From Lacticaseibacillus suibinensis (lineage in GTDB: Bacteria > Bacillota > Bacilli > Lactobacillales > Lactobacillaceae): a stretch of 64,000 bases of DNA. Positions within the stretch are counted from its first letter, which is position 1; every line of letters begins with the position of its first letter. The stretch spans positions 1-64,000 of the forward strand of contig NZ_RHOK01000006.1 in NCBI RefSeq assembly GCF_003946175.1, read 5' to 3'. The position numbers were made by a program, and so were the translations under genes. Shown here piece after piece: positions 1 to 64,000 of the stretch. Below the pieces are notes generated by a model. That model was not told the origin of the DNA and did not search any database. It saw only the letters and a program-made list of their open reading frames with translations.

Positions 1-364
1 AGTTGTTGGTAATGCTTGTGGGTGTTAGTCTGAGAGTGGGTCATGAAGATTCCTGCTTTCTTGTTTAGCTAGTACTAACAAGAATAGGTCTTCATGGCCT
101 TTTTGGTCTAGTCGTCAGGGTGTTGCACTTGAATTGTAAACTGGGGCTCGGAACTTACGGGCATTTATATCCGAATATGAACTTTGAGGCCGCCAAACGG
201 CTGAATGGTCTAGTCGAAATTTCGACCGCTAAATCAGACGTGGCGCAGGTTCAAAACAACGGTGTTACCGCTGGACTTGCGCCAGAAGTTGCACGATAGT
301 TGCACGAACGGGTTAGGCAGTCATCAAAACGTTGATATACCGGCGTTTAAAAGCCGATTTTGTC
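1..364. other. Gene-free left flank, possible end of a second element at the guaA site
   Basis: No open reading frame with a ribosome site is visible here. The stretch holds an inverted repeat at about 59-83 (TTCTTGTT / AACAAGAA), a 14-bp palindrome GTCGAAATTTCGAC near 213-226, and a tandem repeat GTTGCACGA at 288-296 and 299-307. That tandem repeat has the same geometry (9-bp unit, 2-bp spacer) as the repeats just inside both ends of the neighbouring element. I infer that this may be the terminal part of another integrated element, but the window ends too soon to be sure. Confidence 0.35.
288..307. repeat. Tandem 9-bp repeat, possible integrase arm site of a neighbouring element
   Basis: GTTGCACGA occurs twice with a 2-bp spacer (period 11). 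The geometry matches the TTTGGCAGG pairs at 437-456 and 10402-10421, but the sequence differs, as expected for the arm site of a different integrase. Confidence 0.4.
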
Positions 365-375
365 TATTCCCATTC
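365..375. other. att core, distal copy (integrase end)
   Basis: TATTCCCATTC, identical to the 11 bases at 10513-10523 that end guaA. It lies about 80 bp from the integrase stop codon. Confidence 0.75.
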
Positions 376-436
376 GAGGAAAGTTGGCCCTCATGAAACG
401 TTGCTACATCAGTGTTTAGAGGCTTCCACTTTCCAT

Positions 437-456
437 TTTGGCAGGGTTTTGGCAGG
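437..456. repeat. Tandem arm-type repeat, integrase end
   Basis: TTTGGCAGG twice with spacer GT, ending at the base next to the integrase stop codon. Nineteen of 20 bases match the pair at 10402-10421. Placement inside each end fits arm-type integrase binding sites. Confidence 0.65.
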
Positions 457-1659
457 CTAGTATTTTATTGACTGATTACCATTAAAATCGACGCCTGATT
501 CAGTCGCCGAATCAAATTTGATGTTGCCACTCATCTTCGCCGCAAGTTCCTCATCGCCACGGCTCCACAAGTGCGAATAATGCTTCAACGTGATCTCTGG
601 TGATGAGTGGCCTAATCGTTTCGATACATGTAACACATTCGCGTTAAATTCGTTGATCAAGTAACTCACATGTGAGTGCCGTAGACCTTTAGCTTGAATG
701 TCTACAACATCTGCCAGCTTCGCATAACGCGTGATCACTTTCATCACAGTTGAGCGGTACGTCGGCTTGCCCGTTGCACTCATCACAAAATTCTTCACGC
801 CATGTGCTTCTTGAACGGCCTGCCACTCTTTCAATACAGCGATCGTATCGTCATCAAGCGAAATGGTGCGCATACCCTCTACTGTCTTGGTATATGGTTT
901 GCGCGTCCAATCATTTTGGTTTCTCATATCAAGCGTATGATGAACGCGCATTTTCTTACTACCAAAATCAATATCGCTCCACCAGAGCGCCAAACCTTCG
1001 CTGACACGAATGCCGGTCATGTAATACACCCACAGCATGACGAAACACATATGCTCGTAGAAGTCCTCGCAATAGATTTTTGACAAGACTGCTTCAAACT
1101 CGTCCTTCGTCCAAAACGCGACGGCAGCTTTACCTTTAGGAATGGCCTTAGTTCGCTTTGAAATATTACTTGATAGAAAGTTGAGTGTCACCGCATAATC
1201 TAACGTTGTTCGCAGCATTGTGTACACCAGCGACGAGTAGGCTTGCGATAGCCCTGAATCATTAAGCAACCAGATACGGAACCGCTCACAGTCGCCAACT
1301 TCGATGTCACGTAACTTCATTTTACCGAAACGGTCAGTAAGAATCTTCATGGTTGATTGCCGAGAGTTCCACGTACTATCTTCAACAATCGAGCGATAAT
1401 ATGGCTTATAGGTCTGAGCCATGAACTCGTCATAGGTCAAATTATAGTTGATCAGCCCGTTTGAAAGTTGATACTCATGCTTGACGCGAATCAGCTCTTT
1501 GTGCGCGGCATAGGCGGTAGCAAACGGCTGACCTAACTGATCTTTACGGCTTTTACATTGAATGCGCTCGCCAGTTGCTTTATCTACCCCCAATTCAGTT
1601 TGATAGAAGAACTTTCCGTTGGCGTCCGAGTAGACACCGGTATATTTAGTTTTAGACAT
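457..1659 (-). CDS. int: Tyrosine recombinase / integrase of the element
   Basis: Site-specific recombinase of about 400 residues that would catalyse integration at, and excision from, the guaA 3' end. The N-terminus (starting MSKTKYTGVYSD) resembles an AP2-like arm-binding domain. A SAM-like core-binding domain follows, and the C-terminal catalytic domain shows the tyrosine recombinase signatures: an Arg in TGIRVSEGLAL, HSHVSYL (with GLRHSH as the Arg-x-x-His box), LGHSS, and the nucleophile Tyr in TLKHYSHLW. I chose ATG 1659 because GAGGAG lies just upstream inside the DUF3173 gene; a longer frame to 1725 has no comparable site. It overlaps the upstream gene by 8 bp, so the two are probably translated together. 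The gene ends directly at the arm repeats. Confidence 0.93.
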   Translation of the reverse strand: MSKTKYTGVYSDANGKFFYQTELGVDKATGERIQCKSRKDQLGQPFATAYAAHKELIRVKHEYQLSNGLINYNLTYDEFMAQTYKPYYRSIVEDSTWNSRQSTMKILTDRFGKMKLRDIEVGDCERFRIWLLNDSGLSQAYSSLVYTMLRTTLDYAVTLNFLSSNISKRTKAIPKGKAAVAFWTKDEFEAVLSKIYCEDFYEHMCFVMLWVYYMTGIRVSEGLALWWSDIDFGSKKMRVHHTLDMRNQNDWTRKPYTKTVEGMRTISLDDDTIAVLKEWQAVQEAHGVKNFVMSATGKPTYRSTVMKVITRYAKLADVVDIQAKGLRHSHVSYLINEFNANVLHVSKRLGHSSPEITLKHYSHLWSRGDEELAAKMSGNIKFDSATESGVDFNGNQSIKY

Positions 1660-1864
1660 GGTCTTGCTCCTCGTTTCCGAGTGAACAGCCAATGATTTCT
1701 TCGACAACGCTAAGCGGTACGTCACCTAGCCGACGATTACTGTAAAACGGGTAGCCTCTTTGCACCATGATGATCTTGGCTTGACGGATGATCATCATCG
1801 CGGTGTGTTCGCGGTAATGACCAAGCCGCATCAATTCGGCTTTATTGATTGTACTGTTTTTCAT
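1652..1864 (-). CDS. DUF3173-type small protein, probable excision/directionality partner
   Basis: A 70-residue protein starting MKNSTINKAELM, with the pattern ARIIRQAK / GYPFYSNRRLG / VPLSVVEEIIG that I recognise from DUF3173 proteins, which are almost always encoded beside integrases of Gram-positive integrative elements. The start at 1864 has GTGAGG upstream; the longer frame (to 1924) is not needed. The family looks like a small helix-turn-helix DNA-binding protein, so a role as recombination directionality factor is plausible but inferred. Its 3' end carries the ribosome site and overlaps the start of int. Confidence 0.8.
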   Translation of the reverse strand: MKNSTINKAELMRLGHYREHTAMMIIRQAKIIMVQRGYPFYSNRRLGDVPLSVVEEIIGCSLGNEEQDHV

Positions 1865-2037
1865 GGTTACCTCACTTGTAATGTTTTCCCTGCCTGTGAG
1901 ATAATCAATCCAGATAGGACCCATATCTTATCTGTGTGAGGTGACTACTTGCTTTGGACGGCGTAGTCGCCTTTTTGATTACCCACGATTTCTTATTATT
2001 GACGCACTGCCCTTTGCATACGAATGGCCGCACGATT

Positions 2038-2559
2038 CTAAAGCTTGTCCTCATTCTTCAACACATAATCAATTTTCTTGACGATCTCATCCAGTTTGTC
2101 TAACGGCAATCGGGTAATCTTGCCTGGGAACATCCGCACCTTGTTATCATCGTCTAGAATTGGCATCGCATCCTCATCGTAAAGTGGATGCGGCGCAAAG
2201 AAATTCATCACATGATCGACTTGGTAGGCAATCTTGTCTAGATCAGAAGCTGAGTAATGATCCATCAACGTGCCAATCTGGAAAATAGTTCTGATTCTCT
2301 CATCGTATGCGTCAATGCGATCTAAGATTACTGGCACATCATTCAAGGCCACTTCTTTTGGCGAACCAAACAACTCAACTGGTGTTGCATTAAACACCTT
2401 GGCAAATTTCTCAAGCGTCTCAAACGTTGGATAGCGCACACCGCGCTCAATGTTTGAGATGCTTTGTTTTTTTACACCAATCTTGTTCGCCAGATCCTCC
2501 TGCGACATATCGTACTGCTTTCGCAGACGCGCAATGTTACGGCCAAAATTTTCAATCAT
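2038..2559 (-). CDS. Xre-family repressor of the element
   Basis: 173-residue regulator. Residues 1-60 form a Cro/C1-type helix-turn-helix (LRKQYDMSQEDLANKIGVKKQSISNIE...). The C-terminal half has no recognisable peptidase motif and is probably for oligomerisation. ATG 2559 is preceded by GAGGTG; the nominal GTG at 2568 overlaps that site and is unlikely. The gene is divergent from the replication/mobilisation operon and is likely the switch for it; inverted repeats that could be operators lie at 2720-2759. It has its own promoter at 2601-2629. Confidence 0.88.
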   Translation of the reverse strand: MIENFGRNIARLRKQYDMSQEDLANKIGVKKQSISNIERGVRYPTFETLEKFAKVFNATPVELFGSPKEVALNDVPVILDRIDAYDERIRTIFQIGTLMDHYSASDLDKIAYQVDHVMNFFAPHPLYDEDAMPILDDDNKVRMFPGKITRLPLDKLDEIVKKIDYVLKNEDKL

Positions 2560-2600
2560 TCTAATCACCTCGTTTTTATTCGGGAAGTCCCCGTAAGCAC

Positions 2601-2629
2601 ATCATAAATGGAGTTGTTTGTAAAGTCAA
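2601..2629 (-). promoter_or_regulatory. Promoter of the xre repressor gene
   Basis: Minus-strand TTGACT, 17-bp spacer, TATGAT. The -10 ends about 40 bp before the ATG at 2559. Confidence 0.7.
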
Positions 2630-2674
2630 TATGGATAGTCCACAAAGTTACCAAATAGTTCAAATTGTTTTTAA

Positions 2675-2703
2675 TTGACATCTATACTTAAATGGATTAT
2701 TCT
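2675..2703 (+). promoter_or_regulatory. Rightward promoter of the rep operon
   Basis: TTGACA, 17-bp spacer, TATTCT. It is back to back with the xre promoter and followed by an inverted repeat at 2720-2759 (TAGTTTTC/GAAAACTA arms with an inner AGTTC/GAACT pair) that could be an operator. Confidence 0.7.
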
Positions 2704-2778
2704 GTGTTTACGAACTCAATAGTTTTCACATGAGTTCTAATTGAACTACTAGAAAACTAAAAAGGAAGGTGAATACGA

Positions 2779-2814
2779 ATGCTAGATGTATTTCAAGAGT
2801 CGCTCTCAATATAA
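2779..2814 (+). CDS. Putative 11-residue leader peptide upstream of rep
   Basis: A short frame MLDVFQESLSI with a good ribosome site (GGAAGGTG) 9 bases before the ATG. It sits between the rightward promoter and the hairpin run. Its shape is that of a leader peptide; there is no further evidence that it is translated. Confidence 0.35.
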   Translation: MLDVFQESLSI

Positions 2815-2831
2815 CTCTGAGTAGTATGCCC

Positions 2832-3011
2832 CGGTCGGCACGGCCAGCGGCATAAGTGCCGGCCGAGGGCAAATCACAATTCAGGGTGCCTTTCTAATAG
2901 CACCCTGTAAGGAAACAAATAAATGCGCAAATTAACCTGCGCATAAGCATCAATACCGTGTTGTATCAGATTTTCACGACAATGTTAAAAGTTGCAACTA
3001 GTCGCAACTTT
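2832..3011 (+). other. Run of four hairpins before rep, candidate oriT or replication origin
   Basis: Four inverted repeats in a row: CGGTCGGCAC/GTGCCGGCCG (2832-2865), CAGGGTGC/GCACCCTG (2882-2907), ATGCGCA/TGCGCAT (2923-2944) and AAAGTTGC/GCAACTTT (2988-3011). The last ends directly before the ribosome site of the Rep_trans gene. NicK/MobT-type relaxases of Gram-positive elements act at hairpin-rich sites close to their own gene. The role here is inferred from position. Confidence 0.4.
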
Positions 3012-3017
3012 AAGGAG

Positions 3018-4127
3018 GTGAACAATATAGTTACATCGCAACCCACTACGCAAAACGTACTCGGCAAAGTCGACTGGTTACAAATCATCTTCGTAAATGT
3101 ACAATGGCAAACCATCTTCTCTGACGTCTTGTTGATCACACCTGACTGTGTCACCAGTGAAGCCGGTTCGTTAAAGCACGAAGAGTATGACATTGTTTAC
3201 GCTTGCGGATCAATCCGCTACTACACAACCGAAGACCACGGCACACGCGGTACTCTAGTCATGAGCGGCCAAGCCTGTACCATGTATGAATGGGGTATGT
3301 TGGCAGCCGATACCCAACAGAACGTTTTCCAAGAACTTGCCTTACGGATTATCGAGCTGGCAACCAACCACGCCGCCACGTTTGAAATCAGTCGCCTCGA
3401 TCTGGCGCTAGATGATTATAATACCAAGCCATTCTTTGGCATTGATACCATCATCGGCAAGGTACGCCGTAAGCAGTTCTTATCCAAGGGTCGTTCCGCA
3501 CAACTAATTGATAGTGAGTTCGACAAGCGTACTCGATCTAAGACCCAACAAATCGGGTCTCGTGGCTCCGACTGCATATTCCGGTTCTATGAGAAAGCTA
3601 AGGAATTGGCGCATAGTCTCTCTGGCGTTGACCGCGAAAAAATGCTGGACGAAGCACCACAAATTCGGCTTGAGGCAGAAACTCGACACGATACTGCCAA
3701 AAGCCTGCTAATGGTAATCGCGTACATGACCCAAGAGCAAACGCTAAGTAATCTCATTCGCGGTTTTGTCAAAACCGAACTGAACTTCTACACATCAACT
3801 GACTACACAACCGTCGCCCGCTGGTGGATAAACTTTCTCAAGCCTTGTTTTGTACCGACGATTCGTCGGCAAAAACCACGAACAGATTTTGACAAATCAA
3901 TGTACTGGTTTGAGCACCAAGGCGGTTTTGCAATCACCCAAGCACTATACTTCTTGGTCAGCCACCAAATGATTGTTCCACCTACACTGCTAGCGGAGGA
4001 TCCAGAATATCTGTGGAACTCAGAGCTTGCCAACAAGTTGATTGATTTTGTGATCATCAATGACCGGCCAGACTTGGTTCCATTGATCCAAAGACGCATC
4101 AAAAAACCGCTCACTCCTGAACAGTGA
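3018..4127 (+). CDS. Rep_trans-family replication initiator / MobT-type relaxase
   Basis: About 370 residues. Recognisable features are the ISRLDLALDDYN segment (acidic metal-binding region) and SRGSDCIFRFYEKAKE with the Arg-rich, Tyr-containing stretch typical of replication initiation factors and of NicK of ICEBs1 / Orf20 of Tn916. It would nick the element DNA at a nearby origin to start rolling-circle replication or transfer. The start is uncertain: the only strong ribosome site (TAAGGAGG, 3012-3018) overlaps the in-frame GTG at 3018 and lies 8 bp from an in-frame ATA at 3027, while GTG 2958 and ATG 2982 lie upstream of a hairpin and lack good sites. No helicase or coupling protein follows, so it depends on helpers for transfer. 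Confidence 0.8.
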   Translation: MNNIVTSQPTTQNVLGKVDWLQIIFVNVQWQTIFSDVLLITPDCVTSEAGSLKHEEYDIVYACGSIRYYTTEDHGTRGTLVMSGQACTMYEWGMLAADTQQNVFQELALRIIELATNHAATFEISRLDLALDDYNTKPFFGIDTIIGKVRRKQFLSKGRSAQLIDSEFDKRTRSKTQQIGSRGSDCIFRFYEKAKELAHSLSGVDREKMLDEAPQIRLEAETRHDTAKSLLMVIAYMTQEQTLSNLIRGFVKTELNFYTSTDYTTVARWWINFLKPCFVPTIRRQKPRTDFDKSMYWFEHQGGFAITQALYFLVSHQMIVPPTLLAEDPEYLWNSELANKLIDFVIINDRPDLVPLIQRRIKKPLTPEQ

Positions 4128-4184
4128 ACGGCTTAGGAAAATACCCAATAACAAGTATACTCAACTTCGAAAGGAAATTACACT

Positions 4185-4571
4185 ATGGCTAAAATGTTAA
4201 GCATGCGCGATTTCGACTACTCCAAGATCGGCAACATCTTTGAACTAGACGAAGTCACCCCTAAAATGGCTACGGAAGAACGCCTTGATGATTCTGGCAA
4301 CAAAATCATGGGCAATGATGGTACACCGCGAAAATTCAACACTGATGAAATTGTCGGCTATAAGTATTCCGTCACGATTCTGGAAGGTGAACATCGTAAG
4401 AAGTCCACTCAGATCACCGTTTCTGGTCTCGATTGTCCAATCAACAACGCGGAAATCATGAAACGTGACAGCGTGAAATGCCGCTTTACCGGTTTAGAAC
4501 CGAGCATGGTCGGCAACCCAATCTACTACAAGGCCGAAAAGATTGAATTAGTGGCCCCACAGGCCAAATAA
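4185..4571 (+). CDS. Small accessory protein of the element, unknown function
   Basis: A 128-residue acidic protein that begins MAKMLSMRDFDYSKIG, follows the Rep_trans gene by 57 bp and has the ribosome site AAAGGAAA. No membrane segment, signal peptide or catalytic motif is visible. The sequence is mainly beta-like with charged turns (EGEHRKKSTQITVSG). Proteins of this size commonly follow Rep genes in integrative elements and plasmids, so a single-strand binding or replication accessory role is conceivable, but I do not recognise the family. A strong terminator follows. Confidence 0.75.
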   Translation: MAKMLSMRDFDYSKIGNIFELDEVTPKMATEERLDDSGNKIMGNDGTPRKFNTDEIVGYKYSVTILEGEHRKKSTQITVSGLDCPINNAEIMKRDSVKCRFTGLEPSMVGNPIYYKAEKIELVAPQAK

Positions 4572-4581
4572 AAACACTCTG

Positions 4582-4613
4582 GGCTACCCAATCTAAACGG
4601 GTAGTCCTTTTTC
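4582..4613 (+). terminator. Terminator of the rep operon
   Basis: GGGCTACCC / GGGTAGTCC stem followed by TTTTT. Confidence 0.8.
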
Positions 4614-4621
4614 TCGAAATT

Positions 4622-7387
4622 CTACTTGGTCAGTTGCCGATAACGTTCAAACAGCATGGCGACCGTATCACTCTCGGTGGTGCCTTTAATTGTCAGCCCA
4701 TATGCCCGCATAACGGCTCGATCGTTATCTTGGTGTGCCTTGCGCAGTTCAGGAACCGTCGCCAACGGATCATAAAGATCAGCTAAGCTACTATCTGGAT
4801 AGAGCTTACGGGCATCCAGAATTCCTTGGGCGGTTTGTTCAATTTGCGTCTTTTGCTTGTCATCAACTTCCGGCCACGGGAAATTTGCATAGACGGTTGG
4901 CGAGTAACTGTAATCGCTCTTCATCCTACCAGCAACCGCACGCATCCACGCCATATGCACATTAGAAGTCATCACGCCGAACATATACAGGCTGGCATTC
5001 GGAACGAGATACAGCTTGTTGCTGGCAATAATATCTGGTGGCATCCACCCCATCGGCACATAACGGCGGTTTTCGCTCGAAACCTCGGGGACCGCTAGAT
5101 AGTTTGAATCCGGTTGACGAATTTCAGTGAATAACATGGGCATTTCCGCCAATGCCTTAACTGACGGCGTAGGGCTCTTCAATCTTGCTTCGGTGACGGC
5201 CGCTAATCGTTCCATGATCGGTGGAACAGAGCGAAACTGACTTGGTGAGACACCCTTTAACCAAATGCAGTAACGCTCAACATTATTGATAAAGTCTCTG
5301 GAGCCAACATAACGTCGAATATAACTTTCAGTTTGCGGGTACTGCTTAATTAACGCCGCTCGTTCCGCTGGAGAAAGAATCAAGTTACCACCATCAACTG
5401 GTTTACTACCCTGCGACATCATTGGAAATTGAGAACCAGACACACTAATCTTTCGCCGAGGTTGTGGGTAAACATTCGCTCCCTCGGTAAGATACGCATT
5501 GATGTGATCAACCAGCTTCATCTGGCCGCCTTCAAACAGACGCTTATTTCCCTTGCGTGGGTAGCCGGTGAACCCAATGATGACCACATGAACTTGCGCT
5601 TTTTCCTTGGCTTCACTGCTCCAGCGGAATGTCCGGTACGCGAATTGAATCTCGATCCCTTTTTCGAATAGCTTTGGCCAAAGTGTTGGGGCTTGCTCAC
5701 CTTGGGTGATCGAGTTAGTCGAAACAAAGGCGACTTCGGTCGTTTTACCTTGAATGAAGTCTGCCGCTTTGTTGTACCACGCCGCGACATAATCCAGCTT
5801 GCCGTACTTGCTAAAATCATGGAAGGCAATATCCATATCTGCAGCTTGCGCACGTGTCCGCTTCTCGTGACCATAAAATGGTGGATTGCCAATGATATAA
5901 GTAATCCGTTCACCGCCAACTACCGTTTCCCAATCGAGACGGATGGCATTGCCTTCTGTGATGTTGGTATATGTCTTCAGGGGTAAGAAGTCCATATTCG
6001 CGTAGACAATCGCCGCCGTTTCTTCCATCATCTGCGATTCAGCGATCCACAACGCTGTCTTGCCGACGGACACCGCAAAGTCATTGATTTCAATACCATA
6101 AAACTGTTGAATGGACACCTTGATCAAATCGTCATCAACTGCCAACATACTTTCATTCCCGTAAATCAAGCTGATAACCTGGTTTTCGAGCTTCCGCAAT
6201 GACAAATAGGTTTCAGTCAGAAAGTTACCTGACCCACACGCTGGATCAAAGAAACGCAACTTACCGAGCCGGGCTTGAAAATCTGTCGCGCGTTGAATCA
6301 TGGTCTTACGTTGCTTAATTTGCTTGATTTCAGTCAGCTCATCTCGGAGACCGTCTAGGAACATTGGATCAATGACTTTATGAATATTGGCAATCGAGGT
6401 ATAGTGCATGCCACCTTCACGTCGCGTGTCTGGGTTCAAGGTACTCTCAAACACCGCACCAAAAATTGTTGGGCTGATCTCAGACCAGTCAAACTCCTTG
6501 CTGGCTTGATCTAGAATCAAAGCGCGCAACGAATCGGTGAATTGTGGAATCTCAACTTCCTCATTAGCAAACATTCCGCCATTCACATACGGAAACTCAG
6601 CCAACTTTTCTTCCAGATATGGGTCGCGTTTATCGATTGGCGTATCCAGCACACGAAACAGGTCTATCAAGGCCGTGCGCAGATGCCGCGTCTCAAATTC
6701 ATTGAGATAGTCGTGAAACATACCATGACGGCCAAACATGCCAGCATCTTCAGCGTACAAGCAAAACACTAGACGCACCGACAACTCGTTGATACTACGC
6801 TGACTGCTGGCATTAGTAGGATCGCGATATTGCGTGAAAAGTTCATCGTAAATCTTGCCGACCAACTCACCAGCTTGCATTGAAACTTCCATCTCTTTAT
6901 CGAGATGTGGGTTCAACTGATCAACGATAAAGTCCAGACGGTAATACTCGGTCGGTAAGTCCTTAAGCTGGATCACTGCCGGCTCGCCATTAGGTTGCTC
7001 CATATCATACACGAAGAACTGGGTGAAGTTGCTCGTGATAATCCAGCGCGGCCGCTTAGAGTACGGTAAATTGGCGGAGTATCGTTTTGCTTGCTCAAAC
7101 GGAGACAGCAAACTGCCGTCAGATTGCCGTATGCCATCAAACAAGCTCTTATTTCGGCCTTTCTGTTCAATCAACACCTTGGTTGTGTCAATGAAACCGT
7201 CAATAAAGCTGGTGTGATCCAGCATTACTCGGTCTTCAAAACTGATGTACTCGCCAGGATTAGGAATATCATAGACAGTCTCCAGCAAGTCCAACCAGAA
7301 GGTCTGACTATCCTGTCGTTCATTACCACGATCTTGCCAACGCTTGGTAAAAGCCGTAGCAGCTCGTTTTTGATCTGCTTCCTTCAT
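4622..7387 (-). CDS. MmeI-like single-chain type IIG/IIL restriction-modification enzyme
   Basis: 921 residues, the size of MmeI, with endonuclease, adenine-N6 methyltransferase and specificity functions in one chain. Visible parts: an N-terminal PD-(D/E)XK nuclease with D63 and E74-Q-K76 (FIDTTKVLIEQKG); a helical spacer; methyltransferase motif I FFDPACGSGNFL at about 379-390; the catalytic NPPF at 501-504; and a C-terminal target-recognition region (about 610-850) ending with a helical domain. The family cleaves about 20 bp from an asymmetric site and methylates one strand. All key motifs are present, so the enzyme looks intact and would restrict unmethylated phage or plasmid DNA. ATG 7387 is preceded by GAGG. 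The gene stands alone, opposite to rep. Confidence 0.9.
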   Translation of the reverse strand: MKEADQKRAATAFTKRWQDRGNERQDSQTFWLDLLETVYDIPNPGEYISFEDRVMLDHTSFIDGFIDTTKVLIEQKGRNKSLFDGIRQSDGSLLSPFEQAKRYSANLPYSKRPRWIITSNFTQFFVYDMEQPNGEPAVIQLKDLPTEYYRLDFIVDQLNPHLDKEMEVSMQAGELVGKIYDELFTQYRDPTNASSQRSINELSVRLVFCLYAEDAGMFGRHGMFHDYLNEFETRHLRTALIDLFRVLDTPIDKRDPYLEEKLAEFPYVNGGMFANEEVEIPQFTDSLRALILDQASKEFDWSEISPTIFGAVFESTLNPDTRREGGMHYTSIANIHKVIDPMFLDGLRDELTEIKQIKQRKTMIQRATDFQARLGKLRFFDPACGSGNFLTETYLSLRKLENQVISLIYGNESMLAVDDDLIKVSIQQFYGIEINDFAVSVGKTALWIAESQMMEETAAIVYANMDFLPLKTYTNITEGNAIRLDWETVVGGERITYIIGNPPFYGHEKRTRAQAADMDIAFHDFSKYGKLDYVAAWYNKAADFIQGKTTEVAFVSTNSITQGEQAPTLWPKLFEKGIEIQFAYRTFRWSSEAKEKAQVHVVIIGFTGYPRKGNKRLFEGGQMKLVDHINAYLTEGANVYPQPRRKISVSGSQFPMMSQGSKPVDGGNLILSPAERAALIKQYPQTESYIRRYVGSRDFINNVERYCIWLKGVSPSQFRSVPPIMERLAAVTEARLKSPTPSVKALAEMPMLFTEIRQPDSNYLAVPEVSSENRRYVPMGWMPPDIIASNKLYLVPNASLYMFGVMTSNVHMAWMRAVAGRMKSDYSYSPTVYANFPWPEVDDKQKTQIEQTAQGILDARKLYPDSSLADLYDPLATVPELRKAHQDNDRAVMRAYGLTIKGTTESDTVAMLFERYRQLTK

Positions 7388-7446
7388 GAAACAGCCTCGA
7401 TTCGTCAGTATTATGTTTCAAGTATCACGCATCAATCATATAAAGA

Positions 7447-7482
7447 AAAGCGCCAGTCTCGAAGTTCCGAAAACTGACGCTC
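7447..7482 (-). terminator. Terminator of the higBA-type operon
   Basis: Minus-strand stem AGCGTCAGT / ACTGGCGCT with an inner CGGAACTTCG-like loop, followed by TTTTCTTT. Confidence 0.6.
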
Positions 7483-7509
7483 ACAAACATTAGGACACAT
7501 CTCTATATT

Positions 7510-7788
7510 TTAAGTGAATTCAACTTTGAGCTTTTTTCCCAGTGCAAAGGCAATCTTGCTCATGGTATCGAAGCTAGTATTCTGGCCATGTTCAATTCTT
7601 GCAATCGTTGACTGCGGCACATCTGCACGCTCTGCCAGTTCCCGTTGGGTCAAGCCAGCACGTTCACGCTCGTTCATCAACGCCACCGCACTCTCAAGTT
7701 TAGCAGATTCGGCATCAAAGCCTGCCTTGAATTCAGGGTCTTTAAGTTGTTCAGCGAGATAATCGTCAAAAAGAATGTTCTTTGCCAT
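7510..7788 (-). CDS. HigA-like antitoxin, Xre family
   Basis: 92 residues starting MAKNILFDDYLAEQL. The C-terminal half is a helix-turn-helix (LTQRELAERADVPQSTIARIEHG). It would neutralise the toxin encoded immediately upstream and repress the operon. The ATG at 7788 lies one base after the toxin stop codon, and its ribosome site GGAGGT lies within the last toxin codons, so translation is coupled. Toxin-first order is typical of HigBA systems. Confidence 0.88.
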   Translation of the reverse strand: MAKNILFDDYLAEQLKDPEFKAGFDAESAKLESAVALMNERERAGLTQRELAERADVPQSTIARIEHGQNTSFDTMSKIAFALGKKLKVEFT

Positions 7789-7789
7789 G

Positions 7790-8149
7790 TTACTTACCTC
7801 CCAAATTATCGTAGTATTCTGTCCTGAGTTCTTTGGCATGATTAAGTTCAGACACCGGCGTCTTCTGGGTCTTCTTCGTGAAGCCATGCGTAATCACATA
7901 ATGCGGACCTTCAACGTGGAAGTACAAGCCGCGCTGGATATTAGATCCCGTTGTCCGAAGCTCAAAGATGCCATCTGAGATTTTTCTGATCCACATTTGG
8001 CGCGCCGCCACCTGCAAACCGAATTTCTGTGTCTTAGCAATAACGGTGACCAGCTTCTGCTTTTCCACCGGTTTCAAACTATCTAAGAATTCTTGGAATT
8101 CATTGTGTCCACTGGGACGCGTGTAAAACTCGAACTTAGGATTTTCCAT
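7790..8149 (-). CDS. HigB/RelE-superfamily toxin (Gp49/DUF891-like)
   Basis: 119 residues starting MENPKFEFYTRPSG. The pattern (EFQEFLDSL..., then IRKISDGIFELRTTGSNIQRGLYFHVEG..., then ITHGFTKKTQKTPVSEL) is that of phage Gp49/HigB-type RelE-fold mRNA interferases, which cut mRNA on the ribosome. The longer frame to 8212 is not supported: a promoter TTGATA-17-TATACT ends six bases before ATG 8149, so the transcript would begin at or near the start codon. The pair lies between the restriction enzyme and the DUF6414/AAA pair and probably helps keep the element. Confidence 0.85.
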   Translation of the reverse strand: MENPKFEFYTRPSGHNEFQEFLDSLKPVEKQKLVTVIAKTQKFGLQVAARQMWIRKISDGIFELRTTGSNIQRGLYFHVEGPHYVITHGFTKKTQKTPVSELNHAKELRTEYYDNLGGK

Positions 8150-8184
8150 GAGTTCAGTATACACCCAGCGAGTCATAATATCAA
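8150..8184 (-). promoter_or_regulatory. Promoter of higBA, probably giving a leaderless mRNA
   Basis: Minus-strand TTGATA, 17-bp spacer, TATACT, then six bases to the ATG at 8149. No Shine-Dalgarno sequence is present. Confidence 0.65.
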
Positions 8185-8306
8185 TATATGCTATCAGCAT
8201 TCTAAAATCCACATTTCAAAACTTCGTAGTCTCTAAATGAGTGAATTAAAAGATCAGCGCACTCGGGAACGCTTGTTCGAGAATCAACCATATAAGCCTT
8301 CTACTC

Positions 8307-8315
8307 TGCTATAAT
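8307..8315 (+). promoter_or_regulatory. Extended -10 promoter of the DUF6414-like/AAA operon
   Basis: TGCTATAAT, an extended -10 hexamer, 44 bp before the ATG at 8359. No clear -35 element is seen. Confidence 0.6.
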
Positions 8316-8358
8316 ACGTATGAATCAATAAAAATTATATAGATAAGGCGGAACACAC

Positions 8359-9192
8359 ATGAAGAAAAACCTGCCACGAAAAATCATCTACTTTGATGAA
8401 ACCTCCGCTGTAGATTTATTACAGGTTCGTCAAAAAGGACATCTGACGAGAACCGAGGAAACAATTCGATCTATGACTGGGAAAATTGGCGCAGATGCTG
8501 ACATAAAAGCACAACTAGACGAAGGCGTCGGAGTCAATAAGCTGATGAGTCATATCTCTGGCTTATCCGCCGGCATCAACTCAATGATGGGAGCAAACGG
8601 ATCTCTCAACGGAAGTAAAATTGCCAGAACCGTCATTGAGAATTCTTTGCTTTATGATTTCTTGGAGGCCGCTGAATCGAAACGGGGAACGCCATTATTA
8701 GATATTAAGGAAGGCTACGCACTCTCAATTCCGAAGGATTCAATGACTTACTTCGCAACCATAGCACCTCTAACAGAGATGATGGAGGGACATCAGCAGC
8801 TCGACAATCCAGATATTACCATGGCAATTTCAAAAATGAACAGCGGCATCCGAAACTCTAAAGGTTACTACGAAGTAGTCGGAGAAAAAACTGATTCAAA
8901 ATTTGGTAAATCCATCATCACTCAAAAAGTATTTCGTTTTAACATTGATGCTTTTAAGAACAATTACCGCATTCAGGATTTGCCTAAAATGAACTTAGTT
9001 CTGTATGCTATTCACGTCGGTACAACAAGGCTATCCCAACTCGATTTTGAAACAGAATTCAATCTTGACAGTCAGCAGTCCGAAGTCGGATTTAGCGGTT
9101 TAGCCAAGCAGGCTCAATCCCATCAGGATGCTGATTCTAACGACGAAAAATCGCTTGATGTTTTCGATGTCGTTTTAGCGGGGGTTCGCTAA
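8359..9192 (+). CDS. DUF6414-like protein, first gene of a candidate defence pair
   Basis: 277 residues beginning with KIIYFDETSAVDLLQ, a start pattern I associate from memory with DUF6414 proteins. A central low-complexity turn region (about 55-95, rich in Gly, Ser, Met and Asn) is followed by an alpha/beta part. There is no transmembrane segment, nuclease or nucleotide-binding motif. The stop codon overlaps the ATG of the AAA gene (TAATG), which indicates that the two proteins are made together. It is carried as cargo beside a restriction enzyme and a toxin-antitoxin pair. The function is unknown; a sensor or effector partner of the ATPase is my inference. Confidence 0.75.
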   Translation: MKKNLPRKIIYFDETSAVDLLQVRQKGHLTRTEETIRSMTGKIGADADIKAQLDEGVGVNKLMSHISGLSAGINSMMGANGSLNGSKIARTVIENSLLYDFLEAAESKRGTPLLDIKEGYALSIPKDSMTYFATIAPLTEMMEGHQQLDNPDITMAISKMNSGIRNSKGYYEVVGEKTDSKFGKSIITQKVFRFNIDAFKNNYRIQDLPKMNLVLYAIHVGTTRLSQLDFETEFNLDSQQSEVGFSGLAKQAQSHQDADSNDEKSLDVFDVVLAGVR

Positions 9193-10337
9193 TGGCAAAT
9201 ATTCAATTATTCTACGGATCGAGCAAAGATTTCCACTCTCTACTTAATCGAAATCAAGTAGAGGACAATTACACACCATTTATGGAGCTGATTCGTCAAT
9301 ATAACGTAACAGTCCGCGCCAACGATACTATGGGCAACAAAGATGCTGAATTTAGCCGCGATGAAATTGACAACGTAGTAATTTTTGCTGATGACTTTGC
9401 ATCGGTCACAGAACACGTAATCTCAAATTTCTCGAATATTGTACTACTTGGTCACGAGATCGAAAACTTGTATATTCAAAACCCTCCGAAACGAGTTGAA
9501 TACTCTATCAGATCCAACTTTAATGAAGATGAGATTGATGAAGCAAGGTCGCCATATTTTTCACCCAGTACGACCGAAGTCACAAAACTTTACTCTCAAC
9601 TACTAACCGGAAAAGTTGTTGGCCAAAACAACGCTAAACGTGAATCGTGCGTAGGATTGTATAAAGCGGCGTACCATCATCAGAAAAAACCTACCGTCAT
9701 GATGTTCTACGGTCCCTCTGGCGTAGGGAAAACTGAATTAGCTAAGAACATTAGCAACTTCTATCATGGTAAGTTAACACGAATTCAGTTTTCAATGATG
9801 CAAACCGAGGAAGCCTTCAAATATGTTTTCGGTGATGAACATGCTCGGCCATCCATGGCTAGGGACTTACTATCGCGCGAATCAAACATAGTCCTTATCG
9901 ACGAATTCGATAAGGTATCCCCCAGCCTATATAACGTATTTTATCAAATGTTTGATGAGGGTATTTTCGAGGACATCAATTACAAAGTGGACGTATCTAG
10001 TTGTATATTCATCTTAACGTCTAATTTCAACGATGAGGAAACTATTGCGTCCACAGTGGGCCTTCCAATATATTCAAGAATTGATCAAAAGATTAAATTT
10101 GAAAAACTAACCAAGGAGGAAATCTCCACGGTCATCTCTAATGCCTTCAAGCGAATTCTGTCAGAACTCACCCCGGAGGATCAGAAATTTATTAGCGCCT
10201 CAAAATTAGAAGAACACTATCAAGGAAATTTGCAGATTTTTTCAAACGTTCGCATGCTTGATTCATTTATCGAAAATGACGTATATACCATGTTGCTTGA
10301 GCAACAAATAACAGTTAACTCAAGTTCAGATGAATAG
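9192..10337 (+). CDS. Clp-like AAA+ ATPase, second gene of the candidate defence pair
   Basis: 381 residues. Residues 1-130 are a unique N-terminal region of unknown fold. Then comes an AAA_2-type module: VVGQNNAKRESC box at about 142-153, Walker A GPSGVGKT at 174-181, Walker B IVLIDEFD at 233-240, sensor-1 LTSNF near 275-279, and a C-terminal lid domain. It resembles a single ClpB/ClpX-type ring module without a protease or Clp N-domain. The ATG overlaps the preceding stop codon. A stand-alone Clp-like motor coupled to a DUF6414-like partner in an island defence block suggests a two-component antiphage system, but no known system is assigned. A bidirectional terminator separates it from guaA. 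Confidence 0.85.
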   Translation: MANIQLFYGSSKDFHSLLNRNQVEDNYTPFMELIRQYNVTVRANDTMGNKDAEFSRDEIDNVVIFADDFASVTEHVISNFSNIVLLGHEIENLYIQNPPKRVEYSIRSNFNEDEIDEARSPYFSPSTTEVTKLYSQLLTGKVVGQNNAKRESCVGLYKAAYHHQKKPTVMMFYGPSGVGKTELAKNISNFYHGKLTRIQFSMMQTEEAFKYVFGDEHARPSMARDLLSRESNIVLIDEFDKVSPSLYNVFYQMFDEGIFEDINYKVDVSSCIFILTSNFNDEETIASTVGLPIYSRIDQKIKFEKLTKEEISTVISNAFKRILSELTPEDQKFISASKLEEHYQGNLQIFSNVRMLDSFIENDVYTMLLEQQITVNSSSDE

Positions 10338-10355
10338 TAGTACCCGACCCCACAA

Positions 10356-10400
10356 AAAGAGCCATATCTCAAGCAATTCGCTATGAGTATATGGCTCTTT
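10356..10400. terminator. Bidirectional terminator at the element's right end
   Basis: Perfect 12-bp arms AAAGAGCCATAT / ATATGGCTCTTT around a 21-base loop that can itself pair (CTCA/TGAG). It terminates the AAA operon. Confidence 0.85.
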
Positions 10401-10401
10401 A

Positions 10402-10421
10402 TTTGGCAGGATTTTGGCAGG
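10402..10421. repeat. Tandem arm-type repeat, guaA end
   Basis: TTTGGCAGG twice with spacer AT, in the same orientation as the copy at 437-456. Confidence 0.65.
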
Positions 10422-10511
10422 GAACCAAGTAAATTCTACCCATTTCAACCCGTTTCACTTCGTCTGAAATGCCGTTAAACCAAGCTTTTCACTTCAAGTG
10501 ATACCTGCATT

Positions 10512-12074
10512 TTATTCCCATTCAATGGTTGCCGGCGGCTTAGACGTAATATCATACACGACGCGGTTAACATGCCCCACCTCGTTGACAATCCGGGCCG
10601 AGATCTTCTGCAGTACATCCCAATCAATGCGGGCAAAGTCGGCGGTCATACCATCAATCGAAGTGATGGCACGAATGGCGATGGTGTAATCATACGTGCG
10701 GCCATCCCCCATCACGCCAACGCTGCGGAAGCCTGGCAGGACCGTGAAGTATTGCCAGATACTTTCTTGCAGGCCGGCCTTGGCGATTTCATCGCGCAGG
10801 ACCCAGTCGGAGTCGCGGACAATTTCCAGTTTGTCCTTGGTCACTTCACCCAGCACCCGAATGCCGAGGCCAGGGCCTGGGAACGGCTGACGCCACACGA
10901 GATCATGCGGCAGGCCGAGACGTTCGCCGAGGTCGCGGGCTTCATCTTTGAACAGTTTGTTCAGCGGTTCGATGAGCTTAAACTTCAAGTCTTCTGGCAG
11001 GCCGCCGACGTTATGGTGCGACTTGATGGTTTGGGCCGTATCGGTACCGGACTCCACCACGTCGGTGTACAGCGTGCCTTGGGCCAGGTAATCGATGCCG
11101 TGCAGCTTGCGGGCTTCATCATTGAAGACCTCGATAAAGTCGCGGCCGATGATCTTACGTTTTTGCTCAGGGTCGGTGACACCGGCGAGATCGCCAAGGA
11201 AGCGGTCCGCGGCGTCCACCTTGATGATTTTGACCCCGAGGCCTTTGCCGAGACTGTCCATCACTTGGGCCGCTTCATTCTTGCGCAGCAGGCCGTGGTC
11301 AACGAAGATGCAGGTCAGCTGGTCGCCAATCGCCTTGTTGAGCAGCGCCGCGACAACGGAGCTGTCCACGCCGCCAGAGAGGCCGAGCAGGACTTTCTGG
11401 TCGCCGACTTCGGCGCGGATTTCCGCGATTTGGTCGTCGATGAAGTCGCCCATGTTCCAGTTAGCTTCCGCGTGGCAAATGTCGAAGGCAAAATGGTGCA
11501 GGATTTCATGGCCATACTGCGTGTTTTGAACCTCGGCGTGGAACTGAATCCCGTAGAACTTACGGTCATCGTCGTCCATCGCGGCAATCGGGCAGTTCGT
11601 GCTGGTGGCGGTGGTGCGAAAACCTGCCGGCACTGCCCGCACCAGGTCGCCGTGACTCATCCACACGGTTTGCTCTTCAGGCAAGCCGGCGAAGACCTTA
11701 GCAGTCGGGTCGGTGACGGTGATGTCGACTTTACCGTATTCGCGGTTGTCTGCGGCTTCCACGTCGCCGCCGAGGCGCTGCGCCATCAGCTGCATGCCGT
11801 AGCAAACCCCCAGAATCGGGATGCCCAGCTTGAAAATCTCGTCGTCGACGCCAAGTGCGCCTTCGTCGTACACCGAGTTCGGGCCGCCAGAGAAGATGAT
11901 CCCTTTTGGCGCGAGCTGGCGGACTTCTTCTGCTGTGATCGTATGCGGCTTGAGTTCGGAATAGATGCCGAATTCACGAATGCGCCGCGTGATCAATTGA
12001 TTGTACTGACTGCCATAATCAAGGACGATAATTTTGTCGTAGTCCTGGGCCTTGGTTGCCAAGTTTTGCCACAC
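10512..12074 (-). CDS. guaA: GMP synthase (glutamine-hydrolysing)
   Basis: Converts XMP, glutamine and ATP to GMP, the last step of guanine nucleotide synthesis. The N-terminal class I glutamine amidotransferase domain has the nucleophile Cys in GVCYGMQL and its His-Glu partners near FHAEV. The ATP pyrophosphatase domain has the P-loop LSGGVDSSV. The dimerisation domain ends ...ATIEWE. The length is normal. The stop codon lies in the att core of the adjacent element, so the last codons are rebuilt by the insertion. The frame opens with GTG 12074, but AAGGGAG overlaps it; TTG 12062 (11 bases further) may be the real start. The promoter at 12096-12124 is good. Confidence 0.97.
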
Positions 12075-12095
12075 TCCCTTTATTGAATTGTTACT

Positions 12096-12124
12096 ATTCT
12101 ATGCAAAAAACGCCAGCGGGTCAA
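12096..12124 (-). promoter_or_regulatory. Promoter of guaA
   Basis: Minus-strand TTGACC, 17-bp spacer, TAGAAT, located between coaA and guaA. No purine riboswitch is seen. Confidence 0.7.
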
Positions 12125-12154
12125 TCTGGGATGAGAATCTGCTCAGATTACCGC

Positions 12155-13078
12155 CTAGAATTTCCGCAGCCGCACTTCATCGATCAGATGATGGGCGGTT
12201 TTGTGCAATATGACATCCGCCCGATTTTTGGTCGGCAGAATGTACTCGGTCAGGTTTTTCAAGTTGACGTCGCGCCAGACCTGTTTGGCCATTTTGAACG
12301 CATCTTGCCGGTCCCCGATGGCGTACTGGTAATAGTAGTTGGTCGGGTCAGTGAAGGCCGTATCCAGCAACATGCCGAAACGTTCCAGGTACCACTGCTC
12401 GATGTTCTTAGGGTCGGCGTCGACGTAAATCGAAAAGTCGAAGTAGTCGCTCACGTAAATCGGTGCCTTGCTTGGCAGCTGCAGGACGTTAATGCCTTCG
12501 ACAATCAGGATGTCCGGATGGTCGATGACTTCTTCTTCCCCCGGCACAATGTCGTAGATCTGATGGCTGTACTTCGGCGCCCGCACGACGCCGTTGTTGT
12601 TTTTGACGTTGTTGAGGAAATGAATCAGCAAGTCCATGTCGTAGCTTTCCGGGAAACCCTTGCGGTTCAAAATCCCGCGCCGCTCCAGCTCCTGATTCGG
12701 GTACAAGAAGCCATCCGTGGTGATCAGCTGAATGCGCCGGTCCGGATACGCTCGCGAAAGCAGCAGCTGCAGCAGGCGGGCGGTGGTGCTTTTGCCTACC
12801 GCCACCGAGCCGCAAATGCCGATGATGAACGGCCGGGCGTGATACGGAATGCTCAGGAACTGACTGAGGGTCCGCGCGTCGTCTTGGTAGTCGTTGTAGC
12901 GGATGTGAATCAGGTGGCGCAGCGGTGAGTAGACGGTTTTGACATCGTCCATGCTGATGATATCGTTCAGCGATTGCAACTGGCTCAGTTCGTCGTCAGA
13001 GACGGAAGCAAAGTTGTGGGCGTGAAAATTCGCCCACTCGTCGCGGCTGAACTTGTAGTAATTCATTTCGGATTCCAT
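12155..13078 (-). CDS. coaA: Pantothenate kinase, type I
   Basis: 307 residues. Phosphorylates pantothenate, the first and controlling step of coenzyme A synthesis. The P-loop is GSVAVGKST, followed by TTDGFLYPN and the YDMDLLIHFL stretch typical of CoaA. ATG 13078 has AAGGAG five bases upstream. The gene is upstream of guaA in the same direction, but guaA has its own promoter. Antisense reading frames on the other strand are shadows. Confidence 0.96.
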   Translation of the reverse strand: MESEMNYYKFSRDEWANFHAHNFASVSDDELSQLQSLNDIISMDDVKTVYSPLRHLIHIRYNDYQDDARTLSQFLSIPYHARPFIIGICGSVAVGKSTTARLLQLLLSRAYPDRRIQLITTDGFLYPNQELERRGILNRKGFPESYDMDLLIHFLNNVKNNNGVVRAPKYSHQIYDIVPGEEEVIDHPDILIVEGINVLQLPSKAPIYVSDYFDFSIYVDADPKNIEQWYLERFGMLLDTAFTDPTNYYYQYAIGDRQDAFKMAKQVWRDVNLKNLTEYILPTKNRADVILHKTAHHLIDEVRLRKF

Positions 13079-13422
13079 AACTGCTCCTTGAGGCTGAGAT
13101 TTACTCTAGTTTAGCGCTTTCGCCGCCGGTTTTGGGGATTTCGGGGAAAACAGTTGCCGGGTTGCGGGAAAAATCTGCGGCGCCGCAATCATACAGTCCA
13201 CCCGCCTTGATGAAACGGGGGCGGCGCCGGTCTGCTTGCTGACATCGGGCTCAAGCCACTTACTTTTACCACAGATGACTGATGCTGTTTATGATCAGCC
13301 GATATTATGCCTGTCATCAACCGTTAAAAGTTTTATTTAAGAAAGATGTTGTCGCTTTCATTTGGCTGCTTCGTTCTGGTACACTTAGGTTTCTATACCA
13401 ACCCGGAAGGAAGTCATTCCTG
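13079..13422. other. Gene-free divergent region between coaA and the dehydrogenase gene
   Basis: A 344-bp region from which coaA and the dehydrogenase gene diverge. It contains two copies of the palindrome CGGCGCC, about 50 bp apart (around 13169 and 13212), and otherwise nothing I can assign. A weak -10 (TACACT, about 13380) precedes the dehydrogenase gene. Confidence 0.5.
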
Positions 13423-14436
13423 ATGAAAATCACTGCTTTCGGGGTGCGGCCAGATGAGCGCCAGCACTTCGAGCGATGGACGAATCACACCGGCGATGAA
13501 ATTCGCCAAACTGCAGAGCTGTTAACCCCGGAAACCTTGGCCTTGGCCAAAGGCAGCCAAGGTATCACCAGTTTTCAAACTGTCCCTTACGCCGCCGGCA
13601 TTTTCAAAGCCATGCGGCAGCGCCACATTCCTTGGCTCGCGCTGCGCAACACCGGCGTAGACAATGTCGATTTTGCTGCCGCTGAGCGCGAAGGTATTCG
13701 CATCACCAATGTCCCGGCCTACTCGCCGAATGCCATTGCCGAATTTGCCTTGGCCGATATGCTTTACCTGCTGCGCCAAACCGGCCTGGTGCAGCGCGAC
13801 CTGCAGGCTAATCAGTATCAGGCCGCAACCCAGCACATCGGCCGCGAGCTGCGCACGTCCACTGTCGGCGTCATCGGCACCGGTCGCATCGGCCGCAGCC
13901 TGATTGCCAGTCTCAACGGCATTGGCGCCAAAGTACTGGCCTTTGACCCGCATCCCAAAACCGATGCCAGTTTGCAGTATGAATCCGTGTCGTTTCAGAC
14001 CTTGCTGAAGCACAGTGACATTGTGACACTGCATGTGCCTGGCACGCCGGCGAATACCCATTTGATTGACAAAGCGGCGCTGGCGCTGATGAAGCCAGGT
14101 AGTCTGCTGATCAATACCGGAAGGCCGAATTTGATTGATACCACCGCCGTCATCGCCGCCTTGCAAAGTCGCCAGCTGGGTGGCGTCGGCATTGACACCT
14201 TTGAGCACGAGGCCGACGATCTGTTGGCCCTAGACCAAGCTGGCCAGTTCAATGATCCCCAGTGGCAAACGCTGCTGGCGATGCCGAATGTCATCTTGTC
14301 GCCGCACATTGCCTACTACACCGACACCGCGGTACGCAACATGGTCGAATGCGCCTTGCAGGCTCTCCATGACCTGCAGGACCACCAGGCCAGCAACTGC
14401 GAGGTTTATCCAGAAGGCATGGCCAAAGCGGAATAA
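13423..14436 (+). CDS. D-2-hydroxyacid dehydrogenase (D-lactate dehydrogenase type)
   Basis: 337 residues. Reduces a 2-keto acid (pyruvate or a branched keto acid) to the D-hydroxy acid with NADH. NAD-binding motif GVIGTGRIGRS is central, after LRNTGVDNVDF and NVPAYSPNAIAEF. The catalytic Arg lies in NTGRPNLIDT, Glu in GIDTFEHE and His in LSPHIAYYT. ATG 13423 with GGAAGGAAG upstream gives the normal family length; the frame extends 47 codons further but without support. The substrate (lactate or 2-hydroxyisocaproate) cannot be settled from sequence. The branched-chain aminotransferase convergent to it would supply branched keto acids. Confidence 0.9.
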   Translation: MKITAFGVRPDERQHFERWTNHTGDEIRQTAELLTPETLALAKGSQGITSFQTVPYAAGIFKAMRQRHIPWLALRNTGVDNVDFAAAEREGIRITNVPAYSPNAIAEFALADMLYLLRQTGLVQRDLQANQYQAATQHIGRELRTSTVGVIGTGRIGRSLIASLNGIGAKVLAFDPHPKTDASLQYESVSFQTLLKHSDIVTLHVPGTPANTHLIDKAALALMKPGSLLINTGRPNLIDTTAVIAALQSRQLGGVGIDTFEHEADDLLALDQAGQFNDPQWQTLLAMPNVILSPHIAYYTDTAVRNMVECALQALHDLQDHQASNCEVYPEGMAKAE

Positions 14437-14439
14437 ACT

Positions 14440-14475
14440 GAAGACCCGTCACCTATTTTGCGGTGGCGGGTCTTC
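14440..14475. terminator. Shared terminator between the dehydrogenase gene and ilvE
   Basis: GAAGACCCGTCACC / GGTGGCGGGTCTTC arms around an 8-base loop between convergent genes. Confidence 0.8.
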
Positions 14476-14488
14476 TTGTATGCTCTTG

Positions 14489-15511
14489 CTAGTCAACGGT
14501 CACAATCCACCCAGCCGGCGCTGGCACATCGCCGAATTGGATGCCGGTCAGCTCATCATACAGCCGCTGGGTTACCGGCCCGATGCCGCCATCCCCGAAT
14601 TGATGGACTTGGTCATGGTAGGTGATGCTGGCGATTGGCGTAATCACCGCCGCTGTGCCGCAAGCGCCAGCTTCAGCGAAGTCAGCGAGGCTCGTGATGG
14701 GAATCTGGGTTTCCTCTGCATCCAAGCCGAAGCGGTCACGGGCCAAGGCGAGCAGCGAACGCCGGGTGATGCTTGGCAGAATGGACGGCGACTGCGGCGT
14801 CAAGAACCGTTTGCCGTCCCTGGTGATAGCAAAGAAGTTAGCACTGCCAACTTCTTCAATGTACTTGTGCTCGATCGGGTCGAGGTAAATCGCATCCCCG
14901 TAGCCGTGCTCATGGGCATACTTACCGGCTTGCAGGCTGGCGGCGTAGTTGCCGCCGACCTTGCTTTGCCCGGTGCCATAATGCGCCGCGCGGTCGAAAT
15001 GATCGGCCACGATGAACTTGGTGGGCACCATTCCGCCTTTGTAGTAAGCCCCCACCGGCATCGCAAAAATCGTGAAGAGGTATTCCTTGGCTGGTGCCAC
15101 CCCGATATTCGGGCCCACGCCCAGTAGTAGCGGCCGCAGATACAGCGTCGCGCCGGTGCCATAGGGCGGAACATAGTCAGCGTTGGCGGCCACGACCTGC
15201 TTAGCGGCGGCGAGAAACTGAGCCGTTGGGACTGGCGGCATCAGGAGCTTGCTGGCGGAATCTTGCAGCCGCTGGGCGTTAAGCGCCGGACGGAACAGTT
15301 GAATAGTGCCTTTTTTTGTGCGATAGGCTTTCAAGCCTTCAAAGGCAGATTGGCCATAATGCAGCGCCGGGCTGCCGACGTTCAGCTGCAAGGTATTGCC
15401 TTGCACCAACTTACCTTCATCCCACGCGCCATCCTTGTAGTGCGCCTCATAGCGACAAGGCAACTCCATGTAATTAAAGCCTAATACGTTCCAATCGATA
15501 GCCACTGCCAC
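14489..15511 (-). CDS. ilvE: Branched-chain amino acid aminotransferase
   Basis: 340 residues, class IV PLP-dependent aminotransferase that interconverts Leu/Ile/Val with their keto acids. Family features are GQSAFEGLKAYRT near the start, YLRPLLLG, KVGGNYAASL with the PLP lysine, and the EVGSANFFAI segment. I chose GTG 15511 because AGGAGG lies 7 bases upstream and the length then matches IlvE type II; the frame runs 21 codons further without a site. It is a single-gene unit in keto acid/amino acid metabolism. Confidence 0.95.
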   Translation of the reverse strand: MAVAIDWNVLGFNYMELPCRYEAHYKDGAWDEGKLVQGNTLQLNVGSPALHYGQSAFEGLKAYRTKKGTIQLFRPALNAQRLQDSASKLLMPPVPTAQFLAAAKQVVAANADYVPPYGTGATLYLRPLLLGVGPNIGVAPAKEYLFTIFAMPVGAYYKGGMVPTKFIVADHFDRAAHYGTGQSKVGGNYAASLQAGKYAHEHGYGDAIYLDPIEHKYIEEVGSANFFAITRDGKRFLTPQSPSILPSITRRSLLALARDRFGLDAEETQIPITSLADFAEAGACGTAAVITPIASITYHDQVHQFGDGGIGPVTQRLYDELTGIQFGDVPAPAGWIVTVD

Positions 15512-15618
15512 GTTGCTTCCTCCTCTGAAAGACTCATCTGTTCGCATCGTACAAAGGAATGCGCCCACTTGCAAGCAATTTGGCCAAACCGCAATCGGTT
15601 TTTAATGATTGGTTGGGG

Positions 15619-16428
15619 TTAATCGCGGAAACCCATCTGTTGGAAATATGAGTCAATTTCGGCTTTGGCGACGGCTTGCAGGTTAGGGGTCAGGAAATAG
15701 AGCGCCTCGCACACCCGCTTAAACGTGCTCACTCGGTAATAATACTGAATATCCGCTGGCGTCTGCTCGTAACTGGTCCAAATCTGTTGGCTGCACGCCT
15801 GCAGCTGGCCAATGACTGACGCCTCGCCACCCTCCAGCTTAGCGATACTACTCCACACCACTGCTAGGCGTTCCTCTTCATCATCGGCAAAAGGCGCGGT
15901 GGTGGCAAGTAGAACCGCACTGACAGCCTGCGCCGCGGCCGGCAGTTGCGCTGGCGGAAAGGCAGGATGTTGCACTGCTGCATCCAGGAAATCACTGCCA
16001 TGCGCAATCGCATGCGCCCAGCCGTGGCCTGGCACATAACCGCGGCGGTCGGTTTCGCTTGGCAGATACTTCAACGCCTGCGCAAACCAGATCTGGCGTT
16101 GCTCCCTCGTCAGAAACGCCGACTCTGCATCTGCACTGAGTATCAAGGCGCCAAGTAGCGCCGTGAAACTGCGGGTGAAGATTAAATCAGATTCACTACC
16201 CTGCCCGGTGAAAAGCGCCTCACCGGCTGTGGTTTGGCGAGCAATCAACTGTTTTTGGCCAGTGGTGAACCCGCCGGCCATGAAGCCCCTGGCTAACAGC
16301 GTATAGACCAGGTCGTCGCGGATAGCGCCGTCTGGATCGCCGATGTGGTCAAGCAGCCACTGGATTTTTGCTTCGGTGAAGCTGAGTGGATCAGGTTGTG
16401 TCAACAACGCTTCAAGCTCATTTTTCAT
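15619..16428 (-). CDS. DUF2785-family protein
   Basis: 269 residues, almost entirely helical, with the DUF2785 signature region DRRGYVPGHGWAHAIAHGSDFL in the middle. The function is unknown. There is no signal peptide or membrane segment, so it is probably cytoplasmic. ATG 16428 fits the site GCGAGG better than the ATG two codons upstream. It stands alone between ilvE and the rpiR gene, and I see no context clue. Confidence 0.8.
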   Translation of the reverse strand: MKNELEALLTQPDPLSFTEAKIQWLLDHIGDPDGAIRDDLVYTLLARGFMAGGFTTGQKQLIARQTTAGEALFTGQGSESDLIFTRSFTALLGALILSADAESAFLTREQRQIWFAQALKYLPSETDRRGYVPGHGWAHAIAHGSDFLDAAVQHPAFPPAQLPAAAQAVSAVLLATTAPFADDEEERLAVVWSSIAKLEGGEASVIGQLQACSQQIWTSYEQTPADIQYYYRVSTFKRVCEALYFLTPNLQAVAKAEIDSYFQQMGFRD

Positions 16429-16492
16429 CTGCATCCTCGCCTCGTCTTTCTAATCTTGCCTTGATTATATCGAAATCCTTACCCTACGCAAA

Positions 16493-16518
16493 AAGACACC
16501 CGCAGAGGCGGATGTCTT
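16493..16518 (-). terminator. Terminator of the nanE-rpiR operon
   Basis: AAGACACCCGC / GCGGATGTCTT hairpin (one mismatch) just after the rpiR stop, with T-run on the minus strand. Confidence 0.7.
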
Positions 16519-16532
16519 CATAAACGTTTCAG

Positions 16533-17348
16533 TTAGTCGACCCGGTTGATCAAGGCATCGTTGATGCGGTCCTTGAGCAACTGCGTACGTTTTGGATTGA
16601 GCTCACGGAGCTGCTGACAAATCAGGTCGATAATGGTGAGCTGGCCAAGCACCGGCAGAAAGTCGGAACTGTCGCGACCACTACCAGCAGGCGGGGCCAA
16701 TGTAAAGTCGCTCGCTTGGGTCAGCTTAGTGTTCAGGTAGTTGGTGATGGCGATGATGTCCACGCCGAAGCGCTTGGCGATAGCGACGTTTTGTAGCAAA
16801 TCGCGGGTATTACCGGTGTTAGAGATTGCGACCACCACATCATCCGCTTGCAGCAAGGCAATATCGATGGCTTGCAGATGAATGTCAGGGTCAAAAATCA
16901 CAGCGACCCCCATCCGCGTCAGGCGAGTTTTGAAATAATTCCCGACCATGGCGGAAATACCGGCACCGAAGATGCACACCGCATGCGCCTCATCGATGGC
17001 TTTAGCCACTGCCGCCAAATGTTCCGGCAAAACCGCTTTTTGCAGCCGCTTCAGGTACTCCACATACTGGCTGGTGGGCAGCTCGTCTTTTTCATCCGGG
17101 GTTTCCTGATTGACCGAGATCACGGCTAAATCGCGGGCTAGTTGCAGTTTAAAGTCTTGGAACCCCTTGAAATGCAACTTGCGACAGAACCTGATGACGG
17201 TGGTTTCCGCGACTTGGGCTTTCGCCGCTAAGTCACCAATCGATAGATGTTGCACATCTTCTGAATTGACCAGCACATACTGGGCAATTTTACGTTCGGC
17301 TTTCGTTAGTGATGGATAAAAGCCGTTAATCGTGGTTAAAACATCCAT
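16533..17348 (-). CDS. MurR/RpiR-family transcriptional regulator
   Basis: 271 residues: N-terminal HTH_6 domain (LTKAERKIAQYVL...AETTVIRFCRKLHFKGF) and C-terminal SIS sugar-phosphate isomerase fold (CIFGAGISAMV, ISNTGNTRDLL). Such proteins sense phosphosugars such as MurNAc-6-P or GlcNAc-6-P derivatives. ATG 17348 has AAGGGG 8 bases upstream. It is the last gene of the nanE operon, so it likely controls that operon. Confidence 0.92.
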   Translation of the reverse strand: MDVLTTINGFYPSLTKAERKIAQYVLVNSEDVQHLSIGDLAAKAQVAETTVIRFCRKLHFKGFQDFKLQLARDLAVISVNQETPDEKDELPTSQYVEYLKRLQKAVLPEHLAAVAKAIDEAHAVCIFGAGISAMVGNYFKTRLTRMGVAVIFDPDIHLQAIDIALLQADDVVVAISNTGNTRDLLQNVAIAKRFGVDIIAITNYLNTKLTQASDFTLAPPAGSGRDSSDFLPVLGQLTIIDLICQQLRELNPKRTQLLKDRINDALINRVD

Positions 17349-17402
17349 CCTGTTCACCCCTTCACTCTCTGCTATGAATTATAGCACAGCGGAGGGACTA
17401 GC

Positions 17403-18698
17403 TTAGTCCTTGGTGCGATTAGCGAAGCGAACGAATGGGAAGTAGATTAACGTCCCAATGGCGATCAAGATGATTTGCAAAATAGAAGCGCGCCAGTCAC
17501 CATTCGTGGCCAGATAGCCGGAAATGACTGCAGGCGTGGTCCATGGCGTCATGACAGAGGTGCGGGCAACCAGACCAGCCGCTGTGGCGAAGTATGCAAT
17601 GGTGGTGGTCACCAATGGCGTGATGACCAGCGGAATACCCAGAATTGGGTTGAAGACCACTGGCATCCCAAACATAATTGGTTCCGAAACGTTGAACAGT
17701 GATGGCACCAAACCAACCTTAGCAATGGTCCGGTAGTCTTCACGCTTGGAAGCAAGCAGTACGGCCAAAATCAGGCAAAGGATCATACCACCGCCACCGC
17801 ACCAAGCAAAGGCATCCAAGAATGGCTTGGTCACAATGTTAGGCAAAGCTGCATTGGCCTTCAAAGCATCCATGTTTTGCTGCAGAGACGTCAGCAGCAC
17901 TGGTTCGCCGATGGAGCCCAGAATGAAGGTACCGTGCAAACCAAAAGCCCACAGGAAGTTGCTCAAGAAGACATACATCAAAATCCCGGCCAAACTCTGG
18001 AAGCCGCCAACCAATGGCGCCTGGAAGAATTTAACAATCAAATCTGGCCAATTGGTGTTCAATCCGACTTCAACGGCGAAGTCGACCACACCAAAAATCA
18101 AGGAAACTAGGAAGGCTGGAATCAAGACGTTGAAGGACTTAGCTAATGCTGGTGGCACCGAGTCTGGCATCTTGATGCGCAGCTTGTCGATTTTGTTGAA
18201 TTTGCACAGCAAGGTTACCCCAATCAAGCTGGAAATAATGGCCAAGAACATGCCGGTAGCACTAGTCTCGTTCTGGGAGAAAATCGCCGCAACGGTCACG
18301 TTCTTACCAGTGGCTGTGGTCACTGCCAAGCTAGCTGGCAAAAGCACGAAGAAGCTGATCACGCCGAAGACCCCACCGAAGGAAGGATCATCGCCTTTGT
18401 ACGCGCGAGTCAGGCGTTCGCCAATCGTGTACGCGATCAAAATCGCGAGGATGCCGAGTGTCGCATTGTAAACCTGGCCGCCAATCAAAGTCAGCTTAGC
18501 CGCCCAGGCGAATTTACCAAGGAGCCCATTAGCACCGAGCACCAGGTTATTAATCAGGACCCAAAATGACGCAATGATGGTGGCGGGCATCAACGTGATG
18601 AAACCATCACGAATCGCCATGATATGTTTCTGTTCCGAGAACTTATTCGCGCCGACCAGCAGCGCTTGAACAAAATGATTGCTGTCTTTATTTTCCAT
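17403..18698 (-). CDS. PTS system EIIC component, lactose/cellobiose family
   Basis: 431-residue membrane protein with about ten hydrophobic segments. It forms the sugar channel of a phosphotransferase transporter (KHIMAIRDGFITLMPATIIAS start region; GGGGMILCLILAVLLASKREDYR; NVSEPIMFGMPVVFNP). No EIIA or EIIB gene lies in the operon, so it must share phosphoryl-transfer partners encoded elsewhere. ATG 18698 has GGAGGTG upstream, and this site is formed by the last codons of the DUF4127 gene. Substrate unknown; neighbours suggest an amino sugar or its glycoside. Confidence 0.93.
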   Translation of the reverse strand: MENKDSNHFVQALLVGANKFSEQKHIMAIRDGFITLMPATIIASFWVLINNLVLGANGLLGKFAWAAKLTLIGGQVYNATLGILAILIAYTIGERLTRAYKGDDPSFGGVFGVISFFVLLPASLAVTTATGKNVTVAAIFSQNETSATGMFLAIISSLIGVTLLCKFNKIDKLRIKMPDSVPPALAKSFNVLIPAFLVSLIFGVVDFAVEVGLNTNWPDLIVKFFQAPLVGGFQSLAGILMYVFLSNFLWAFGLHGTFILGSIGEPVLLTSLQQNMDALKANAALPNIVTKPFLDAFAWCGGGGMILCLILAVLLASKREDYRTIAKVGLVPSLFNVSEPIMFGMPVVFNPILGIPLVITPLVTTTIAYFATAAGLVARTSVMTPWTTPAVISGYLATNGDWRASILQIILIAIGTLIYFPFVRFANRTKD

Positions 18699-18703
18699 GT
18701 TTA

Positions 18704-20233
18704 TCACACCTCCAAGGTGGTATAGGCACAATTAATTTCAAACATGCGGTTCCAAGGAAAACTGATTCGCAGCTGGAGCTTGGCCCCAGCCAATGAATGT
18801 TGCAACGTGGTGGCAGCCAGCGCTTCAATCTGCTTAGCTACTTCAGCCCCCACGGCCTCGGCCTGGTCTTTCAGGTCGAAGTAATTGAGTCCGAACCGAG
18901 GCAGCCAGTTGTCGGTGACCTCGCCGCGGACGACGCTTTGATAAAACGCATCATCCAAGAGTGCGGTCAAAATCTCATGCCAGCGTACTGCCGGCGTGGC
19001 CTTACGCTGAATCATCGCGGCGCTGATGGTGCTGCCCAGCGTGTTGCAGTTGGTGTTCCACCCGCGATATGCCGCCAGCTTAGGGAGCAAGCCTTGGGTG
19101 TCCAACATCTCGATAAGCTCGAGGTCGGCACCATTGGCATAGGCACTGTCTGCCACTGCTACGGCTTTGCCGGCATCGAGTAACACACCAATCTGCGAAA
19201 CAAAGGCGCGAAGATTGCGGTAAGTATCATAGGTGACATCGGCATGGGTACGCTGATCACGCGCTTCGATCATCTGCTTGCCTGGCGTGTTCACTGCCAA
19301 GATCAAATCAGCGCTCTCTGGGCTTAAGGCCACTTGCGCCCCAGCCGACAGAATGTGCGACTTCACACTTTCGCACAGCGGCCGATCTTCATACAGAGGG
19401 ATTTGAGTTTTACCAATTTCACTGGCATACAGCGGATAGATGCTGAAACTGCCGCCGGTCAAGCCTTGCACCGCCCGCGCCAGTAAGGTGTACCCTGCTT
19501 CATCGGCACCAGGATAGGTGCCGATGCGCGCTTGCAGCCGCGTTTTCTTGATCAGCGGATAAACGGCGGCCTGGTCATGCGCGGTATAGCCATAAGGGGC
19601 GCTGTCATCTTGCGGAATGGCTAAATAGTCAATCACGCCGGCCTGGACCAAATCGATATTGGCCAAATTGACCTTGAGATTATTCTCGCGGCGCTGCTCG
19701 TAATCGGTGATATCCTCTGCTGGCACGGTGCGGCTTAACTGCCGCTCCTCGGCGCGCTCGGCGTCATCCAGGCCTTCGCGGTTTTCCTTATCAATCAGCC
19801 AGCCGTAGCGAAAAATCTCCGCGCCATAATCTTCATAATAAGCCGGCTCCTCATCCCCACTGCTGTAGCGAGGGGTACGCATGATCAAGTTCGAGCCGTA
19901 CAGTTTTAGCGCTGGATTGGTAGCCTTCAGCCCTTTCAAAAATGCTTTATATTCGGCGATATCAGGTTTTTCCGTTTCAGGATAAATCCGAGAAGGCAAC
20001 AAGCCCCCATAAGCCAGCATTTCAGTGGAATACACCACCGCGTCAGCGTCGGCGCTTTCCGCCTTCAAGAAATCCCGTAAAGCGCTCACATTTGCTGGTA
20101 GCTTTTTGTGGCCCAGCAGAGACGTTGGCGGCGCCACCACCGTGACATTCTCAAGCTGGGTAAATAACCGCAGCGGATAATCGAGATTACATGGCCGCTC
20201 ATCCAGTGGGATATAAACAATTTTGCTCAACAA
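18704..20233 (-). CDS. DUF4127-family protein
   Basis: 509 residues starting (TTG) LSKIVYIPLDERPCNLDYP, the diagnostic opening of DUF4127. Other conserved-looking parts are STEMLAYGGLLPSR, RYSSGDEEPAYYEDYG, and IPQDDSAPYG. No signal peptide or membrane segment is seen. The biochemical function is not known to me. The TTG start follows the HAD stop codon directly (TAATTG) with AAAGG upstream, so it is coupled to the HAD gene. Operon context with nanE, a sugar phosphatase and a PTS channel suggests a hydrolase or epimerase acting on an amino sugar compound; this is inference. Confidence 0.85.
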   Translation of the reverse strand: MLSKIVYIPLDERPCNLDYPLRLFTQLENVTVVAPPTSLLGHKKLPANVSALRDFLKAESADADAVVYSTEMLAYGGLLPSRIYPETEKPDIAEYKAFLKGLKATNPALKLYGSNLIMRTPRYSSGDEEPAYYEDYGAEIFRYGWLIDKENREGLDDAERAEERQLSRTVPAEDITDYEQRRENNLKVNLANIDLVQAGVIDYLAIPQDDSAPYGYTAHDQAAVYPLIKKTRLQARIGTYPGADEAGYTLLARAVQGLTGGSFSIYPLYASEIGKTQIPLYEDRPLCESVKSHILSAGAQVALSPESADLILAVNTPGKQMIEARDQRTHADVTYDTYRNLRAFVSQIGVLLDAGKAVAVADSAYANGADLELIEMLDTQGLLPKLAAYRGWNTNCNTLGSTISAAMIQRKATPAVRWHEILTALLDDAFYQSVVRGEVTDNWLPRFGLNYFDLKDQAEAVGAEVAKQIEALAATTLQHSLAGAKLQLRISFPWNRMFEINCAYTTLEV

Positions 20234-21013
20234 TTAGGCCATCCTTTCAATCAATTCGGCGATACTATCAACATGCGCGCTGGCGGCGGCAATCGTTGGC
20301 GCGTCTGCCAACTTACCCACAGCAAAGCTATTCGGCGTCAAGCCAAACATCGTGGTGTCGTTCTCAGCATCCCCGGCCACATAAACCTGCTTAGGGTCAA
20401 ACTGGCGCTGCTCGATTAGGGCTTGAACGGCTTGCCCTTTGGAGGCTTGCGGCGAAAAAATTTCCAGTGAACTGGGACTGGTTTGTTGCACATTGACTTG
20501 ATCCCCTAACGCCGCCTTCAGTGCTTTGATCAGCGGCTTAAAGGTGGCGGTATCACCAAAAATCAAATAAATGACAGGGTCGAAGCTCGGCTGTTCGATA
20601 AAGCCAACAAGGTCGGGCTTTACTATAGAGGTATCAACGAATTCGGCGACCTGTGAAGGATCGCGAGGTGATGGAAAATAGCGATGGTTGATATCGGAAA
20701 CTTCGACGCGCAGACCTTGGCCAAACACTATGCCGTTAATCGTCGGGACCAGTGCATGGGGAATGGTCGCTTGACTCACTAGGTCGCCAGCTTGATCACG
20801 CACCACGGCGCCATTTTGACTGATGCGATAAGCGCCAGCCACGCCGATTTGACGTTCAACATACTTGATGTCTTCATCGAGGCGACCGGTGCAAACGACG
20901 AATTCGTTGCCGGCTTGCACATAGCTTTTCAACTGAGCCAAGCTGACGTCATCAATCTGATTATGGGCATCCAATAATGTCCCGTCTAAATCACAAATCA
21001 ATAATTTCTTCAA
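20234..21013 (-). CDS. Cof-type HAD-superfamily hydrolase
   Basis: About 259 residues starting (TTG) KKLLICDLDGTLLD, with the nucleophile Asp of the HAD motif I. Motif II lies at VVCTGR, and motifs III/IV at KGQAVQALIEQ and VYVAGDAENDTTMF. It is a C2-capped phosphatase, probably acting on a sugar phosphate. An upstream ATG at 21160 would overlap nanE by more than 100 bp, so I prefer TTG 21013, 17 bp after the nanE stop codon, although its ribosome site (AGGT) is weak. Confidence 0.87.
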   Translation of the reverse strand: MKKLLICDLDGTLLDAHNQIDDVSLAQLKSYVQAGNEFVVCTGRLDEDIKYVERQIGVAGAYRISQNGAVVRDQAGDLVSQATIPHALVPTINGIVFGQGLRVEVSDINHRYFPSPRDPSQVAEFVDTSIVKPDLVGFIEQPSFDPVIYLIFGDTATFKPLIKALKAALGDQVNVQQTSPSSLEIFSPQASKGQAVQALIEQRQFDPKQVYVAGDAENDTTMFGLTPNSFAVGKLADAPTIAAASAHVDSIAELIERMA

Positions 21014-21029
21014 TATGATCAACCTATTT

Positions 21030-21716
21030 CTATTTAGCGTTATATGCAGCGATGGTCTTAGTGTAGCGCGCGGTAATCTGCTGCGGCCGCGTGATGGCAC
21101 CGCCGACAACGGCGGAATATGCGCCCAGTTCAAACGCATGGGTGACATGTTCGGGTTCATACGTGTGACCTTCGAGGATAATCGGTGTGGTCACGGCTTG
21201 GGCTAGCTTGCTCAACAAGTCAAAATCCGGCAAGTCCCGTTGCGGCGTGTACGGCGTGTATCCTGACATGGTCGTCGAAATCAGATCAAAGCCCAGTTTG
21301 CTAGCAGCCACCCCTTCGTCGAAATTCGAGATATCTGCCATCGCCAGCCGACCCGCGGCGTGAATGGCGGCCACGAGGTCTGGCAGTTGCTCATCGTGCG
21401 GCCGCTTGCGATTCGTGGCATCAGTGGCAATTACCTCTGCCTTGGTTCCGTCAATCAGTTCGCACACCTCCTTCATCGTGGCGGTGATATACACTTCCGA
21501 ATCGGAATAGTCGCGTTTGATAATGCCGATAACGGGCAAATCAACTTGCCGCTCAATTTCCTGAATATCCGGCACCGAATTGGCACGAATGCCCTTAGCG
21601 CCACCTTCTTTGGCCGCAATCGCCAGCCGACCCATGATGAAACTGCTGTGTAGCGGTTCATCCGGCAATGCCTGGCAAGAAACAATCAACTGATGATGAA
21701 TCTGATTCAAGTCCAT
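21030..21716 (-). CDS. nanE: N-acetylmannosamine-6-phosphate 2-epimerase
   Basis: 228 residues, TIM-barrel enzyme that converts ManNAc-6-P to GlcNAc-6-P in sialic acid/ManNAc use. Features include LIVSCQALPDEPLHSS, AAKEGGAKGIRANS, PVIGIIKRDY (catalytic Lys) and EGHTYEPEH. ATG 21716 has AAAGGAGGAGG upstream. It is the first gene of a five-gene operon. No nanA or nanK is present, so the pathway would be ManNAc-type or is completed elsewhere. Confidence 0.94.
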   Translation of the reverse strand: MDLNQIHHQLIVSCQALPDEPLHSSFIMGRLAIAAKEGGAKGIRANSVPDIQEIERQVDLPVIGIIKRDYSDSEVYITATMKEVCELIDGTKAEVIATDATNRKRPHDEQLPDLVAAIHAAGRLAMADISNFDEGVAASKLGFDLISTTMSGYTPYTPQRDLPDFDLLSKLAQAVTTPIILEGHTYEPEHVTHAFELGAYSAVVGGAITRPQQITARYTKTIAAYNAK

Positions 21717-21858
21717 TTGACCTCCTCCTTTCACCGCATATGGTACCCTGTTTTGATTTGGAAGTAAATATCCTTTTTATATATATTTATGGAGTTTAAT
21801 TGCATTATTTGATTTTTGTGCCTGGTAATCCTTGATAGCATACGCTTAGGCGTATAAA

Positions 21859-21884
21859 AATAGCGGCCAAATTAGACCGCTATT
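21859..21884 (-). terminator. Terminator upstream of the nanE operon
   Basis: AATAGCGG / CCGCTATT arms, followed by TTTTT on the minus strand. Confidence 0.65.
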
Positions 21885-21900
21885 GTCCGTTTCTTCGGCA

Positions 21901-21922
21901 AAAAGGTGCCCAGCACCTTTTT
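21901..21922. terminator. Compact bidirectional terminator
   Basis: AAAAGGTGC / GCACCTTTT arms with a 3-base loop. It overlaps the stop codon of the short coding remnant at 21921. Confidence 0.7.
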
Positions 21923-22078
21923 AACCAAGCTGTTGCGTTAGCTCTAGTTGTTGCAACGACGCTTGCACGGCCGGGGTTTGCGCCTGGCCTTGCGCAATGA
22001 CCTGTCCTGCCGCGATGTGCGGGTCCAGGCCAGTAGTAAGTTCAATAAAGACATAGTCGGAATAATCCCGTAGAAAAG
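21921..22078 (-). pseudogene. Possible 3' remnant of a lost gene
   Basis: On the minus strand about 50 codons read without stop as DYSDYVFIELTTGLDPH, then a Gln/Ala-rich tail ending ELTQQLG, followed at once by a terminator. Codon use looks coding, but there is no start codon or ribosome site, and the upstream bases are the terminator of the surface protein gene. I do not recognise the family. Confidence 0.3.
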
Positions 22079-22088
22079 ATGGCCCATC

Positions 22089-22126
22089 CCAGCAGCAGTC
22101 GGGGATCGGGCCATCATGTGTTTGAT
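22089..22126 (-). terminator. Terminator of the LPQTG surface protein gene
   Basis: GATGGCCC / GGGCCATC outer stem with an inner ATCCC/GGGAT pairing, followed by TCTTTTC on the minus strand. Confidence 0.6.
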
Positions 22127-22163
22127 TTATTTTATTGGTACGCGTGACACACTTACTTGTGTT

Positions 22164-24725
22164 TTAACTGCGGTGACGCTTGCGCCAATTGATGCCGAGT
22201 AAGCCGAGCAAGCCTATGCCCAAAGCGGCTAGACCGTTTGCAGCGACGCTACCGGTCTGTGGTAGGCTACCATAAGCGTCTTTATTTTTGTTGCCAATGT
22301 TGGTACCACCGTTGCTAGCATTCCCGCCATCATTTGCTAACTTCGTATAGTGAACTGTCACATCCTCAGCATTTACCAATTCGGTAATCGGTTCGCTGGT
22401 ATCAATAGTTTGGGCAGCCACAGTGGTTACCTCTGCCTTGTATCCCGGAACTGATGGGACCGAATAGGCCTCGTAATGATTTTGTGGTAAATAAGCCAGA
22501 TATTCGTCGTAATCACGCGAGATTTCTTCATCTTCTTCATCCGGGCCATACCAATTCCAGTGCCACTGCACCTTTTGAACCACGTCCTTTAGCATACCCG
22601 CAGGCAAACCGGTAAATGTAATGCGACGAGTGGTGATTTTTGGAATTTGTTTGATACCGATTGCTTGATACTCAATCTCGCCGTCTTCGTCCAATGGTGC
22701 TAATGTCAATTTCTCATTCGGATCTACAAGCTCGTAACCATCTGGCAAATTAATTTGACTCAGGTCTGCTGTCGCACCAATCTCTCCGTATAACACCCCT
22801 CCTTCTCCTCGATCTTCACCTAGCGTATGATCGTCGAACCAGATGCCGAGATAGCCAAGTGCTCCATCTTGAAGGCGATAGGTGTCGCCGAACCCGCCGT
22901 TGTATTGTAGGCCAAATTGATGGCCAGTCTTCTCCCCAGTCCAAACTTGACCTGCTGGGGCCCAAAAGCGGTCTAGATAATTTTCGTCATTGATGACTAA
23001 AATCTCCAGTTGATTAACTTCATTAATCAACTCAGGCGCAGAACTGGGATAAAATTTGAGTCCTGTGATATCAAGGCGCTTAAGAGCAGGCATATCAATA
23101 AACGAGTTGCTGGCATAAACCTCTTTTCCGTTCCAATTGGATAGATCAACCTCCCCGACCCCGCTTTGGCTCAGAAAATTACTCATATCGCTCAAATTGT
23201 CCACTTGCCAATTTGAAAGATCTAGTTGAGTCAAGCTACTTGTGCCGGAAAAGACGGAATGCATCGACCTGACTGAACTGACATCCCAAGAATTAATTCG
23301 AATTTCCGTTAGACTTTCACATCCATCAAACAGCCATGCCATTTGCTCTACTTTAGCTGTATTCCAGTTTTCTGCTTCAACGGTTTCTAGACTCGAATTG
23401 TAGGTAAACATACCGCTAATATCTTCGACCTGGCTCACATCAAGTCTGTCAAGATGCTCAATCTCGGTTAAACCATCAAGATAGGCGAACAGGTAGGATG
23501 AATCTCTTGGGGCCTCAATTTGGCCATTAAGAACAATCCGAGTAATTAAACTACCAAATACCCACCATGGCGAGCGCAATTCGGTATCCAACCCTGCGCC
23601 ACCTTCAAGCGACAGAGTGCCATCCTCGTCCACCGTCCAGGCTACTGTCCCCCATGTTCCGCTCCTCGGCGCTGGTGTCAGTGTATATGTATCTGCATAT
23701 CCGCCAGCATAATTGTCGAAAAAGGTGTGGCCCTTTGTGGTGCCTTCCCATTGCATCCCGTCTTTGATTGGCACATTAGCCAGGCGTGTTTGGCTGCCTA
23801 ATACCAGTTTGTCGACACTTGAATCTCGAGCTTCAAATGGTTCCTGCGGATCAGCGAATACCGCATTTCCAAAATTAACTTCAGTCAGATCAGTGCGAGC
23901 GAACATTCGGTCCAAATCGACTTCCGAATTAAACTGCCAAGAAGACAAATCAAATGAATCAACACCAGAAAAGCCAAACATCCAGTACATCGATTTAACA
24001 TTAGAGACGTCGAAATTGCTCACGTCAAGCGAAGACAGCTGGGTTGTGGCATAAAACATGCTCCCCATCGAAACCACATTACTTGTATCCAGCAACTCGA
24101 TATTAATGAAATCTGTCACCTGGTAAAATTCCGAGAATAGACTTGAACTGTCATCTGGCGCATAAACAGTATCGAGGAATATCACCTGCTCAATCTCACG
24201 GCTAAATTCCTCCCACGGAGATTCTCCGTCAGTATCTACCCCTTTGCCACCGTGAAGGATCAGTTCCCCTTCATTGGTCAGCGTCCAGTCAACCGTTCCC
24301 CAAGTACCCTGCGCACTAATCGGCGCCCCGGCCTTCTCGTCCTGGCTGATTTCAGCGGCAACGTCTACTGTTGCGTCATCTGAAGTTGGGGCCGGCTGAT
24401 TGTCAGTTATGCTCGCCTCGTCAGACATTGAGGTTTCTGCGCCTGGCATATTCGCTTCAACCTCTGTTTCTATCTCCTCCTCAAGGTCAGCCGAGGTTTC
24501 GCCTTCGTCATCATCACCAATCACCGGCAGATCTACTGCCGATTCGCTATCAGTCGCCGCACCATCCAGCGAAGGTGTCACCAGCACGGAACTGGTCGCT
24601 TCCCCTGGTGTTTCCCCTTCCGCATGGGCCACCACTGGCGCCATGCCAGTCAAAATAGTGGTGCTCGCCAGCACAGTCAGCGCCAGTGAGGCGCAGAGGC
24701 GGCGGGTTCGTTTCTCTTTTGTCAT
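22164..24725 (-). CDS. LPQTG-anchored surface protein with BspA-like leucine-rich repeats
   Basis: 853 residues. A signal peptide (KRTRRLCASLALTVLASTT...VAHAEG) is followed by an acidic Ser/Glu-rich stalk (about 40-135). Then come two related modules, each opening GTWGTV.WT and running into DUF285/BspA-type repeats (LDVSNFDVSNV, MFY, DVSSVRSMHSVFSG). Next is a mucin-binding-like region (RITFTGLPAGML...QKVQWHWNWYG), and finally the sorting signal LPQTG with a hydrophobic segment and RKRHRS tail. Sortase A would link it to the wall; a role in adhesion is likely. ATG 24725 has GGGAGG upstream. It is monocistronic. Confidence 0.92.
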   Translation of the reverse strand: MTKEKRTRRLCASLALTVLASTTILTGMAPVVAHAEGETPGEATSSVLVTPSLDGAATDSESAVDLPVIGDDDEGETSADLEEEIETEVEANMPGAETSMSDEASITDNQPAPTSDDATVDVAAEISQDEKAGAPISAQGTWGTVDWTLTNEGELILHGGKGVDTDGESPWEEFSREIEQVIFLDTVYAPDDSSSLFSEFYQVTDFINIELLDTSNVVSMGSMFYATTQLSSLDVSNFDVSNVKSMYWMFGFSGVDSFDLSSWQFNSEVDLDRMFARTDLTEVNFGNAVFADPQEPFEARDSSVDKLVLGSQTRLANVPIKDGMQWEGTTKGHTFFDNYAGGYADTYTLTPAPRSGTWGTVAWTVDEDGTLSLEGGAGLDTELRSPWWVFGSLITRIVLNGQIEAPRDSSYLFAYLDGLTEIEHLDRLDVSQVEDISGMFTYNSSLETVEAENWNTAKVEQMAWLFDGCESLTEIRINSWDVSSVRSMHSVFSGTSSLTQLDLSNWQVDNLSDMSNFLSQSGVGEVDLSNWNGKEVYASNSFIDMPALKRLDITGLKFYPSSAPELINEVNQLEILVINDENYLDRFWAPAGQVWTGEKTGHQFGLQYNGGFGDTYRLQDGALGYLGIWFDDHTLGEDRGEGGVLYGEIGATADLSQINLPDGYELVDPNEKLTLAPLDEDGEIEYQAIGIKQIPKITTRRITFTGLPAGMLKDVVQKVQWHWNWYGPDEEDEEISRDYDEYLAYLPQNHYEAYSVPSVPGYKAEVTTVAAQTIDTSEPITELVNAEDVTVHYTKLANDGGNASNGGTNIGNKNKDAYGSLPQTGSVAANGLAALGIGLLGLLGINWRKRHRS

Positions 24726-24830
24726 GGGGTCCTCCCTTATCCAAACCTTATGCATTTAATAATCCCTTACAAATATAATTGTAAACGAATGCAGTCATAG
24801 CTTGTCCAGTCAGACGGGTTTGCGTGCACC

Positions 24831-24856
24831 AAAAAACGCCCTCCAGAGAGGGCGTT
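24831..24856 (-). terminator. Terminator of the helD-thioesterase operon
   Basis: AACGCCCTC / GAGGGCGTT, 4-base loop, T6 on the minus strand. Confidence 0.85.
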
Positions 24857-24858
24857 GG

Positions 24859-25326
24859 TTAGTCGATGGTTATGTCCGGCATCGCCTGCCGGGCCACGCG
24901 ATTGGCAGCAACGCGATCAGCGTAACCGGCTGCGAGCTCAGCGCCCAGCGGCAGGTCAGCTTCCAGACTTGGCAAGGTGCTACCGGGATTGATCACAAAG
25001 GTCATCAAGCTCCAGGCGGCCAGGTACTGTTCGCCGGTGTCGAGGTCTTCTCCGACCAGCTTGGTGAACACTTCCAGCGAGCGCTTGCCGCAACCGGTAA
25101 CGAAGCTGGTGTAGGTCAAAGCGTGGCCGATGAGCACCGGCTTCACATACACCAACCGATCCAAGGAACCGGTGACCATTTTGCTACGGGCGAAGCGATG
25201 CGCTGAGATGCTGGCAGTTTCATCCAGCCAAGCCGCGGTTTGGCCACCGAACAAGCTGGCATGTTCATTCATTTGCCCCTGAAAAATCCGGTGGGTGGTC
25301 ACCGACAGGGTTTCCGACATTAACAT
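24859..25326 (-). CDS. Acyl-CoA thioesterase, hotdog fold
   Basis: 155 residues (or 153 from the second Met) with the YciA/BACH-type pattern MNEHASLFGGQTAAWLDETASISAHRFA, in which Asn/Asp residues serve catalysis, and the CoA-binding strand SLDRLVYVKPVLIGHAL. It hydrolyses acyl-CoA thioesters in the cytoplasm. The start lies 4 bp after the helD stop codon, so the two genes are cotranscribed and probably coupled. No specific ribosome site beyond GAAGTGA is visible. Confidence 0.88.
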   Translation of the reverse strand: MLMSETLSVTTHRIFQGQMNEHASLFGGQTAAWLDETASISAHRFARSKMVTGSLDRLVYVKPVLIGHALTYTSFVTGCGKRSLEVFTKLVGEDLDTGEQYLAAWSLMTFVINPGSTLPSLEADLPLGAELAAGYADRVAANRVARQAMPDITID

Positions 25327-25330
25327 AAAG

Positions 25331-27619
25331 TCACTTCATTTCGTAAAGGTCAGTTGGCACGTCTGCCAGCAGTGGCGATAGTGCCGGACTGGCAAAAATG
25401 GTCAGACGATGCATCGCCCGGCTAGCAATGGTATACAGCAATTCACGTTCGTCTTCATGGTGGAAGTTGGCGGCATTGGCTTGCCACAGCACCACGGCAT
25501 CGAATTCCAGCCCTTTGGCCAGATACGATGGCACCACGATGACGCCGGCGGCCAGGCGCTGATTCTCAGAGCGAATCAGCGTGGTTTTCACGCCGGCCTG
25601 TTGCAACTCGGCTTGAACCTGCTCCGCGGCTTCCAGGGTCTTGGCGATGATGGCCGTGGTTTGCTTGGCGGCGTTATCGATGTTGATTTGCTTAACCAAA
25701 GTAGCCAGCAGCGCCTGTTCGTCGGCGCGTTGGTACACAATCGGCAGCGGGCCTTGGCGGTTGAAGGCTTCGATTTTCTGGCCGGCTTTCAAAATGGCCT
25801 TGGTGAAGTCGGTGACCTGCTTGGTAGAGCGATACGACCGGGTCAGCTGCACCACCCGCGTCTTTTCCGGGTCGAACAGTTTGGACACATCGGCAATCAA
25901 CGTATGCGAGTTTTCCTTAGTGAAAATCGCCTGGTTGAGATCGCCGAGCAAGGTGAACTTCGCTTTCGGGAAGCTGCGCTGTAGGTAAGCCAGCTGGAAC
26001 GGCGTGTAGTCTTGGATTTCATCAATGAAGACATAGCGCATGTTGCGTTCGCCATGACGGCCGGTCATCAGATCATACAGGTACAAATATGGCGTCGCGT
26101 CGGCCATGGTGAGCTGGCGGGCTTTGAAAGCCTCAACGAACTGATCGACTTCCTCGTCCCATTCGGCGGCGGTCAGGCCGTATTCGGCCAGGTTCAGGTA
26201 ATGCGGCGCTTCGCGTAGGAAGTGCACATACTGCGCGCGGACGTTCAGGAAGTGATTGCGAACGATGGACTGCTGAATGGTTTGGAAAGCGTCAATGACG
26301 ATTTTCCGGGCATAGAACTTGTACTCGGCGTCGGAATCCTTGAATTCCTTCTGACCATTCTCCTGCAAACTGCGAATCTGTTCTTCCGACAGGTTTTCGA
26401 CGGTATCTTGCACCCAGTCGGCCTTCATTTCACTGTCCACTTTGCGGTTCAGCATCGAAAGTAGGCGTTCCTTGGTGGCGCTCAGGCGGTTGCCCAGATG
26501 ATAATTTTCGTTGTAACTATAGAAAATATCGGCAATGCGTTTACGCGAAATAAAGACCTTACCTTGGAACTTGATGTCGCGGAAGCGCATGTTGGCCGCT
26601 TCCAGCGTTTGGGCGTACTGCTCCGTGGCCTTGAAAAAGGCCAGACTGCCCTTAGCTTTGGCGATGGCTTTTTGCGGCTTGGTCAGTTTCGCTTCAAACT
26701 GCGAGAACAGGTCCTGTACCTGGATGTTCGGCACACGGCGCGTCACATATTGATAGAAGGTAAACTGCACCATGTTCTGTTCGCCTAATTCCGGCAGCAC
26801 GTTGCCGATATAATCAGAAAACAGCTGGTTCGGGCTGAACATGATGACTTGACTGGCGGACAAGTTGCCGCGGTAACGGTACAGCAAGTAAGCCACCCGC
26901 TGGAGCACCGCCGAAGTCTTCCCGGAACCCGCGGCCCCTTGTACGAAGAGCAAATCAGCCGAGGTGTCACGAATGATTTGGTTTTGTTCGCGCTGAATGG
27001 TGGTGACGATACTCTTCATTTGAGTATCGGATTTCTCGTTCAGCACTTCCAGCAGCATCTGATCACCGATCGTTTCGGTGGTGTCGAACATGGTTTGAAT
27101 CTGACCATTTTCGATGACAAACTGGCGCTTCAAGGAGACGTCAACGGTTTGCGGGCCGTCCGGCGTTTGGTAAGTCACCTTACCCAAGCCGCCGTCATAA
27201 TAGATGGAACTGATCGGCGCACGCCAGTCGTAGATCAAGAACTTGCCGTTTTTGTTGGTAAAACTGCCGAGGCCGATGTAGATGGTTTCGGGTTTTTCTT
27301 GGCCTTCTTGAAAATCGATCCGCGCGAAAAAGGGATTGCCCTTCAGCCGGCGCACCGTGTCCAGTTGCATGGTGGATTGACGCCAAGCATTGCTGCGCTC
27401 GTCCAGCAGCTGTTGTTGCTGCTGGATGCTGGCCGCGGTTTCGATGGTTTCAGCGTCATTGGACAGGTTAATTGAGGTGTCAGCAAAAAAGTTCTTATTC
27501 AGACTGGTTTCTTCCGCTTTGGTCCGCTCAATTTCCTGGCTCAGGCGATCATCGGCTGCGTCTAGTTCTTTCATCGTCCGATCAAGATGCGCTTGTTCGA
27601 ACTGCTTTTCTTTATCCAC
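25331..27619 (-). CDS. helD: HelD-like superfamily 1 helicase, RNA polymerase recycling factor
   Basis: 762 residues. An N-terminal coiled coil (FEQAHLDRTMKELDAADDRLSQEIERT), which in HelD reaches into RNA polymerase, precedes a UvrD-like ATPase: Walker A GAAGSGKTS, Walker B YVFIDEIQDYT, motif QLTRSYRS, and motif VVPSYLAKGLEFDAVVL. It removes RNA polymerase from stalled complexes with ATP. GTG 27619 has AAGGGGG upstream. The thioesterase gene is the only partner. Confidence 0.93.
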   Translation of the reverse strand: MDKEKQFEQAHLDRTMKELDAADDRLSQEIERTKAEETSLNKNFFADTSINLSNDAETIETAASIQQQQQLLDERSNAWRQSTMQLDTVRRLKGNPFFARIDFQEGQEKPETIYIGLGSFTNKNGKFLIYDWRAPISSIYYDGGLGKVTYQTPDGPQTVDVSLKRQFVIENGQIQTMFDTTETIGDQMLLEVLNEKSDTQMKSIVTTIQREQNQIIRDTSADLLFVQGAAGSGKTSAVLQRVAYLLYRYRGNLSASQVIMFSPNQLFSDYIGNVLPELGEQNMVQFTFYQYVTRRVPNIQVQDLFSQFEAKLTKPQKAIAKAKGSLAFFKATEQYAQTLEAANMRFRDIKFQGKVFISRKRIADIFYSYNENYHLGNRLSATKERLLSMLNRKVDSEMKADWVQDTVENLSEEQIRSLQENGQKEFKDSDAEYKFYARKIVIDAFQTIQQSIVRNHFLNVRAQYVHFLREAPHYLNLAEYGLTAAEWDEEVDQFVEAFKARQLTMADATPYLYLYDLMTGRHGERNMRYVFIDEIQDYTPFQLAYLQRSFPKAKFTLLGDLNQAIFTKENSHTLIADVSKLFDPEKTRVVQLTRSYRSTKQVTDFTKAILKAGQKIEAFNRQGPLPIVYQRADEQALLATLVKQINIDNAAKQTTAIIAKTLEAAEQVQAELQQAGVKTTLIRSENQRLAAGVIVVPSYLAKGLEFDAVVLWQANAANFHHEDERELLYTIASRAMHRLTIFASPALSPLLADVPTDLYEMK

Positions 27620-27706
27620 GGGCGCGCCCCCTTAATTGAAAATAATCGTTGTACTATCATACCACTTGTGAAATATGTTCGCAATCAAAGCAAATCGGAA
27701 TGGGCC

Positions 27707-27935
27707 GCGGGGAAGGCCGGTGAGGCGCCGGGGCGTAGTGGTCCTGCTGAGGGGTCGGCTGGAGCCAAAAGGCGGTCTCCAGCCTCAGCTATGAGCCGCT
27801 ATCGCTACGCTCAGCAGCGTCTCATAGCTGACCCCATTCAGCACAGGAGCAGCCTGAAAAGCCCGCAGTCTCCTCGAGTGCTGAATGTTTCGCGGCTGGA
27901 CCACCACGCCCCTCTGCCTCACCGACCTCCCCCGC
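27707..27935. repeat. Large branched inverted repeat A
   Basis: Arms of about 44 bp (beginning GCGGGGAAGG and ending CCTCCCCCGC) enclose two sub-structures: a GGGGTC/GACCCC stem that holds two hairpins (GGCTGGAG/CTCCAGCC and TCAGCTATGAG/CTCATAGCTGA), and a hairpin ATTCAGCAC/GTGCTGAAT. Mismatches between the arms are often G-T type. No coding frame is credible. The stretch 27620-28386 has no gene. Confidence 0.75.
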
Positions 27936-28083
27936 TAAATAACAATATCGTCAACTTTTGAGTACCGGTTACTTGATCGGTCCAAAGCCAACGACGATGT
28001 TGCATCAATCTGATTAGAATCAATCCGCGCTACTGGGTTAAGCACATTCGAAGCATTGCTCTCCAGAACCCTTCTGTTATCCA

Positions 28084-28315
28084 GCGGGTGGTGGCGGAGG
28101 GCGGAGCTTGGCGGGGGTCTGGCAGTGAATCGATTAGCGACAGGAAGACCGACGCGTACTTTGCGTGGGGCTTCCCAGAGCTAATCGCGGCAAAGTTGAA
28201 GACAGCAGGGAGCGAAGCGAGGCTGGCTTCAACTTTAGGTCTGAGACCGGTTTGTGGCTCAGACCGGCCGCACAGCCAGTACCCCCGCCAAGCGGAGCCC
28301 ACCGCCACCACCCGC
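28084..28315. repeat. Large branched inverted repeat B
   Basis: Arms of about 40 bp (GCGGGTGGTGGCGG... / ...CGCCACCACCCGC) enclose three hairpins: GATTAGCG/GCTAATC with inner GGAAG/CTTCC, AAAGTTGAAG/CTTCAACTTT, and GGTCTGAG/CTCAGACC. The shape is a cloverleaf. The right arm recurs as a partial copy at about 32332-32387. Confidence 0.8.
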
Positions 28316-28386
28316 GACCGCACACACAAGCACGCCGAGCCAAGTTGCGGTAAAATAAGCTCAACTTTGCTTGGGAGGCATGTTTT

Positions 28387-30210
28387 ATGGAAAGTACATC
28401 CCTGCTCGTCGTGTTGTTTGCGGCGCTACTCATTCCGCTGCTGATGGCACGGTTCAACATTCACAGCGTGCCCACCGCGGTGGCGGAGATCATCGTCGGC
28501 ATTGTGCTGGGGAAAAGTCTGCTGGGCTGGGTGGCCACCAACAGCGTGCTGGAGGAATTGCGCAGCTTGGGCGTGATTGTGCTGATTTTTCTGTCCGGGA
28601 TGGAAATCGACTTTTCCTTATTTAAGCCGCAGAAGAATACCACCGGCAAAATTGGTATCGCTAAGCTCGCCTTTCTCGGCTACGGCAGCATCATTCTCGT
28701 CGCGCTGGGCTTCAGCTATTTGCTCAAGCTGATGGGCCTGTACTCGCATGTCGGGTTCGCGGCGATTATTTTCGCCACGGTGGCGCTGGGCGTGGTCATT
28801 GCCGCGCTCAAAGAAAAGGAGCTGCTCAGCAAACCCTTTGGCCAAACCATTCTCTTGCTGGCAGCACTGGGCGAGGTGCTACCGCTGATTGCCTTGACCG
28901 TTTACCAAAACCTCAACGGCACGAGCTCGCGCAGCGTCTGGCTACTACTGTTGATTTTCCTGGCGGCAATCGTGTTGCTGCTCCGGTTCCGCAAGCCTTA
29001 CCAGTGGTTCGCTCAAATCGATAAAAGCACCACCCAGCTGGACATCCGGTTGGCGTTTTTCCTGATTGTCACACTGGTCACAGTGGCAGAGTCAGTCGGC
29101 GCGGAAAATATCCTCGGCGCCTTCTTAGCCGGAATGGTGATGAAACTCCTGCAACCGCGGGAGGAAACGCAAGACAAGCTGACTTCGCTCGGTTACGGCT
29201 TCTTCATTCCAATTTTCTTCATTATGACCGGCGCCAACATCGATCTGCGGCAACTGCTGCAGGAACCCAAGAGTCTCGCGCTGATTCCGATTTTGCTGAT
29301 TGGCTTCTTCGCGGCTAAAGTGGCACTGGTGCCGCTACTGATGCTGCGGTTCCGCAAGCATAACGCGCTGGCAGGGACCTTCTTGACGGCCACCACCATC
29401 ACGCTGGTCATCCCCGCGCTGTCCGTGGGCCGGAGTCTGGGCATCATCAGCACCACCCAAAGCGGCGCCTTCACGTTAGCCGCGGTGATCACCTGCATCG
29501 TCTCGCCGATTTTGTTCAATACCTTCTACGTGGCGGAAAAAGAAGACTTCAAGAAGACCCGCGTGCACTTCATCGGGGCCAACCTCACCACCGTGCCGAT
29601 TGCCCAGCAGCTGAGCAAGGGCTTGTATGACGTCCACCTGTACACCGACGACCCAGAAAAGTACAAAACCTACAACTCCGAAGTTGACGTCACCCTACTG
29701 CCGCAGTTGGACGAGGCCACGTTGCGGGAGGCGCACGCTTTTGACACCGACATCGTGACCTTAGCTTATTTTGACCACACCAAAAACGTGGCGCTGGCCA
29801 AATGGGCGCTGGCGGCGAAGGTCCCACGGATCATCGCGCGCTTTGAAGCCAAAAACGCCAGCGATTCCGAATACGATGACCTGGCCGCGCAAGGCGTGGA
29901 AATCTACAACACCTTTGAAACCAACATTGCCATGCTGCGCAGCCTGATTGAAACGCCATCGACGCTGAAGATTTTGGAAGACACCGAAGCCGGTATTTTC
30001 GAAATCGTCGTCAACAACCGGCGCTTCACCGGCCTCGAAGTCAAGAACCTACCCTTCGTCAACGACATCACCATCAGTCAAATCTTCCGCGACAATCATT
30101 TCATCGCCCCGCATGGCGATACTCAGATACACCTCGGGGACCATATTATTTTCTCCGGGGATAAAAAAGGGATTGCGCAAATCCGCGCCCAGTTTGAGAA
30201 GCAGAACTAG
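28387..30210 (+). CDS. CPA2-family monovalent cation/proton antiporter with RCK domain (Kef/YbaL type)
   Basis: 607 residues. About twelve membrane segments (residues 1-385) carry the CPA2 pattern, including AEIIVGIVLGKSLLGW and ENILGAFLAGMVMKLL. They are followed by a Rossmann-like RCK/TrkA-N domain (VHFIGANLTTVPIAQQLSKG) and a TrkA-C domain at the C-terminus (FTGLEVKNLPFVND...HLGDHIIFSGDKKG). It exchanges K+ or Na+ for protons under control of a nucleotide or ligand bound to RCK. ATG 28387 has GGGAGG upstream. It lies downstream of repeats A and B. Confidence 0.93.
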   Translation: MESTSLLVVLFAALLIPLLMARFNIHSVPTAVAEIIVGIVLGKSLLGWVATNSVLEELRSLGVIVLIFLSGMEIDFSLFKPQKNTTGKIGIAKLAFLGYGSIILVALGFSYLLKLMGLYSHVGFAAIIFATVALGVVIAALKEKELLSKPFGQTILLLAALGEVLPLIALTVYQNLNGTSSRSVWLLLLIFLAAIVLLLRFRKPYQWFAQIDKSTTQLDIRLAFFLIVTLVTVAESVGAENILGAFLAGMVMKLLQPREETQDKLTSLGYGFFIPIFFIMTGANIDLRQLLQEPKSLALIPILLIGFFAAKVALVPLLMLRFRKHNALAGTFLTATTITLVIPALSVGRSLGIISTTQSGAFTLAAVITCIVSPILFNTFYVAEKEDFKKTRVHFIGANLTTVPIAQQLSKGLYDVHLYTDDPEKYKTYNSEVDVTLLPQLDEATLREAHAFDTDIVTLAYFDHTKNVALAKWALAAKVPRIIARFEAKNASDSEYDDLAAQGVEIYNTFETNIAMLRSLIETPSTLKILEDTEAGIFEIVVNNRRFTGLEVKNLPFVNDITISQIFRDNHFIAPHGDTQIHLGDHIIFSGDKKGIAQIRAQFEKQN

Positions 30211-30258
30211 AGGCGGCGTGCTACAATGAGATTATTCTAATGAAATGCGGTGACCAAC

Positions 30259-31164
30259 ATGAAGCAAGGAACCACGATTTTAACGCTTGATAACGGCTAC
30301 CACCTTTGGACCAACACACAAGGCGAAGGCGACATTCATTTGCTTTGCTTGCATGGCGGCCCTGGCGGCAACCACGAATACTGGGAAAATTTCGGCGAAG
30401 AACTCGCTGATCTCGGGGTGCAGGTCCACATGTACGACCAGCTGGGCAGCTTTTACTCGGATCAGCCCGACTATTCCGACCCAGAAATTGCGGCCAAGTA
30501 CCTGACCACGGATTATTTCCTGGGTGAAGTCGAAGAAGTGCGCCAAAAGCTCGGCCTCGATCATTTTTACCTGATTGGCCAAAGCTGGGGTGGCGCGTTG
30601 ACGCAGCTTTACGCCCTCAAGTACGGCGAACACCTTAAAGGCGCCATCATCTCGTCCATGATCGACAACATCGACGAATATGTTGAACACATCAACCTCG
30701 TGCGCGAAGAGGCGCTGCCGCCTTCCGCGGTGGCTTACATGAAAAAGGTCGAAGCTGAAGGTAACTGGAAAGATCCGAAGTACCAAGGCTTTGTCGATAT
30801 CTTGAACAAAGGCTACGTCGACCGCAAGCAGCCACCGGCCATCTCTCACCTGATTGATACCACCGGCACCGCGGTTTACAACGCCTTCCAAGGCGACAAT
30901 GAATTCGTCGTCACCGGCAAGCTCAAGGATTGGGACATTCGCGACCAAATCCACAACATTCAAGTGCCAACCTTGCTGACCTTTGGGGAACACGAAACCA
31001 TGCCAATGCGCTCAGCGCAACGCATGGCAGAAGTCATTCCACATGCCCGCCTCGTAACCACCCCAGATGGCGGTCATCACCACATGATCGACAACGCGCC
31101 AGTTTACTTCGCCCATCTGAAGCAATTTATCCAAGACGTCGAAACGGGTAACTTTAACGATTAA
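30259..31164 (+). CDS. pepI: Proline iminopeptidase-type alpha/beta hydrolase
   Basis: 301 residues. Shows the S33 family motifs: oxyanion region HGGPGG, nucleophile elbow GQSWGG, an acidic residue in the FGEHE turn, and His in GGHHH. It releases N-terminal proline from peptides, part of casein/peptide use in lactic acid bacteria. ATG 30259 has GCGGTGA upstream; a GTG three codons earlier (30250) is also in frame. Other proline- or tricorn-type aminopeptidases of family S33 share these motifs, so exact specificity is inferred. Confidence 0.88.
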   Translation: MKQGTTILTLDNGYHLWTNTQGEGDIHLLCLHGGPGGNHEYWENFGEELADLGVQVHMYDQLGSFYSDQPDYSDPEIAAKYLTTDYFLGEVEEVRQKLGLDHFYLIGQSWGGALTQLYALKYGEHLKGAIISSMIDNIDEYVEHINLVREEALPPSAVAYMKKVEAEGNWKDPKYQGFVDILNKGYVDRKQPPAISHLIDTTGTAVYNAFQGDNEFVVTGKLKDWDIRDQIHNIQVPTLLTFGEHETMPMRSAQRMAEVIPHARLVTTPDGGHHHMIDNAPVYFAHLKQFIQDVETGNFND

Positions 31165-31170
31165 TCTGAT

Positions 31171-31211
31171 TAGCCAACTTAGCGGCCCTTGCTGTTAAGT
31201 TGGCTATTTTT
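31171..31211 (+). terminator. Terminator of the pepI-like gene
   Basis: TAGCCAACTTA / TAAGTTGGCTA, then TTTTT. Confidence 0.85.
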
Positions 31212-31229
31212 AAAGCTTGGAGGATGCTC

Positions 31230-32069
31230 ATGACCGATTTACAAACCCTCATTGCCTTGGCCGAAAAGAACCCCAATATCGTCGCCATCGGCACAGAAGG
31301 CGCTAGCAATAACCCGGCGCTTGAACCAGACGTCTGGACCGACCTAGATGTCACGTTATTCTGCCAAAATCCTAGTCAAGAAGACGGCAGGGTGTGGATC
31401 AAAGCCCTCGGTGACCCAACCTTGGTGCAACACCTCACCCACCAGCAACTGTTTGACGCGTCTGCTCAATGGGAATGCTGGCTCACCCGCTACCCCGGCA
31501 CGCGGCGGGTGGATTTCAAACTCGCCCCTGCCTCAGACATGACGGCATACCTCGCCGGTGATCACCTCAATGGCATCGTCTGGCGCCAAGGTCAGCTAGT
31601 GGAACCGGGAACCACCGACGCCAGCAGCCATTTTCTCCCTGTACCCAGGCAAGCGGACTATGACGCCGCCGTCAACGAGCTGGTGTGGATCGCCGGCAAT
31701 GTGGTTAAAGGCCTCGGTCGGCGTAATCTCCTCTACGCCAATGAGCAATTCAATCAACACCTGCGCCCACAGCTCCTGCTTCTGCTGGCTTATCGCGAAA
31801 CTATTAACGACCACGGCCAATTCGACCCTGGCGTGAACGGGAAGAACCTGTGGCCGCGGCTGACCGCAGCCGAGCAGCAACAACTCGCTGTCACCTATAA
31901 CCAGGCCACGCTTCAAGCGACAAGAGCCAGTCTGACCCAGCTCCTCACTTTCGCTGATCAGCTGATTGAAGGTTTCGCTCAAGCCAATCAGTTTGTGCAA
32001 CCTGATTGGCTGGACCGCGCCGAGGAACAACTCTACAACTGGCTTAACGATAACAGTCTGTTGGCTTAA
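31230..32069 (+). CDS. ANT(6)/AadK-like nucleotidyltransferase-family protein
   Basis: 279 residues, resembling streptomycin 6-adenylyltransferases: the acidic pair WTDLDVTLF (residues about 37-45), the RRVDFKLAP strand, YLAGDHLNG, and a C-terminal helical domain (WIAGNVVKGLGRRNLLYANEQFN). The usual N-terminal GSR/GSxxN loop reads GTEGASNN, so activity against streptomycin is uncertain. ATG 31230 has GGAGG upstream; a nominal start at 31200 lies in the preceding terminator. Confidence 0.8.
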   Translation: MTDLQTLIALAEKNPNIVAIGTEGASNNPALEPDVWTDLDVTLFCQNPSQEDGRVWIKALGDPTLVQHLTHQQLFDASAQWECWLTRYPGTRRVDFKLAPASDMTAYLAGDHLNGIVWRQGQLVEPGTTDASSHFLPVPRQADYDAAVNELVWIAGNVVKGLGRRNLLYANEQFNQHLRPQLLLLLAYRETINDHGQFDPGVNGKNLWPRLTAAEQQQLAVTYNQATLQATRASLTQLLTFADQLIEGFAQANQFVQPDWLDRAEEQLYNWLNDNSLLA

Positions 32070-32113
32070 CCAGCCAGCTACTGCTAGCTTAGTGTCACCG
32101 CTACTGTTATCGA

Positions 32114-32331
32114 GCGGGTGGCGGTGAGGGGGGCGGAGCTTGGGGCGCGCGGCCAGCAGTGAAACGATGAGGACTAGTCAGACTGTGGTTTTCAGGCTGA
32201 CCAGTCCTCATCGCGGCAATTCTGGAGACTCAGAATGAGGCTCCAGAATTAGGTCCGAGACCGCTTTTTGGCTCGGACCGGCCGCACAGCAGGCCACGCG
32301 CCCCAGGCGGAGCCCCCTCACCGTCACCCGC
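32114..32331. repeat. Large branched inverted repeat C, with partial extra arm
   Basis: About 40-bp arms (GCGGGTGGCGGTGAGG... / ...CCTCACCGTCACCCGC) enclose three hairpins: GATGAGGACT/AGTCCTCATC, AATTCTGGAG/CTCCAGAATT and GGTCCGAG/CTCGGACC. It is followed at 32332-32387 by a partial copy of the right arm of repeat B. It fills most of the 375-bp gap before the phosphatase gene. Confidence 0.8.
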
Positions 32332-32444
32332 GGCCGCACAGCCAGCACCCCCGCCAAGCGGAGCCCACTCGCCGCAACCCGCGGCCCGTATCCAACCAGT
32401 AGAATGTGCTAAACTAGAGGTAACAAAACGCGGAGGTAAGCACA

Positions 32445-33107
32445 ATGAAAACGGTCACGGTTTACATGGTTCGCCACGGCCAAACGTGGTTCAACAAATT
32501 CAACAAAATGCAAGGCTGGTCCGACTCGCCGCTCACCGACAAAGGCATCGCTGACGGTAAGCGCGCCGGCCAAGCCCTGCGCCACATCACCTTCACCCAC
32601 GCTTACTGCAGTGACACCACGCGCGCCACGCGCACCGCGGAATTCGTGTTGGAAAAGAACTTCAACAGCCCGGTGCAGCTCACCGCCACCCCGTTATTCC
32701 GCGAGCAATTCTACGGCTATTTTGAAGGTGAAGACTCACCGAAGACCTGGTACGCAGTCGGCGCTCCGCATGGGGCCAACACCTTCAAGGAATTGATTGA
32801 AAAATTCGGCGTCGATGCTTCCAAAGATTTCATGCACGAAGCCGACCCCTTCCATGACGCCGAAAACGCGCTGACCTACTGGAATCGGCTGCAAAAAGGC
32901 TTCAAGCTGCTGCGCGATGAAAATCAAAACGGCGATAACGTGCTGCTAGTCACCCATGGCACCACCATTCGCAGCATTATCGACAAATTCGGCAAACCTG
33001 ATGGCTGGACCGTCACTGACAGCCCGCGCAACGGCTCAATTTCGCGCATCGCCCTCACCGATGAAGGCATCAAGGTGCTCGGCTACAACGAACTCACCCT
33101 CGTTTAG
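32445..33107 (+). CDS. Histidine phosphatase / phosphoglycerate mutase-family protein
   Basis: 220 residues with the catalytic RHGQTWFN motif at residue 9-16 (the phosphorylated His), a second His in LLVTHGTTI and an acidic REQFYGYFEG. It is probably a phosphatase with broad or unknown substrate rather than glycolytic mutase, because the second-domain residues differ. ATG 32445 has CGGAGG upstream. The TetR gene follows after 10 bp, so they are cotranscribed. Confidence 0.9.
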   Translation: MKTVTVYMVRHGQTWFNKFNKMQGWSDSPLTDKGIADGKRAGQALRHITFTHAYCSDTTRATRTAEFVLEKNFNSPVQLTATPLFREQFYGYFEGEDSPKTWYAVGAPHGANTFKELIEKFGVDASKDFMHEADPFHDAENALTYWNRLQKGFKLLRDENQNGDNVLLVTHGTTIRSIIDKFGKPDGWTVTDSPRNGSISRIALTDEGIKVLGYNELTLV

Positions 33108-33117
33108 GGAGGCCCTC

Positions 33118-33672
33118 ATGGCAACTGACACCAAAGCAGTGCTCGCCCGCACCTTGCGCGACATGATGGCCACCACCGCGCTGGATCACATCACCATCAG
33201 CGCGCTGACCGCCAAAGCCGGCGTGACCCGGAACACCTTTTACTACCACTTCGAGGACATTTACTCACTGCTAGCCTGGATTTACGACCAGGAAATTGTG
33301 ACGCAGATGGCCAAGTACGCCCAGATCACCGAATGGCAAAAGGCCTACCGCGTGCTGCTGGATTACATCGATGATAACCGCAGCTTTTGTATTGCTTCCT
33401 TCCACTCGGTAGCGCGTGACTTGCTGGAGCAGTTGCTAGCCACCGTTGCTGATGCCCTGGTGCGCTCAGTGGTCAATGACGCCGATCCTTCACTGCCCAA
33501 ACCGTTGACGGATGACATCTGCAACTTCTTCGGCCTGGCGATTGTGGCCCAGGTCATTCAGTGGCTGATGGAAGGCATGACCGTGCCGAAAAAGACCTTG
33601 GTGCATCGCGCCGACATCATGCTCACCGGCGCCGTCCAAAACGCCATTCGCAATGCGCAAACGCTAGGTTAA
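33118..33672 (+). CDS. TetR/AcrR-family regulator (DhaS-like size)
   Basis: 184 residues. The N-terminal helix-turn-helix reads ITISALTAKAGVTRNTFYYHFEDIYSLLAWIYDQE, as in the TetR_C_8/DhaS group. ATG 33118 has GGGAGG upstream. It lies 10 bp after the phosphatase gene. The oleate hydratase gene is 320 bp downstream and could be a target, but nothing in the sequence proves that. Confidence 0.88.
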   Translation: MATDTKAVLARTLRDMMATTALDHITISALTAKAGVTRNTFYYHFEDIYSLLAWIYDQEIVTQMAKYAQITEWQKAYRVLLDYIDDNRSFCIASFHSVARDLLEQLLATVADALVRSVVNDADPSLPKPLTDDICNFFGLAIVAQVIQWLMEGMTVPKKTLVHRADIMLTGAVQNAIRNAQTLG

Positions 33673-33676
33673 CCAA

Positions 33677-33703
33677 ACCGCGCCAGCTGGGGCGGTTTTT
33701 TGT
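33677..33703 (+). terminator. Terminator of the phosphatase-tetR operon
   Basis: AACCGC / GCGGTT stem followed by TTTTTT. Confidence 0.75.
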
Positions 33704-33740
33704 GTGAATCAGAAAACCATACTATTCCTTAAGCATTTTT

Positions 33741-33771
33741 TGGGCAACTCGCGTAGGTTGCCCATTTTTTT
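33741..33771 (+). terminator. Second tandem terminator
   Basis: GGGCAAC / GTTGCCC with 8-base loop, then ATTTTTTT. It has no gene directly before it, so it may be a back-up terminator or an attenuator for the following genes. Confidence 0.65.
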
Positions 33772-33818
33772 GCATACGTTTTCTTTCTACACTTAAGACG
33801 TAAAGAAAGGTGGTCTGA

Positions 33819-33962
33819 ATGATGAAAAAAACACACACGCTCCTCACCCTAGGTTTAATCGTTGGCGCCGCAGTTGGGGCAACGGTTTACACCTTGAAGA
33901 AAATGGACTGGTGGCACGATGACGCCAAAGACTATGCGATTTTCGAATCGCAGCGCGACTAG
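33819..33962 (+). CDS. 47-residue single-span membrane protein
   Basis: Starts MMKKTHTLLTLGLIVGAAVG, a hydrophobic segment with small residues, followed by a charged tail TLKKMDWWHDD...ESQRD. The ribosome site GAAAGGTGG is strong. It lies 30 bp before the oleate hydratase gene, so they are probably cotranscribed. It may be a membrane anchor or stress peptide; I do not recognise the family. Confidence 0.7.
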   Translation: MMKKTHTLLTLGLIVGAAVGATVYTLKKMDWWHDDAKDYAIFESQRD

Positions 33963-33992
33963 GCATTCGGCTTAAGGAAAGAAGGCTTTTTG

Positions 33993-35687
33993 ATGATTAA
34001 ACACAAAGCAATTATGATTGGCGCCGGCTTGGCCAACATGGCCGCGGCCATCTATCTGATTCAGGAAGGCAAATGGGATGGCAGTGCCATCACCTTCTAC
34101 AGTCTGGACGATCACGGCTCTAACGACGGCAGCGCCGCTACTGAGCAAGCCGCGGACTACTGGAACAAGGAACATCCTGTGGAAAACAGCCAGGGCTTCG
34201 TGGCGCGGGGCGGGCGGATGCTGAACTACCGGACTTATGTGGATCTAATGGACCTGCTGAGCCGGGTGCAGTCCGTGACTGAACCAGGCATGACGGCAGC
34301 GGAAGATACACGCGATTTTGATGCTAAGCACCGCACCTTGGATAAGGCGCGCCTGCTGCGCCGCGGCGATGGCATTCTGAATGCCGGGAAGTTGGGCTTA
34401 AACAATCAAGACCGCATGCTGCTGACGAAACTGGTGATGATGCCAGATAAGGACGAAGAACAACTGAACAACGTGTCCATCGCTGACTACTTCAAGGACG
34501 ATCCGCACATGTTTACCACCAACTTCTGGTACATGTGGGAAACCACCTTTGCCTTCCGAACTGCCAGCTCCGCGCAGGAACTGCGGCGCTACATGCACAT
34601 GATGCTGTACGAATTCACCCAAATCGAGCATCTGGTAGGCGTTAACCGTACCCGCTACAACCAGTACGAAAGCATCATGTTGCCTTTGATCAAATATCTG
34701 CAAGACCAAGGCGTCAACATTATTTTGGATAAAATTGTCTCCGATTGGACCTTCAAGGACTCCAAGATGCAAGACGAAATCACCGTCACTGGCCTGGAAG
34801 TCACCGATGCCAACTCTGGTGAAGTGGAAAACGTGGCCATTGACGACGATACGGCGGTCATTTTCACCAACGGCTCGATTACCGACTCGGCCACGCTTGG
34901 CGACTTCAACACGCCAGCGCCAGAGAACATGGACTACGGCATCGCCGCTTCCCTGTGGAAGAAGGCTGCAGCTCACTTCTACAACCTGGGCGATCCTGAC
35001 AAGTTCTTCGCCGACCGCGATGCGTCCGAATGGGTCAGCTTCACCTTGACCACCAAGGATCATGTGCTGCTCAATGAAATCACCCGGATCACCACGCAGG
35101 TGCCAGGCAACGCCTTGAACTCCTTCTTGAGCACGGCACCAATCACGCCGCTGGGCCAGCCGGATGTCAACATGTCCATCGTGGTGCACCACCAGCCGCA
35201 CTTCACCACCCAAAGGCCAAACGAAAGTGTCATTTGGGGCTACTTCCTGTATCCACGGCGCACCGGTGAATTCGTGCCGAAGCCGTACATCGAAATGACC
35301 GGGGAAGAAATGCTCAAGGAACTGCTTGGTCAGCTGAGCATGGTCGACCCTGGCCCAGTCAACATCAAAACCAAGACCGATGCAATCATGGACTCCGTGA
35401 TCAACTGCATCCCGGTTTACATGCCATACGCTTCCGCCCTGTTCAACAACCGGGCGAAGTCTGACCGGCCGCTGGTTATTCCGGCCCACTCAACCAACTT
35501 GGCCTTCACCGGTGAATTCGTTGAGCAGCCTTACCAGATGGTCTTTACCGAGCAAAGTGCCGTCCGTTCCGGCGAAATCGCCGCGTACCACTTCGCCGGT
35601 ATTCCAATGAGTCATTTGGTGGACACCCCGCGCTACGACAAGGATATTCCAACCTTGCTGCGGGCCACCAAGAAGATGTTCGAATAA
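33993..35687 (+). CDS. ohyA: Oleate hydratase (myosin-cross-reactive antigen family)
   Basis: 564 residues. FAD enzyme that adds water to unsaturated fatty acids such as oleate, giving 10-hydroxystearate, and so protects against free fatty acids. The Rossmann motif is GAGLANMAAAIYL near the N-terminus; the RGGRMLNYRTYVDLMDLL and TTFAFRTASSAQELRRYMHM segments are family signatures. ATG 33993 has AAGAAGG upstream. It follows a small membrane protein gene, and a TetR gene lies further up. Confidence 0.95.
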   Translation: MIKHKAIMIGAGLANMAAAIYLIQEGKWDGSAITFYSLDDHGSNDGSAATEQAADYWNKEHPVENSQGFVARGGRMLNYRTYVDLMDLLSRVQSVTEPGMTAAEDTRDFDAKHRTLDKARLLRRGDGILNAGKLGLNNQDRMLLTKLVMMPDKDEEQLNNVSIADYFKDDPHMFTTNFWYMWETTFAFRTASSAQELRRYMHMMLYEFTQIEHLVGVNRTRYNQYESIMLPLIKYLQDQGVNIILDKIVSDWTFKDSKMQDEITVTGLEVTDANSGEVENVAIDDDTAVIFTNGSITDSATLGDFNTPAPENMDYGIAASLWKKAAAHFYNLGDPDKFFADRDASEWVSFTLTTKDHVLLNEITRITTQVPGNALNSFLSTAPITPLGQPDVNMSIVVHHQPHFTTQRPNESVIWGYFLYPRRTGEFVPKPYIEMTGEEMLKELLGQLSMVDPGPVNIKTKTDAIMDSVINCIPVYMPYASALFNNRAKSDRPLVIPAHSTNLAFTGEFVEQPYQMVFTEQSAVRSGEIAAYHFAGIPMSHLVDTPRYDKDIPTLLRATKKMFE

Positions 35688-35696
35688 GCTTTCACC

Positions 35697-35725
35697 TGCC
35701 GCGTCGTCAAGGCGCGGCTTTTTGA
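35697..35725 (+). terminator. Terminator of the oleate hydratase gene
   Basis: GCCGCG / CGCGGC stem followed by TTTTT. Confidence 0.7.
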
Positions 35726-35731
35726 TTCAAA

Positions 35732-35759
35732 AACCGCCGCTGAAGATTCAGCGGCGGTT
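35732..35759. terminator. Terminator of the zinc-ribbon protein gene
   Basis: Perfect AACCGCCGCTGAA / TTCAGCGGCGGTT arms with a 2-base loop. Confidence 0.8.
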
Positions 35760-35766
35760 GCTTGGT

Positions 35767-36291
35767 TTATAAGAATTGAGGATGGAACTTGAAACTGATT
35801 TCAGGATCCGGCGCGGTATCCGTCAGCTGCAAATGGAAGACGTTCTGGCGGTCGAATTTCTTCAGGCCGGAAGCGATGAAAATATACGTGTCCTTCACGT
35901 TCAATTCTAGCTGAATGGTTTCGCCATTTTCAATCGGACAGCAAGCGGCATAACCGTTGATCATCACATACACCGTGCTAGCGAGGCGGTTCTTCTCGCG
36001 GGTAATGGTCAGCGTGTGCGGCGCCGCCAAGCGTTCGGCTGCGGCTGCCTCATGCGGAATGGCCTCAAAGCGGCGCCCGCATTCCAGACACTGCAGCTCA
36101 GCCGGCCGGTACAGCACTGGCTGCACGGAGTTATCCGCCATCACCATTTTCATCCGCAATTTTTTATGCGCTAATTTTACCGGAACAAATTGCGTGCTTT
36201 CACAATGCGGGCACTGCATCCCCGCCAAACTTGGGTACGCGATGGTGGCCACTTCTTGGGCCACGGTCCCCAAAGCTTCCTGCTCGATCAT
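35767..36291 (-). CDS. Zinc-ribbon protein of unknown function
   Basis: 174 residues. Two Cys pairs, CPHC (about 27-30) and CLEC (about 66-69), make a treble-clef or zinc-ribbon metal site. The C-terminal half is beta-rich (LTITREKNRLASTVYVMING...IQLELNVKDTYIFIASGLKKFDRQ) and looks like a small domain for binding. There are no membrane segments. ATG 36291 has GGGGGAG upstream. I cannot assign a function. The gene stands alone between oleate hydratase and an ABC exporter. Confidence 0.7.
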   Translation of the reverse strand: MIEQEALGTVAQEVATIAYPSLAGMQCPHCESTQFVPVKLAHKKLRMKMVMADNSVQPVLYRPAELQCLECGRRFEAIPHEAAAAERLAAPHTLTITREKNRLASTVYVMINGYAACCPIENGETIQLELNVKDTYIFIASGLKKFDRQNVFHLQLTDTAPDPEISFKFHPQFL

Positions 36292-36363
36292 GTCTACTCC
36301 CCCTGGCGCCAGGATGAATACCACGACGCCATCGCTTTACGCTAAATATTTCAGCAGAGTTAC

Positions 36364-36472
36364 GTGCCAAAAGGCCGGAGCCGAACATGCAGCTACGCTT
36401 TACACCGAGTCCAAAGTTCGGACTGGGTGTAAAGCTAGGCTACCTGTCGGCTCCAAGACCGCCTTTTGACAC
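36364..36472. repeat. Long inverted repeat D (single hairpin type)
   Basis: GTGCCAAAAGGCCGGAGCC... pairs with ...GGCTCCAAGACCGCCTTTTG, and the inner part GCTTTACACCGAGTCC / GGACTGGGTGTAAAGC pairs again. It shares the CAAAAnGCGGTCT motif with repeats A, B and C. It fills the gap between the zinc-ribbon gene and the ABC transporter. Confidence 0.75.
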
Positions 36473-36584
36473 AGCCCCCCGCTTTTAAAAACGAGAGCTA
36501 GAATACCGCGCAGGGCATGGCTTGTCAAGCGGTCTTGACACACACCCAGCTAATCGTTGCTACGGCAGGCTTTTAGGCACACAA

Positions 36585-36616
36585 AAACGCGACTGGCGCG
36601 GCCGCCAATCGCGTTT
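36585..36616 (-). terminator. Terminator of the ABC exporter operon
   Basis: AAACGCGA / TCGCGTTT outer arms with an inner TGGCG/CGCCA pairing. Confidence 0.75.
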
Positions 36617-36626
36617 GGGCAAATCA

Positions 36627-38438
36627 TTAATCGGTGGCGATATCTTTCTTCACCACAATGCGTTCGTACAGCCAAACGGTAATCAGGTAATACAGACCGT
36701 ACAGGACAATGAAGATGCCAAATGGAATATACAAGTTGTGGTAAGGCTGCTGGATCAGGCCCTTGAACAGTTGCAAGCCGAACAGCACATGCACCACCCC
36801 TAGTAAGCCAGGGAAGAAGAACAAGGCGCCGATTTCTTGGCGAATGGAGCGCCGCAACAACTGCGGCCGCACGCCGATTTTCTGGAGCATCAGATAGCGC
36901 CCTTGATCATAGTTGGCACCACTGAGAATCTTGAACATCAACGTTGAAGCCAGCATCGCCAAGAAGGCAATGCCAAGGAAGAAGCCCATGAAGGCCATCC
37001 CAGAGAACATCCCATTGATCAAGGTATAATAGGCAAACTTCTGGCCTGCTTCATCCGCCGACTTGAAGCCGTTTTGCTTAGCAGTGGTCTTGGCGAGCTT
37101 TTCAATGACGTCGTAGTTAGCCCGGAAGTCCGATACTTGGTAAGTCGTCGCCACATGGGTTTTACCGCCAAGCGCGGCGAATTGGGCCGCCGAAGCGACG
37201 GTCACATTCTTACCAAAATCAGCTTTGGTCAAAAACTGGGTCAACTGCTGTGGCGCCATATCAGCCGCCTTGGCAAAGTTCTTCGCCGTCACTTTGGTGG
37301 GCGTCACGCCGCCCAGGCGATAGGTGGTGACCAAAAGCAACGGATTTTTGGCCAACTCCGCGGCATCGAAGTACACGTGCTTTTGATCAGCCTTCAGATG
37401 GTAGGCGGTTTGGCTGGTGACGCCAGTCAGCTTTTTGGCTTCAGCCTGGGTGCTGGCAGTGGCGTCAACGGTCACAACATCATAGGTATTTTGCATGCTG
37501 GCCAAAGTCGGAATGTCGCGTTCAAAGCCCATCCCGGTGGTAATGGCGCCTAGCGCCAAGGCGAACAGAATGGACACGACCGCCAAAATCTTGGTGTAAT
37601 CACGAATCCGGAAGCTCAACTGACTCAAGGTGAAGGTGCGCAGGTTTTTGGCCGCAAAACGTTGGTTTTTCTTGAGCAAGCCAATCAGCCACACCAAAAG
37701 TGAGTTGAACAGAAAATACGAACCCAGCACGATGGTCACTAACGCTAGAGCTAGGCCGGCCATTTGCAAGGTATTGAGCTGTTGCATCGCCCAATAGCCA
37801 ATGCCCAGTAGAACCAGCGCCAAAATGGCTTGCAAGGTCAGGCGCAGCGGCTTGAGTTGAAGGCGATTAGGCGTTTGCGCCGCGTGCAGGAGCGACAGCA
37901 CCGGGGTCTTGAGTAAGTTGTGGGCATTGACGAACGCTGCCACCACAAACATCAACACGAAAAAGGCAAAAGTGGCCAGCAAAGCCGGCAGCCATAGCGC
38001 CGCGAAGTGCGTGGCCGCGGCATGTAGTTGGGCCATCAGGAGCTGCCCGACCAAACTAGTCAGGCCAACACCGACCACGACGCCCACTGCCGCGGCCAAA
38101 ATACCGACCGTGACGGTTTCAATAAAAATCAGTTGGGCGATTTTGCGGCTTTTGGCCCCCAGCATCATAAACATCGCGTAGTCGCGCTGGCGCATACTCA
38201 TCAGAAACGAGTTCGCGTACACAATGTAAACGGTGGTGATGATAATCAGCAGCACTTCCCCGAGGCCGAAGATGACCGAGGTCATCCCCACTGCTGAGTT
38301 TTGACTCAAGAAGTCCTTGTTGGTGGCCAAGGCCATGAACATGTAAAACACCGCACTGGCAATGACCAAACCGGAGAACAGGACCGCATAGTCACGAAAG
38401 CGAGATTTGATCCCGCCTAAAGCTAATTTACGTAACAT
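36627..38438 (-). CDS. BceB-like ABC transporter permease (FtsX domains)
   Basis: 603 residues with ten predicted membrane segments, two FtsX-type blocks, and a large extracellular domain (about 290-500) between segments VII and VIII, as in bacitracin/lantibiotic resistance transporters. N-terminus MLRKLALGGIKSRFRDYAVLFSG is typical. It would remove peptide antibiotics from their lipid targets. The gene follows the ATPase by 11 bp. No two-component system is beside it, although such transporters usually act as sensors for one. Confidence 0.9.
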   Translation of the reverse strand: MLRKLALGGIKSRFRDYAVLFSGLVIASAVFYMFMALATNKDFLSQNSAVGMTSVIFGLGEVLLIIITTVYIVYANSFLMSMRQRDYAMFMMLGAKSRKIAQLIFIETVTVGILAAAVGVVVGVGLTSLVGQLLMAQLHAAATHFAALWLPALLATFAFFVLMFVVAAFVNAHNLLKTPVLSLLHAAQTPNRLQLKPLRLTLQAILALVLLGIGYWAMQQLNTLQMAGLALALVTIVLGSYFLFNSLLVWLIGLLKKNQRFAAKNLRTFTLSQLSFRIRDYTKILAVVSILFALALGAITTGMGFERDIPTLASMQNTYDVVTVDATASTQAEAKKLTGVTSQTAYHLKADQKHVYFDAAELAKNPLLLVTTYRLGGVTPTKVTAKNFAKAADMAPQQLTQFLTKADFGKNVTVASAAQFAALGGKTHVATTYQVSDFRANYDVIEKLAKTTAKQNGFKSADEAGQKFAYYTLINGMFSGMAFMGFFLGIAFLAMLASTLMFKILSGANYDQGRYLMLQKIGVRPQLLRRSIRQEIGALFFFPGLLGVVHVLFGLQLFKGLIQQPYHNLYIPFGIFIVLYGLYYLITVWLYERIVVKKDIATD

Positions 38439-38449
38439 GGGGATCCTCC

Positions 38450-39208
38450 TTACTGCTGAAAGGTGCCGAGCGTGCTCAGGATTTCCTGATAGAACTGCTC
38501 TTGCGTCTTATCGCCGTGCACCAATTCCTGCCCGATTTGGCCATCTTTGATGAACAAAATGCGCTGAGCGTAGCTGGCAGAGAACGGATCATGGGTCACC
38601 AGCAAAATCGAGACGTGCTCTTGCTCATTCAAGTGCTTCATCGTGTTCAGCAGCTCGCGGGCGGATTGCGAGTCCAAAGCCCCAGTGGGTTCATCCCCGA
38701 ACAAAATCGCCGGTTGCTGCACTAACGCGCGCGCCGCTGCCACCCGCTGCTTTTGGCCGCCGGATAGTTCGGTCGGATAGTGATCCAGCACGCCTTCGAT
38801 GCCCAGCGTGGTGGCAATTTTGTCCACCGCTGCTTGCTGCTGTTTGTGACTGACGTTTTGCAGTGCCATGGGCAAGGCAATGTTTTCGCGGGCGGTCAGG
38901 TTCTCCAGCAAATTGAAGTCTTGGAAGATAAACCCGACTTGCTGGGCGCGAAAATCAGACAGTTGATTGCCTTTCAGCCCGGTCACATCTTTGCCGTTGA
39001 TGGCCACGCTGCCGGCAGTGGGCCGATCCAGCGTGCTTAAGATGTTCAGTAAGGTGGTTTTCCCGGAACCAGAAGCCCCCATAATGCCCACGAATTCCCC
39101 AGGTTGCACGTCAAAGGTCACGCCTTTTAGGGCCTGATATTGTTTCTCGCCGGCTTTCCCATAGATTTTCGTCACGTCATGGACACTGACGACTGGTTGT
39201 TGTGTCAT
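38450..39208 (-). CDS. BceA-like ABC transporter ATP-binding protein
   Basis: 252 residues: Walker A GASGSGKTT, Q-loop FIFQDFNLL, signature LSGGQKQR, Walker B ILFGDEPTGALD, H-loop LLVTHD. The size and sequence fit the MacB/BceA group that works with FtsX permeases. ATG 39208 has GGAGGAAA upstream. It is first in a two-gene operon with the permease. Confidence 0.94.
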   Translation of the reverse strand: MTQQPVVSVHDVTKIYGKAGEKQYQALKGVTFDVQPGEFVGIMGASGSGKTTLLNILSTLDRPTAGSVAINGKDVTGLKGNQLSDFRAQQVGFIFQDFNLLENLTARENIALPMALQNVSHKQQQAAVDKIATTLGIEGVLDHYPTELSGGQKQRVAAARALVQQPAILFGDEPTGALDSQSARELLNTMKHLNEQEHVSILLVTHDPFSASYAQRILFIKDGQIGQELVHGDKTQEQFYQEILSTLGTFQQ

Positions 39209-39455
39209 AATGATTTCCTCCATTTGCTTCCGGCCGCAGCCGGTTTGTCTATGCATCTATGTTACCCTACCGCTGCCGCTTGCGGCCTAACGAATGGCCA
39301 GTTTCAGCTAACAGCTTTGTAAGGCATTTAATCAAATCGCAAACTTTTTTCAGAAAATAGCTAGACCTGACCGCAGATTCAGTTAAAATGGCTAATAGTG
39401 TCATTATTTTTCACTGCACACTCGCGACAGTCTGCGCAGCGGTTAGGAGTCCCTC

Positions 39456-39530
39456 ATGCTACGCAACAAAGCCCCGGGCCTTAAGTCATTGGCTGTTTCA
39501 ATTGACTTGAGGAGAAAAAATGCAAACTGA
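39456..39530 (+). CDS. Putative 24-residue leader peptide overlapping the first APC gene
   Basis: ATG 39456 is preceded by TAGGAG and opens a frame MLRNKAPGLKSLAV... of 24 codons that ends 11 bases inside the permease gene, whose ribosome site (TTGAGGAG) lies within it. Translation of one could affect the other. It is only a frame with a good site; no further support. Confidence 0.3.
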   Translation: MLRNKAPGLKSLAVSIDLRRKNAN

Positions 39531-41163
39531 AAATGAAAAATCGCACTACATTCCCTGGTTCATCATTGGCTTGATGGACTTCGTGACTGTCATTGGCTTC
39601 GACGATATTATTTACAACTTCCGTAATCAAGGCCTGGTGGCGCTGTTCACTTGGGTCCTGATGACCTTCTTTTACGTGATTCCTTACAACTTGATTGTCG
39701 CGCACATGGGCTCGACCTTCTCAGAAGAAGGCGGCGGCATCACTTCCTGGATGCGCCAAACCAACGGCGATACGGTGGGCTATTTTGCCGGCTGGTTCTA
39801 TTGGATCACCGAACTACCTTACGTGGTGGATGTGGCCAACTCGGTCATCATTTCCGCCGGCTGGATTCTCAACGGCGATGGCAACATTCAATCGCATATG
39901 GGTAACGCCTGGTTCGGTATTTTGTCCGCTTTCGTGTTCGTGGTCTTCATCTGGCTGGAGCACTTGTTCAAAAACAAGAGCCTAGAAGTGATGTCCACCA
40001 TCGGCGGTATTGCGATGTTCGGCATGACGGTGCTGTTCGTCATTATGACCTTCGTGGGATTGAAACAAGGCCGCGCGATTGCGACCCATCCCTTCAACCT
40101 GCAAGCCTTCATGCCCAAGCACTTCTGGAGTTTCCGCTTTCTGTCCACGTTCGGCCTGTTCGTCTTTGCGATGAATGGTTCCGAAATGGCGGCGCCTTAC
40201 ACCGGAAACATGAAGAACCCAAGCCGCGACTTCCCGAAGGCGCTCAAGATGATTGCCATCATGACCATGTTTTTGACGCTGTTCGGCACTTTCTCGTTAG
40301 GGGTCTACTTCAACGCCCACAACTTGCCGAATGATCTAAAAATGAACGGGAACTACTACGCGTTCCAGCTGATTGGCCATCAATTCGGACTCGGCAATAT
40401 TCTGCTTTATACCTTCACGGTTACTCAGCTGTTGTATGACTTGGCCCAGCTGGCGATTCTGCTCGATGGCTCGACTCGGATTTTCCTGGCCGATGTCAAC
40501 AAGCGCTTCTTGCCTAAGCAGCTGACCAAAATCAACGCCGATGGCCTGCCGATTAACGGTTACTGGCTGACCACCGCGATTTGCGGGATTATCATGGCGC
40601 TGGGCGGCCTGCTGCCGAAGATCAACGACATCTTCAACTGGTTGCTGGATCTAAACGGCATTGTCTCACCCTTTGCCACCTGCTTCTTATTCTGGTCCTT
40701 TATGATGCTGCGGCGTCACGCCAAGGACTTCCCGACGCCGGATTATACCTATATCAAATCCGACCGGGCTGGTTTTCTGGTCGGCCTTTGGATGTTCAGC
40801 GTCACCTTTATCTTGGCAGTGATGGGCTTCTTCCCGACTGACTCGGATCCCAAAACCTTCATCACCATGTTATCGCTGAACTTCGCTGTGCCTGCCGGCA
40901 TGATTATCCTCGGCTTCATGATGCCCTGGCTGGCCAAACGCCAGCAAACCAACGGGGTCGCATTCGGACCGCGGGCTTGGCAAGTGATCACGGTGCTGTT
41001 AGCCATTGGGCTGATGGCCGCCACCACTTATGGCATTAACTTCCGCCTGTTCCCACACATCGTCGGTGGTGAAAAGGTGCTCCTGATTGTGCTCGCCGAC
41101 GCGGTCATGCTGGGCTTGACGCTGCTGGTCACCCGGCACGGGCGCAAAGGCATTACGGCTTAA
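39520..41163 (+). CDS. APC-superfamily amino acid permease (first of a tandem pair)
   Basis: 547 residues with about twelve membrane segments. The opening YIPWFIIGLMDFVTVIGFDDIIYNFRNQGL and the EEGGGITSWMRQTNGDTVGYFAGWFYWIT region show an APC-type transporter related to glutamate/GABA-type exchangers. Substrate unknown. ATG 39520 has TTGAGGAG upstream. It is followed by a terminator and a close paralogue, so the pair arose by duplication. Confidence 0.9.
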   Translation: MQTENEKSHYIPWFIIGLMDFVTVIGFDDIIYNFRNQGLVALFTWVLMTFFYVIPYNLIVAHMGSTFSEEGGGITSWMRQTNGDTVGYFAGWFYWITELPYVVDVANSVIISAGWILNGDGNIQSHMGNAWFGILSAFVFVVFIWLEHLFKNKSLEVMSTIGGIAMFGMTVLFVIMTFVGLKQGRAIATHPFNLQAFMPKHFWSFRFLSTFGLFVFAMNGSEMAAPYTGNMKNPSRDFPKALKMIAIMTMFLTLFGTFSLGVYFNAHNLPNDLKMNGNYYAFQLIGHQFGLGNILLYTFTVTQLLYDLAQLAILLDGSTRIFLADVNKRFLPKQLTKINADGLPINGYWLTTAICGIIMALGGLLPKINDIFNWLLDLNGIVSPFATCFLFWSFMMLRRHAKDFPTPDYTYIKSDRAGFLVGLWMFSVTFILAVMGFFPTDSDPKTFITMLSLNFAVPAGMIILGFMMPWLAKRQQTNGVAFGPRAWQVITVLLAIGLMAATTYGINFRLFPHIVGGEKVLLIVLADAVMLGLTLLVTRHGRKGITA

Positions 41164-41180
41164 CTGCCGTTCAGGCTTTA

Positions 41181-41211
41181 ATCCCGACTCTGATGAGCCG
41201 GGATTTTTTGG
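41181..41211 (+). terminator. Terminator between the two APC genes
   Basis: AATCCCG.CTC / GAG.CGGGATT, then TTTT. Confidence 0.8.
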
Positions 41212-41316
41212 CTTGGGGGCTTTTCCTGAAAACAGCCCTGGTGTAAAATGGTAAAGATTTTTTAAAGGCGGTGGCGTCTGGCCGCTGTATTCGATTGAAA
41301 CTTGGAGGAAACCTGC

Positions 41317-42966
41317 ATGAAAACACCTGACGAGCAGAAACAATATATCCCTTGGGTCGTGGTTGGCCTGATGGATTTCGTCACCGTTATTGGCTTCGAT
41401 GATATTATTTATAATTTCCAAAATCAGGGCCTCGTCGCTGTCACCTCATGGGTACTGATGACCTTCCTGTATGTCATTCCGTACAACTTGATTGTGGCGC
41501 ACATGGGCTCCACCTTCTCCGAACACGGCGGCGGCATCACGTCCTGGATGCGCCAAACCAACGGCGATACCGTGGGCTACTTTGCCGCCTGGTTCTACTG
41601 GATCACCGGCCTGCCTTACGTCGTGGATGTGGCCAATTCCGTGGTCATTTCCTTCGGCTGGATTTGGAAAGGGAACGGCAACATTCAGGAGAACTTGGGG
41701 AATGCCTGGTTCGGCATTCTGACCGCCGTCATCTTCGTGATTTTCATCTGGCTCCAGCATTTCTTCAAGAACAAGAGTCTGGAAGTCATGTCCACCATTG
41801 GCGGCGCGGCGATGTTCATCATGACCGTGCTGTTCGTGGTGATGACCTTCGTCGGCCTGGCCAAAGGTGATCCGATTGCGACGCATCCCTTCAACTTGAA
41901 GGCCTTCATGCCCAAAGACTTCCTCAGCCTGAGCTTCCTGTCGACGTTTGGCCTGTTCGTCTTTGCGATGAACGGCTCGGAGCTAGCCGCGCCGTACACG
42001 GCGGATATGAAACATCCAGCCAAGGATTTTCCGAAGGCCCTGAAGATGATTGCCATCATGACGATGTTCCTCACCTTACTGGGCACCTTCTCCTTGGGCG
42101 TGTACTTCAATGCCCACCACCTGCCAAATGACCTGAAAATGAACGGCTCGTACTACGCGTTCTTGGCGATTGGGGAACAATTCGGGCTAGGTAAAGGCCT
42201 GATGTACCTCTTCGCCGTGGTGCAAGGCATCTACATGCTGGCGCAACTGGCGGTGATTTTGGACGCCTCCACCCGAGTCTTCCTCTCAGACGTGGCTAAG
42301 CGCTTCATGCCGCGCCAGCTCACCAAGAAGAACTCTGATGGCCTGCCGATCAACGGCTACTGGATGACCACCATTTTATGTGCGGTGATCATGGCGCTGG
42401 GTGGCTTGCTGCCGCAGATCAACGACATTTTTAACTGGTTGTTAAATCTGAACGGCATCGTGTCCCCGGCTTCCACTTGCTTCTTATTCTGGTCATACCT
42501 CATGGTGCGCCTGCATCAAGACCGCTTCCCGAAGCCGGCTTATACCTTCCTCAAAAACCGCACCGTCGGCATCGTCGTCGGCGCCTGGATGCTGGGCATT
42601 ACGGCGGTGCTGGCCGTGCTGGGCTTCTTCCCCACTGATGCCTCGGCGGATATCTTCGCTTTGGAATTGACGCTGAACATTTTGGTCCCGATTGGCATGA
42701 TCGTGCTGGGCTTCATGATGCCTTGGATTGCCAAGCGGCAGAACCAGCAAAATGGTAATGCCTTCAGCCCCACCACCTGGCTAGGCTTGACAGTGGTCAT
42801 CACCGTCTTGCTGCTGGGGCTAGTGAGCTACGGGATGGCCACCAACTTGCTGGTGCACGCCGCCCCGCTGCTGAAATGGGGCGCCATCATCGTAGTCGAT
42901 GGTGCTTTACTCTTTGTCACCTTGTCCGCCACGCGCAATGGCCGCCGCGGGATCACTGAAGACTAA
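41317..42966 (+). CDS. APC-superfamily amino acid permease (second of a tandem pair)
   Basis: 549 residues, closely similar to the preceding permease along its whole length (for example YIPWVVVGLMDFVTVIGFDD and FAMNGSELAAPYT). Differences cluster in the central and C-terminal segments, which suggests a changed substrate. ATG 41317 has TTGGAGG upstream; a TTG five codons before overlaps that site. It has its own promoter-like TGTAAAAT near 41240 and its own terminator. Confidence 0.9.
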   Translation: MKTPDEQKQYIPWVVVGLMDFVTVIGFDDIIYNFQNQGLVAVTSWVLMTFLYVIPYNLIVAHMGSTFSEHGGGITSWMRQTNGDTVGYFAAWFYWITGLPYVVDVANSVVISFGWIWKGNGNIQENLGNAWFGILTAVIFVIFIWLQHFFKNKSLEVMSTIGGAAMFIMTVLFVVMTFVGLAKGDPIATHPFNLKAFMPKDFLSLSFLSTFGLFVFAMNGSELAAPYTADMKHPAKDFPKALKMIAIMTMFLTLLGTFSLGVYFNAHHLPNDLKMNGSYYAFLAIGEQFGLGKGLMYLFAVVQGIYMLAQLAVILDASTRVFLSDVAKRFMPRQLTKKNSDGLPINGYWMTTILCAVIMALGGLLPQINDIFNWLLNLNGIVSPASTCFLFWSYLMVRLHQDRFPKPAYTFLKNRTVGIVVGAWMLGITAVLAVLGFFPTDASADIFALELTLNILVPIGMIVLGFMMPWIAKRQNQQNGNAFSPTTWLGLTVVITVLLLGLVSYGMATNLLVHAAPLLKWGAIIVVDGALLFVTLSATRNGRRGITED

Positions 42967-42976
42967 ACCACACGCA

Positions 42977-43005
42977 AACGGGAGTGCCGAGGCACTCCCG
43001 TTTTT
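42977..43005. terminator. Terminator of the second APC gene
   Basis: AAACGGGAGTGCC / GGCACTCCCGTTT with 2-base loop and T-run. Confidence 0.9.
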
Positions 43006-43023
43006 GGTTGCAGATGAAGAAGG

Positions 43024-43125
43024 TTAACGCGTTGCGCGCACTTTCCGTCGGCGCAAGACGGCCACCGTCGCAATGGCGAGCATACCCGCAGCTACCGATG
43101 CCGCGATGGGATAGATGTTTGACAT
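43024..43125 (-). CDS. 33-residue single-span membrane peptide
   Basis: MSNIYPIAASVAAGMLAIAT... followed by VLRRRKVRATR: one hydrophobic helix and a basic tail. Ribosome site AGAGGTG lies 7 bases before the ATG. It could be a small regulatory membrane peptide. Function unknown. Confidence 0.55.
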   Translation of the reverse strand: MSNIYPIAASVAAGMLAIATVAVLRRRKVRATR

Positions 43126-43271
43126 GAGCAACACCTCTTTTCTTGTATGGTGTTAGTATGCCAAGCAGATGCGAATAGAATGTGAAGGCTAACCAGTAAA
43201 ATAATGACCATTCTGGCGTTTTTCTGAGGCCCCGCCCGAAAAAAGGCCCGCCAAGCGGACCTTCACACCAA

Positions 43272-44366
43272 CTAATGATTAGCTTTAACCAGCCGGAACC
43301 CGGCCCATGGTTTCAGGCTCTCCAGCAGGAACATTTCTTCAGGGACAACCCGGCCCACGACATTGACTCGGCCGTCATTGACCATCGGCTTCAGCGCAAT
43401 CTGCAAGCCACCAGCATACCGGTCATAACCCACATTATCGATCAAAAGGTCGCCTGCTTTGATGGGCTCGGTGTGATGCGCCGGAAAATCGCTGGCCTGC
43501 TGCTTGCCGCGTTCGTTGGTACTGCGAATTTGATAAGCACTGTGATCGCCGCGATAAGTCTGCCCTTCAGCAAACACCACCGCTTCTTCCGCTGGTGAAA
43601 TTCCCGGCGTCAGTTCAACGTGAATGCCTGGCGCTGGCGCGTTGAACTCATCGGCCGCCGCCTTGAGCTCCGCCTCGCTGGCGTACGCATTGGCAATGAG
43701 CAAATCATCAATCGTATCGAGCATCTTGTAATGTGCCACCTGAGTTTCAATCGGCAAGGTGCGGTGGTCCTCAATCGTGCACATCCCATCTTGCACTGGC
43801 CAAGCGCCAAACGTGCCACTTGGAGCGTTGATAAATGCTGCGGTATTCAACCGGTATTTGGTGTAAATCGCCGTGGCCTGATTGAAATAATCCACACTGA
43901 GGCCCGTGTAACGCCGCGGATAAAAGTTGTGCGACCCCATCAGGTTTTCGCGGTTAGGCGAGAAGGTCATGATGTTGTCCACATACGGGGTGCCTTGGGA
44001 CATATTGATTTCAATTTTCAGGTTGTAGGGATTGCGTGTCATCCGCGCTTCTTCCAGGCCGGAAAAGCCTTCGTCCAGCCGCACGCCATAAGCGCCCAAA
44101 TCATGGAAAAAGCTGAGGTCGTCATAGCTGACACCAAGTTGGGCAAACAGCGCCGGGTTCATGTCCACCATGACCTCCATGCCCAATGCATTCGCCTTGC
44201 CGATCACGCGCTTGAAGTTACCGACCACTTCTTCTTGGTCGCCGTTAATTTGCAACAGTGAGGTGAAGACCCGCTTGTAGCCATATTTCGCGGCCAGTTC
44301 GAGATACGCCGCGTCCTGTTCATAAGTTGAGCGTTCTGGATAAACGGAAACGCCTAATTTTTTCAT
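43272..44366 (-). CDS. mupG: MupG-type 6-phospho-N-acetylmuramidase (DUF871 family)
   Basis: 364 residues. An N-terminal TIM barrel (MKKLGVSVYPERST; GVRLDEGFSG; MGSHNFYPRRYTGLS) and a C-terminal beta domain (about 245-360) are as in the DUF871/MupG family, which hydrolyses the MurNAc-6-P-GlcNAc disaccharide during cell-wall recycling. ATG 44366 has AAAGGATGA upstream. It stands alone here; nanE and an RpiR regulator elsewhere in the window could handle amino sugars that result. Confidence 0.88.
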   Translation of the reverse strand: MKKLGVSVYPERSTYEQDAAYLELAAKYGYKRVFTSLLQINGDQEEVVGNFKRVIGKANALGMEVMVDMNPALFAQLGVSYDDLSFFHDLGAYGVRLDEGFSGLEEARMTRNPYNLKIEINMSQGTPYVDNIMTFSPNRENLMGSHNFYPRRYTGLSVDYFNQATAIYTKYRLNTAAFINAPSGTFGAWPVQDGMCTIEDHRTLPIETQVAHYKMLDTIDDLLIANAYASEAELKAAADEFNAPAPGIHVELTPGISPAEEAVVFAEGQTYRGDHSAYQIRSTNERGKQQASDFPAHHTEPIKAGDLLIDNVGYDRYAGGLQIALKPMVNDGRVNVVGRVVPEEMFLLESLKPWAGFRLVKANH

Positions 44367-44533
44367 CTGTCATCATCCTTTCGCCCCGATTGTAGCACAT
44401 TGGCCTACACCAATATAGCGGTTTCACAAAATGGTGGGCCCTAATCTTCGAGCTAAAACCACCAGCCTCCGCAGCCTTAAATAACGTGTTACACTGTAGG
44501 CAAAACTTATTGTTGCGTTTAGGAGGTAGAAAA

Positions 44534-45460
44534 ATGACAGCTTACGCCTTAATCTACAATCCACACGCCGGTCATAATGGCGCCACGGCCGTCGCCGAAC
44601 ATATTGCTCATCGCATCAAAGCCGCTGGGCACACTGTGATCAACAAGCCCACCAGTCACGCTGGTGAAGCCACCGACCTCGCCTACACCGCTCAGGTCGA
44701 TGTTGTGGTGGCCATTGGCGGTGACGGCACCATCAACGAAGTCGCAGCTGGCCTTGTCAAACGCCGCACACCGCCGCTGCTGGGCATCATTCCCCAGGGC
44801 ACGGTCAACAATCTGGCGCGGGTGCTGCATGTGCCGCAAATGGTTGATTTGGCCTTAGTTAATCTGCTCGAAGGCCAGCCCCAGCCGCTGGATATCGGCA
44901 TCGTGAACGACAAGGTGATGATTTCCACCCTTACGTTGGGCGTGTTGGCCAACGCCGCCGTTTCTGTCTCGCAAAAAGAAAAGCAGAAATTCGGTCCTTT
45001 CGTCTACCTTGCCCGCGGCTTGCACAGTCTCGGCAAAAATCAACACTGGCCGCTGATTATCAAAAGCGCTGGCGAAACCTGGCAGAAGGACACCGCCTTT
45101 TTGCTGGTGACCATGACTAATTCGGTAGGCGGCTTCCTTAACTTTGCCCCGCAAGCCAAACCTGACGACGGTTTGTTTCACGTCTTCGTGGCTCCGCGCA
45201 TGACTTGGCGGCGGACCTTGCTCCTATTGCCCTACTTCTTAACCGGCAACTTCAGCAAGCTGCCCGGCATGACCTATTTCGCCACGAATGAACTGACCAT
45301 CACCAGTACGAAGACCAAATTACGCAGCCGCATCGACGGCGACCCGAGCACTAAGCTGCCGCTGAAGATGCACGTCGCCGCGGGTAAGGTGCAGGTGCTC
45401 ATCAAGCCTTTCATCCTCCGCGAATGGGTCAATGGCGTCAAAGCGGAAACCTCAAAGTAA
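44534..45460 (+). CDS. Diacylglycerol/lipid kinase family protein (YegS/DgkB type)
   Basis: 308 residues with the DAGK catalytic signature VVAIGGDGTINEVAAGL and the PQGTVNNLARVL segment, followed by a beta-rich lipid-binding domain. It phosphorylates diacylglycerol or a related lipid with ATP at the membrane. ATG 44534 has TAGGAGG upstream; the longer frame is not supported. Confidence 0.92.
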   Translation: MTAYALIYNPHAGHNGATAVAEHIAHRIKAAGHTVINKPTSHAGEATDLAYTAQVDVVVAIGGDGTINEVAAGLVKRRTPPLLGIIPQGTVNNLARVLHVPQMVDLALVNLLEGQPQPLDIGIVNDKVMISTLTLGVLANAAVSVSQKEKQKFGPFVYLARGLHSLGKNQHWPLIIKSAGETWQKDTAFLLVTMTNSVGGFLNFAPQAKPDDGLFHVFVAPRMTWRRTLLLLPYFLTGNFSKLPGMTYFATNELTITSTKTKLRSRIDGDPSTKLPLKMHVAAGKVQVLIKPFILREWVNGVKAETSK

Positions 45461-45577
45461 CCTGGCTATCATCGAGTACGCTCACCATCTAGATTAGCGG
45501 GTGGAGCAGTGCTCAAAGCTATGTGGACTAGTAAAATTTAATGCGAACCCGTGTCATCTAACCGTTCACCACACTGT

Positions 45578-45733
45578 GGGGCAGGGCAACTGGAGCAGAA
45601 AGGGGCTCGAGGTGTTGTTGTTCTAATCCAACGATTTTTGTTGGCTTAGAACAAGCCGCGACTTTGAGACTCGCAGAGGCTCAAAGTGCTGGCCACCACG
45701 TTCCAGCCCCTTACTGCGGAGGTTGCCCTGCCC
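45578..45733. repeat. Large inverted repeat E1 with two inner hairpins
   Basis: Arms GGGGCAGGGCAAC... / ...GTTGCCCTGCCC enclose TTGTTCTAA/TTAGAACAA and ACTTTGAG/CTCAAAGT hairpins. Together with E2 it fills the gap of about 630 bp before hflX. Confidence 0.75.
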
Positions 45734-45763
45734 GAGCTAATTTGGTTGTTGTAGTCGCGCTAC

Positions 45764-45867
45764 GTGAGGCCAACGCTCGAGCAGCTAGCTACGCGCCAAG
45801 CCTCGCCTGCCAAGAACGCTGGCAATACTTGGCGCTAGGCTATCTGTCGAGCTAAAAGCGGCCTCAC
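45764..45867. repeat. Long inverted repeat E2
   Basis: GTGAGGCC...GCTCGA.CAGCTAGCT...GCGCCAAG pairs with CTTGGCGCTAGGCTA...TCGAGC...GGCCTCAC. It lies next to E1, directly before the hflX promoter. Confidence 0.7.
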
Positions 45868-45876
45868 TTCGCAGCC

Positions 45877-45906
45877 TTGGTATTTCTCCGCCAAACATGC
45901 TAAACT
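45877..45906 (+). promoter_or_regulatory. Promoter of the hflX leader
   Basis: TTGGTA, 18-bp spacer, TAAACT preceded by TGC (extended -10). The transcript would start near 45913. Confidence 0.65.
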
Positions 45907-45938
45907 GAACCTAGATATAGGAAAGGAGCTAACTCGCG

Positions 45939-45977
45939 ATGCGTTTAAAAGTTGTTGCCACGCAGTTAATTGGATAA
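45939..45977 (+). CDS. 12-codon leader peptide upstream of hflX
   Basis: Reads MRLKVVATQLIG, with ribosome site GAAAGGAG 10 bases before the ATG. It is in the 180-base untranslated leader of hflX and precedes an intrinsic terminator. Its ribosome site region (AACTCGC, 45931-45937) can pair with GCGAGTT at 46000-46006. This arrangement is that of an antibiotic-responsive leader. Confidence 0.55.
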   Translation: MRLKVVATQLIG

Positions 45978-46031
45978 TCAGCGTTTTTTGGCGCGACTTG
46001 CGAGTTGGATCTACGGAACCAGGATTATTTG

Positions 46032-46069
46032 GGGAAGCTGATGACAGCTTCCCTTCTTTTGTCTTTTTT
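46032..46069 (+). terminator. Intrinsic terminator in the hflX leader (attenuator)
   Basis: GGGAAGCTG / CAGCTTCCC with a 4-base loop, followed by TTCTTTTGTCTTTTTT, 24 bases before the hflX ATG. Confidence 0.7.
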
Positions 46070-46092
46070 CAAGGCGCGCCTCAGGAGGATTT

Positions 46093-47370
46093 ATGGATCA
46101 ATTACAACCAGAAAAAGTACTCATCACCGGCATCTCCAAGATGCAGGACAATTTCGACTATTCCATGCAGGAATTAGCCGAACTCGCCAAAGCCAACCAC
46201 TATGACGTGGTTGGCGAAACCCGGCAGAACCTAGACCGGGCCAGCGGTGCCACCTATTTTGGCATCGGGAAAGTCGACGAAATCGCCGAACTGGCTCGGG
46301 CCAACGACGCCACCACGGTCTTGGTGAACGACGAGCTCAGCCCCTCGCAGCTGCGCAATCTAGAAAAGCAGATGAAGCTTCATGTGGTTGACCGCACCCA
46401 GCTGATTTTGGAAATTTTCGCTAACCGCGCCGCCAGCAAGTCGGCCAAGGCGCAAGTCGAAATCGCCCAGTTGCAGTACGCCTTGCCGCGCCTGCATCCC
46501 AGTGCCAACAAGCTGGATCAGCAAGGCGGCGGTGGTGCCGGCGGCCTGGCCAACCGTGGGGCAGGTGAAACCAAACTCGAAATGGACCGGCGCGTGCTCA
46601 ACAAACGCATCGCCCGTTTGCGCCGCGAACTTAAAGAAGCCGACATCGGCGCCGAGGTGCGTCGGGCCAAACGGACCGAAAATAAACTGCCAGTCGTGGC
46701 GTTGGTGGGCTACACCAACGCCGGCAAATCGACGACCATGAACGGCTTGCTGGATCTGTTCGCCGATCATCCGGAAACTAAGCAGGTCTTTGAAAAGGAC
46801 ATGCTGTTTGCCACCTTGGACACCAGCGTGCGCCAGCTGACTTTGCCGGACAATCGCAAGTTCCTGCTGTCGGATACGGTTGGTTTCGTCTCGAAGTTGC
46901 CACATAACCTAGTCGACTCGTTTAAGGCAACCTTGGCCGAAGCTGCGAATGCCGATTTGCTGATCCAGGTGGTGGATTACCACGACCCGCATTACCCGGA
47001 AATGATGAAAGTCACCGAGGACACCTTGCACAGCATCGGCATAGAAAACATTCCGATGATCGAAGCCTACAACAAGGCCGACTTACGGGCAGACACGCGT
47101 TTCCCGGAAGAAAACGGCAATCAGCTGATTTACTCCGCCCGCGATCAAGCCTCGCTCCAGCGCTTGACGGAGATGATCACCAGCCGTATTTTCGCCGACT
47201 CGCAGGTCAATACCTACCTCATCCCCTTTGCCCAAGGTAGTGTGGTCGATTTTATCAACCGCGAAACCGGCGTCATCGAAACTGCTTATGAGGAAAATGG
47301 CACCCGCATCAAAACCACAGTTAACCCGATTCAGGCGGGCAAATTACGCCAGTACCTGATTGAAGACTAA
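46093..47370 (+). CDS. hflX: Ribosome-splitting GTPase HflX
   Basis: 425 residues. N-terminal HflX domain, the glycine-rich linker QQGGGGAGGLANRGAGETKLE, a coiled coil of Arg/Lys-rich helices, then the G domain with P-loop GYTNAGKS, DTVGF switch II and NKAD. It splits stalled 70S ribosomes under heat or antibiotic stress. ATG 46093 has CAGGAGG upstream. Expression is likely controlled by the leader peptide and terminator before it. Confidence 0.95.
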   Translation: MDQLQPEKVLITGISKMQDNFDYSMQELAELAKANHYDVVGETRQNLDRASGATYFGIGKVDEIAELARANDATTVLVNDELSPSQLRNLEKQMKLHVVDRTQLILEIFANRAASKSAKAQVEIAQLQYALPRLHPSANKLDQQGGGGAGGLANRGAGETKLEMDRRVLNKRIARLRRELKEADIGAEVRRAKRTENKLPVVALVGYTNAGKSTTMNGLLDLFADHPETKQVFEKDMLFATLDTSVRQLTLPDNRKFLLSDTVGFVSKLPHNLVDSFKATLAEAANADLLIQVVDYHDPHYPEMMKVTEDTLHSIGIENIPMIEAYNKADLRADTRFPEENGNQLIYSARDQASLQRLTEMITSRIFADSQVNTYLIPFAQGSVVDFINRETGVIETAYEENGTRIKTTVNPIQAGKLRQYLIED

Positions 47371-47376
47371 CCCGAA

Positions 47377-47426
47377 AAAACTCGGTCCTGCTTTACCGCT
47401 ACAGCGGTGAGGCAGGACCGAGTTTT
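47377..47426. terminator. Bidirectional terminator between hflX and brnQ
   Basis: AAAACTCGGTCCTGC / GCAGGACCGAGTTTT, with an inner ACCGC/GCGGT pairing. Confidence 0.9.
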
Positions 47427-47429
47427 GAC

Positions 47430-48812
47430 TTATTCCCGGATTTCACTAACCAGTTCAGGCCGCTGCAAGGTGCCGGTCGCTTTGGCCAATGCCACCCCAC
47501 CAATTAGCCCTAGTAGCATGAAGGGTACAAAGTCCATGGCGTATTGATACCAAGGAATGAAGCGCGTCGCCCATCCGGTAATTGCTTGGATCCAAATCCA
47601 GCTCGCCGCGGGTTGAGGCAGCGCATTGAGCGCATCCAGCACTGCCGGAATCACCGTTAGGCCGACAGTAGTTTTGTAAATCAGGCCGTTTTTACCGATG
47701 AACGGGTGCAACAGCCCCAAAATAATCAACGCAATCGCCAGCGGATACAGCAACATCAATACTGGCGTCGACCAGGCAATGATTTGATTGAGCCCGATAT
47801 TGGAAATCAAAAAGGCCCCGAAACAGGTCAGCGGCAAAAAGCGCTTGAACCCAATGTGCGGAAATCGATGGCCCAAGTCCTGTGACAGCGACGTGACCAG
47901 GCCAATCGCCGAGGTCAAACAGGCCAGCACGGTCATCGCGGCTAACAGGCCCGTGCCAATGAGGCCCGTGTAATGCGTCATAATGGCGGTAAATGCCGGT
48001 CCACCGTTAGCAGTGGTGGCGGTGAACCGCAGCGACAGGACGCCAAGCGCAATCAAGAGCGCATAGATAATCGCTTCCAGCCCCATCGCCAGTGCCCCCA
48101 CCTTGGCGACATCTTGGCTGCGGCGCCGCGGCGAGGTGACCCCGAAGAAGCCCAGCGCCGCCACGATTGTCACCCCAAAGCCCAAACCAGCTAAGGCATC
48201 CATGGTGTTGTACCCTTGCAAAAAGCCATTGGTCAATTGACTGCCAGCCGCGGTGGCATGCGTCGCCGCCAGCAACTGTGGGCCGTCGCCTTTGATGATG
48301 AACGCCGCCACAAACGCCGCCCCGAGCAGTAATAGCAACACCGGATTGAGGAACTTGCCGACGTAATCGGTCATTTTGGACGGCTGGCGGGAGAAGAAGT
48401 AGGTTAAGGCAAAGTAGACTGCCGAGAACAACAATAGGGCCAGTTGCAAGTGATCCTTACCGATAAACGGTTGCACCCCCATTTCAAAGGCCACAGTCGC
48501 CGTGCGCGGGGTGGCAATTAACAGCCCCAAACTGGCATGGGTCGCCACCAGGAAGAAGAGGGCGAACGCCTTTCCCACTGGCCGCGCTAGGTGAAACATG
48601 GAATCGGATTCGGTCATCGAGATAGCTAAGATTGCCATCAGTGGCAAGCACACCGCTGACAGCAAAAAGCCCAGCGTGGCTGGCAACCAGTTGCCGCCGG
48701 CGATCTGGCCGAGGTGAATCGGGAAAATCAGATTCCCAGCGCCGAAAAACAGGCCGAACAACATGGAACCTAACACCAGATACTGACGTTTCGTTAATTT
48801 GGGTTGGGTCAT
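47430..48812 (-). CDS. brnQ: Branched-chain amino acid carrier, LIVCS family
   Basis: 460 residues with about twelve membrane segments and the BrnQ signature GSMLFGLFFGAGNLIFP near the start. It imports leucine, isoleucine and valine with Na+ or H+. ATG 48812 has GGAGG upstream. Transcription is controlled by the T-box in its leader, whose specifier I read as a valine codon. Confidence 0.95.
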   Translation of the reverse strand: MTQPKLTKRQYLVLGSMLFGLFFGAGNLIFPIHLGQIAGGNWLPATLGFLLSAVCLPLMAILAISMTESDSMFHLARPVGKAFALFFLVATHASLGLLIATPRTATVAFEMGVQPFIGKDHLQLALLLFSAVYFALTYFFSRQPSKMTDYVGKFLNPVLLLLLGAAFVAAFIIKGDGPQLLAATHATAAGSQLTNGFLQGYNTMDALAGLGFGVTIVAALGFFGVTSPRRRSQDVAKVGALAMGLEAIIYALLIALGVLSLRFTATTANGGPAFTAIMTHYTGLIGTGLLAAMTVLACLTSAIGLVTSLSQDLGHRFPHIGFKRFLPLTCFGAFLISNIGLNQIIAWSTPVLMLLYPLAIALIILGLLHPFIGKNGLIYKTTVGLTVIPAVLDALNALPQPAASWIWIQAITGWATRFIPWYQYAMDFVPFMLLGLIGGVALAKATGTLQRPELVSEIRE

Positions 48813-48842
48813 AGCAATGCCTCCATTCGAATTACGGGGACG

Positions 48843-49112
48843 AAAAAAGCGCCCCTAGTAGCTTAACTACTAAGGGCGCTGAGCGCGGTACCACCTTATC
48901 TTGTCAGTTCGTCACCAAACTAACCTCAGAGCGTACGACCAGTAAAAACTGGCGATATGCCGTTGCTGTAATGGGCGCACCCAGCCGCGACTCCTCGCCG
49001 CGACAACTCATAGCCTACTTTCACTGCTTGATCAACACCGCTTCCCACTAACCGCGGCTCCCTGAGTTGATGACGGCAACTACTCTGCTAATCTTCGTCT
49101 TTGTTGAGAGTT
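48843..49112 (-). ncRNA. T-box leader of brnQ, specifier read as GTA (valine)
   Basis: The minus-strand transcript has the T-box motif AAGGTGGTACCGCG (around 48884-48897). A strong terminator follows (AGCGCCC.TAGTAG / CTACTAGGGGCGCT and T6, 48843-48880). In stem I the AGTA/GAA loop-E pair is present. In the tyrS leader of this window the specifier TAC lies one base after GAA; the same position here is GTA. That calibrates the reading as valine, with moderate confidence. Confidence 0.88.
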
Positions 49113-49141
49113 AGCATAAATGAAATTTCAGTGAGTGTCAA
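49113..49141 (-). promoter_or_regulatory. Promoter of the brnQ T-box transcript
   Basis: Minus-strand TTGACA, 17-bp spacer, TATGCT. Confidence 0.75.
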
Positions 49142-49271
49142 CCTTAAATTTTAATAATGCTTCAAATCACTCGTGCAAATGACATCACCAGCACTGGGCA
49201 CTTTGCTCGCAGTTCATCATTTTCATTGGCTACTATCGTCGGCAACCGGCCTCGTAAGGAGGTGTGTTGTA

Positions 49272-49361
49272 TTGAAGATGCTATTTGTGGCAATCATTGC
49301 CCCAGCGGTGGTGGGGATAGTAACCGAACTATTCGCCGACTGGTTGGCTCGACGACGATAA
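49272..49361 (+). CDS. Fst/Lpt-like type I toxin peptide
   Basis: 29 residues from TTG 49272 with ribosome site AAGGAGGTG 7 bases upstream. The peptide (core LFVAIIAPAVVGIVTELF, then ADWLARRR) has the hydrophobic helix with a central Pro and the charged C-terminus of Fst and lactobacillar Lpt toxins, which insert into the membrane. Two direct repeats shared with the convergent antisense RNA region and a shared terminator complete the pAD1 par-like layout. ATG 49278 is an alternative start. Confidence 0.85.
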   Translation: MKMLFVAIIAPAVVGIVTELFADWLARRR

Positions 49362-49399
49362 TCGCCCCGGTTGTCGCTAATCCACACGCTCACATATAA

Positions 49400-49477
49400 G
49401 CGAAAAAAGAGCCATCACTCGCCGAATGAGTGATGGCTCTTGTGTTGCATTGAATTGCTATTTGTACAGCGAGTATA
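49400..49477 (-). ncRNA. Antisense RNA antitoxin of the Fst-like system, with its promoter
   Basis: A minus-strand extended -10 TGGTATACT (49472-49480) would start an RNA of about 65 bases near 49465 that ends at the terminator shared with the toxin mRNA. The 24-base stretch 49442-49465 repeats the toxin start region 49264-49288 (GTGTTG.ATTGAA and GCTATTTGT) in direct orientation, as the DRa/DRb repeats do in par loci. Confidence 0.8.
49403..49442. terminator. Shared bidirectional terminator of the toxin-antitoxin RNAs
   Basis: AAGAGCCATCACTC / GAGTGATGGCTCTT with 7-base loop and T/A runs on both sides. Confidence 0.88.
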
Positions 49478-49548
49478 CCATGTTCTTCTAGAAAAAGCAT
49501 GCCCACTTGCTTATCCGAGGCACTTGTTTTGAATTGACATCCGGTCAG

Positions 49549-52500
49549 TTAGCGCTTAAACGCCAAGGTCACAATCTGATAAGGATGCAAGTTAACTGTC
49601 ACTGCGCCGTCAGCATTGGCGGTGAGGTCGTTCACGGGGCTTTCATCTAGCCGCACCACCTGCGCCTGCGTATAAGCAAAGTTCGGCGTCAGGCTGACGG
49701 TCGTTGTCGCGCCAGAGAAATCATGCAGGCGGATGATCACCGCATCCCCGGCTTCGCTTTGCTTGATGGCATCCACGCCGGCGGTGGTGCTGGCCACCGT
49801 GAACAACGCGGGTAGGCTCGCGGCGATGCCTGGCAAGGCTAGTGCAGGATCATTTAGGGCCGCAGCGGCTTCAACCACACCACCAGCCAGGTAGTCGCCT
49901 TCGTGCGGCAGCAAGCTGTAGGTGAAGTCATGCTGGCCCTGATCGGCGTCAGGATCTGGATAGACCCCGGCTTTGATCAAGGACAAGCTCAGCCCGGCCG
50001 CCGTGGCGGCATAGCCGTATTTGCAATCATTAAGCAGCGCCACCCCATAGTCGCGCTGGCTCATATCGGCCCACTGGTGGCCAACGACTTCGAATTTGGC
50101 TTCTTCCCAGGAAGTATTACGGGCAATTGGCCGCGTCATGTTGCCATACTGAATGTCGTAGCGGGCAACATCGGTCATGACGTTAAGGTCAAAATGGGTC
50201 CGCAGCAAGATTTCATGCTCATGCCAATCGGCCCTGGTGACAAAATCCAACCGCCGTGAATCCAGCGGAATTTTCAACGTTTGGCTCACCGTCGAATGAT
50301 GGAAAGTGTAGTGCATGGCCACCTCATAACCAGCTTCGTCAGCGGTGACGGTGATTTGGTCCGCCGCCAGCTCCTGTGACTTGGCTGGATAGTCGGCATC
50401 AATATTCCAATTATCAAATGCCGTTGGCCGATCCTCATACACCCGTAGCGCGTTGCCCAAGCCACCTGGCGTTAAGACCTCCCGCTGATGATCACGATCG
50501 AACAGCCGCGTCAGCTGACCCTTAGTATTCCACGCCAGCTCGTAATGCGGCGTGGTCAGGTGATCCACAGCCAAAGTCTGCTGGTGCAGCGGCTGTTTCA
50601 CAGGCACAAAATGCACTTTGCGACTGCTAAAAGGCGCAATCGCCACTTGCGGCAGCCGCCAGCCGTGGCCTTGGCGCAGAGCCGCAATTTGGTTACCACT
50701 GTTGTCTTCGAAAATGCCGGCTTCAGGCTGGTCAATATACACCGTGGGATGGGACAATTGCGTGGGATTAAACAAGGTGTACTGATTGGCAGCCCCAGCT
50801 GACAGCCGGTCGGCAATAATGTTGGCCACCAGCTGCCGGGCTTCAGCGTACAACGCCTTGGCATCTTCATAGACTTCCCCAATCGCCGAGCCGGGCAGGA
50901 CATCATGGAATTGATTGCAAAGCAGAATTTCCCAAATCCGATCAAAGGCCGCCTTCGGATAAGCGACGCCCTGCTGCACCCAAGCTGTGGTGGCAATGAT
51001 TTCAGCCCGCCGCACGGCCAGCTCAAGTTTGCGGTTTTGCCGCTTCATTGCCGCCTGCGAGGTGTAGGTGCCGCGGTGGTATTCCAAGTAGAGCTCGCCA
51101 TTCCATTCCGGATAGGTAGCCTGGTTAGCGGTAAAGGTTTGCTCCAAATCACTGAAGAAGTCGGCCACGGTTTTATTTTGGATATGCGGCATGCCAGGCA
51201 GCCGATCGATCACCTGGATATTTTCAATCATTTCCTTGGTGGGCCCGCCGCCGCCATCGCCGAACCCATAAGGCATCAGCAGGACATTGGTCAGGTCCTT
51301 ATCTTGGTAGGCGCGATACGAATCCATGATGACATGCGGGGAAATTTCGCCATTGTAGGTGTACTTCCACTCTTTCGGGTTGGTGTAATCGTAAGTTCGC
51401 TCGGTAGTCGTGATGAATTCGGTCAGCACCCGGCTGCCATCCAGGCCAGTCCACATGAACACGTCATGCGGCATCCGGTTGGTATCGTTCCAAGAGATTT
51501 TGGTGGTGGCAAACCGATCAATACCAAAACCCTGCATGATTTGCGGCAAGGCATAGGAGTAGCCGAAAACATCTGGCAGCCATAGCACCGTCTGGCGGTG
51601 ATGGAACTTCGCTTCAAAATAACGCGTCCCGTACAAGAACTGGCGGGTCAATGCTTCACCAGAAGGCAAGTTGGTATCGGGCTCCACCCACGTGCCGCCA
51701 TCTGGCTCCCAGCGGCCTTCCGCGGCCCGCCGCTGAATGGCTTTGAACATCGCCGGGTCATCTTGTTCAATAAATTTGTGGACTTGCGGGGTGGAGTAGA
51801 AGAATTTGAACTCAGGGTAACGGTCCATCAAGCGCAGCGCCGTGGCAAAAGACCGGCGCGCTTTTTCCCGGGTATGGCGATACCGCCACAGCCACGCAAC
51901 ATCAATGTGGGTTTGGCCAATTGCGTCGATGTTAAAGGCCAGCTTGCTGCCGTGATGCGCGGTGATGAAGGTCTCAATCAAGGTCATTACCTGCCCACAA
52001 GCCTCATCCAATGCGGCGGTTGTCAAGGTCGCCCAGAAGAAGTGGCTAAAAGCCTGCTTCACCAGGCGCTGATAGTCATAGCGTAGCGGATCATCGATAT
52101 GCAGTTCCGGAATCAGATTCACGATGTTGGCCAGATAGCGGTAGGTCTGCCGCGCCAGCCGGTGCTCAGGACCGAACGCTGCCTGGTTGAAGACAAAATG
52201 CTGGGTCTGTTTGGGTCCGCCGCCTTCCAAGCCACTCCACATCAGCAACTGACAGGCGACTTGCTGCCCGGCGTATTCGGAACCAAAGAAGATTTCCTCA
52301 TGTTGCTATCCACCGCTTGGCGCACTTGACCGTTCACAAACAGTAGCCCTTCAAAGCCCGAATTGTTGCCATCTCCAGTGCGCCCGACATCCAGTTTCGC
52401 CACTGTGGCTTCGCTGGCCGCTGACACCGGCACGGTAAAGCGGAGCCAGTTGTAATCGTCTCGGCCAGACCAGTGATCACCGAGCTGAACGGCCTGCCAC

Positions 52501-52649
52501 TGCGCCTCCGCCGGCGGCAACGTGCGGTGATCAGCCCTCGTCTCATGCCACAACGCTAAATCAGAAAGGTTCTGAAAATCCGCGTATAACGCCTGATGCA
52601 ACAAGCGCAACTGCTGATTGACCTTACGTTGATCAAATTCTGCTGTCAT
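49549..52649 (-). pseudogene. GH38 alpha-mannosidase gene broken by a one-base deletion
   Basis: Two frames together encode about 1,030 residues of a family 38 alpha-mannosidase. The first (52649 to 52242) ends correctly in LDVGRTGDGNNSGFEGLLFVNGQVRQAVDSN and then turns into nonsense. The continuation HEEIFFGSEYAGQQ...LLMWSGLEGGG lies in the next frame and runs to 49549, with IGQTHIDVAWLWRYRHTREKA and the catalytic region intact. One base is missing near 52302 (AAC-ATG where AAC-CAT-GAG is expected). The downstream frame's start (TTG 52248) has no ribosome site, so no full protein is made unless this is a sequencing error. The enzyme would cut mannosides from glycans or oligosaccharides. Confidence 0.88.
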
Positions 52650-52796
52650 TGTTTTCTCCTTGAATACTTAAATTACGCCCAGTATAGCGCAGAATTTTTA
52701 GCAGCAACACATTGACATATCAGGAATTTTGGGAATTGGAAGACACTGATCAAGCATGAGAAACAAGTTGGGCACACAACTATTTCAGAACAGTAC

Positions 52797-52906
52797 GAGC
52801 CAAAATGCGACGCCCTAGCCAGATAAGCCAAGCGGCCTGCAAAACCTAAGTTCAGGTTTTACAGGCCGCTTGGCTTATCCTCTGGGCTAAAACCGCATTT
52901 TGTCTC
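52797..52906. repeat. Long inverted repeat F
   Basis: About 50-bp arms, GAGCCAAAATGCG...AGATAAGCCAAGCGGCCTG / CAGGCCGCTTGGCTTATC...CGCATTTTGTCTC, capped by AACCT/AGGTT. It is related to repeats A-D by the GAGCCAAAAnGCG motif. It can also serve as terminator for the glutamine transporter operon. Confidence 0.8.
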
Positions 52907-52912
52907 AGCCTA

Positions 52913-53566
52913 TTAATTCAACCGGTGATCGATGATGCGTGACCCAACCGATAACGCGTAGTTCACAATGAAGTACAGCACGGCTAACGCCACGAACATC
53001 GGAATGGTGTAATTGACGTTCTGCCCATAGATGATCTGTGCATGCTGGGTGAGTTCTGGCAGTAGGATAATCGTTGCCAAGCTGGTATCCTTCACCAGCG
53101 AAATGAACTGCGATACCAGCGGCGGAATCATTTTTTTGAAAGCTTGTGGCAAAATGATTTGAAGCATCGCCTGCGAGTAGCTCATGCCATTACTGCGCGC
53201 CGCTTCCATTTGACCCACTGGCACGGCGCCAATCCCGGAGCGAATAATCTCGGCCAGCATGGCGGATTCAAACACCGTCATCGCCACGATTGAAGCTGGA
53301 ATCACCGACAGGCGCAGCCCGATATTCGGCAAGGCAAAGTAGGTGAAGAATAGCAGCAACAGCAGCGGTAGATTGCGAATCAGGTCGATGATGAAGCCGA
53401 CAATCGCGCTAAAGTATTTGATTTTCACATACCGCGCAATCCCAAGCAAGGTACCAATCAAGAAACTGAAGAAAATCGACACCACGGACACTTCAATCGT
53501 GACCCATAACCCACGCAGGAGGTAACTCAGGTTGACGGCTGAATAAGCATTAATAAAATTCTGCAT
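52913..53566 (-). CDS. Polar amino acid ABC transporter permease (GlnP type)
   Basis: 217 residues with five membrane segments and the EAA loop GQMEAARSNGMSYSQAMLQIILPQAFKKMIPP. It is one half of the membrane channel of the importer encoded by this four-gene operon. Its start follows the previous gene by 15 bp with a GGGGGAG-type site. Confidence 0.93.
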   Translation of the reverse strand: MQNFINAYSAVNLSYLLRGLWVTIEVSVVSIFFSFLIGTLLGIARYVKIKYFSAIVGFIIDLIRNLPLLLLLFFTYFALPNIGLRLSVIPASIVAMTVFESAMLAEIIRSGIGAVPVGQMEAARSNGMSYSQAMLQIILPQAFKKMIPPLVSQFISLVKDTSLATIILLPELTQHAQIIYGQNVNYTIPMFVALAVLYFIVNYALSVGSRIIDHRLN

Positions 53567-53581
53567 CCTGACTCCCCCTTC

Positions 53582-54226
53582 CTAGGCCGTGTGCCAACGT
53601 TTTTCCAGATACCGCATCGCGTAGGACATCGGCATCGTGATCACCAAGTACAGCACCCCAACGGCCAAATAAGTATCAAAAGTGTTGAAGGTGGCATTGG
53701 CAATCAGCTTGCCTTGGTACATTAGGTCAAAGCCAGCGACAAACGCCAGTACCGATGAATTCTTGACCAGGTTGATGAACTGGTTGCCCAGCGGCGGAAT
53801 CACCAGTTTAATCGCCTGGGGGAACACCACATGCGTCATGGCCTGCATGTAAGACAAGCCGTTGCTGCGGGCGCCTTCCATTTGGCCATTCGGCACGGAT
53901 TGAATGCCGGCGCGCACCGTTTCGGCAATAAAGGCACTGGTGTAAATCGTCAGGCCAATGGTGCCAGCAGTGAAGCCGTCCATTTGCATAATGAACTGCG
54001 GCACAATCACATAAAAGGCCATGGCAATCACCAGCAGCGGAATGTTGCGAATGAATTCCACATAGGCTTTGCCAATTACCCGCACCCATTTGTGCAGGGA
54101 GATTTCCATCAAGGCAAAGGCCGTGCCGATAATCAGGCTGGCAATCAAGGCAATCACACTGGCCATTAAGGTGTAGCCAAGGCCAGACAGGAGGGCGTCC
54201 CAGTTACTGAACATAATCTTGAACAT
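53582..54226 (-). CDS. Polar amino acid ABC transporter permease (GlnM/GlnP type)
   Basis: 214 residues, five membrane segments, EAA loop GQMEGARSNGLSYMQAMTHVVFPQAIKLVIPP. It is paralogous to the next permease and likely forms a heterodimer with it. The start overlaps the end of the binding-protein gene by 1 bp, so it is coupled. Confidence 0.93.
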   Translation of the reverse strand: MFKIMFSNWDALLSGLGYTLMASVIALIASLIIGTAFALMEISLHKWVRVIGKAYVEFIRNIPLLVIAMAFYVIVPQFIMQMDGFTAGTIGLTIYTSAFIAETVRAGIQSVPNGQMEGARSNGLSYMQAMTHVVFPQAIKLVIPPLGNQFINLVKNSSVLAFVAGFDLMYQGKLIANATFNTFDTYLAVGVLYLVITMPMSYAMRYLEKRWHTA

Positions 54227-55050
54227 TAGCCCACCTCCTTAATATCAAAGCCTGGCACATCACCAAACCATTTGTTGATCAGTTTTTCGTAAGTGCCATT
54301 TTGCCGCAAGGTCTTGAGGGCCTTGTTCATGGCGTTGGTCAAATTGGTTTGGCCCTTGTTCATAGCAATCCCATACGGTTCTTTGGTGAAGGAGCCGCCC
54401 ACGACGACATAGCGGGGATCTTGTTGCGACATCCCATACAAAATGCCGTTGTCGGTGGTCAGCGCATCGCCTTGGTGCGATTTCAGGGCGGTGAAGGCTT
54501 GGGCATAGTCCGAAAGCTGGAGCACCTTCGTGGCTGGCGCAACTTTGCGAATGTTATCCACGGAGTTGGAGCCTTGCACCCCAATCACCTTGGTGCCAGC
54601 GGTCAAATCCTTGACGGACTTGATTTTGCTATCCTTGGGCACCAGTAGCGACTGGCCAGCGTTAAAGTATGAATCCGAGAAGTTCAACACTTTTTGCCGC
54701 TCCGGCGTGATGGTCATGGTGCCAATCACGGCATCCACGTTGCCACCTTTGAGCATCGGCACTCGGGTATCAGAGGTGATTTGCACCAACTCCGCCTTCC
54801 CCTTGCTGCCTAAAATTTGCTTGGTGAGCGCCTTGGCCATATCAACTTCAAAGCCTTTGATCGACCCAGTTTTCACATCCATCAACCCAAACAGCCGGGT
54901 GTCGGCTTTAACGCCCCAAACCAGGGTGTCCGCCTTTTTGGCGCGGGCCAAGGCGTCTTGATCCGCCAATGGCTTCCCGCAACCTGCTGCCACCAAGATT
55001 AAAAACCCTGCGGCGAGCAGGACGCTCATGCGTTTGAAAAGTTTTTTCAT
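54226..55050 (-). CDS. Amino acid-binding lipoprotein (GlnH type)
   Basis: 274 residues. A lipoprotein signal peptide with lipobox LVAAGC places it on the outer face of the membrane. The SBP family 3 pattern follows (WGVKADTRLFGLMDVKTGSIKGFEVDMAKAL; MTITPERQKVLNFSDSYF). It captures glutamine, glutamate or a similar amino acid for the importer. Confidence 0.94.
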   Translation of the reverse strand: MKKLFKRMSVLLAAGFLILVAAGCGKPLADQDALARAKKADTLVWGVKADTRLFGLMDVKTGSIKGFEVDMAKALTKQILGSKGKAELVQITSDTRVPMLKGGNVDAVIGTMTITPERQKVLNFSDSYFNAGQSLLVPKDSKIKSVKDLTAGTKVIGVQGSNSVDNIRKVAPATKVLQLSDYAQAFTALKSHQGDALTTDNGILYGMSQQDPRYVVVGGSFTKEPYGIAMNKGQTNLTNAMNKALKTLRQNGTYEKLINKWFGDVPGFDIKEVG

Positions 55051-55061
55051 GCGCGCCCCTC

Positions 55062-55799
55062 CTAGTGATTCAAAATCTTACTGATGAATTCCTGGGCCCG
55101 TGGTTCCTTAGGATGATCGAAGAAGCCCTTCACATCGGTGGCATCTTCCAAGATTTGGCCATCTGCCATGAAGACAATGCGATCGCCCACGCGCTTGGCA
55201 AAGCCCATTTCGTGAGTCACCACGACCATGGTCATGCCTTGCTTGGCGATTTTCTGCATGACATCCAGCACATCACCGATCATTTCCGGATCCAGCGCAG
55301 AAGTCGGTTCGTCAAACAAAATGGCGCGCGGCTTCATGGCCAAGGAGCGCGCAATCGCGACGCGCTGCTTTTGGCCGCCTGACAGCGCGGCTGGGAACTT
55401 TGGCGCCTGATCGGCCAAGCCAACCATGTCCAGCAGGGCCATGGCTTCTTTTTCTGCCTGCGCCTTATCGGCCTTGAGCACCAAGGTGGGGCCGAGGGTG
55501 ATGTTTTCTAACACCGTTTTGTTGGCATACAAATTAAAATGCTGGAACACCATGCCGACGTTTTTGCGAATCTTATTCATGTCGGTTTTGCGGTCGGCTA
55601 AGTCATAGTCGTTGACGATCAATTGCCCGGAAGTAATCAACTCAAGGCCGTTAATGGTCCGCAGTAAGGTACTTTTCCCAGAGCCGGACGGGCCGATGAT
55701 GGTGACCACTTCCCCGCGATCGATCGTTAAATTAATATCCTTCAACGCGTGGAACTTGCCGTAGTACTTCTCGACGTCATGAAATTCGATCATTGACAT
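55062..55799 (-). CDS. glnQ: Polar amino acid ABC transporter ATP-binding protein
   Basis: 245 residues: Walker A GPSGSGKST, signature LSGGQKQRVAIARSLAM, Walker B ILFDEPTSALDPE, H-loop VVTHEMGFA. ATG 55799 has GGGGGAATC upstream; an ATG two codons later is also possible. It is the first gene of the operon, and two direct repeats GGGTGAAC.AA lie 110-140 bp upstream. Confidence 0.95.
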   Translation of the reverse strand: MSMIEFHDVEKYYGKFHALKDINLTIDRGEVVTIIGPSGSGKSTLLRTINGLELITSGQLIVNDYDLADRKTDMNKIRKNVGMVFQHFNLYANKTVLENITLGPTLVLKADKAQAEKEAMALLDMVGLADQAPKFPAALSGGQKQRVAIARSLAMKPRAILFDEPTSALDPEMIGDVLDVMQKIAKQGMTMVVVTHEMGFAKRVGDRIVFMADGQILEDATDVKGFFDHPKEPRAQEFISKILNH

Positions 55800-55905
55800 C
55801 TGGATTCCCCCTTTTGCGCAATTCAGGCACTGCACAGACAATGCTTGTTTCCAGCATACGCCGGTCCAAGGCCGGTTGGCAAGAAATAAGCCTTTTTGCC
55901 GGGGC

Positions 55906-55937
55906 TTGGTTCACCCCGTGACCGGTTTAGTTCACCC
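55906..55937 (-). promoter_or_regulatory. Direct-repeat site upstream of glnQ
   Basis: On the minus strand GGGTGAACTAA and GGGTGAACCAA are 21 bp apart, two helical turns. This looks like a regulator binding site; the protein is unknown. Confidence 0.4.
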
Positions 55938-56033
55938 TGGTTAATCATCTGTTTAATTGCCTTTAATTGCCACTATCGTGTTTAGATTAAAAACATCTGT
56001 ATGTGTAGTTCGAACAAATTGGCATAAAAAAAA

Positions 56034-56082
56034 CGTCAACGCTATCAGTTTTAATAAATAATACTACCGATAGCGTGAGCGT
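56034..56082 (-). terminator. Terminator of the membrane protein gene at 56091
   Basis: AACG...ACGCTATC / GATAGCGT...CGTT, followed on the minus strand by a run of T. Confidence 0.75.
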
Positions 56083-56090
56083 TTTGCAAA

Positions 56091-56924
56091 TCAATTTTGT
56101 TGGCCTGTCACATCCGCGCGTGGTGAATAGGCGAATTGCACCACAATTTCATAGGGGTGGTTTTCCTTTAACAAGCCGTGCCGGCCTGGCCGCTGATGCT
56201 CACCGCCTTGCAGAAAAACGTGTCCCGCGGCGAGCTGATAATCCTTCAGTGCGGCTTTCACTGGCATCAACCCGACCTGGGTCACATCCCCTAGCGAGAC
56301 CGCGTTCAGGGCATTGAGGCCACCGAGCACCTGCACCTGATCGCCTTGAATATCCAAGCGGTAATAAGGCAGTTCCACTGGCCCCCCCATCGCCGACACC
56401 GGTTTGTGCGTCTTTTGGGCGACCCGCTGAATGGCATGAGCATCCAGGCCCTGATAATTCGTGGTAATGGTCCCAGCCGTGGTTAAAAGTTGGATCAAAT
56501 TTGCCAGATTTTCCTGCTGCTTGGGCGTGGTGGTCAGCACGGTAGGCAGTAGCTCTTGTTGGGCAAAGACGCCGCTGGCAGCACCGATCTGGTGGCCCTT
56601 GGTTAAAGCCGCCTCCGCCGCCTTCATGCGCTCAGGATTGCCGCCTAGCCGTTTTTCAATCAGCGGGGAAATGTCCAGCTTGGTCGTTTTGTTGGTGAAG
56701 TAATACAGCACATTCAAGGCGATGAAATACAGCAGCACAATGAACAGGAGCAAAAACAGCACGCCTTGAATGCGGTAACCCGCATAACGCAGCGAGCGAA
56801 TGGCCAAGTACAGGACATAGAAATTGGCCACGCCGGCCACTACGGTGAAGGCTTTGCCTTTCGCCTTATCCTGAATATTGAAATAGCCTAAAAAACGGTT
56901 GAGTAAATCCAATGCTGTCAGCAT
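56091..56924 (-). CDS. Membrane protein of unknown function (possibly DUF6681)
   Basis: 277 residues. The opening MLTALDLLNRFLGYFNIQDKAKGK is followed by two hydrophobic segments (about 25-80) and a long C-terminal soluble domain. From memory it resembles DUF6681, a group common in lactobacilli; that name is not certain. It is followed on the chromosome by a terminator, and a Ser-rich membrane protein gene lies 15 bp upstream, so the two are one operon. Confidence 0.7.
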   Translation of the reverse strand: MLTALDLLNRFLGYFNIQDKAKGKAFTVVAGVANFYVLYLAIRSLRYAGYRIQGVLFLLLFIVLLYFIALNVLYYFTNKTTKLDISPLIEKRLGGNPERMKAAEAALTKGHQIGAASGVFAQQELLPTVLTTTPKQQENLANLIQLLTTAGTITTNYQGLDAHAIQRVAQKTHKPVSAMGGPVELPYYRLDIQGDQVQVLGGLNALNAVSLGDVTQVGLMPVKAALKDYQLAAGHVFLQGGEHQRPGRHGLLKENHPYEIVVQFAYSPRADVTGQQN

Positions 56925-56939
56925 GGCTTAGCCTCCTTC

Positions 56940-57371
56940 CTACTCTTGATTGTTGTTATCGGCCGTACTGGAGGAGCTGCTGGCGCTCGCACTGGATGAG
57001 GACGAGCCCGACGCGCCGCTGGACTGCGTGTTCCCGCTACCTGAGGAGCCGCTGCTGGCCTTTGAACTGTCTGAGCTACTCTCCTCTTGACTCGAACTGG
57101 AAGCCTCAGGTTGGCTACTGGAGCTGGCCTCAGGCGCACTAGAAGCACTGGCGTCACTGGCACTAGATGCCGGCTCGCTGCTACTGCTTGAGCTACTTGA
57201 TTTGTCCGCCTTGCTTTGATTAATACTGGAGATCAGCGCACTTTGCGAGGCCTCAGATTTGGGGGTACTCGTCGGATTGACGGTATTGTTGACCCAGTTA
57301 TACCCACTGACTAAAACGATAATGGAAACAATGGCCGCTGGCGAGAGCAACGGCGGGGTCCGATAAGCCAT
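56940..57371 (-). CDS. Serine-rich protein with one membrane segment
   Basis: 143 residues from ATG 57371 (GGAGGG upstream). After MAYRTPPLLSPAAIVSIIVLVSGYNW, which is one hydrophobic segment, residues 60-143 are almost only Ser, Ala, Glu, Gly and Gln. This part is likely an extracellular unfolded stalk. Cotranscribed with the DUF6681-like gene. Role unknown; possibly wall associated. Confidence 0.75.
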   Translation of the reverse strand: MAYRTPPLLSPAAIVSIIVLVSGYNWVNNTVNPTSTPKSEASQSALISSINQSKADKSSSSSSSSEPASSASDASASSAPEASSSSQPEASSSSQEESSSDSSKASSGSSGSGNTQSSGASGSSSSSASASSSSSTADNNNQE

Positions 57372-57486
57372 AAGCGCCCTCCTTTTCAAACTAATTATAT
57401 CGATTGTAACCTAAATTCCGCTTGGCACGCCTTAAGAAAAGGCAAAAACGCCATGACGCCCAGCTACTAGCCGGCCATCACCGCGT

Positions 57487-57927
57487 TTAGTCAGTCGCTG
57501 CTTGTTTTTGCGCGCAGTCAGCACACAGGCCATACAGTTCGAAGTTATGGCTTGCGATTTTGGCGCCAGGCAGCTGATTTTCGAAATAGTCTAACGGACA
57601 CATTTTCAACTCTTGCACCCGATGACAATTCGTACAGATGAAATGGTGATGATGTGGATGCTGGAAATCACACTGCAACTTCACGATGGCTTGTTCGTTT
57701 TGGACATCACTTTCCAGAATACCCAGCTTTTCAAATTCCTTGACGTTACGGTAAATCGTATCATGCGAGAGTCCTGGATACTGTTGGCGCATGTATTTAT
57801 CCAGCGTGGTGACTGGCACAAACTGCTCAGAAGCCGCTAAATAAGCGACCAAATCCCGCCGCTGCTTAGTGACACGCATCCCGCTTTGTTTCATCTTATC
57901 AATAGCGATTGTTGTCTGTGACATCAT
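57487..57927 (-). CDS. zur: Fur-family metalloregulator, probably Zur
   Basis: 146 residues (or 145 from the second ATG). A winged-helix DNA-binding domain (MRVTKQRRDLVAYL, LSHDTIYRNVKEF) is followed by a metal-binding dimer domain with HPHHHHF and the two Cys pairs CTNCH and CADC that hold structural zinc. The upstream site TCGTAATTGTTCTGA is close to the Gram-positive Zur box, supporting zinc as the signal and autoregulation. PerR or Fur remain possible from the protein alone. Confidence 0.8.
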   Translation of the reverse strand: MMSQTTIAIDKMKQSGMRVTKQRRDLVAYLAASEQFVPVTTLDKYMRQQYPGLSHDTIYRNVKEFEKLGILESDVQNEQAIVKLQCDFQHPHHHHFICTNCHRVQELKMCPLDYFENQLPGAKIASHNFELYGLCADCAQKQAATD

Positions 57928-57940
57928 AGCCCTCCACCGT

Positions 57941-57961
57941 TAATCAGAACAATTACGATTA
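57941..57961 (-). promoter_or_regulatory. Zur-box-like operator upstream of the Fur-family gene
   Basis: Minus strand TCGTAATTGTTCTGA. The left half matches TCGTAAT exactly; the right half matches 4 of 7. It lies just downstream of a TTGACT -35-like hexamer (57961-57966). Confidence 0.5.
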
Positions 57962-58013
57962 GTCAATACAGTCTAGCATAGGCAAGAAAGAAGTTCAATG
58001 AGGCTGCGGAGCC

Positions 58014-58201
58014 GAGCGCAACTACAAAGGCTGCGAAGTGAGACCGGGCTTAGCCGGATGGGTAGCCTAGCTCAAGGCATTGCCGTCGGTTCTTGACGGC
58101 GAGGCCTTGAGCGTAGCTAGCCACTCCGGCGTTGGTCTCACGGAGCGCAACTACAAAGGCTGCGCAGTGAGACCGGGCTTAGCCGGATGCGTAGCCTAGC
58201 T
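58014..58201. repeat. Long inverted repeat G with a duplicated left arm
   Basis: A hairpin at 58038-58141 has about 40-bp arms (GTGAGACCGGGCTTAGCC... / ...CCACTCCGGCGTTGGTCTCAC) capped by GCCGTC/GACGGC. Its left arm with flank, 59 bp at 58014-58072, is repeated at 58143-58201 with two mismatches, which suggests replication slippage or insertion. It fills the 333-bp gap before the guanylate kinase-like gene. Confidence 0.78.
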
Positions 58202-58260
58202 GCTCGCGGGGCCCAGCGTAGCGCAACTAGGCTACGAGGTTGAGCCACCTATTGATATCC

Positions 58261-58842
58261 TTAGCGCCCCTGCTCAGCTTCCTGCTTCACCTGCAGCTGC
58301 TGAAAGAACTGATCAATCGCCCGCTTGGCGTCTGGCCACTTATCATTGGTGACCACGGTGGCCACGCCAGCCAGCGCCGGTGGCAAGGTCAAGTCGCGGC
58401 GATACTCATCGCTTTGCAGGCGCTGCGTAATCATGGCCGGTTCGTCCCCGCGGTTCAGCAACCGCTGCTTCAGCACATGCGGCTGCTCGAGGGTAAGAAA
58501 CAGCACTGCGGGCTTGGGATCAAGTTGCTGCACGTAGCTGATGGCACCGGCGGTATCAAGCACGATGCTGGCGTAATCCGACTGCGCAAAAGCCCGGTCC
58601 AAGGCTTCATACGAACTGCCGTAACTGTAGCCCGCATAGGTGACATGCTCGATGTAATGATTTTGAGCAAAACTAGTGGGTGTTTCAAAATAATAGTCCA
58701 CGCCATCCGCCTCGCCAGCGCGCATCGGCCTCGTCGTATGGGTAATGACCCGCGCCACCTGGTAATGCGTGTGTAAATACGTGCTGACGGTGGTTTTACC
58801 GGTCCCGCTGGCGCCGGTGATAACAATCAGTTGATGTGCCAT
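58261..58842 (-). CDS. Guanylate kinase-like P-loop kinase
   Basis: 193 residues from ATG 58842 (AGGAGG upstream). P-loop GASGTGKTT, then THTTRPMRAGEADGVDYYF, which is the GMP-binding pattern of guanylate kinases, and YEALDRAF. It is probably a second, divergent guanylate kinase (paralogue of Gmk) and could have another nucleotide substrate. Longer frame to 58929 is not supported. Confidence 0.82.
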   Translation of the reverse strand: MAHQLIVITGASGTGKTTVSTYLHTHYQVARVITHTTRPMRAGEADGVDYYFETPTSFAQNHYIEHVTYAGYSYGSSYEALDRAFAQSDYASIVLDTAGAISYVQQLDPKPAVLFLTLEQPHVLKQRLLNRGDEPAMITQRLQSDEYRRDLTLPPALAGVATVVTNDKWPDAKRAIDQFFQQLQVKQEAEQGR

Positions 58843-58899
58843 GAGCGTCCTCCTAGTTCCTTCTATTGTAACAGAAACCTCACGGAAAAATTGGGCAAC

Positions 58900-58926
58900 A
58901 AAAAACCCGCACACGGCGGGTTTTTT
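58900..58926. terminator. Terminator of the p60-type hydrolase gene
   Basis: AAAAAACCCGC / GCGGGTTTTTT with 5-base loop; works in both directions. Confidence 0.9.
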
Positions 58927-58951
58927 CATTGTGAGTGTTTAGTGGTGAAGC

Positions 58952-60139
58952 CTAGAAACGACGAGCGTAGTTAGGTGTCCAGCTAGAAATAGATTGCGTT
59001 GTCACGGGTTCGCCTTCGTAAGTCGCGTGAACGTACTGACCGCCGCCGATGTAGATCGCAACGTGGTGCGCTGGTGAACCCCAGAAAAGCAGGTCGCCAG
59101 GCTGCAGGCTGGACAGTGATACGGAGTGGCCGATGTTAGCCAACTGACTTGCCTGGTGAGGCAAGGAGCCGAGACCAGCCATCTTAGCAGCGTAAACAAC
59201 TAAGCCAGAGCAGTCAAAGTGGTCAGGACCAGCAGCGGCGTAAACATAAGTCTTGCCCCGCTGAGCCAGCGCGATGGAAACAAAGGAGCTCTTGCTACCA
59301 TTACCTGCGACGTAGCTACCAGAATTACTGATGGCATTGCCGGTTTGGTTATTCAGCTTGGTGGTCGTTGCTTGGGACTGCGCGGTCTGAGTAGCAGCCG
59401 CTTGGGTCTTAGCAACTAAAGCAGCAGCGGCAGCAGCCGTGGCCTTGTTAACGTCATTTTGCAAGCTGGTCAACTGAGCTTTGTTGTCGTTGATCTGCTT
59501 GGTTAAATCAGCAGCATCCTTGCTGGCCTGAGTCTTCAAGGTGTCAAGCTGGGCCTTGTCAGCAACCAACTTCGCCTTGGTGTTAACCAATTCGGTCTTC
59601 TTCGCTTCTTGGGCTTGCTTCAAGGTGACCTGCTTAGCTTGCGCTTCCTTAACCGCGGTCAAGGCTTCTTGGCTAGCTTGGTTCAACTTGTTAACGGTGA
59701 AGCTACGGGAAACCAGATCAGAGAAGCTCTTCGCATTCAACAGGAAGTCAAAGTAAACATTCCCAGTTGCGGATTCGCCAACCTGCTTTTGCAGGGAGAT
59801 GAGTTGCTTCTTCAAAACAGCTTTACGGCTCTTCACTTCAGCAGCAGCCTTTTCAATTTGGGCTGTGTAGCTGGTGATGGTCGCTTGTGTTTCATCGATC
59901 TTGCTTTGCGTTGCATCGATGGCAACAGCCTTAGTCGAAATCTGGTCGCTGATCTTCATCACATTGGCTTGGGCAGCCTGTAACTTGGCCACCAAAGCAT
60001 TCGTGCTACTTTGATTTTTGGTAACAGCGCTCTTAGCGTCGCTGACGTCATCAGCGGATACATTAGCTGCGGTACTAAATGCCCCCGACCCGATCAATGT
60101 CGCCGCGGCGACGATGGTTAATGTCTTTGCAAACTTCAT
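58952..60139 (-). CDS. Secreted NlpC/P60 peptidoglycan endopeptidase (p60/Msp1 type)
   Basis: 395 residues. Signal peptide MKFAKTLTIVAAATLIGSGAFSTAANVSADD; a long N-terminal coiled coil (about 30-240), as in PcsB-type proteins; an Ala/Thr/Gln-rich linker; and a C-terminal NlpC/P60 domain with the nucleophile Cys in HFDCSGLV and His in AHHVAIYIG. It cuts gamma-D-Glu-diamino acid bonds for cell separation, like p75/Msp1 of lactobacilli. A WalR box lies upstream. Confidence 0.95.
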   Translation of the reverse strand: MKFAKTLTIVAAATLIGSGAFSTAANVSADDVSDAKSAVTKNQSSTNALVAKLQAAQANVMKISDQISTKAVAIDATQSKIDETQATITSYTAQIEKAAAEVKSRKAVLKKQLISLQKQVGESATGNVYFDFLLNAKSFSDLVSRSFTVNKLNQASQEALTAVKEAQAKQVTLKQAQEAKKTELVNTKAKLVADKAQLDTLKTQASKDAADLTKQINDNKAQLTSLQNDVNKATAAAAAALVAKTQAAATQTAQSQATTTKLNNQTGNAISNSGSYVAGNGSKSSFVSIALAQRGKTYVYAAAGPDHFDCSGLVVYAAKMAGLGSLPHQASQLANIGHSVSLSSLQPGDLLFWGSPAHHVAIYIGGGQYVHATYEGEPVTTQSISSWTPNYARRF

Positions 60140-60174
60140 TCAACACTCACTCCTCAATGAATTAACTGTAGATG

Positions 60175-60207
60175 AGTGTATCAGCTGAACATTACAGCAC
60201 TGTTACA
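60175..60207 (-). promoter_or_regulatory. WalR box and -10 of the p60-type gene
   Basis: Minus strand TGTAAC-N5-TGTAAT (60191-60207) fits the WalR consensus TGTWAH-N5-TGTWAH exactly. It lies about 10 bp upstream of the -10 TACACT (60175-60180), whose -35 is poor, as expected for an activated promoter. Confidence 0.72.
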
Positions 60208-60430
60208 GTACCGTTAACAAACTAAGTCGCTCAGGACACGGAATGTTGCATTATGACAAATGAAACATCGCCCCATTATTCCGGCTGTGTACAAATACAG
60301 TTTTGCGAGTACAAACGTGTGGAGCGGTGGGATTCCCAGTCCGTTACTATTTCACAAAGATTGGCTAAAATAACAACCCGCAAAAACCGAACTTTACCAA
60401 AATATGATCAAAGAAATGCAAGAAAACGAA

Positions 60431-60455
60431 AACGAGCCGCCAATGCGACTCGTTT
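60431..60455 (-). terminator. Terminator of the gene at 60474
   Basis: Minus strand AACGAG.CGC / GCG.CTCGTT, followed by TTCGTTTTC. Confidence 0.75.
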
Positions 60456-60473
60456 AAAGTAGAACTGTTATAA

Positions 60474-60833
60474 TTAGCGCCCTGATTTGCCTTTTTTAAC
60501 CGGGACGACTTCCAAATGCATCTGGAATTTCTCCGTCGCATCCATCACGGCAATGGCAAAATGATCATCAGCGAACCAGCTGACGGTTAACGTTTCACCG
60601 GTGGCATCATCCAAGCCATGCATGTCAACGGGCTGTTTGAGGGCAAAGGCCAAAACCTGCTCCGATAGTTCATGGAGGTCCGGCAACGTACTGGCAGCCA
60701 ACTCCGCGTTCAACAGCTTCAGCGCCTCTTTACCTGCTTCTTCGTAACTTAATAACGGCTGTGTATCTAAGCCAGCGTAGAAAACCGCTAACGACTGCGC
60801 TTGATAAGTCGCTCCGACCACTGTGTAAGCCAT
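60474..60833 (-). CDS. Uncharacterised 119-residue protein
   Basis: Starts MAYTVVGATYQAQSLAVFYAGLD with GGAGGG upstream. Acidic, without membrane segment; a helical middle region (EEAGKEALKLLNAELA) is followed by beta-like strands. The basic tail (VKKGKSGR) is typical of nucleic-acid-associated proteins. I do not recognise the family. Confidence 0.7.
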   Translation of the reverse strand: MAYTVVGATYQAQSLAVFYAGLDTQPLLSYEEAGKEALKLLNAELAASTLPDLHELSEQVLAFALKQPVDMHGLDDATGETLTVSWFADDHFAIAVMDATEKFQMHLEVVPVKKGKSGR

Positions 60834-60920
60834 AGGCATGCCCTCCTTAACGATTACATCAAGTATAGCATCCTGCCTGCACGCCGCGCCGCTGAATTCA
60901 CCCGGTGTCGCCGAAAAAAG

Positions 60921-62183
60921 TTAGCCGGCAATCTTGACCAAGAAGTACTTCTTCTTCCCCCGCCGCACAATGACAAAGCGCCCGTCAAAATGGCTGCTGG
61001 GATCGATGACCGTATCCAAATCGCGCACCTTCGTCCCATTAATAGTAATGGCGCCATTTTGCACGTCTTCCCGGGCCTGGCGCCGCGAGGCTTCGATGCC
61101 AGTAGTATCCACCAACCAGGTCACGATGTTCTCGCTGGCGGCTGGCGCATTTTTGGTTGGGAACTGTTTGAAGCCTTGCGTGATTTCTTCAGCGGTCAGA
61201 TCCTTCACATCGCCAGAGAACAGCGCGGCAGAAATGGCCTCGGCTTGCTCAACGGCTTTTTGACCGTGCACAAACTTCGTCACTTCTTGGGCAAGGCGGC
61301 GCTGCGCTTCCCGCTTTTCCGGATGGGTTTTGGTGGCCTCAACCAGGTCAGCAATTTCTTCCTTATCGAGGAAGGTGAAGAACTTCAGGAACTTCTCCAC
61401 ATCCGCATCATCTTGGTTGAACCAGAACTGGTAGAACTCGTAAGGGCTGGTCTTTTCCGGATCCAACCACACCGCGCCACCAGCGGATTTGCCAAACTTA
61501 GTGCCGTCAGACTTCAGCATCAGTGGGTTGGTTAAGCCGTAAACCTTAGCCTCGGCGCCTTCAGTTTTGTGAATCAAGTCGATACCAGCCGTAATGTTAC
61601 CCCACTGATCGGCGCCGCCGAGCTGGACTTGGACATCTTCTGTCTTGTACAGTTCCAGGAAGTCGATGGATTGCAAAATCTGGTAGGTAAATTCGGTGTA
61701 GGAAATCCCGTTTTCCAGCCGGCTGGCCACGACCTCCTTATTCAGCATCTGGTTGACTGGGAATAGCTTGCCGTAGTCACGCAGAAAGTCGAGCATCGAC
61801 AGCTTGGACAGCCAGGTGTAGTTATCCACAATGCGGAAGTTATCGGTGCCGAATAACCGCTCCATTTGAGCCGTGAGCTTCTTTTTGTTTTCATTAATGG
61901 TGGCCATGGTCTGCAACACCCGTTCGGAGTTGCGGCCAGAGGGATCGCCAATCGAACCGGTGCCGCCGCCAATCAGGATGACTGGCTTGTGCCCCATCAG
62001 CTGGAACCGCTTGAGCATCATGAATGGAATCAAGTGCCCAACATGCAGCGAATCCCCGGTTGGATCCGTGCCGACATAAATGCCGACATGTTTTTCCGCG
62101 GTCAGCTTCCGCAAGCCTTCCTCATCAGTTAATTGATTCAGCGCCCCGCGCCATGCTAATTCATCCAAGATATTTTCTGCCAT
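60921..62183 (-). CDS. tyrS: Tyrosyl-tRNA synthetase
   Basis: 420 residues. Class I synthetase that charges tRNA-Tyr. The HIGH motif reads HVGHL, the KMSKS loop KFGKSAGG, and the C-terminal S4 RNA-binding domain ends VRRGKKKYFLVKIAG. ATG 62183 has AGGAGG upstream; longer frames read into the T-box leader. Expression is governed by that leader. Confidence 0.97.
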   Translation of the reverse strand: MAENILDELAWRGALNQLTDEEGLRKLTAEKHVGIYVGTDPTGDSLHVGHLIPFMMLKRFQLMGHKPVILIGGGTGSIGDPSGRNSERVLQTMATINENKKKLTAQMERLFGTDNFRIVDNYTWLSKLSMLDFLRDYGKLFPVNQMLNKEVVASRLENGISYTEFTYQILQSIDFLELYKTEDVQVQLGGADQWGNITAGIDLIHKTEGAEAKVYGLTNPLMLKSDGTKFGKSAGGAVWLDPEKTSPYEFYQFWFNQDDADVEKFLKFFTFLDKEEIADLVEATKTHPEKREAQRRLAQEVTKFVHGQKAVEQAEAISAALFSGDVKDLTAEEITQGFKQFPTKNAPAASENIVTWLVDTTGIEASRRQAREDVQNGAITINGTKVRDLDTVIDPSSHFDGRFVIVRRGKKKYFLVKIAG

Positions 62184-62196
62184 GATATCCTCCTGT

Positions 62197-62440
62197 TTTA
62201 TGACCAAAAAAAGTCCCTGCTTGCATTTGCAAACAGGGACGAAAAGTTTCCGCGGTACCACCCACATTATGGCCAAGGCCATCACTCTTGATGGATAACG
62301 GCCATCAGCCAAGACCACAAAGGTAGGTGTAATTCGCTAACCAGAGAAGATCGACTCGCACCGGCCGCCGACTCGCTGAGGCATCCCCTGATTTGCTACT
62401 GAAACTACTGGTCAAATATTGCAGTCAGTATCCCATAACC
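62197..62440 (-). ncRNA. T-box leader of tyrS, specifier TAC (tyrosine)
   Basis: The minus-strand transcript has the T-box motif GGGTGGTACCGCGG (around 62250-62263), followed by a terminator (AGTCCCTG.TTGC / GCAA...CAGGGACT and T7, 62207-62239). In stem I the string GAATTACACC presents TAC, the tyrosine codon, one base after the GAA of the loop-E motif. Confidence 0.93.
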
Positions 62441-62453
62441 ACGGGTAAAAGTC
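62425..62453 (-). promoter_or_regulatory. Promoter of the tyrS T-box transcript
   Basis: Minus-strand TTGACT, 17-bp spacer, GATACT. Confidence 0.75.
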
Positions 62454-62509
62454 AATCACTGCCGCGGCTTTGCGAGGCGGCGTGACGGGGCTTTGCAAAC
62501 TAAAGTGGC

Positions 62510-62842
62510 CTAATTGGCCGCCCGTTTCTCCAGCAGTGTCGTCAACCGTTCCAGCCGCGCGATGGTGTCATCAAGCGTCAGGTAATAATAGACAATGTTG
62601 CCGACTTGGCGACTATTGACCATGCCTAGCTCATGTAATTGCTTCAGGTGATGAGACGTTGCCGGCTGCGACAAGTCAATCATTCGGGCCAAATCATTGA
62701 CCTTCATGCCATGAACCGTCGGATTTTGCCCGAGGATCATCAGCAATTTTTGCCGACTGGCATTAGCAAGGGCAGCGAGATGCCCACTATCTTGGTTCAA
62801 TTCTTTCAAAGCGGCCGTTTGGACCGGGGACAAATCGTTCAC
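62510..62842 (-). CDS. ArsR-family regulator
   Basis: 110 residues from GTG 62842, chosen because GAGGAGGGG lies 6 bases before it; the frame opens 18 codons earlier at a TTG with no site. The winged helix reads MIDLSQPATSHHLKQLHELGMVNSRQVGNIVYYYLT. No Cys pair of the metal-sensing type is visible, so it may sense redox or another ligand. It is divergent from apbE and a likely regulator of it. Confidence 0.85.
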   Translation of the reverse strand: MNDLSPVQTAALKELNQDSGHLAALANASRQKLLMILGQNPTVHGMKVNDLARMIDLSQPATSHHLKQLHELGMVNSRQVGNIVYYYLTLDDTIARLERLTTLLEKRAAN

Positions 62843-62948
62843 GCTAATCCCCTCCTCGTTATGAATATAATCACTATAGCGTTTATAATAACTCAATTTA
62901 AAACCGGGCGAACATTAAATTAAGGATAATTTTCTTTGCCTTTGTTTA

Positions 62949-62962
62949 TGAAAACGGTTACG
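62949..62962 (+). promoter_or_regulatory. Possible cre site upstream of apbE
   Basis: TGAAAACGGTTACG matches TGWAANCGNTNWCA at 13 of 14 positions. It lies 60-75 bp before the apbE ATG and suggests CcpA control. Confidence 0.5.
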
Positions 62963-63020
62963 CTTGAATTGATGACTTACCACGTACTGACGGGCAAATT
63001 CGTCCGAGGAGGAACGACAA

Positions 63021-63956
63021 ATGACAACTTCAATTGAGTTCGACGGGCTGGGCGCTAAAAACACCCTCACCATCTATGAAGGCGGCGAAACCGGCACCTT
63101 TGATAAGAGCATCGCTTTAGTGTCTGCTTATGCCAAACTGCTTTCGTTTTACGATGAACACTCGCTGCTGACGCAAATCAACCAACAAGCCGGGATTGCC
63201 CCAGTGCACATTCCGGTGCGGCCAATTTTCAATCTTATTGCGCGGGCGGTGGCTTGGAGCAAACGCGGGCTGGGTTACAATGCTTTGATTGGGCCGTTAG
63301 TGGGGTTATGGCATATCGGCTTTGATGATGCCAGCGTGCCTAGCAGTGATCGCATCAAAGAGCGACTTGCTTTGACTGATCCAGATAAAGTGATTTTGGA
63401 CTCGGAAGCCCAAACTGTTTTTCTCAGTGAACCTGGCATGTCCCTGGATCTCGGCGGGATTGCCAAAGGTTTCATCATTGATGAAATGGGCAAGCTCTGG
63501 CAGCAGCGCGGAGTCACCGGCGGCCTAATCGATTTGGCTGGCAACCAACTGCTGTTCGGCAACAGTGAGCAGGGCGTGCCGCTGTGGCAGGTGCCGATCA
63601 CAGATCCCCGCGAACCTGGCAATCCGCCAATTGCCACCTTAACCACCGGTCCCAAAGCCGTCGTTACGACTGGCATTTACTTCCGCCACTTTGACCGGCG
63701 CGGCCATGTTTACCACCACCTGCTCGATCCACAAACCGGCAGTCCAGTTGATTCCGACATGGCCAGCATCACTGTCGTCGCCGACTCCGCCGAAAAAGCC
63801 GACGTGCTTTCTTCCGTGGGCTTTTACGCCGGCATTCCGGCTGGCTTTGACGTGATTGAGGATGAAGCCGCAGAAGCGATTTTCATCACGAAGGCCACTC
63901 AGATCACCCAAACCAGCGGCCTGCGGGAAACGTTGATGCCCACCATGGGGCACTAA
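63021..63956 (+). CDS. apbE: FAD:protein FMN transferase (ApbE family)
   Basis: 311 residues. Transfers FMN from FAD to a Thr/Ser of target flavoproteins. The GMSLDLGGIAKGFIIDEM segment and TTGIYFRHFDRRGHVYHHLLDPQTG are ApbE signatures; the Asp/Thr metal-binding residues lie in the latter part. ATG 63021 has GAGGAGG upstream. No lipoprotein signal is present, so it is cytoplasmic. The divergent ArsR gene is a likely regulator. The last 44 bp of the window contain nothing I can assign. Confidence 0.93.
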   Translation: MTTSIEFDGLGAKNTLTIYEGGETGTFDKSIALVSAYAKLLSFYDEHSLLTQINQQAGIAPVHIPVRPIFNLIARAVAWSKRGLGYNALIGPLVGLWHIGFDDASVPSSDRIKERLALTDPDKVILDSEAQTVFLSEPGMSLDLGGIAKGFIIDEMGKLWQQRGVTGGLIDLAGNQLLFGNSEQGVPLWQVPITDPREPGNPPIATLTTGPKAVVTTGIYFRHFDRRGHVYHHLLDPQTGSPVDSDMASITVVADSAEKADVLSSVGFYAGIPAGFDVIEDEAAEAIFITKATQITQTSGLRETLMPTMGH

Positions 63957-64000
63957 CACTCAGTTAAAACTAAGCGCGCTGCGTCAACTTTAAAGGTTGA

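Follow-up and report, generated by a model that had tools for sequence, protein, structure and literature searches.

The gene pair dolA-dolB in the window (the whole stretch of 64,000 nucleotides from Lacticaseibacillus suibinensis that was analysed here) very probably represents Dodola, a system with antiphage defence function that has been described before. We make this assignment because the models for DolA and DolB both matched over nearly their full length. The first protein matched PADLOC DolA (PDLC03837) with E = 8.9e-88 (protein residues 7-276, profile positions 6-257 of 258) and Pfam DUF6414 with 8.3e-34, and the second matched PADLOC DolB (PDLC03838) with E = 1.1e-137 (residues 2-374, profile positions 2-373 of 375). 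As in Dodola, the genes were adjacent and overlapping, on the same strand and in the order dolA then dolB; no difference from Dodola was found for the copy in the window. Its DolA shared 97.5% identity with the DolA of three annotated copies on lactobacillus plasmids. A sequence-only reading of this DNA had proposed an undescribed system made up of a DUF6414-like protein and a Clp-like AAA+ ATPase. Both protein labels were correct; the system itself is not new, the pair having already been named Dodola. As a discovery claim the pair is therefore ordinary, and the value of the analysis may lie in the comparison of the threading loop. New here is that the Clp threading motif is absent from DolB and kept in the PADLOC candidate PDC-M37, while the catalytic residues of DolB are kept. 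The features of the region are collected in Table 1.

Table 1. Features of the dolAB gene pair and of the surrounding island; positions are counted from the first nucleotide of the window.
Feature	Position	Strand	Evidence
Island left end, 11-bp repeat TATTCCCATTC	365-375	+	targeted pattern
Tyrosine integrase of the island	457-1725	-	Phage_integrase, 7.7e-20
Island DUF3173 protein and HTH repressor	1652-2568	-	DUF3173, 3.2e-23; HTH_3, 1.7e-17
Rep_trans / MobT-like initiator of the island	2958-4127	+	Rep_trans, 7e-22; MobT, 7.5e-11, below cut-off
128-aa protein without assigned family, left edge of the plasmid-shared cassette	4185-4571	+	cassette match from 4182
MmeI-like type IIG restriction-methylation enzyme	4622-7387	-	MmeI_Mtase, 1.3e-88; PADLOC type IIG, E = 0
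Toxin-antitoxin: HTH antitoxin and Gp49/RelE-type toxin	7510-8212	-	HTH_3, 2.7e-13; Gp49, 2.8e-17
Extended -10 TGCTATAAT 5' of dolAB	8307-8315	+	exact TGnTATAAT; -35 weak or absent
dolA, DUF6414 protein, 277 aa	8359-9192	+	PADLOC DolA PDLC03837; Pfam DUF6414
dolB, AAA+ ATPase, 381 aa	9192-10337	+	PADLOC DolB PDLC03838; AlphaFold2; PDB folds
Hairpin 3' of dolB, likely transcription terminator	10338-10415	+	-28.9 kcal/mol, z -7.1
guaA	10512-12074	-	
Island right end, same 11-bp repeat TATTCCCATTC in the guaA 3' end	10513-10523	+	targeted pattern

The two open reading frames and their overlap by one base in TAATG (position 9192) were found as the first reading had described them, and so was the extended -10 element upstream of dolA, which is an exact match. 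Only two further copies of TGnTATAAT were present in the window, both strands counted. The -35 element of dolAB is considered weak or absent because a scan for paired -35/-10 elements gave no site on the + strand upstream of dolA. The sequence AAGGCGG lies 7 nt 5' of the dolA ATG. The stability of the hairpin behind dolB was compared to 200 shuffled sequences; the terminator scan of the window did not have this hairpin among its listed sites. We conclude that dolAB plausibly forms its own transcription unit.

The founding description of Dodola is attributed to Millman et al. 2022 in PMC11514479, PMC12322248 and PMC12926258. According to PMC11514479, Dodola is active against phage SPP1, but protection was minimal in the authors' own assays of Streptococcus thermophilus systems belonging to this group, among them Dodola. 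The same paper terms DolB a ClpB-domain protein, yet later assigns the Clp fold to "DolA"; the two names look swapped at that point. In PMC12322248, a Dodola homologue protected against every streptococcal phage tested, and the effect on phage p2 varied with the cloning vector. Table 1 of that paper lists the mechanism as "Unknown", and a table in PMC12926258 also gives it as unknown. Our own literature search for a Dodola mechanism found none; preprints and most subscription papers were outside its reach.

The genes dolA and dolB stay paired in homologues. A scan of genome contigs with a DolA alignment confirmed at least 143 relatives, and the best 80 of these were used for pairing. A DolB homologue followed directly behind DolA in the same order in 79 of the 80 loci, a count that started from DolA and is blind to solitary DolB; in the 80th locus the contig ends 62 bp after DolA. 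Among these best 80 of 143 relatives, the DolB frame comprised at least 340 aa in 76 of the 79 cases, and 75 of 76 gene pairs overlapped or were spaced by -47 to +24 nt. These distances are rough, as they were measured to the first in-frame start, and locus L064 (-182) is such a case. In L049, L102, L113 and the viral locus L114, DolB is short or interrupted and was counted as following by homology, not as intact. The pairwise distances of DolA and DolB correlated with r = 0.90 over 51 pairs, and none of 1000 permutations reached this value (maximum 0.15). PMC10924106 counts Dodola among the systems of which solitary genes turn up in many MAGs, and describes dolB as highly variable.

The DolA model matched in 3 of 398 genomes of the phylum sample, in 15 of 395 genomes of the order sample and in none of 14 control genomes. 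The DolB model matched in all 14 control genomes, and since Clp paralogues score with it, the ATPase alone was ruled out as a diagnostic of Dodola. Eight of the 15 genomes of the order sample carried full-length DolA and full-length DolB, a ninth (L018) had an interrupted DolB frame, and G420 had a broken DolA together with DolB. Three others (G667, G457, G549) harbored PDC-M37 pairs, and the match in G555, which has stop codons within it, was taken as chance. In G422 (L021, 1501-1602), a 34-residue start of DolA remains and no DolB was present in the 3.1-kb stretch; the remnant adjoins a gene that also neighbours dolAB in L013. We read this locus as a decayed Dodola.

DolA was found in 20 plasmid records, of which 10 were typed as mobilizable and 5 as conjugative, and DolB was located behind DolA in all seven of those that were opened. 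A scan of viral contigs with the window DolA as lone query gave no relative. The same scan with the DolA alignment gave two loci, both with DolB, the frame of which was interrupted in one (L114). Among the phage records, one DolA was detected, in an unannotated record of 5.1 kb.

In the window, dolAB is cargo of an integrative element of about 10.1 kb in the 3' end of guaA. An island at this site had been suggested before, and two results bear it out. None of 100 shuffles contained two copies of the 11-bp direct repeat that flanks the element, and a second genome of the genus (G809) carries the same island, 98.5% identical and likewise at guaA. The repeat was missed by a general direct-repeat search and was found by the targeted pattern. 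The neighbouring restriction enzyme is indeed MmeI-like, with four more MmeI domains besides PF20473 (MmeI_Mtase). The neighbouring pair that had been called HigBA is of the toxin-antitoxin type (HTH plus Gp49/RelE); the name HigBA fits only loosely. The 128-aa protein had no Pfam match over the cut-off, and its best NCBIfam match had E = 0.02. In the relative L136, a copy of the right-end region of about 128 bp with 86% identity was seen at the far (left) end, which hints at another element in tandem or at the remains of one. Two further genomes from this genus (G798 with L138; G790 with L139 and L140) contain the 11-bp core twice at guaA, about 18 kb and about 28 kb apart. These stretches share just short matches with the island of the window, for example at 1896-1976 and at the right end.

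The part of the island from 4182 to about 10418-10529 recurs with about 95% identity at seven further loci, namely plasmid L027 and L034-L039. This cassette comprises the 128-aa gene, the MmeI-like enzyme, the toxin-antitoxin pair and dolAB. A serine recombinase was found alongside in five of the seven loci, a relic of the island right end was present in five, and guaA was present in none of the seven stretches. The cassette seems to be mobilized as one block. In L039, its first two genes look interrupted. Positions 1-146 of the window are about 98% like the start region of a 338-aa gene in L038, which we take to be an IS30-like transposase, and also like a stretch of plasmid L027. By this similarity, the end of an insertion sequence abuts the left side of the island.

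We also surveyed the genes flanking homologues, taking two frames of at least 100 aa on each side. Of 156 such frames, 137 were included; they came from 35 of the 40 loci that qualified, and the remainder was dropped because of a size limit. For the control, an 11-kb stretch was taken from each of nine dolA genomes (one dolA broken), which gave 93 frames; neither size nor taxon was matched. Among the first 25 Pfam families listed for the flanking genes were restriction methylases (Eco57I, 5; C5-methylase, 4; N6_N4_Mtase, 3) as well as resolvases (3), GmrSD (3), ResIII (3) and relaxases (2); the 25 families listed for the control genes were mainly housekeeping. At 1e-15, 316 PADLOC families matched in the 137 flanking genes and 3 in the 93 control genes (five proteins at most), which is a contrast and not a rate, as families and not proteins were counted and methyltransferase models overlap heavily. 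Far more defence models were matched by genes flanking DolAB than by control genes. The checks that the first reading had set for its refutation did not turn out against it: the two genes were kept together in the loci examined, and homologues were located on plasmids and next to restriction and recombinase genes. Against it speak the S. thermophilus copy of PMC11514479, which has no obvious defence island around it and an R/M system further downstream, and the solitary genes noted in PMC10924106. In PMC10924106, R-M genes adjoin Dodola genes preferentially outside defence islands.

The Dodola model matches, the phage assays with homologues and the defence and mobility genes beside homologues together back the earlier proposal of a defence module. 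The position of dolAB on an integrative element and on plasmids would also be expected if the pair helped the mobile element to replicate or persist and had no part in defence. No replication gene beside DolAB was shared by the seven plasmid stretches, and homologues were positive in the phage assays of PMC12322248, so that we regard a role in element maintenance as very improbable.

The AlphaFold2 model of DolB had a pLDDT of 93.6 and consists of an alpha/beta N-domain (residues ~1-120), a single AAA module of the Clp D2 type (~140-375) and a helical small domain. The predicted Walker A, Walker B and sensor 1 motifs were all present, and one AAA_2 stretch confirmed the single Clp-type ring module. 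The N-terminus had been regarded as unique; its approximately 120 residues are in fact common to the 51 aligned DolB sequences (window included), with less conservation than the AAA core. All 51 sequences retained the catalytic set, comprising K180/T181 of Walker A, D237/E238 of Walker B, N278 of sensor 1, R296 and R354. From the Clp alignment, we take R296 to be the Arg finger and R354 to be sensor 2. DolB thus resembles the D2 ring of ClpB, ClpC and ClpA in its AAA+ module, Walker motifs, sensors and Arg finger, but differs in having one AAA+ module, an N-domain of its own and Y-x-F-G-x-x-H in place of GYVG.

The closest relatives of DolB in the PDB were ClpC, ClpA, ClpB and human CLPB by sequence and structure, and the structural matches included ClpC1P1P2 complexes. 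This kinship would suit an unfoldase for which DolA is the adaptor and which passes proteins of the phage or the host on to a protease, ClpP or a different one. Hsp100/Clp disaggregases and unfoldases have two AAA+ rings, or one ring and a ClpP-docking loop, plus a GYVG threading loop. We take P-G-Y-V-G of the Clp D2 ring to be this threading loop. The motif GY[VIYF]G was found in none of the 51 DolB sequences, and at the corresponding site DolB has Y-x-F-G-x-x-H-x-x-x-S. Placement of the loop depends on the alignment: relative to Clp the gap here is 5 residues long, whereas relative to the PDC-M37 profile it is 1 residue long and more residues are missing downstream. Y211-x-F213-G214 is nearly invariant across the 51 sequences and might act as pore loop; Y211, F213 or H217 could build an unusual pore-lining loop. 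The docking loop of ClpA and ClpC sits between sensor 1 and the Arg finger, and the stretch from N278 to R296 in the window DolB comprises 17 residues, length being the sole basis on which the docking loop was judged. No protease was found among the ten island proteins scanned. DolB thus falls outside the definition of Hsp100/Clp disaggregases and unfoldases given above. The missing GY[VIYF]G motif argues against DolB as a Clp-like unfoldase, as far as alignment and model can tell, and we consider protein feeding to a protease improbable.

PDC-M37 (proteins M37A and M37B) has the gene order of Dodola. The pairs comprised three weak matches of the order search (L022, L024, L025) and four plasmid loci (L142-L145), with L143 and L145 nearly identical, which leaves six independent M37B sequences. 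M37A matched the DolA model with 7e-09 (L022), 1.2e-06 and 4.5e-05, and M37B matched the DolB model with 3.8e-32. Profile comparison gave 99.8% probability for M37B and DolB and 65.8% for M37A and DolA. Conversely, the window DolB matched the M37B model with 7.3e-25, far weaker than the DolB model, and the window DolA had no score with the M37A model at E up to 1, only the DolA model matching. These comparisons indicate that PDC-M37 pairs are distant relatives of Dodola in both genes. In contrast to DolB, all seven M37B sequences retain G-Y at the threading loop, and six of the seven have the full GY[VIYF]G. This contrast is a testable hint that DolB may not work as a Clp unfoldase, and the link would connect a validated system with a candidate that is so far unpublished. 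In PMC11811056, a single locus is called Dodola as well as PDC-M37, and further PDC-M37 loci carry another name in another program. Neither a viral-contig scan with the PDC-M37A protein nor the phage records gave a PDC-M37A, and the class sample contained one weak fragment among 348 genomes.

The DolA model was of moderate quality (pLDDT 74.9, pTM 0.72), with residues 42-81 and 241-251 below 50. A Foldseek search against the PDB gave 210 matches, none at or below 0.001 (best E = 0.45), and 22 of the 50 matches listed were single-stranded-DNA-binding proteins with OB folds. A possible OB-like fold of DolA is a lead and not a result. The structure gave nothing at 0.001 in a viral library, and the single match of a DolA profile search of PDB sequences (E = 0.069) was taken as chance. 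Invariant in 55 DolA sequences were F12, D13, D19, G27, L98, Y170, R193, N201, Y203, M211, V220 and G221; these positions suggest no known active site.

Pfam DUF6414 matched 11 proteins in 10 of 396 genomes and also one control genome (Haloferax volcanii). Three of the 11 proteins were DolA, and the other eight (L147-L149, L151-L155) had no DolB in their stretch, that of L154 ending 107 bp downstream. These stand-alone proteins share with DolA a score over the Pfam DUF6414 cut-off, but differ in the DolA model match, which was 0.0058 for L149 and not obtained at E ≤ 0.1 for the other seven.

The occurrence of DUF6414 proteins without an ATPase could mean that DolA is a toxic effector by itself, restrained or released by DolB; DolA set free upon infection would then kill the cell (abortive infection). 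The stand-alone genes also speak against an obligatory restraint by DolB, although the proteins are distant. As reported in PMC12322248, chromosomally integrated Dodola slowed growth of S. thermophilus and a knockout abolished the delay, and PMC11514479 classes Dodola among abortive systems; against this, the Abi phenotype is "Unknown" in Table 1 of PMC12322248, and the invariant positions point to no recognizable active site. We consider a toxic DolA possible, if rather unlikely.

We tentatively prefer a mechanism in which an ATP-driven ring of DolB switches or loads DolA when a phage structural protein is sensed. Gene pairing and catalytic anatomy were observed directly, and sequence and single-chain models suggest that DolB may assemble into such a ring and contact DolA. 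The pair would sense a structural protein made or delivered at infection, and DolB would then spend ATP on switching or loading DolA, which would block phage production or halt the cell; unfolding for ClpP would not be involved. The sensing step is proposed because the review table in PMC10286901 lists mutations in phage structural proteins that bypass Dodola, among other systems, an entry for which Stokar-Avihail 2023 is one of the grouped references. More speculatively, and unlikely as a whole, Dodola and PDC-M37 could form two branches of the same immune superfamily, in which a DUF6414-type protein is combined with one Clp-type ring. On the Dodola side, the ring would once have been an unfoldase; having lost the threading loop, it would now serve as an ATP-driven switch by which DolA is armed or loaded in response to a phage structural protein. 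DUF6414 would be the older part, to which the ring was added; it was found alone in most matches of one sample (8 of 11 proteins).

A literature search on "DUF6414" found no paper. The genes next to the stand-alone DUF6414 genes presumably include DUF1016-like, ImmA/IrrE-like and helicase-like ones. All eight stand-alone proteins have Y-x-[DN] near their start, and Y-L-D...L-A-Q is seen in L147 and L155.
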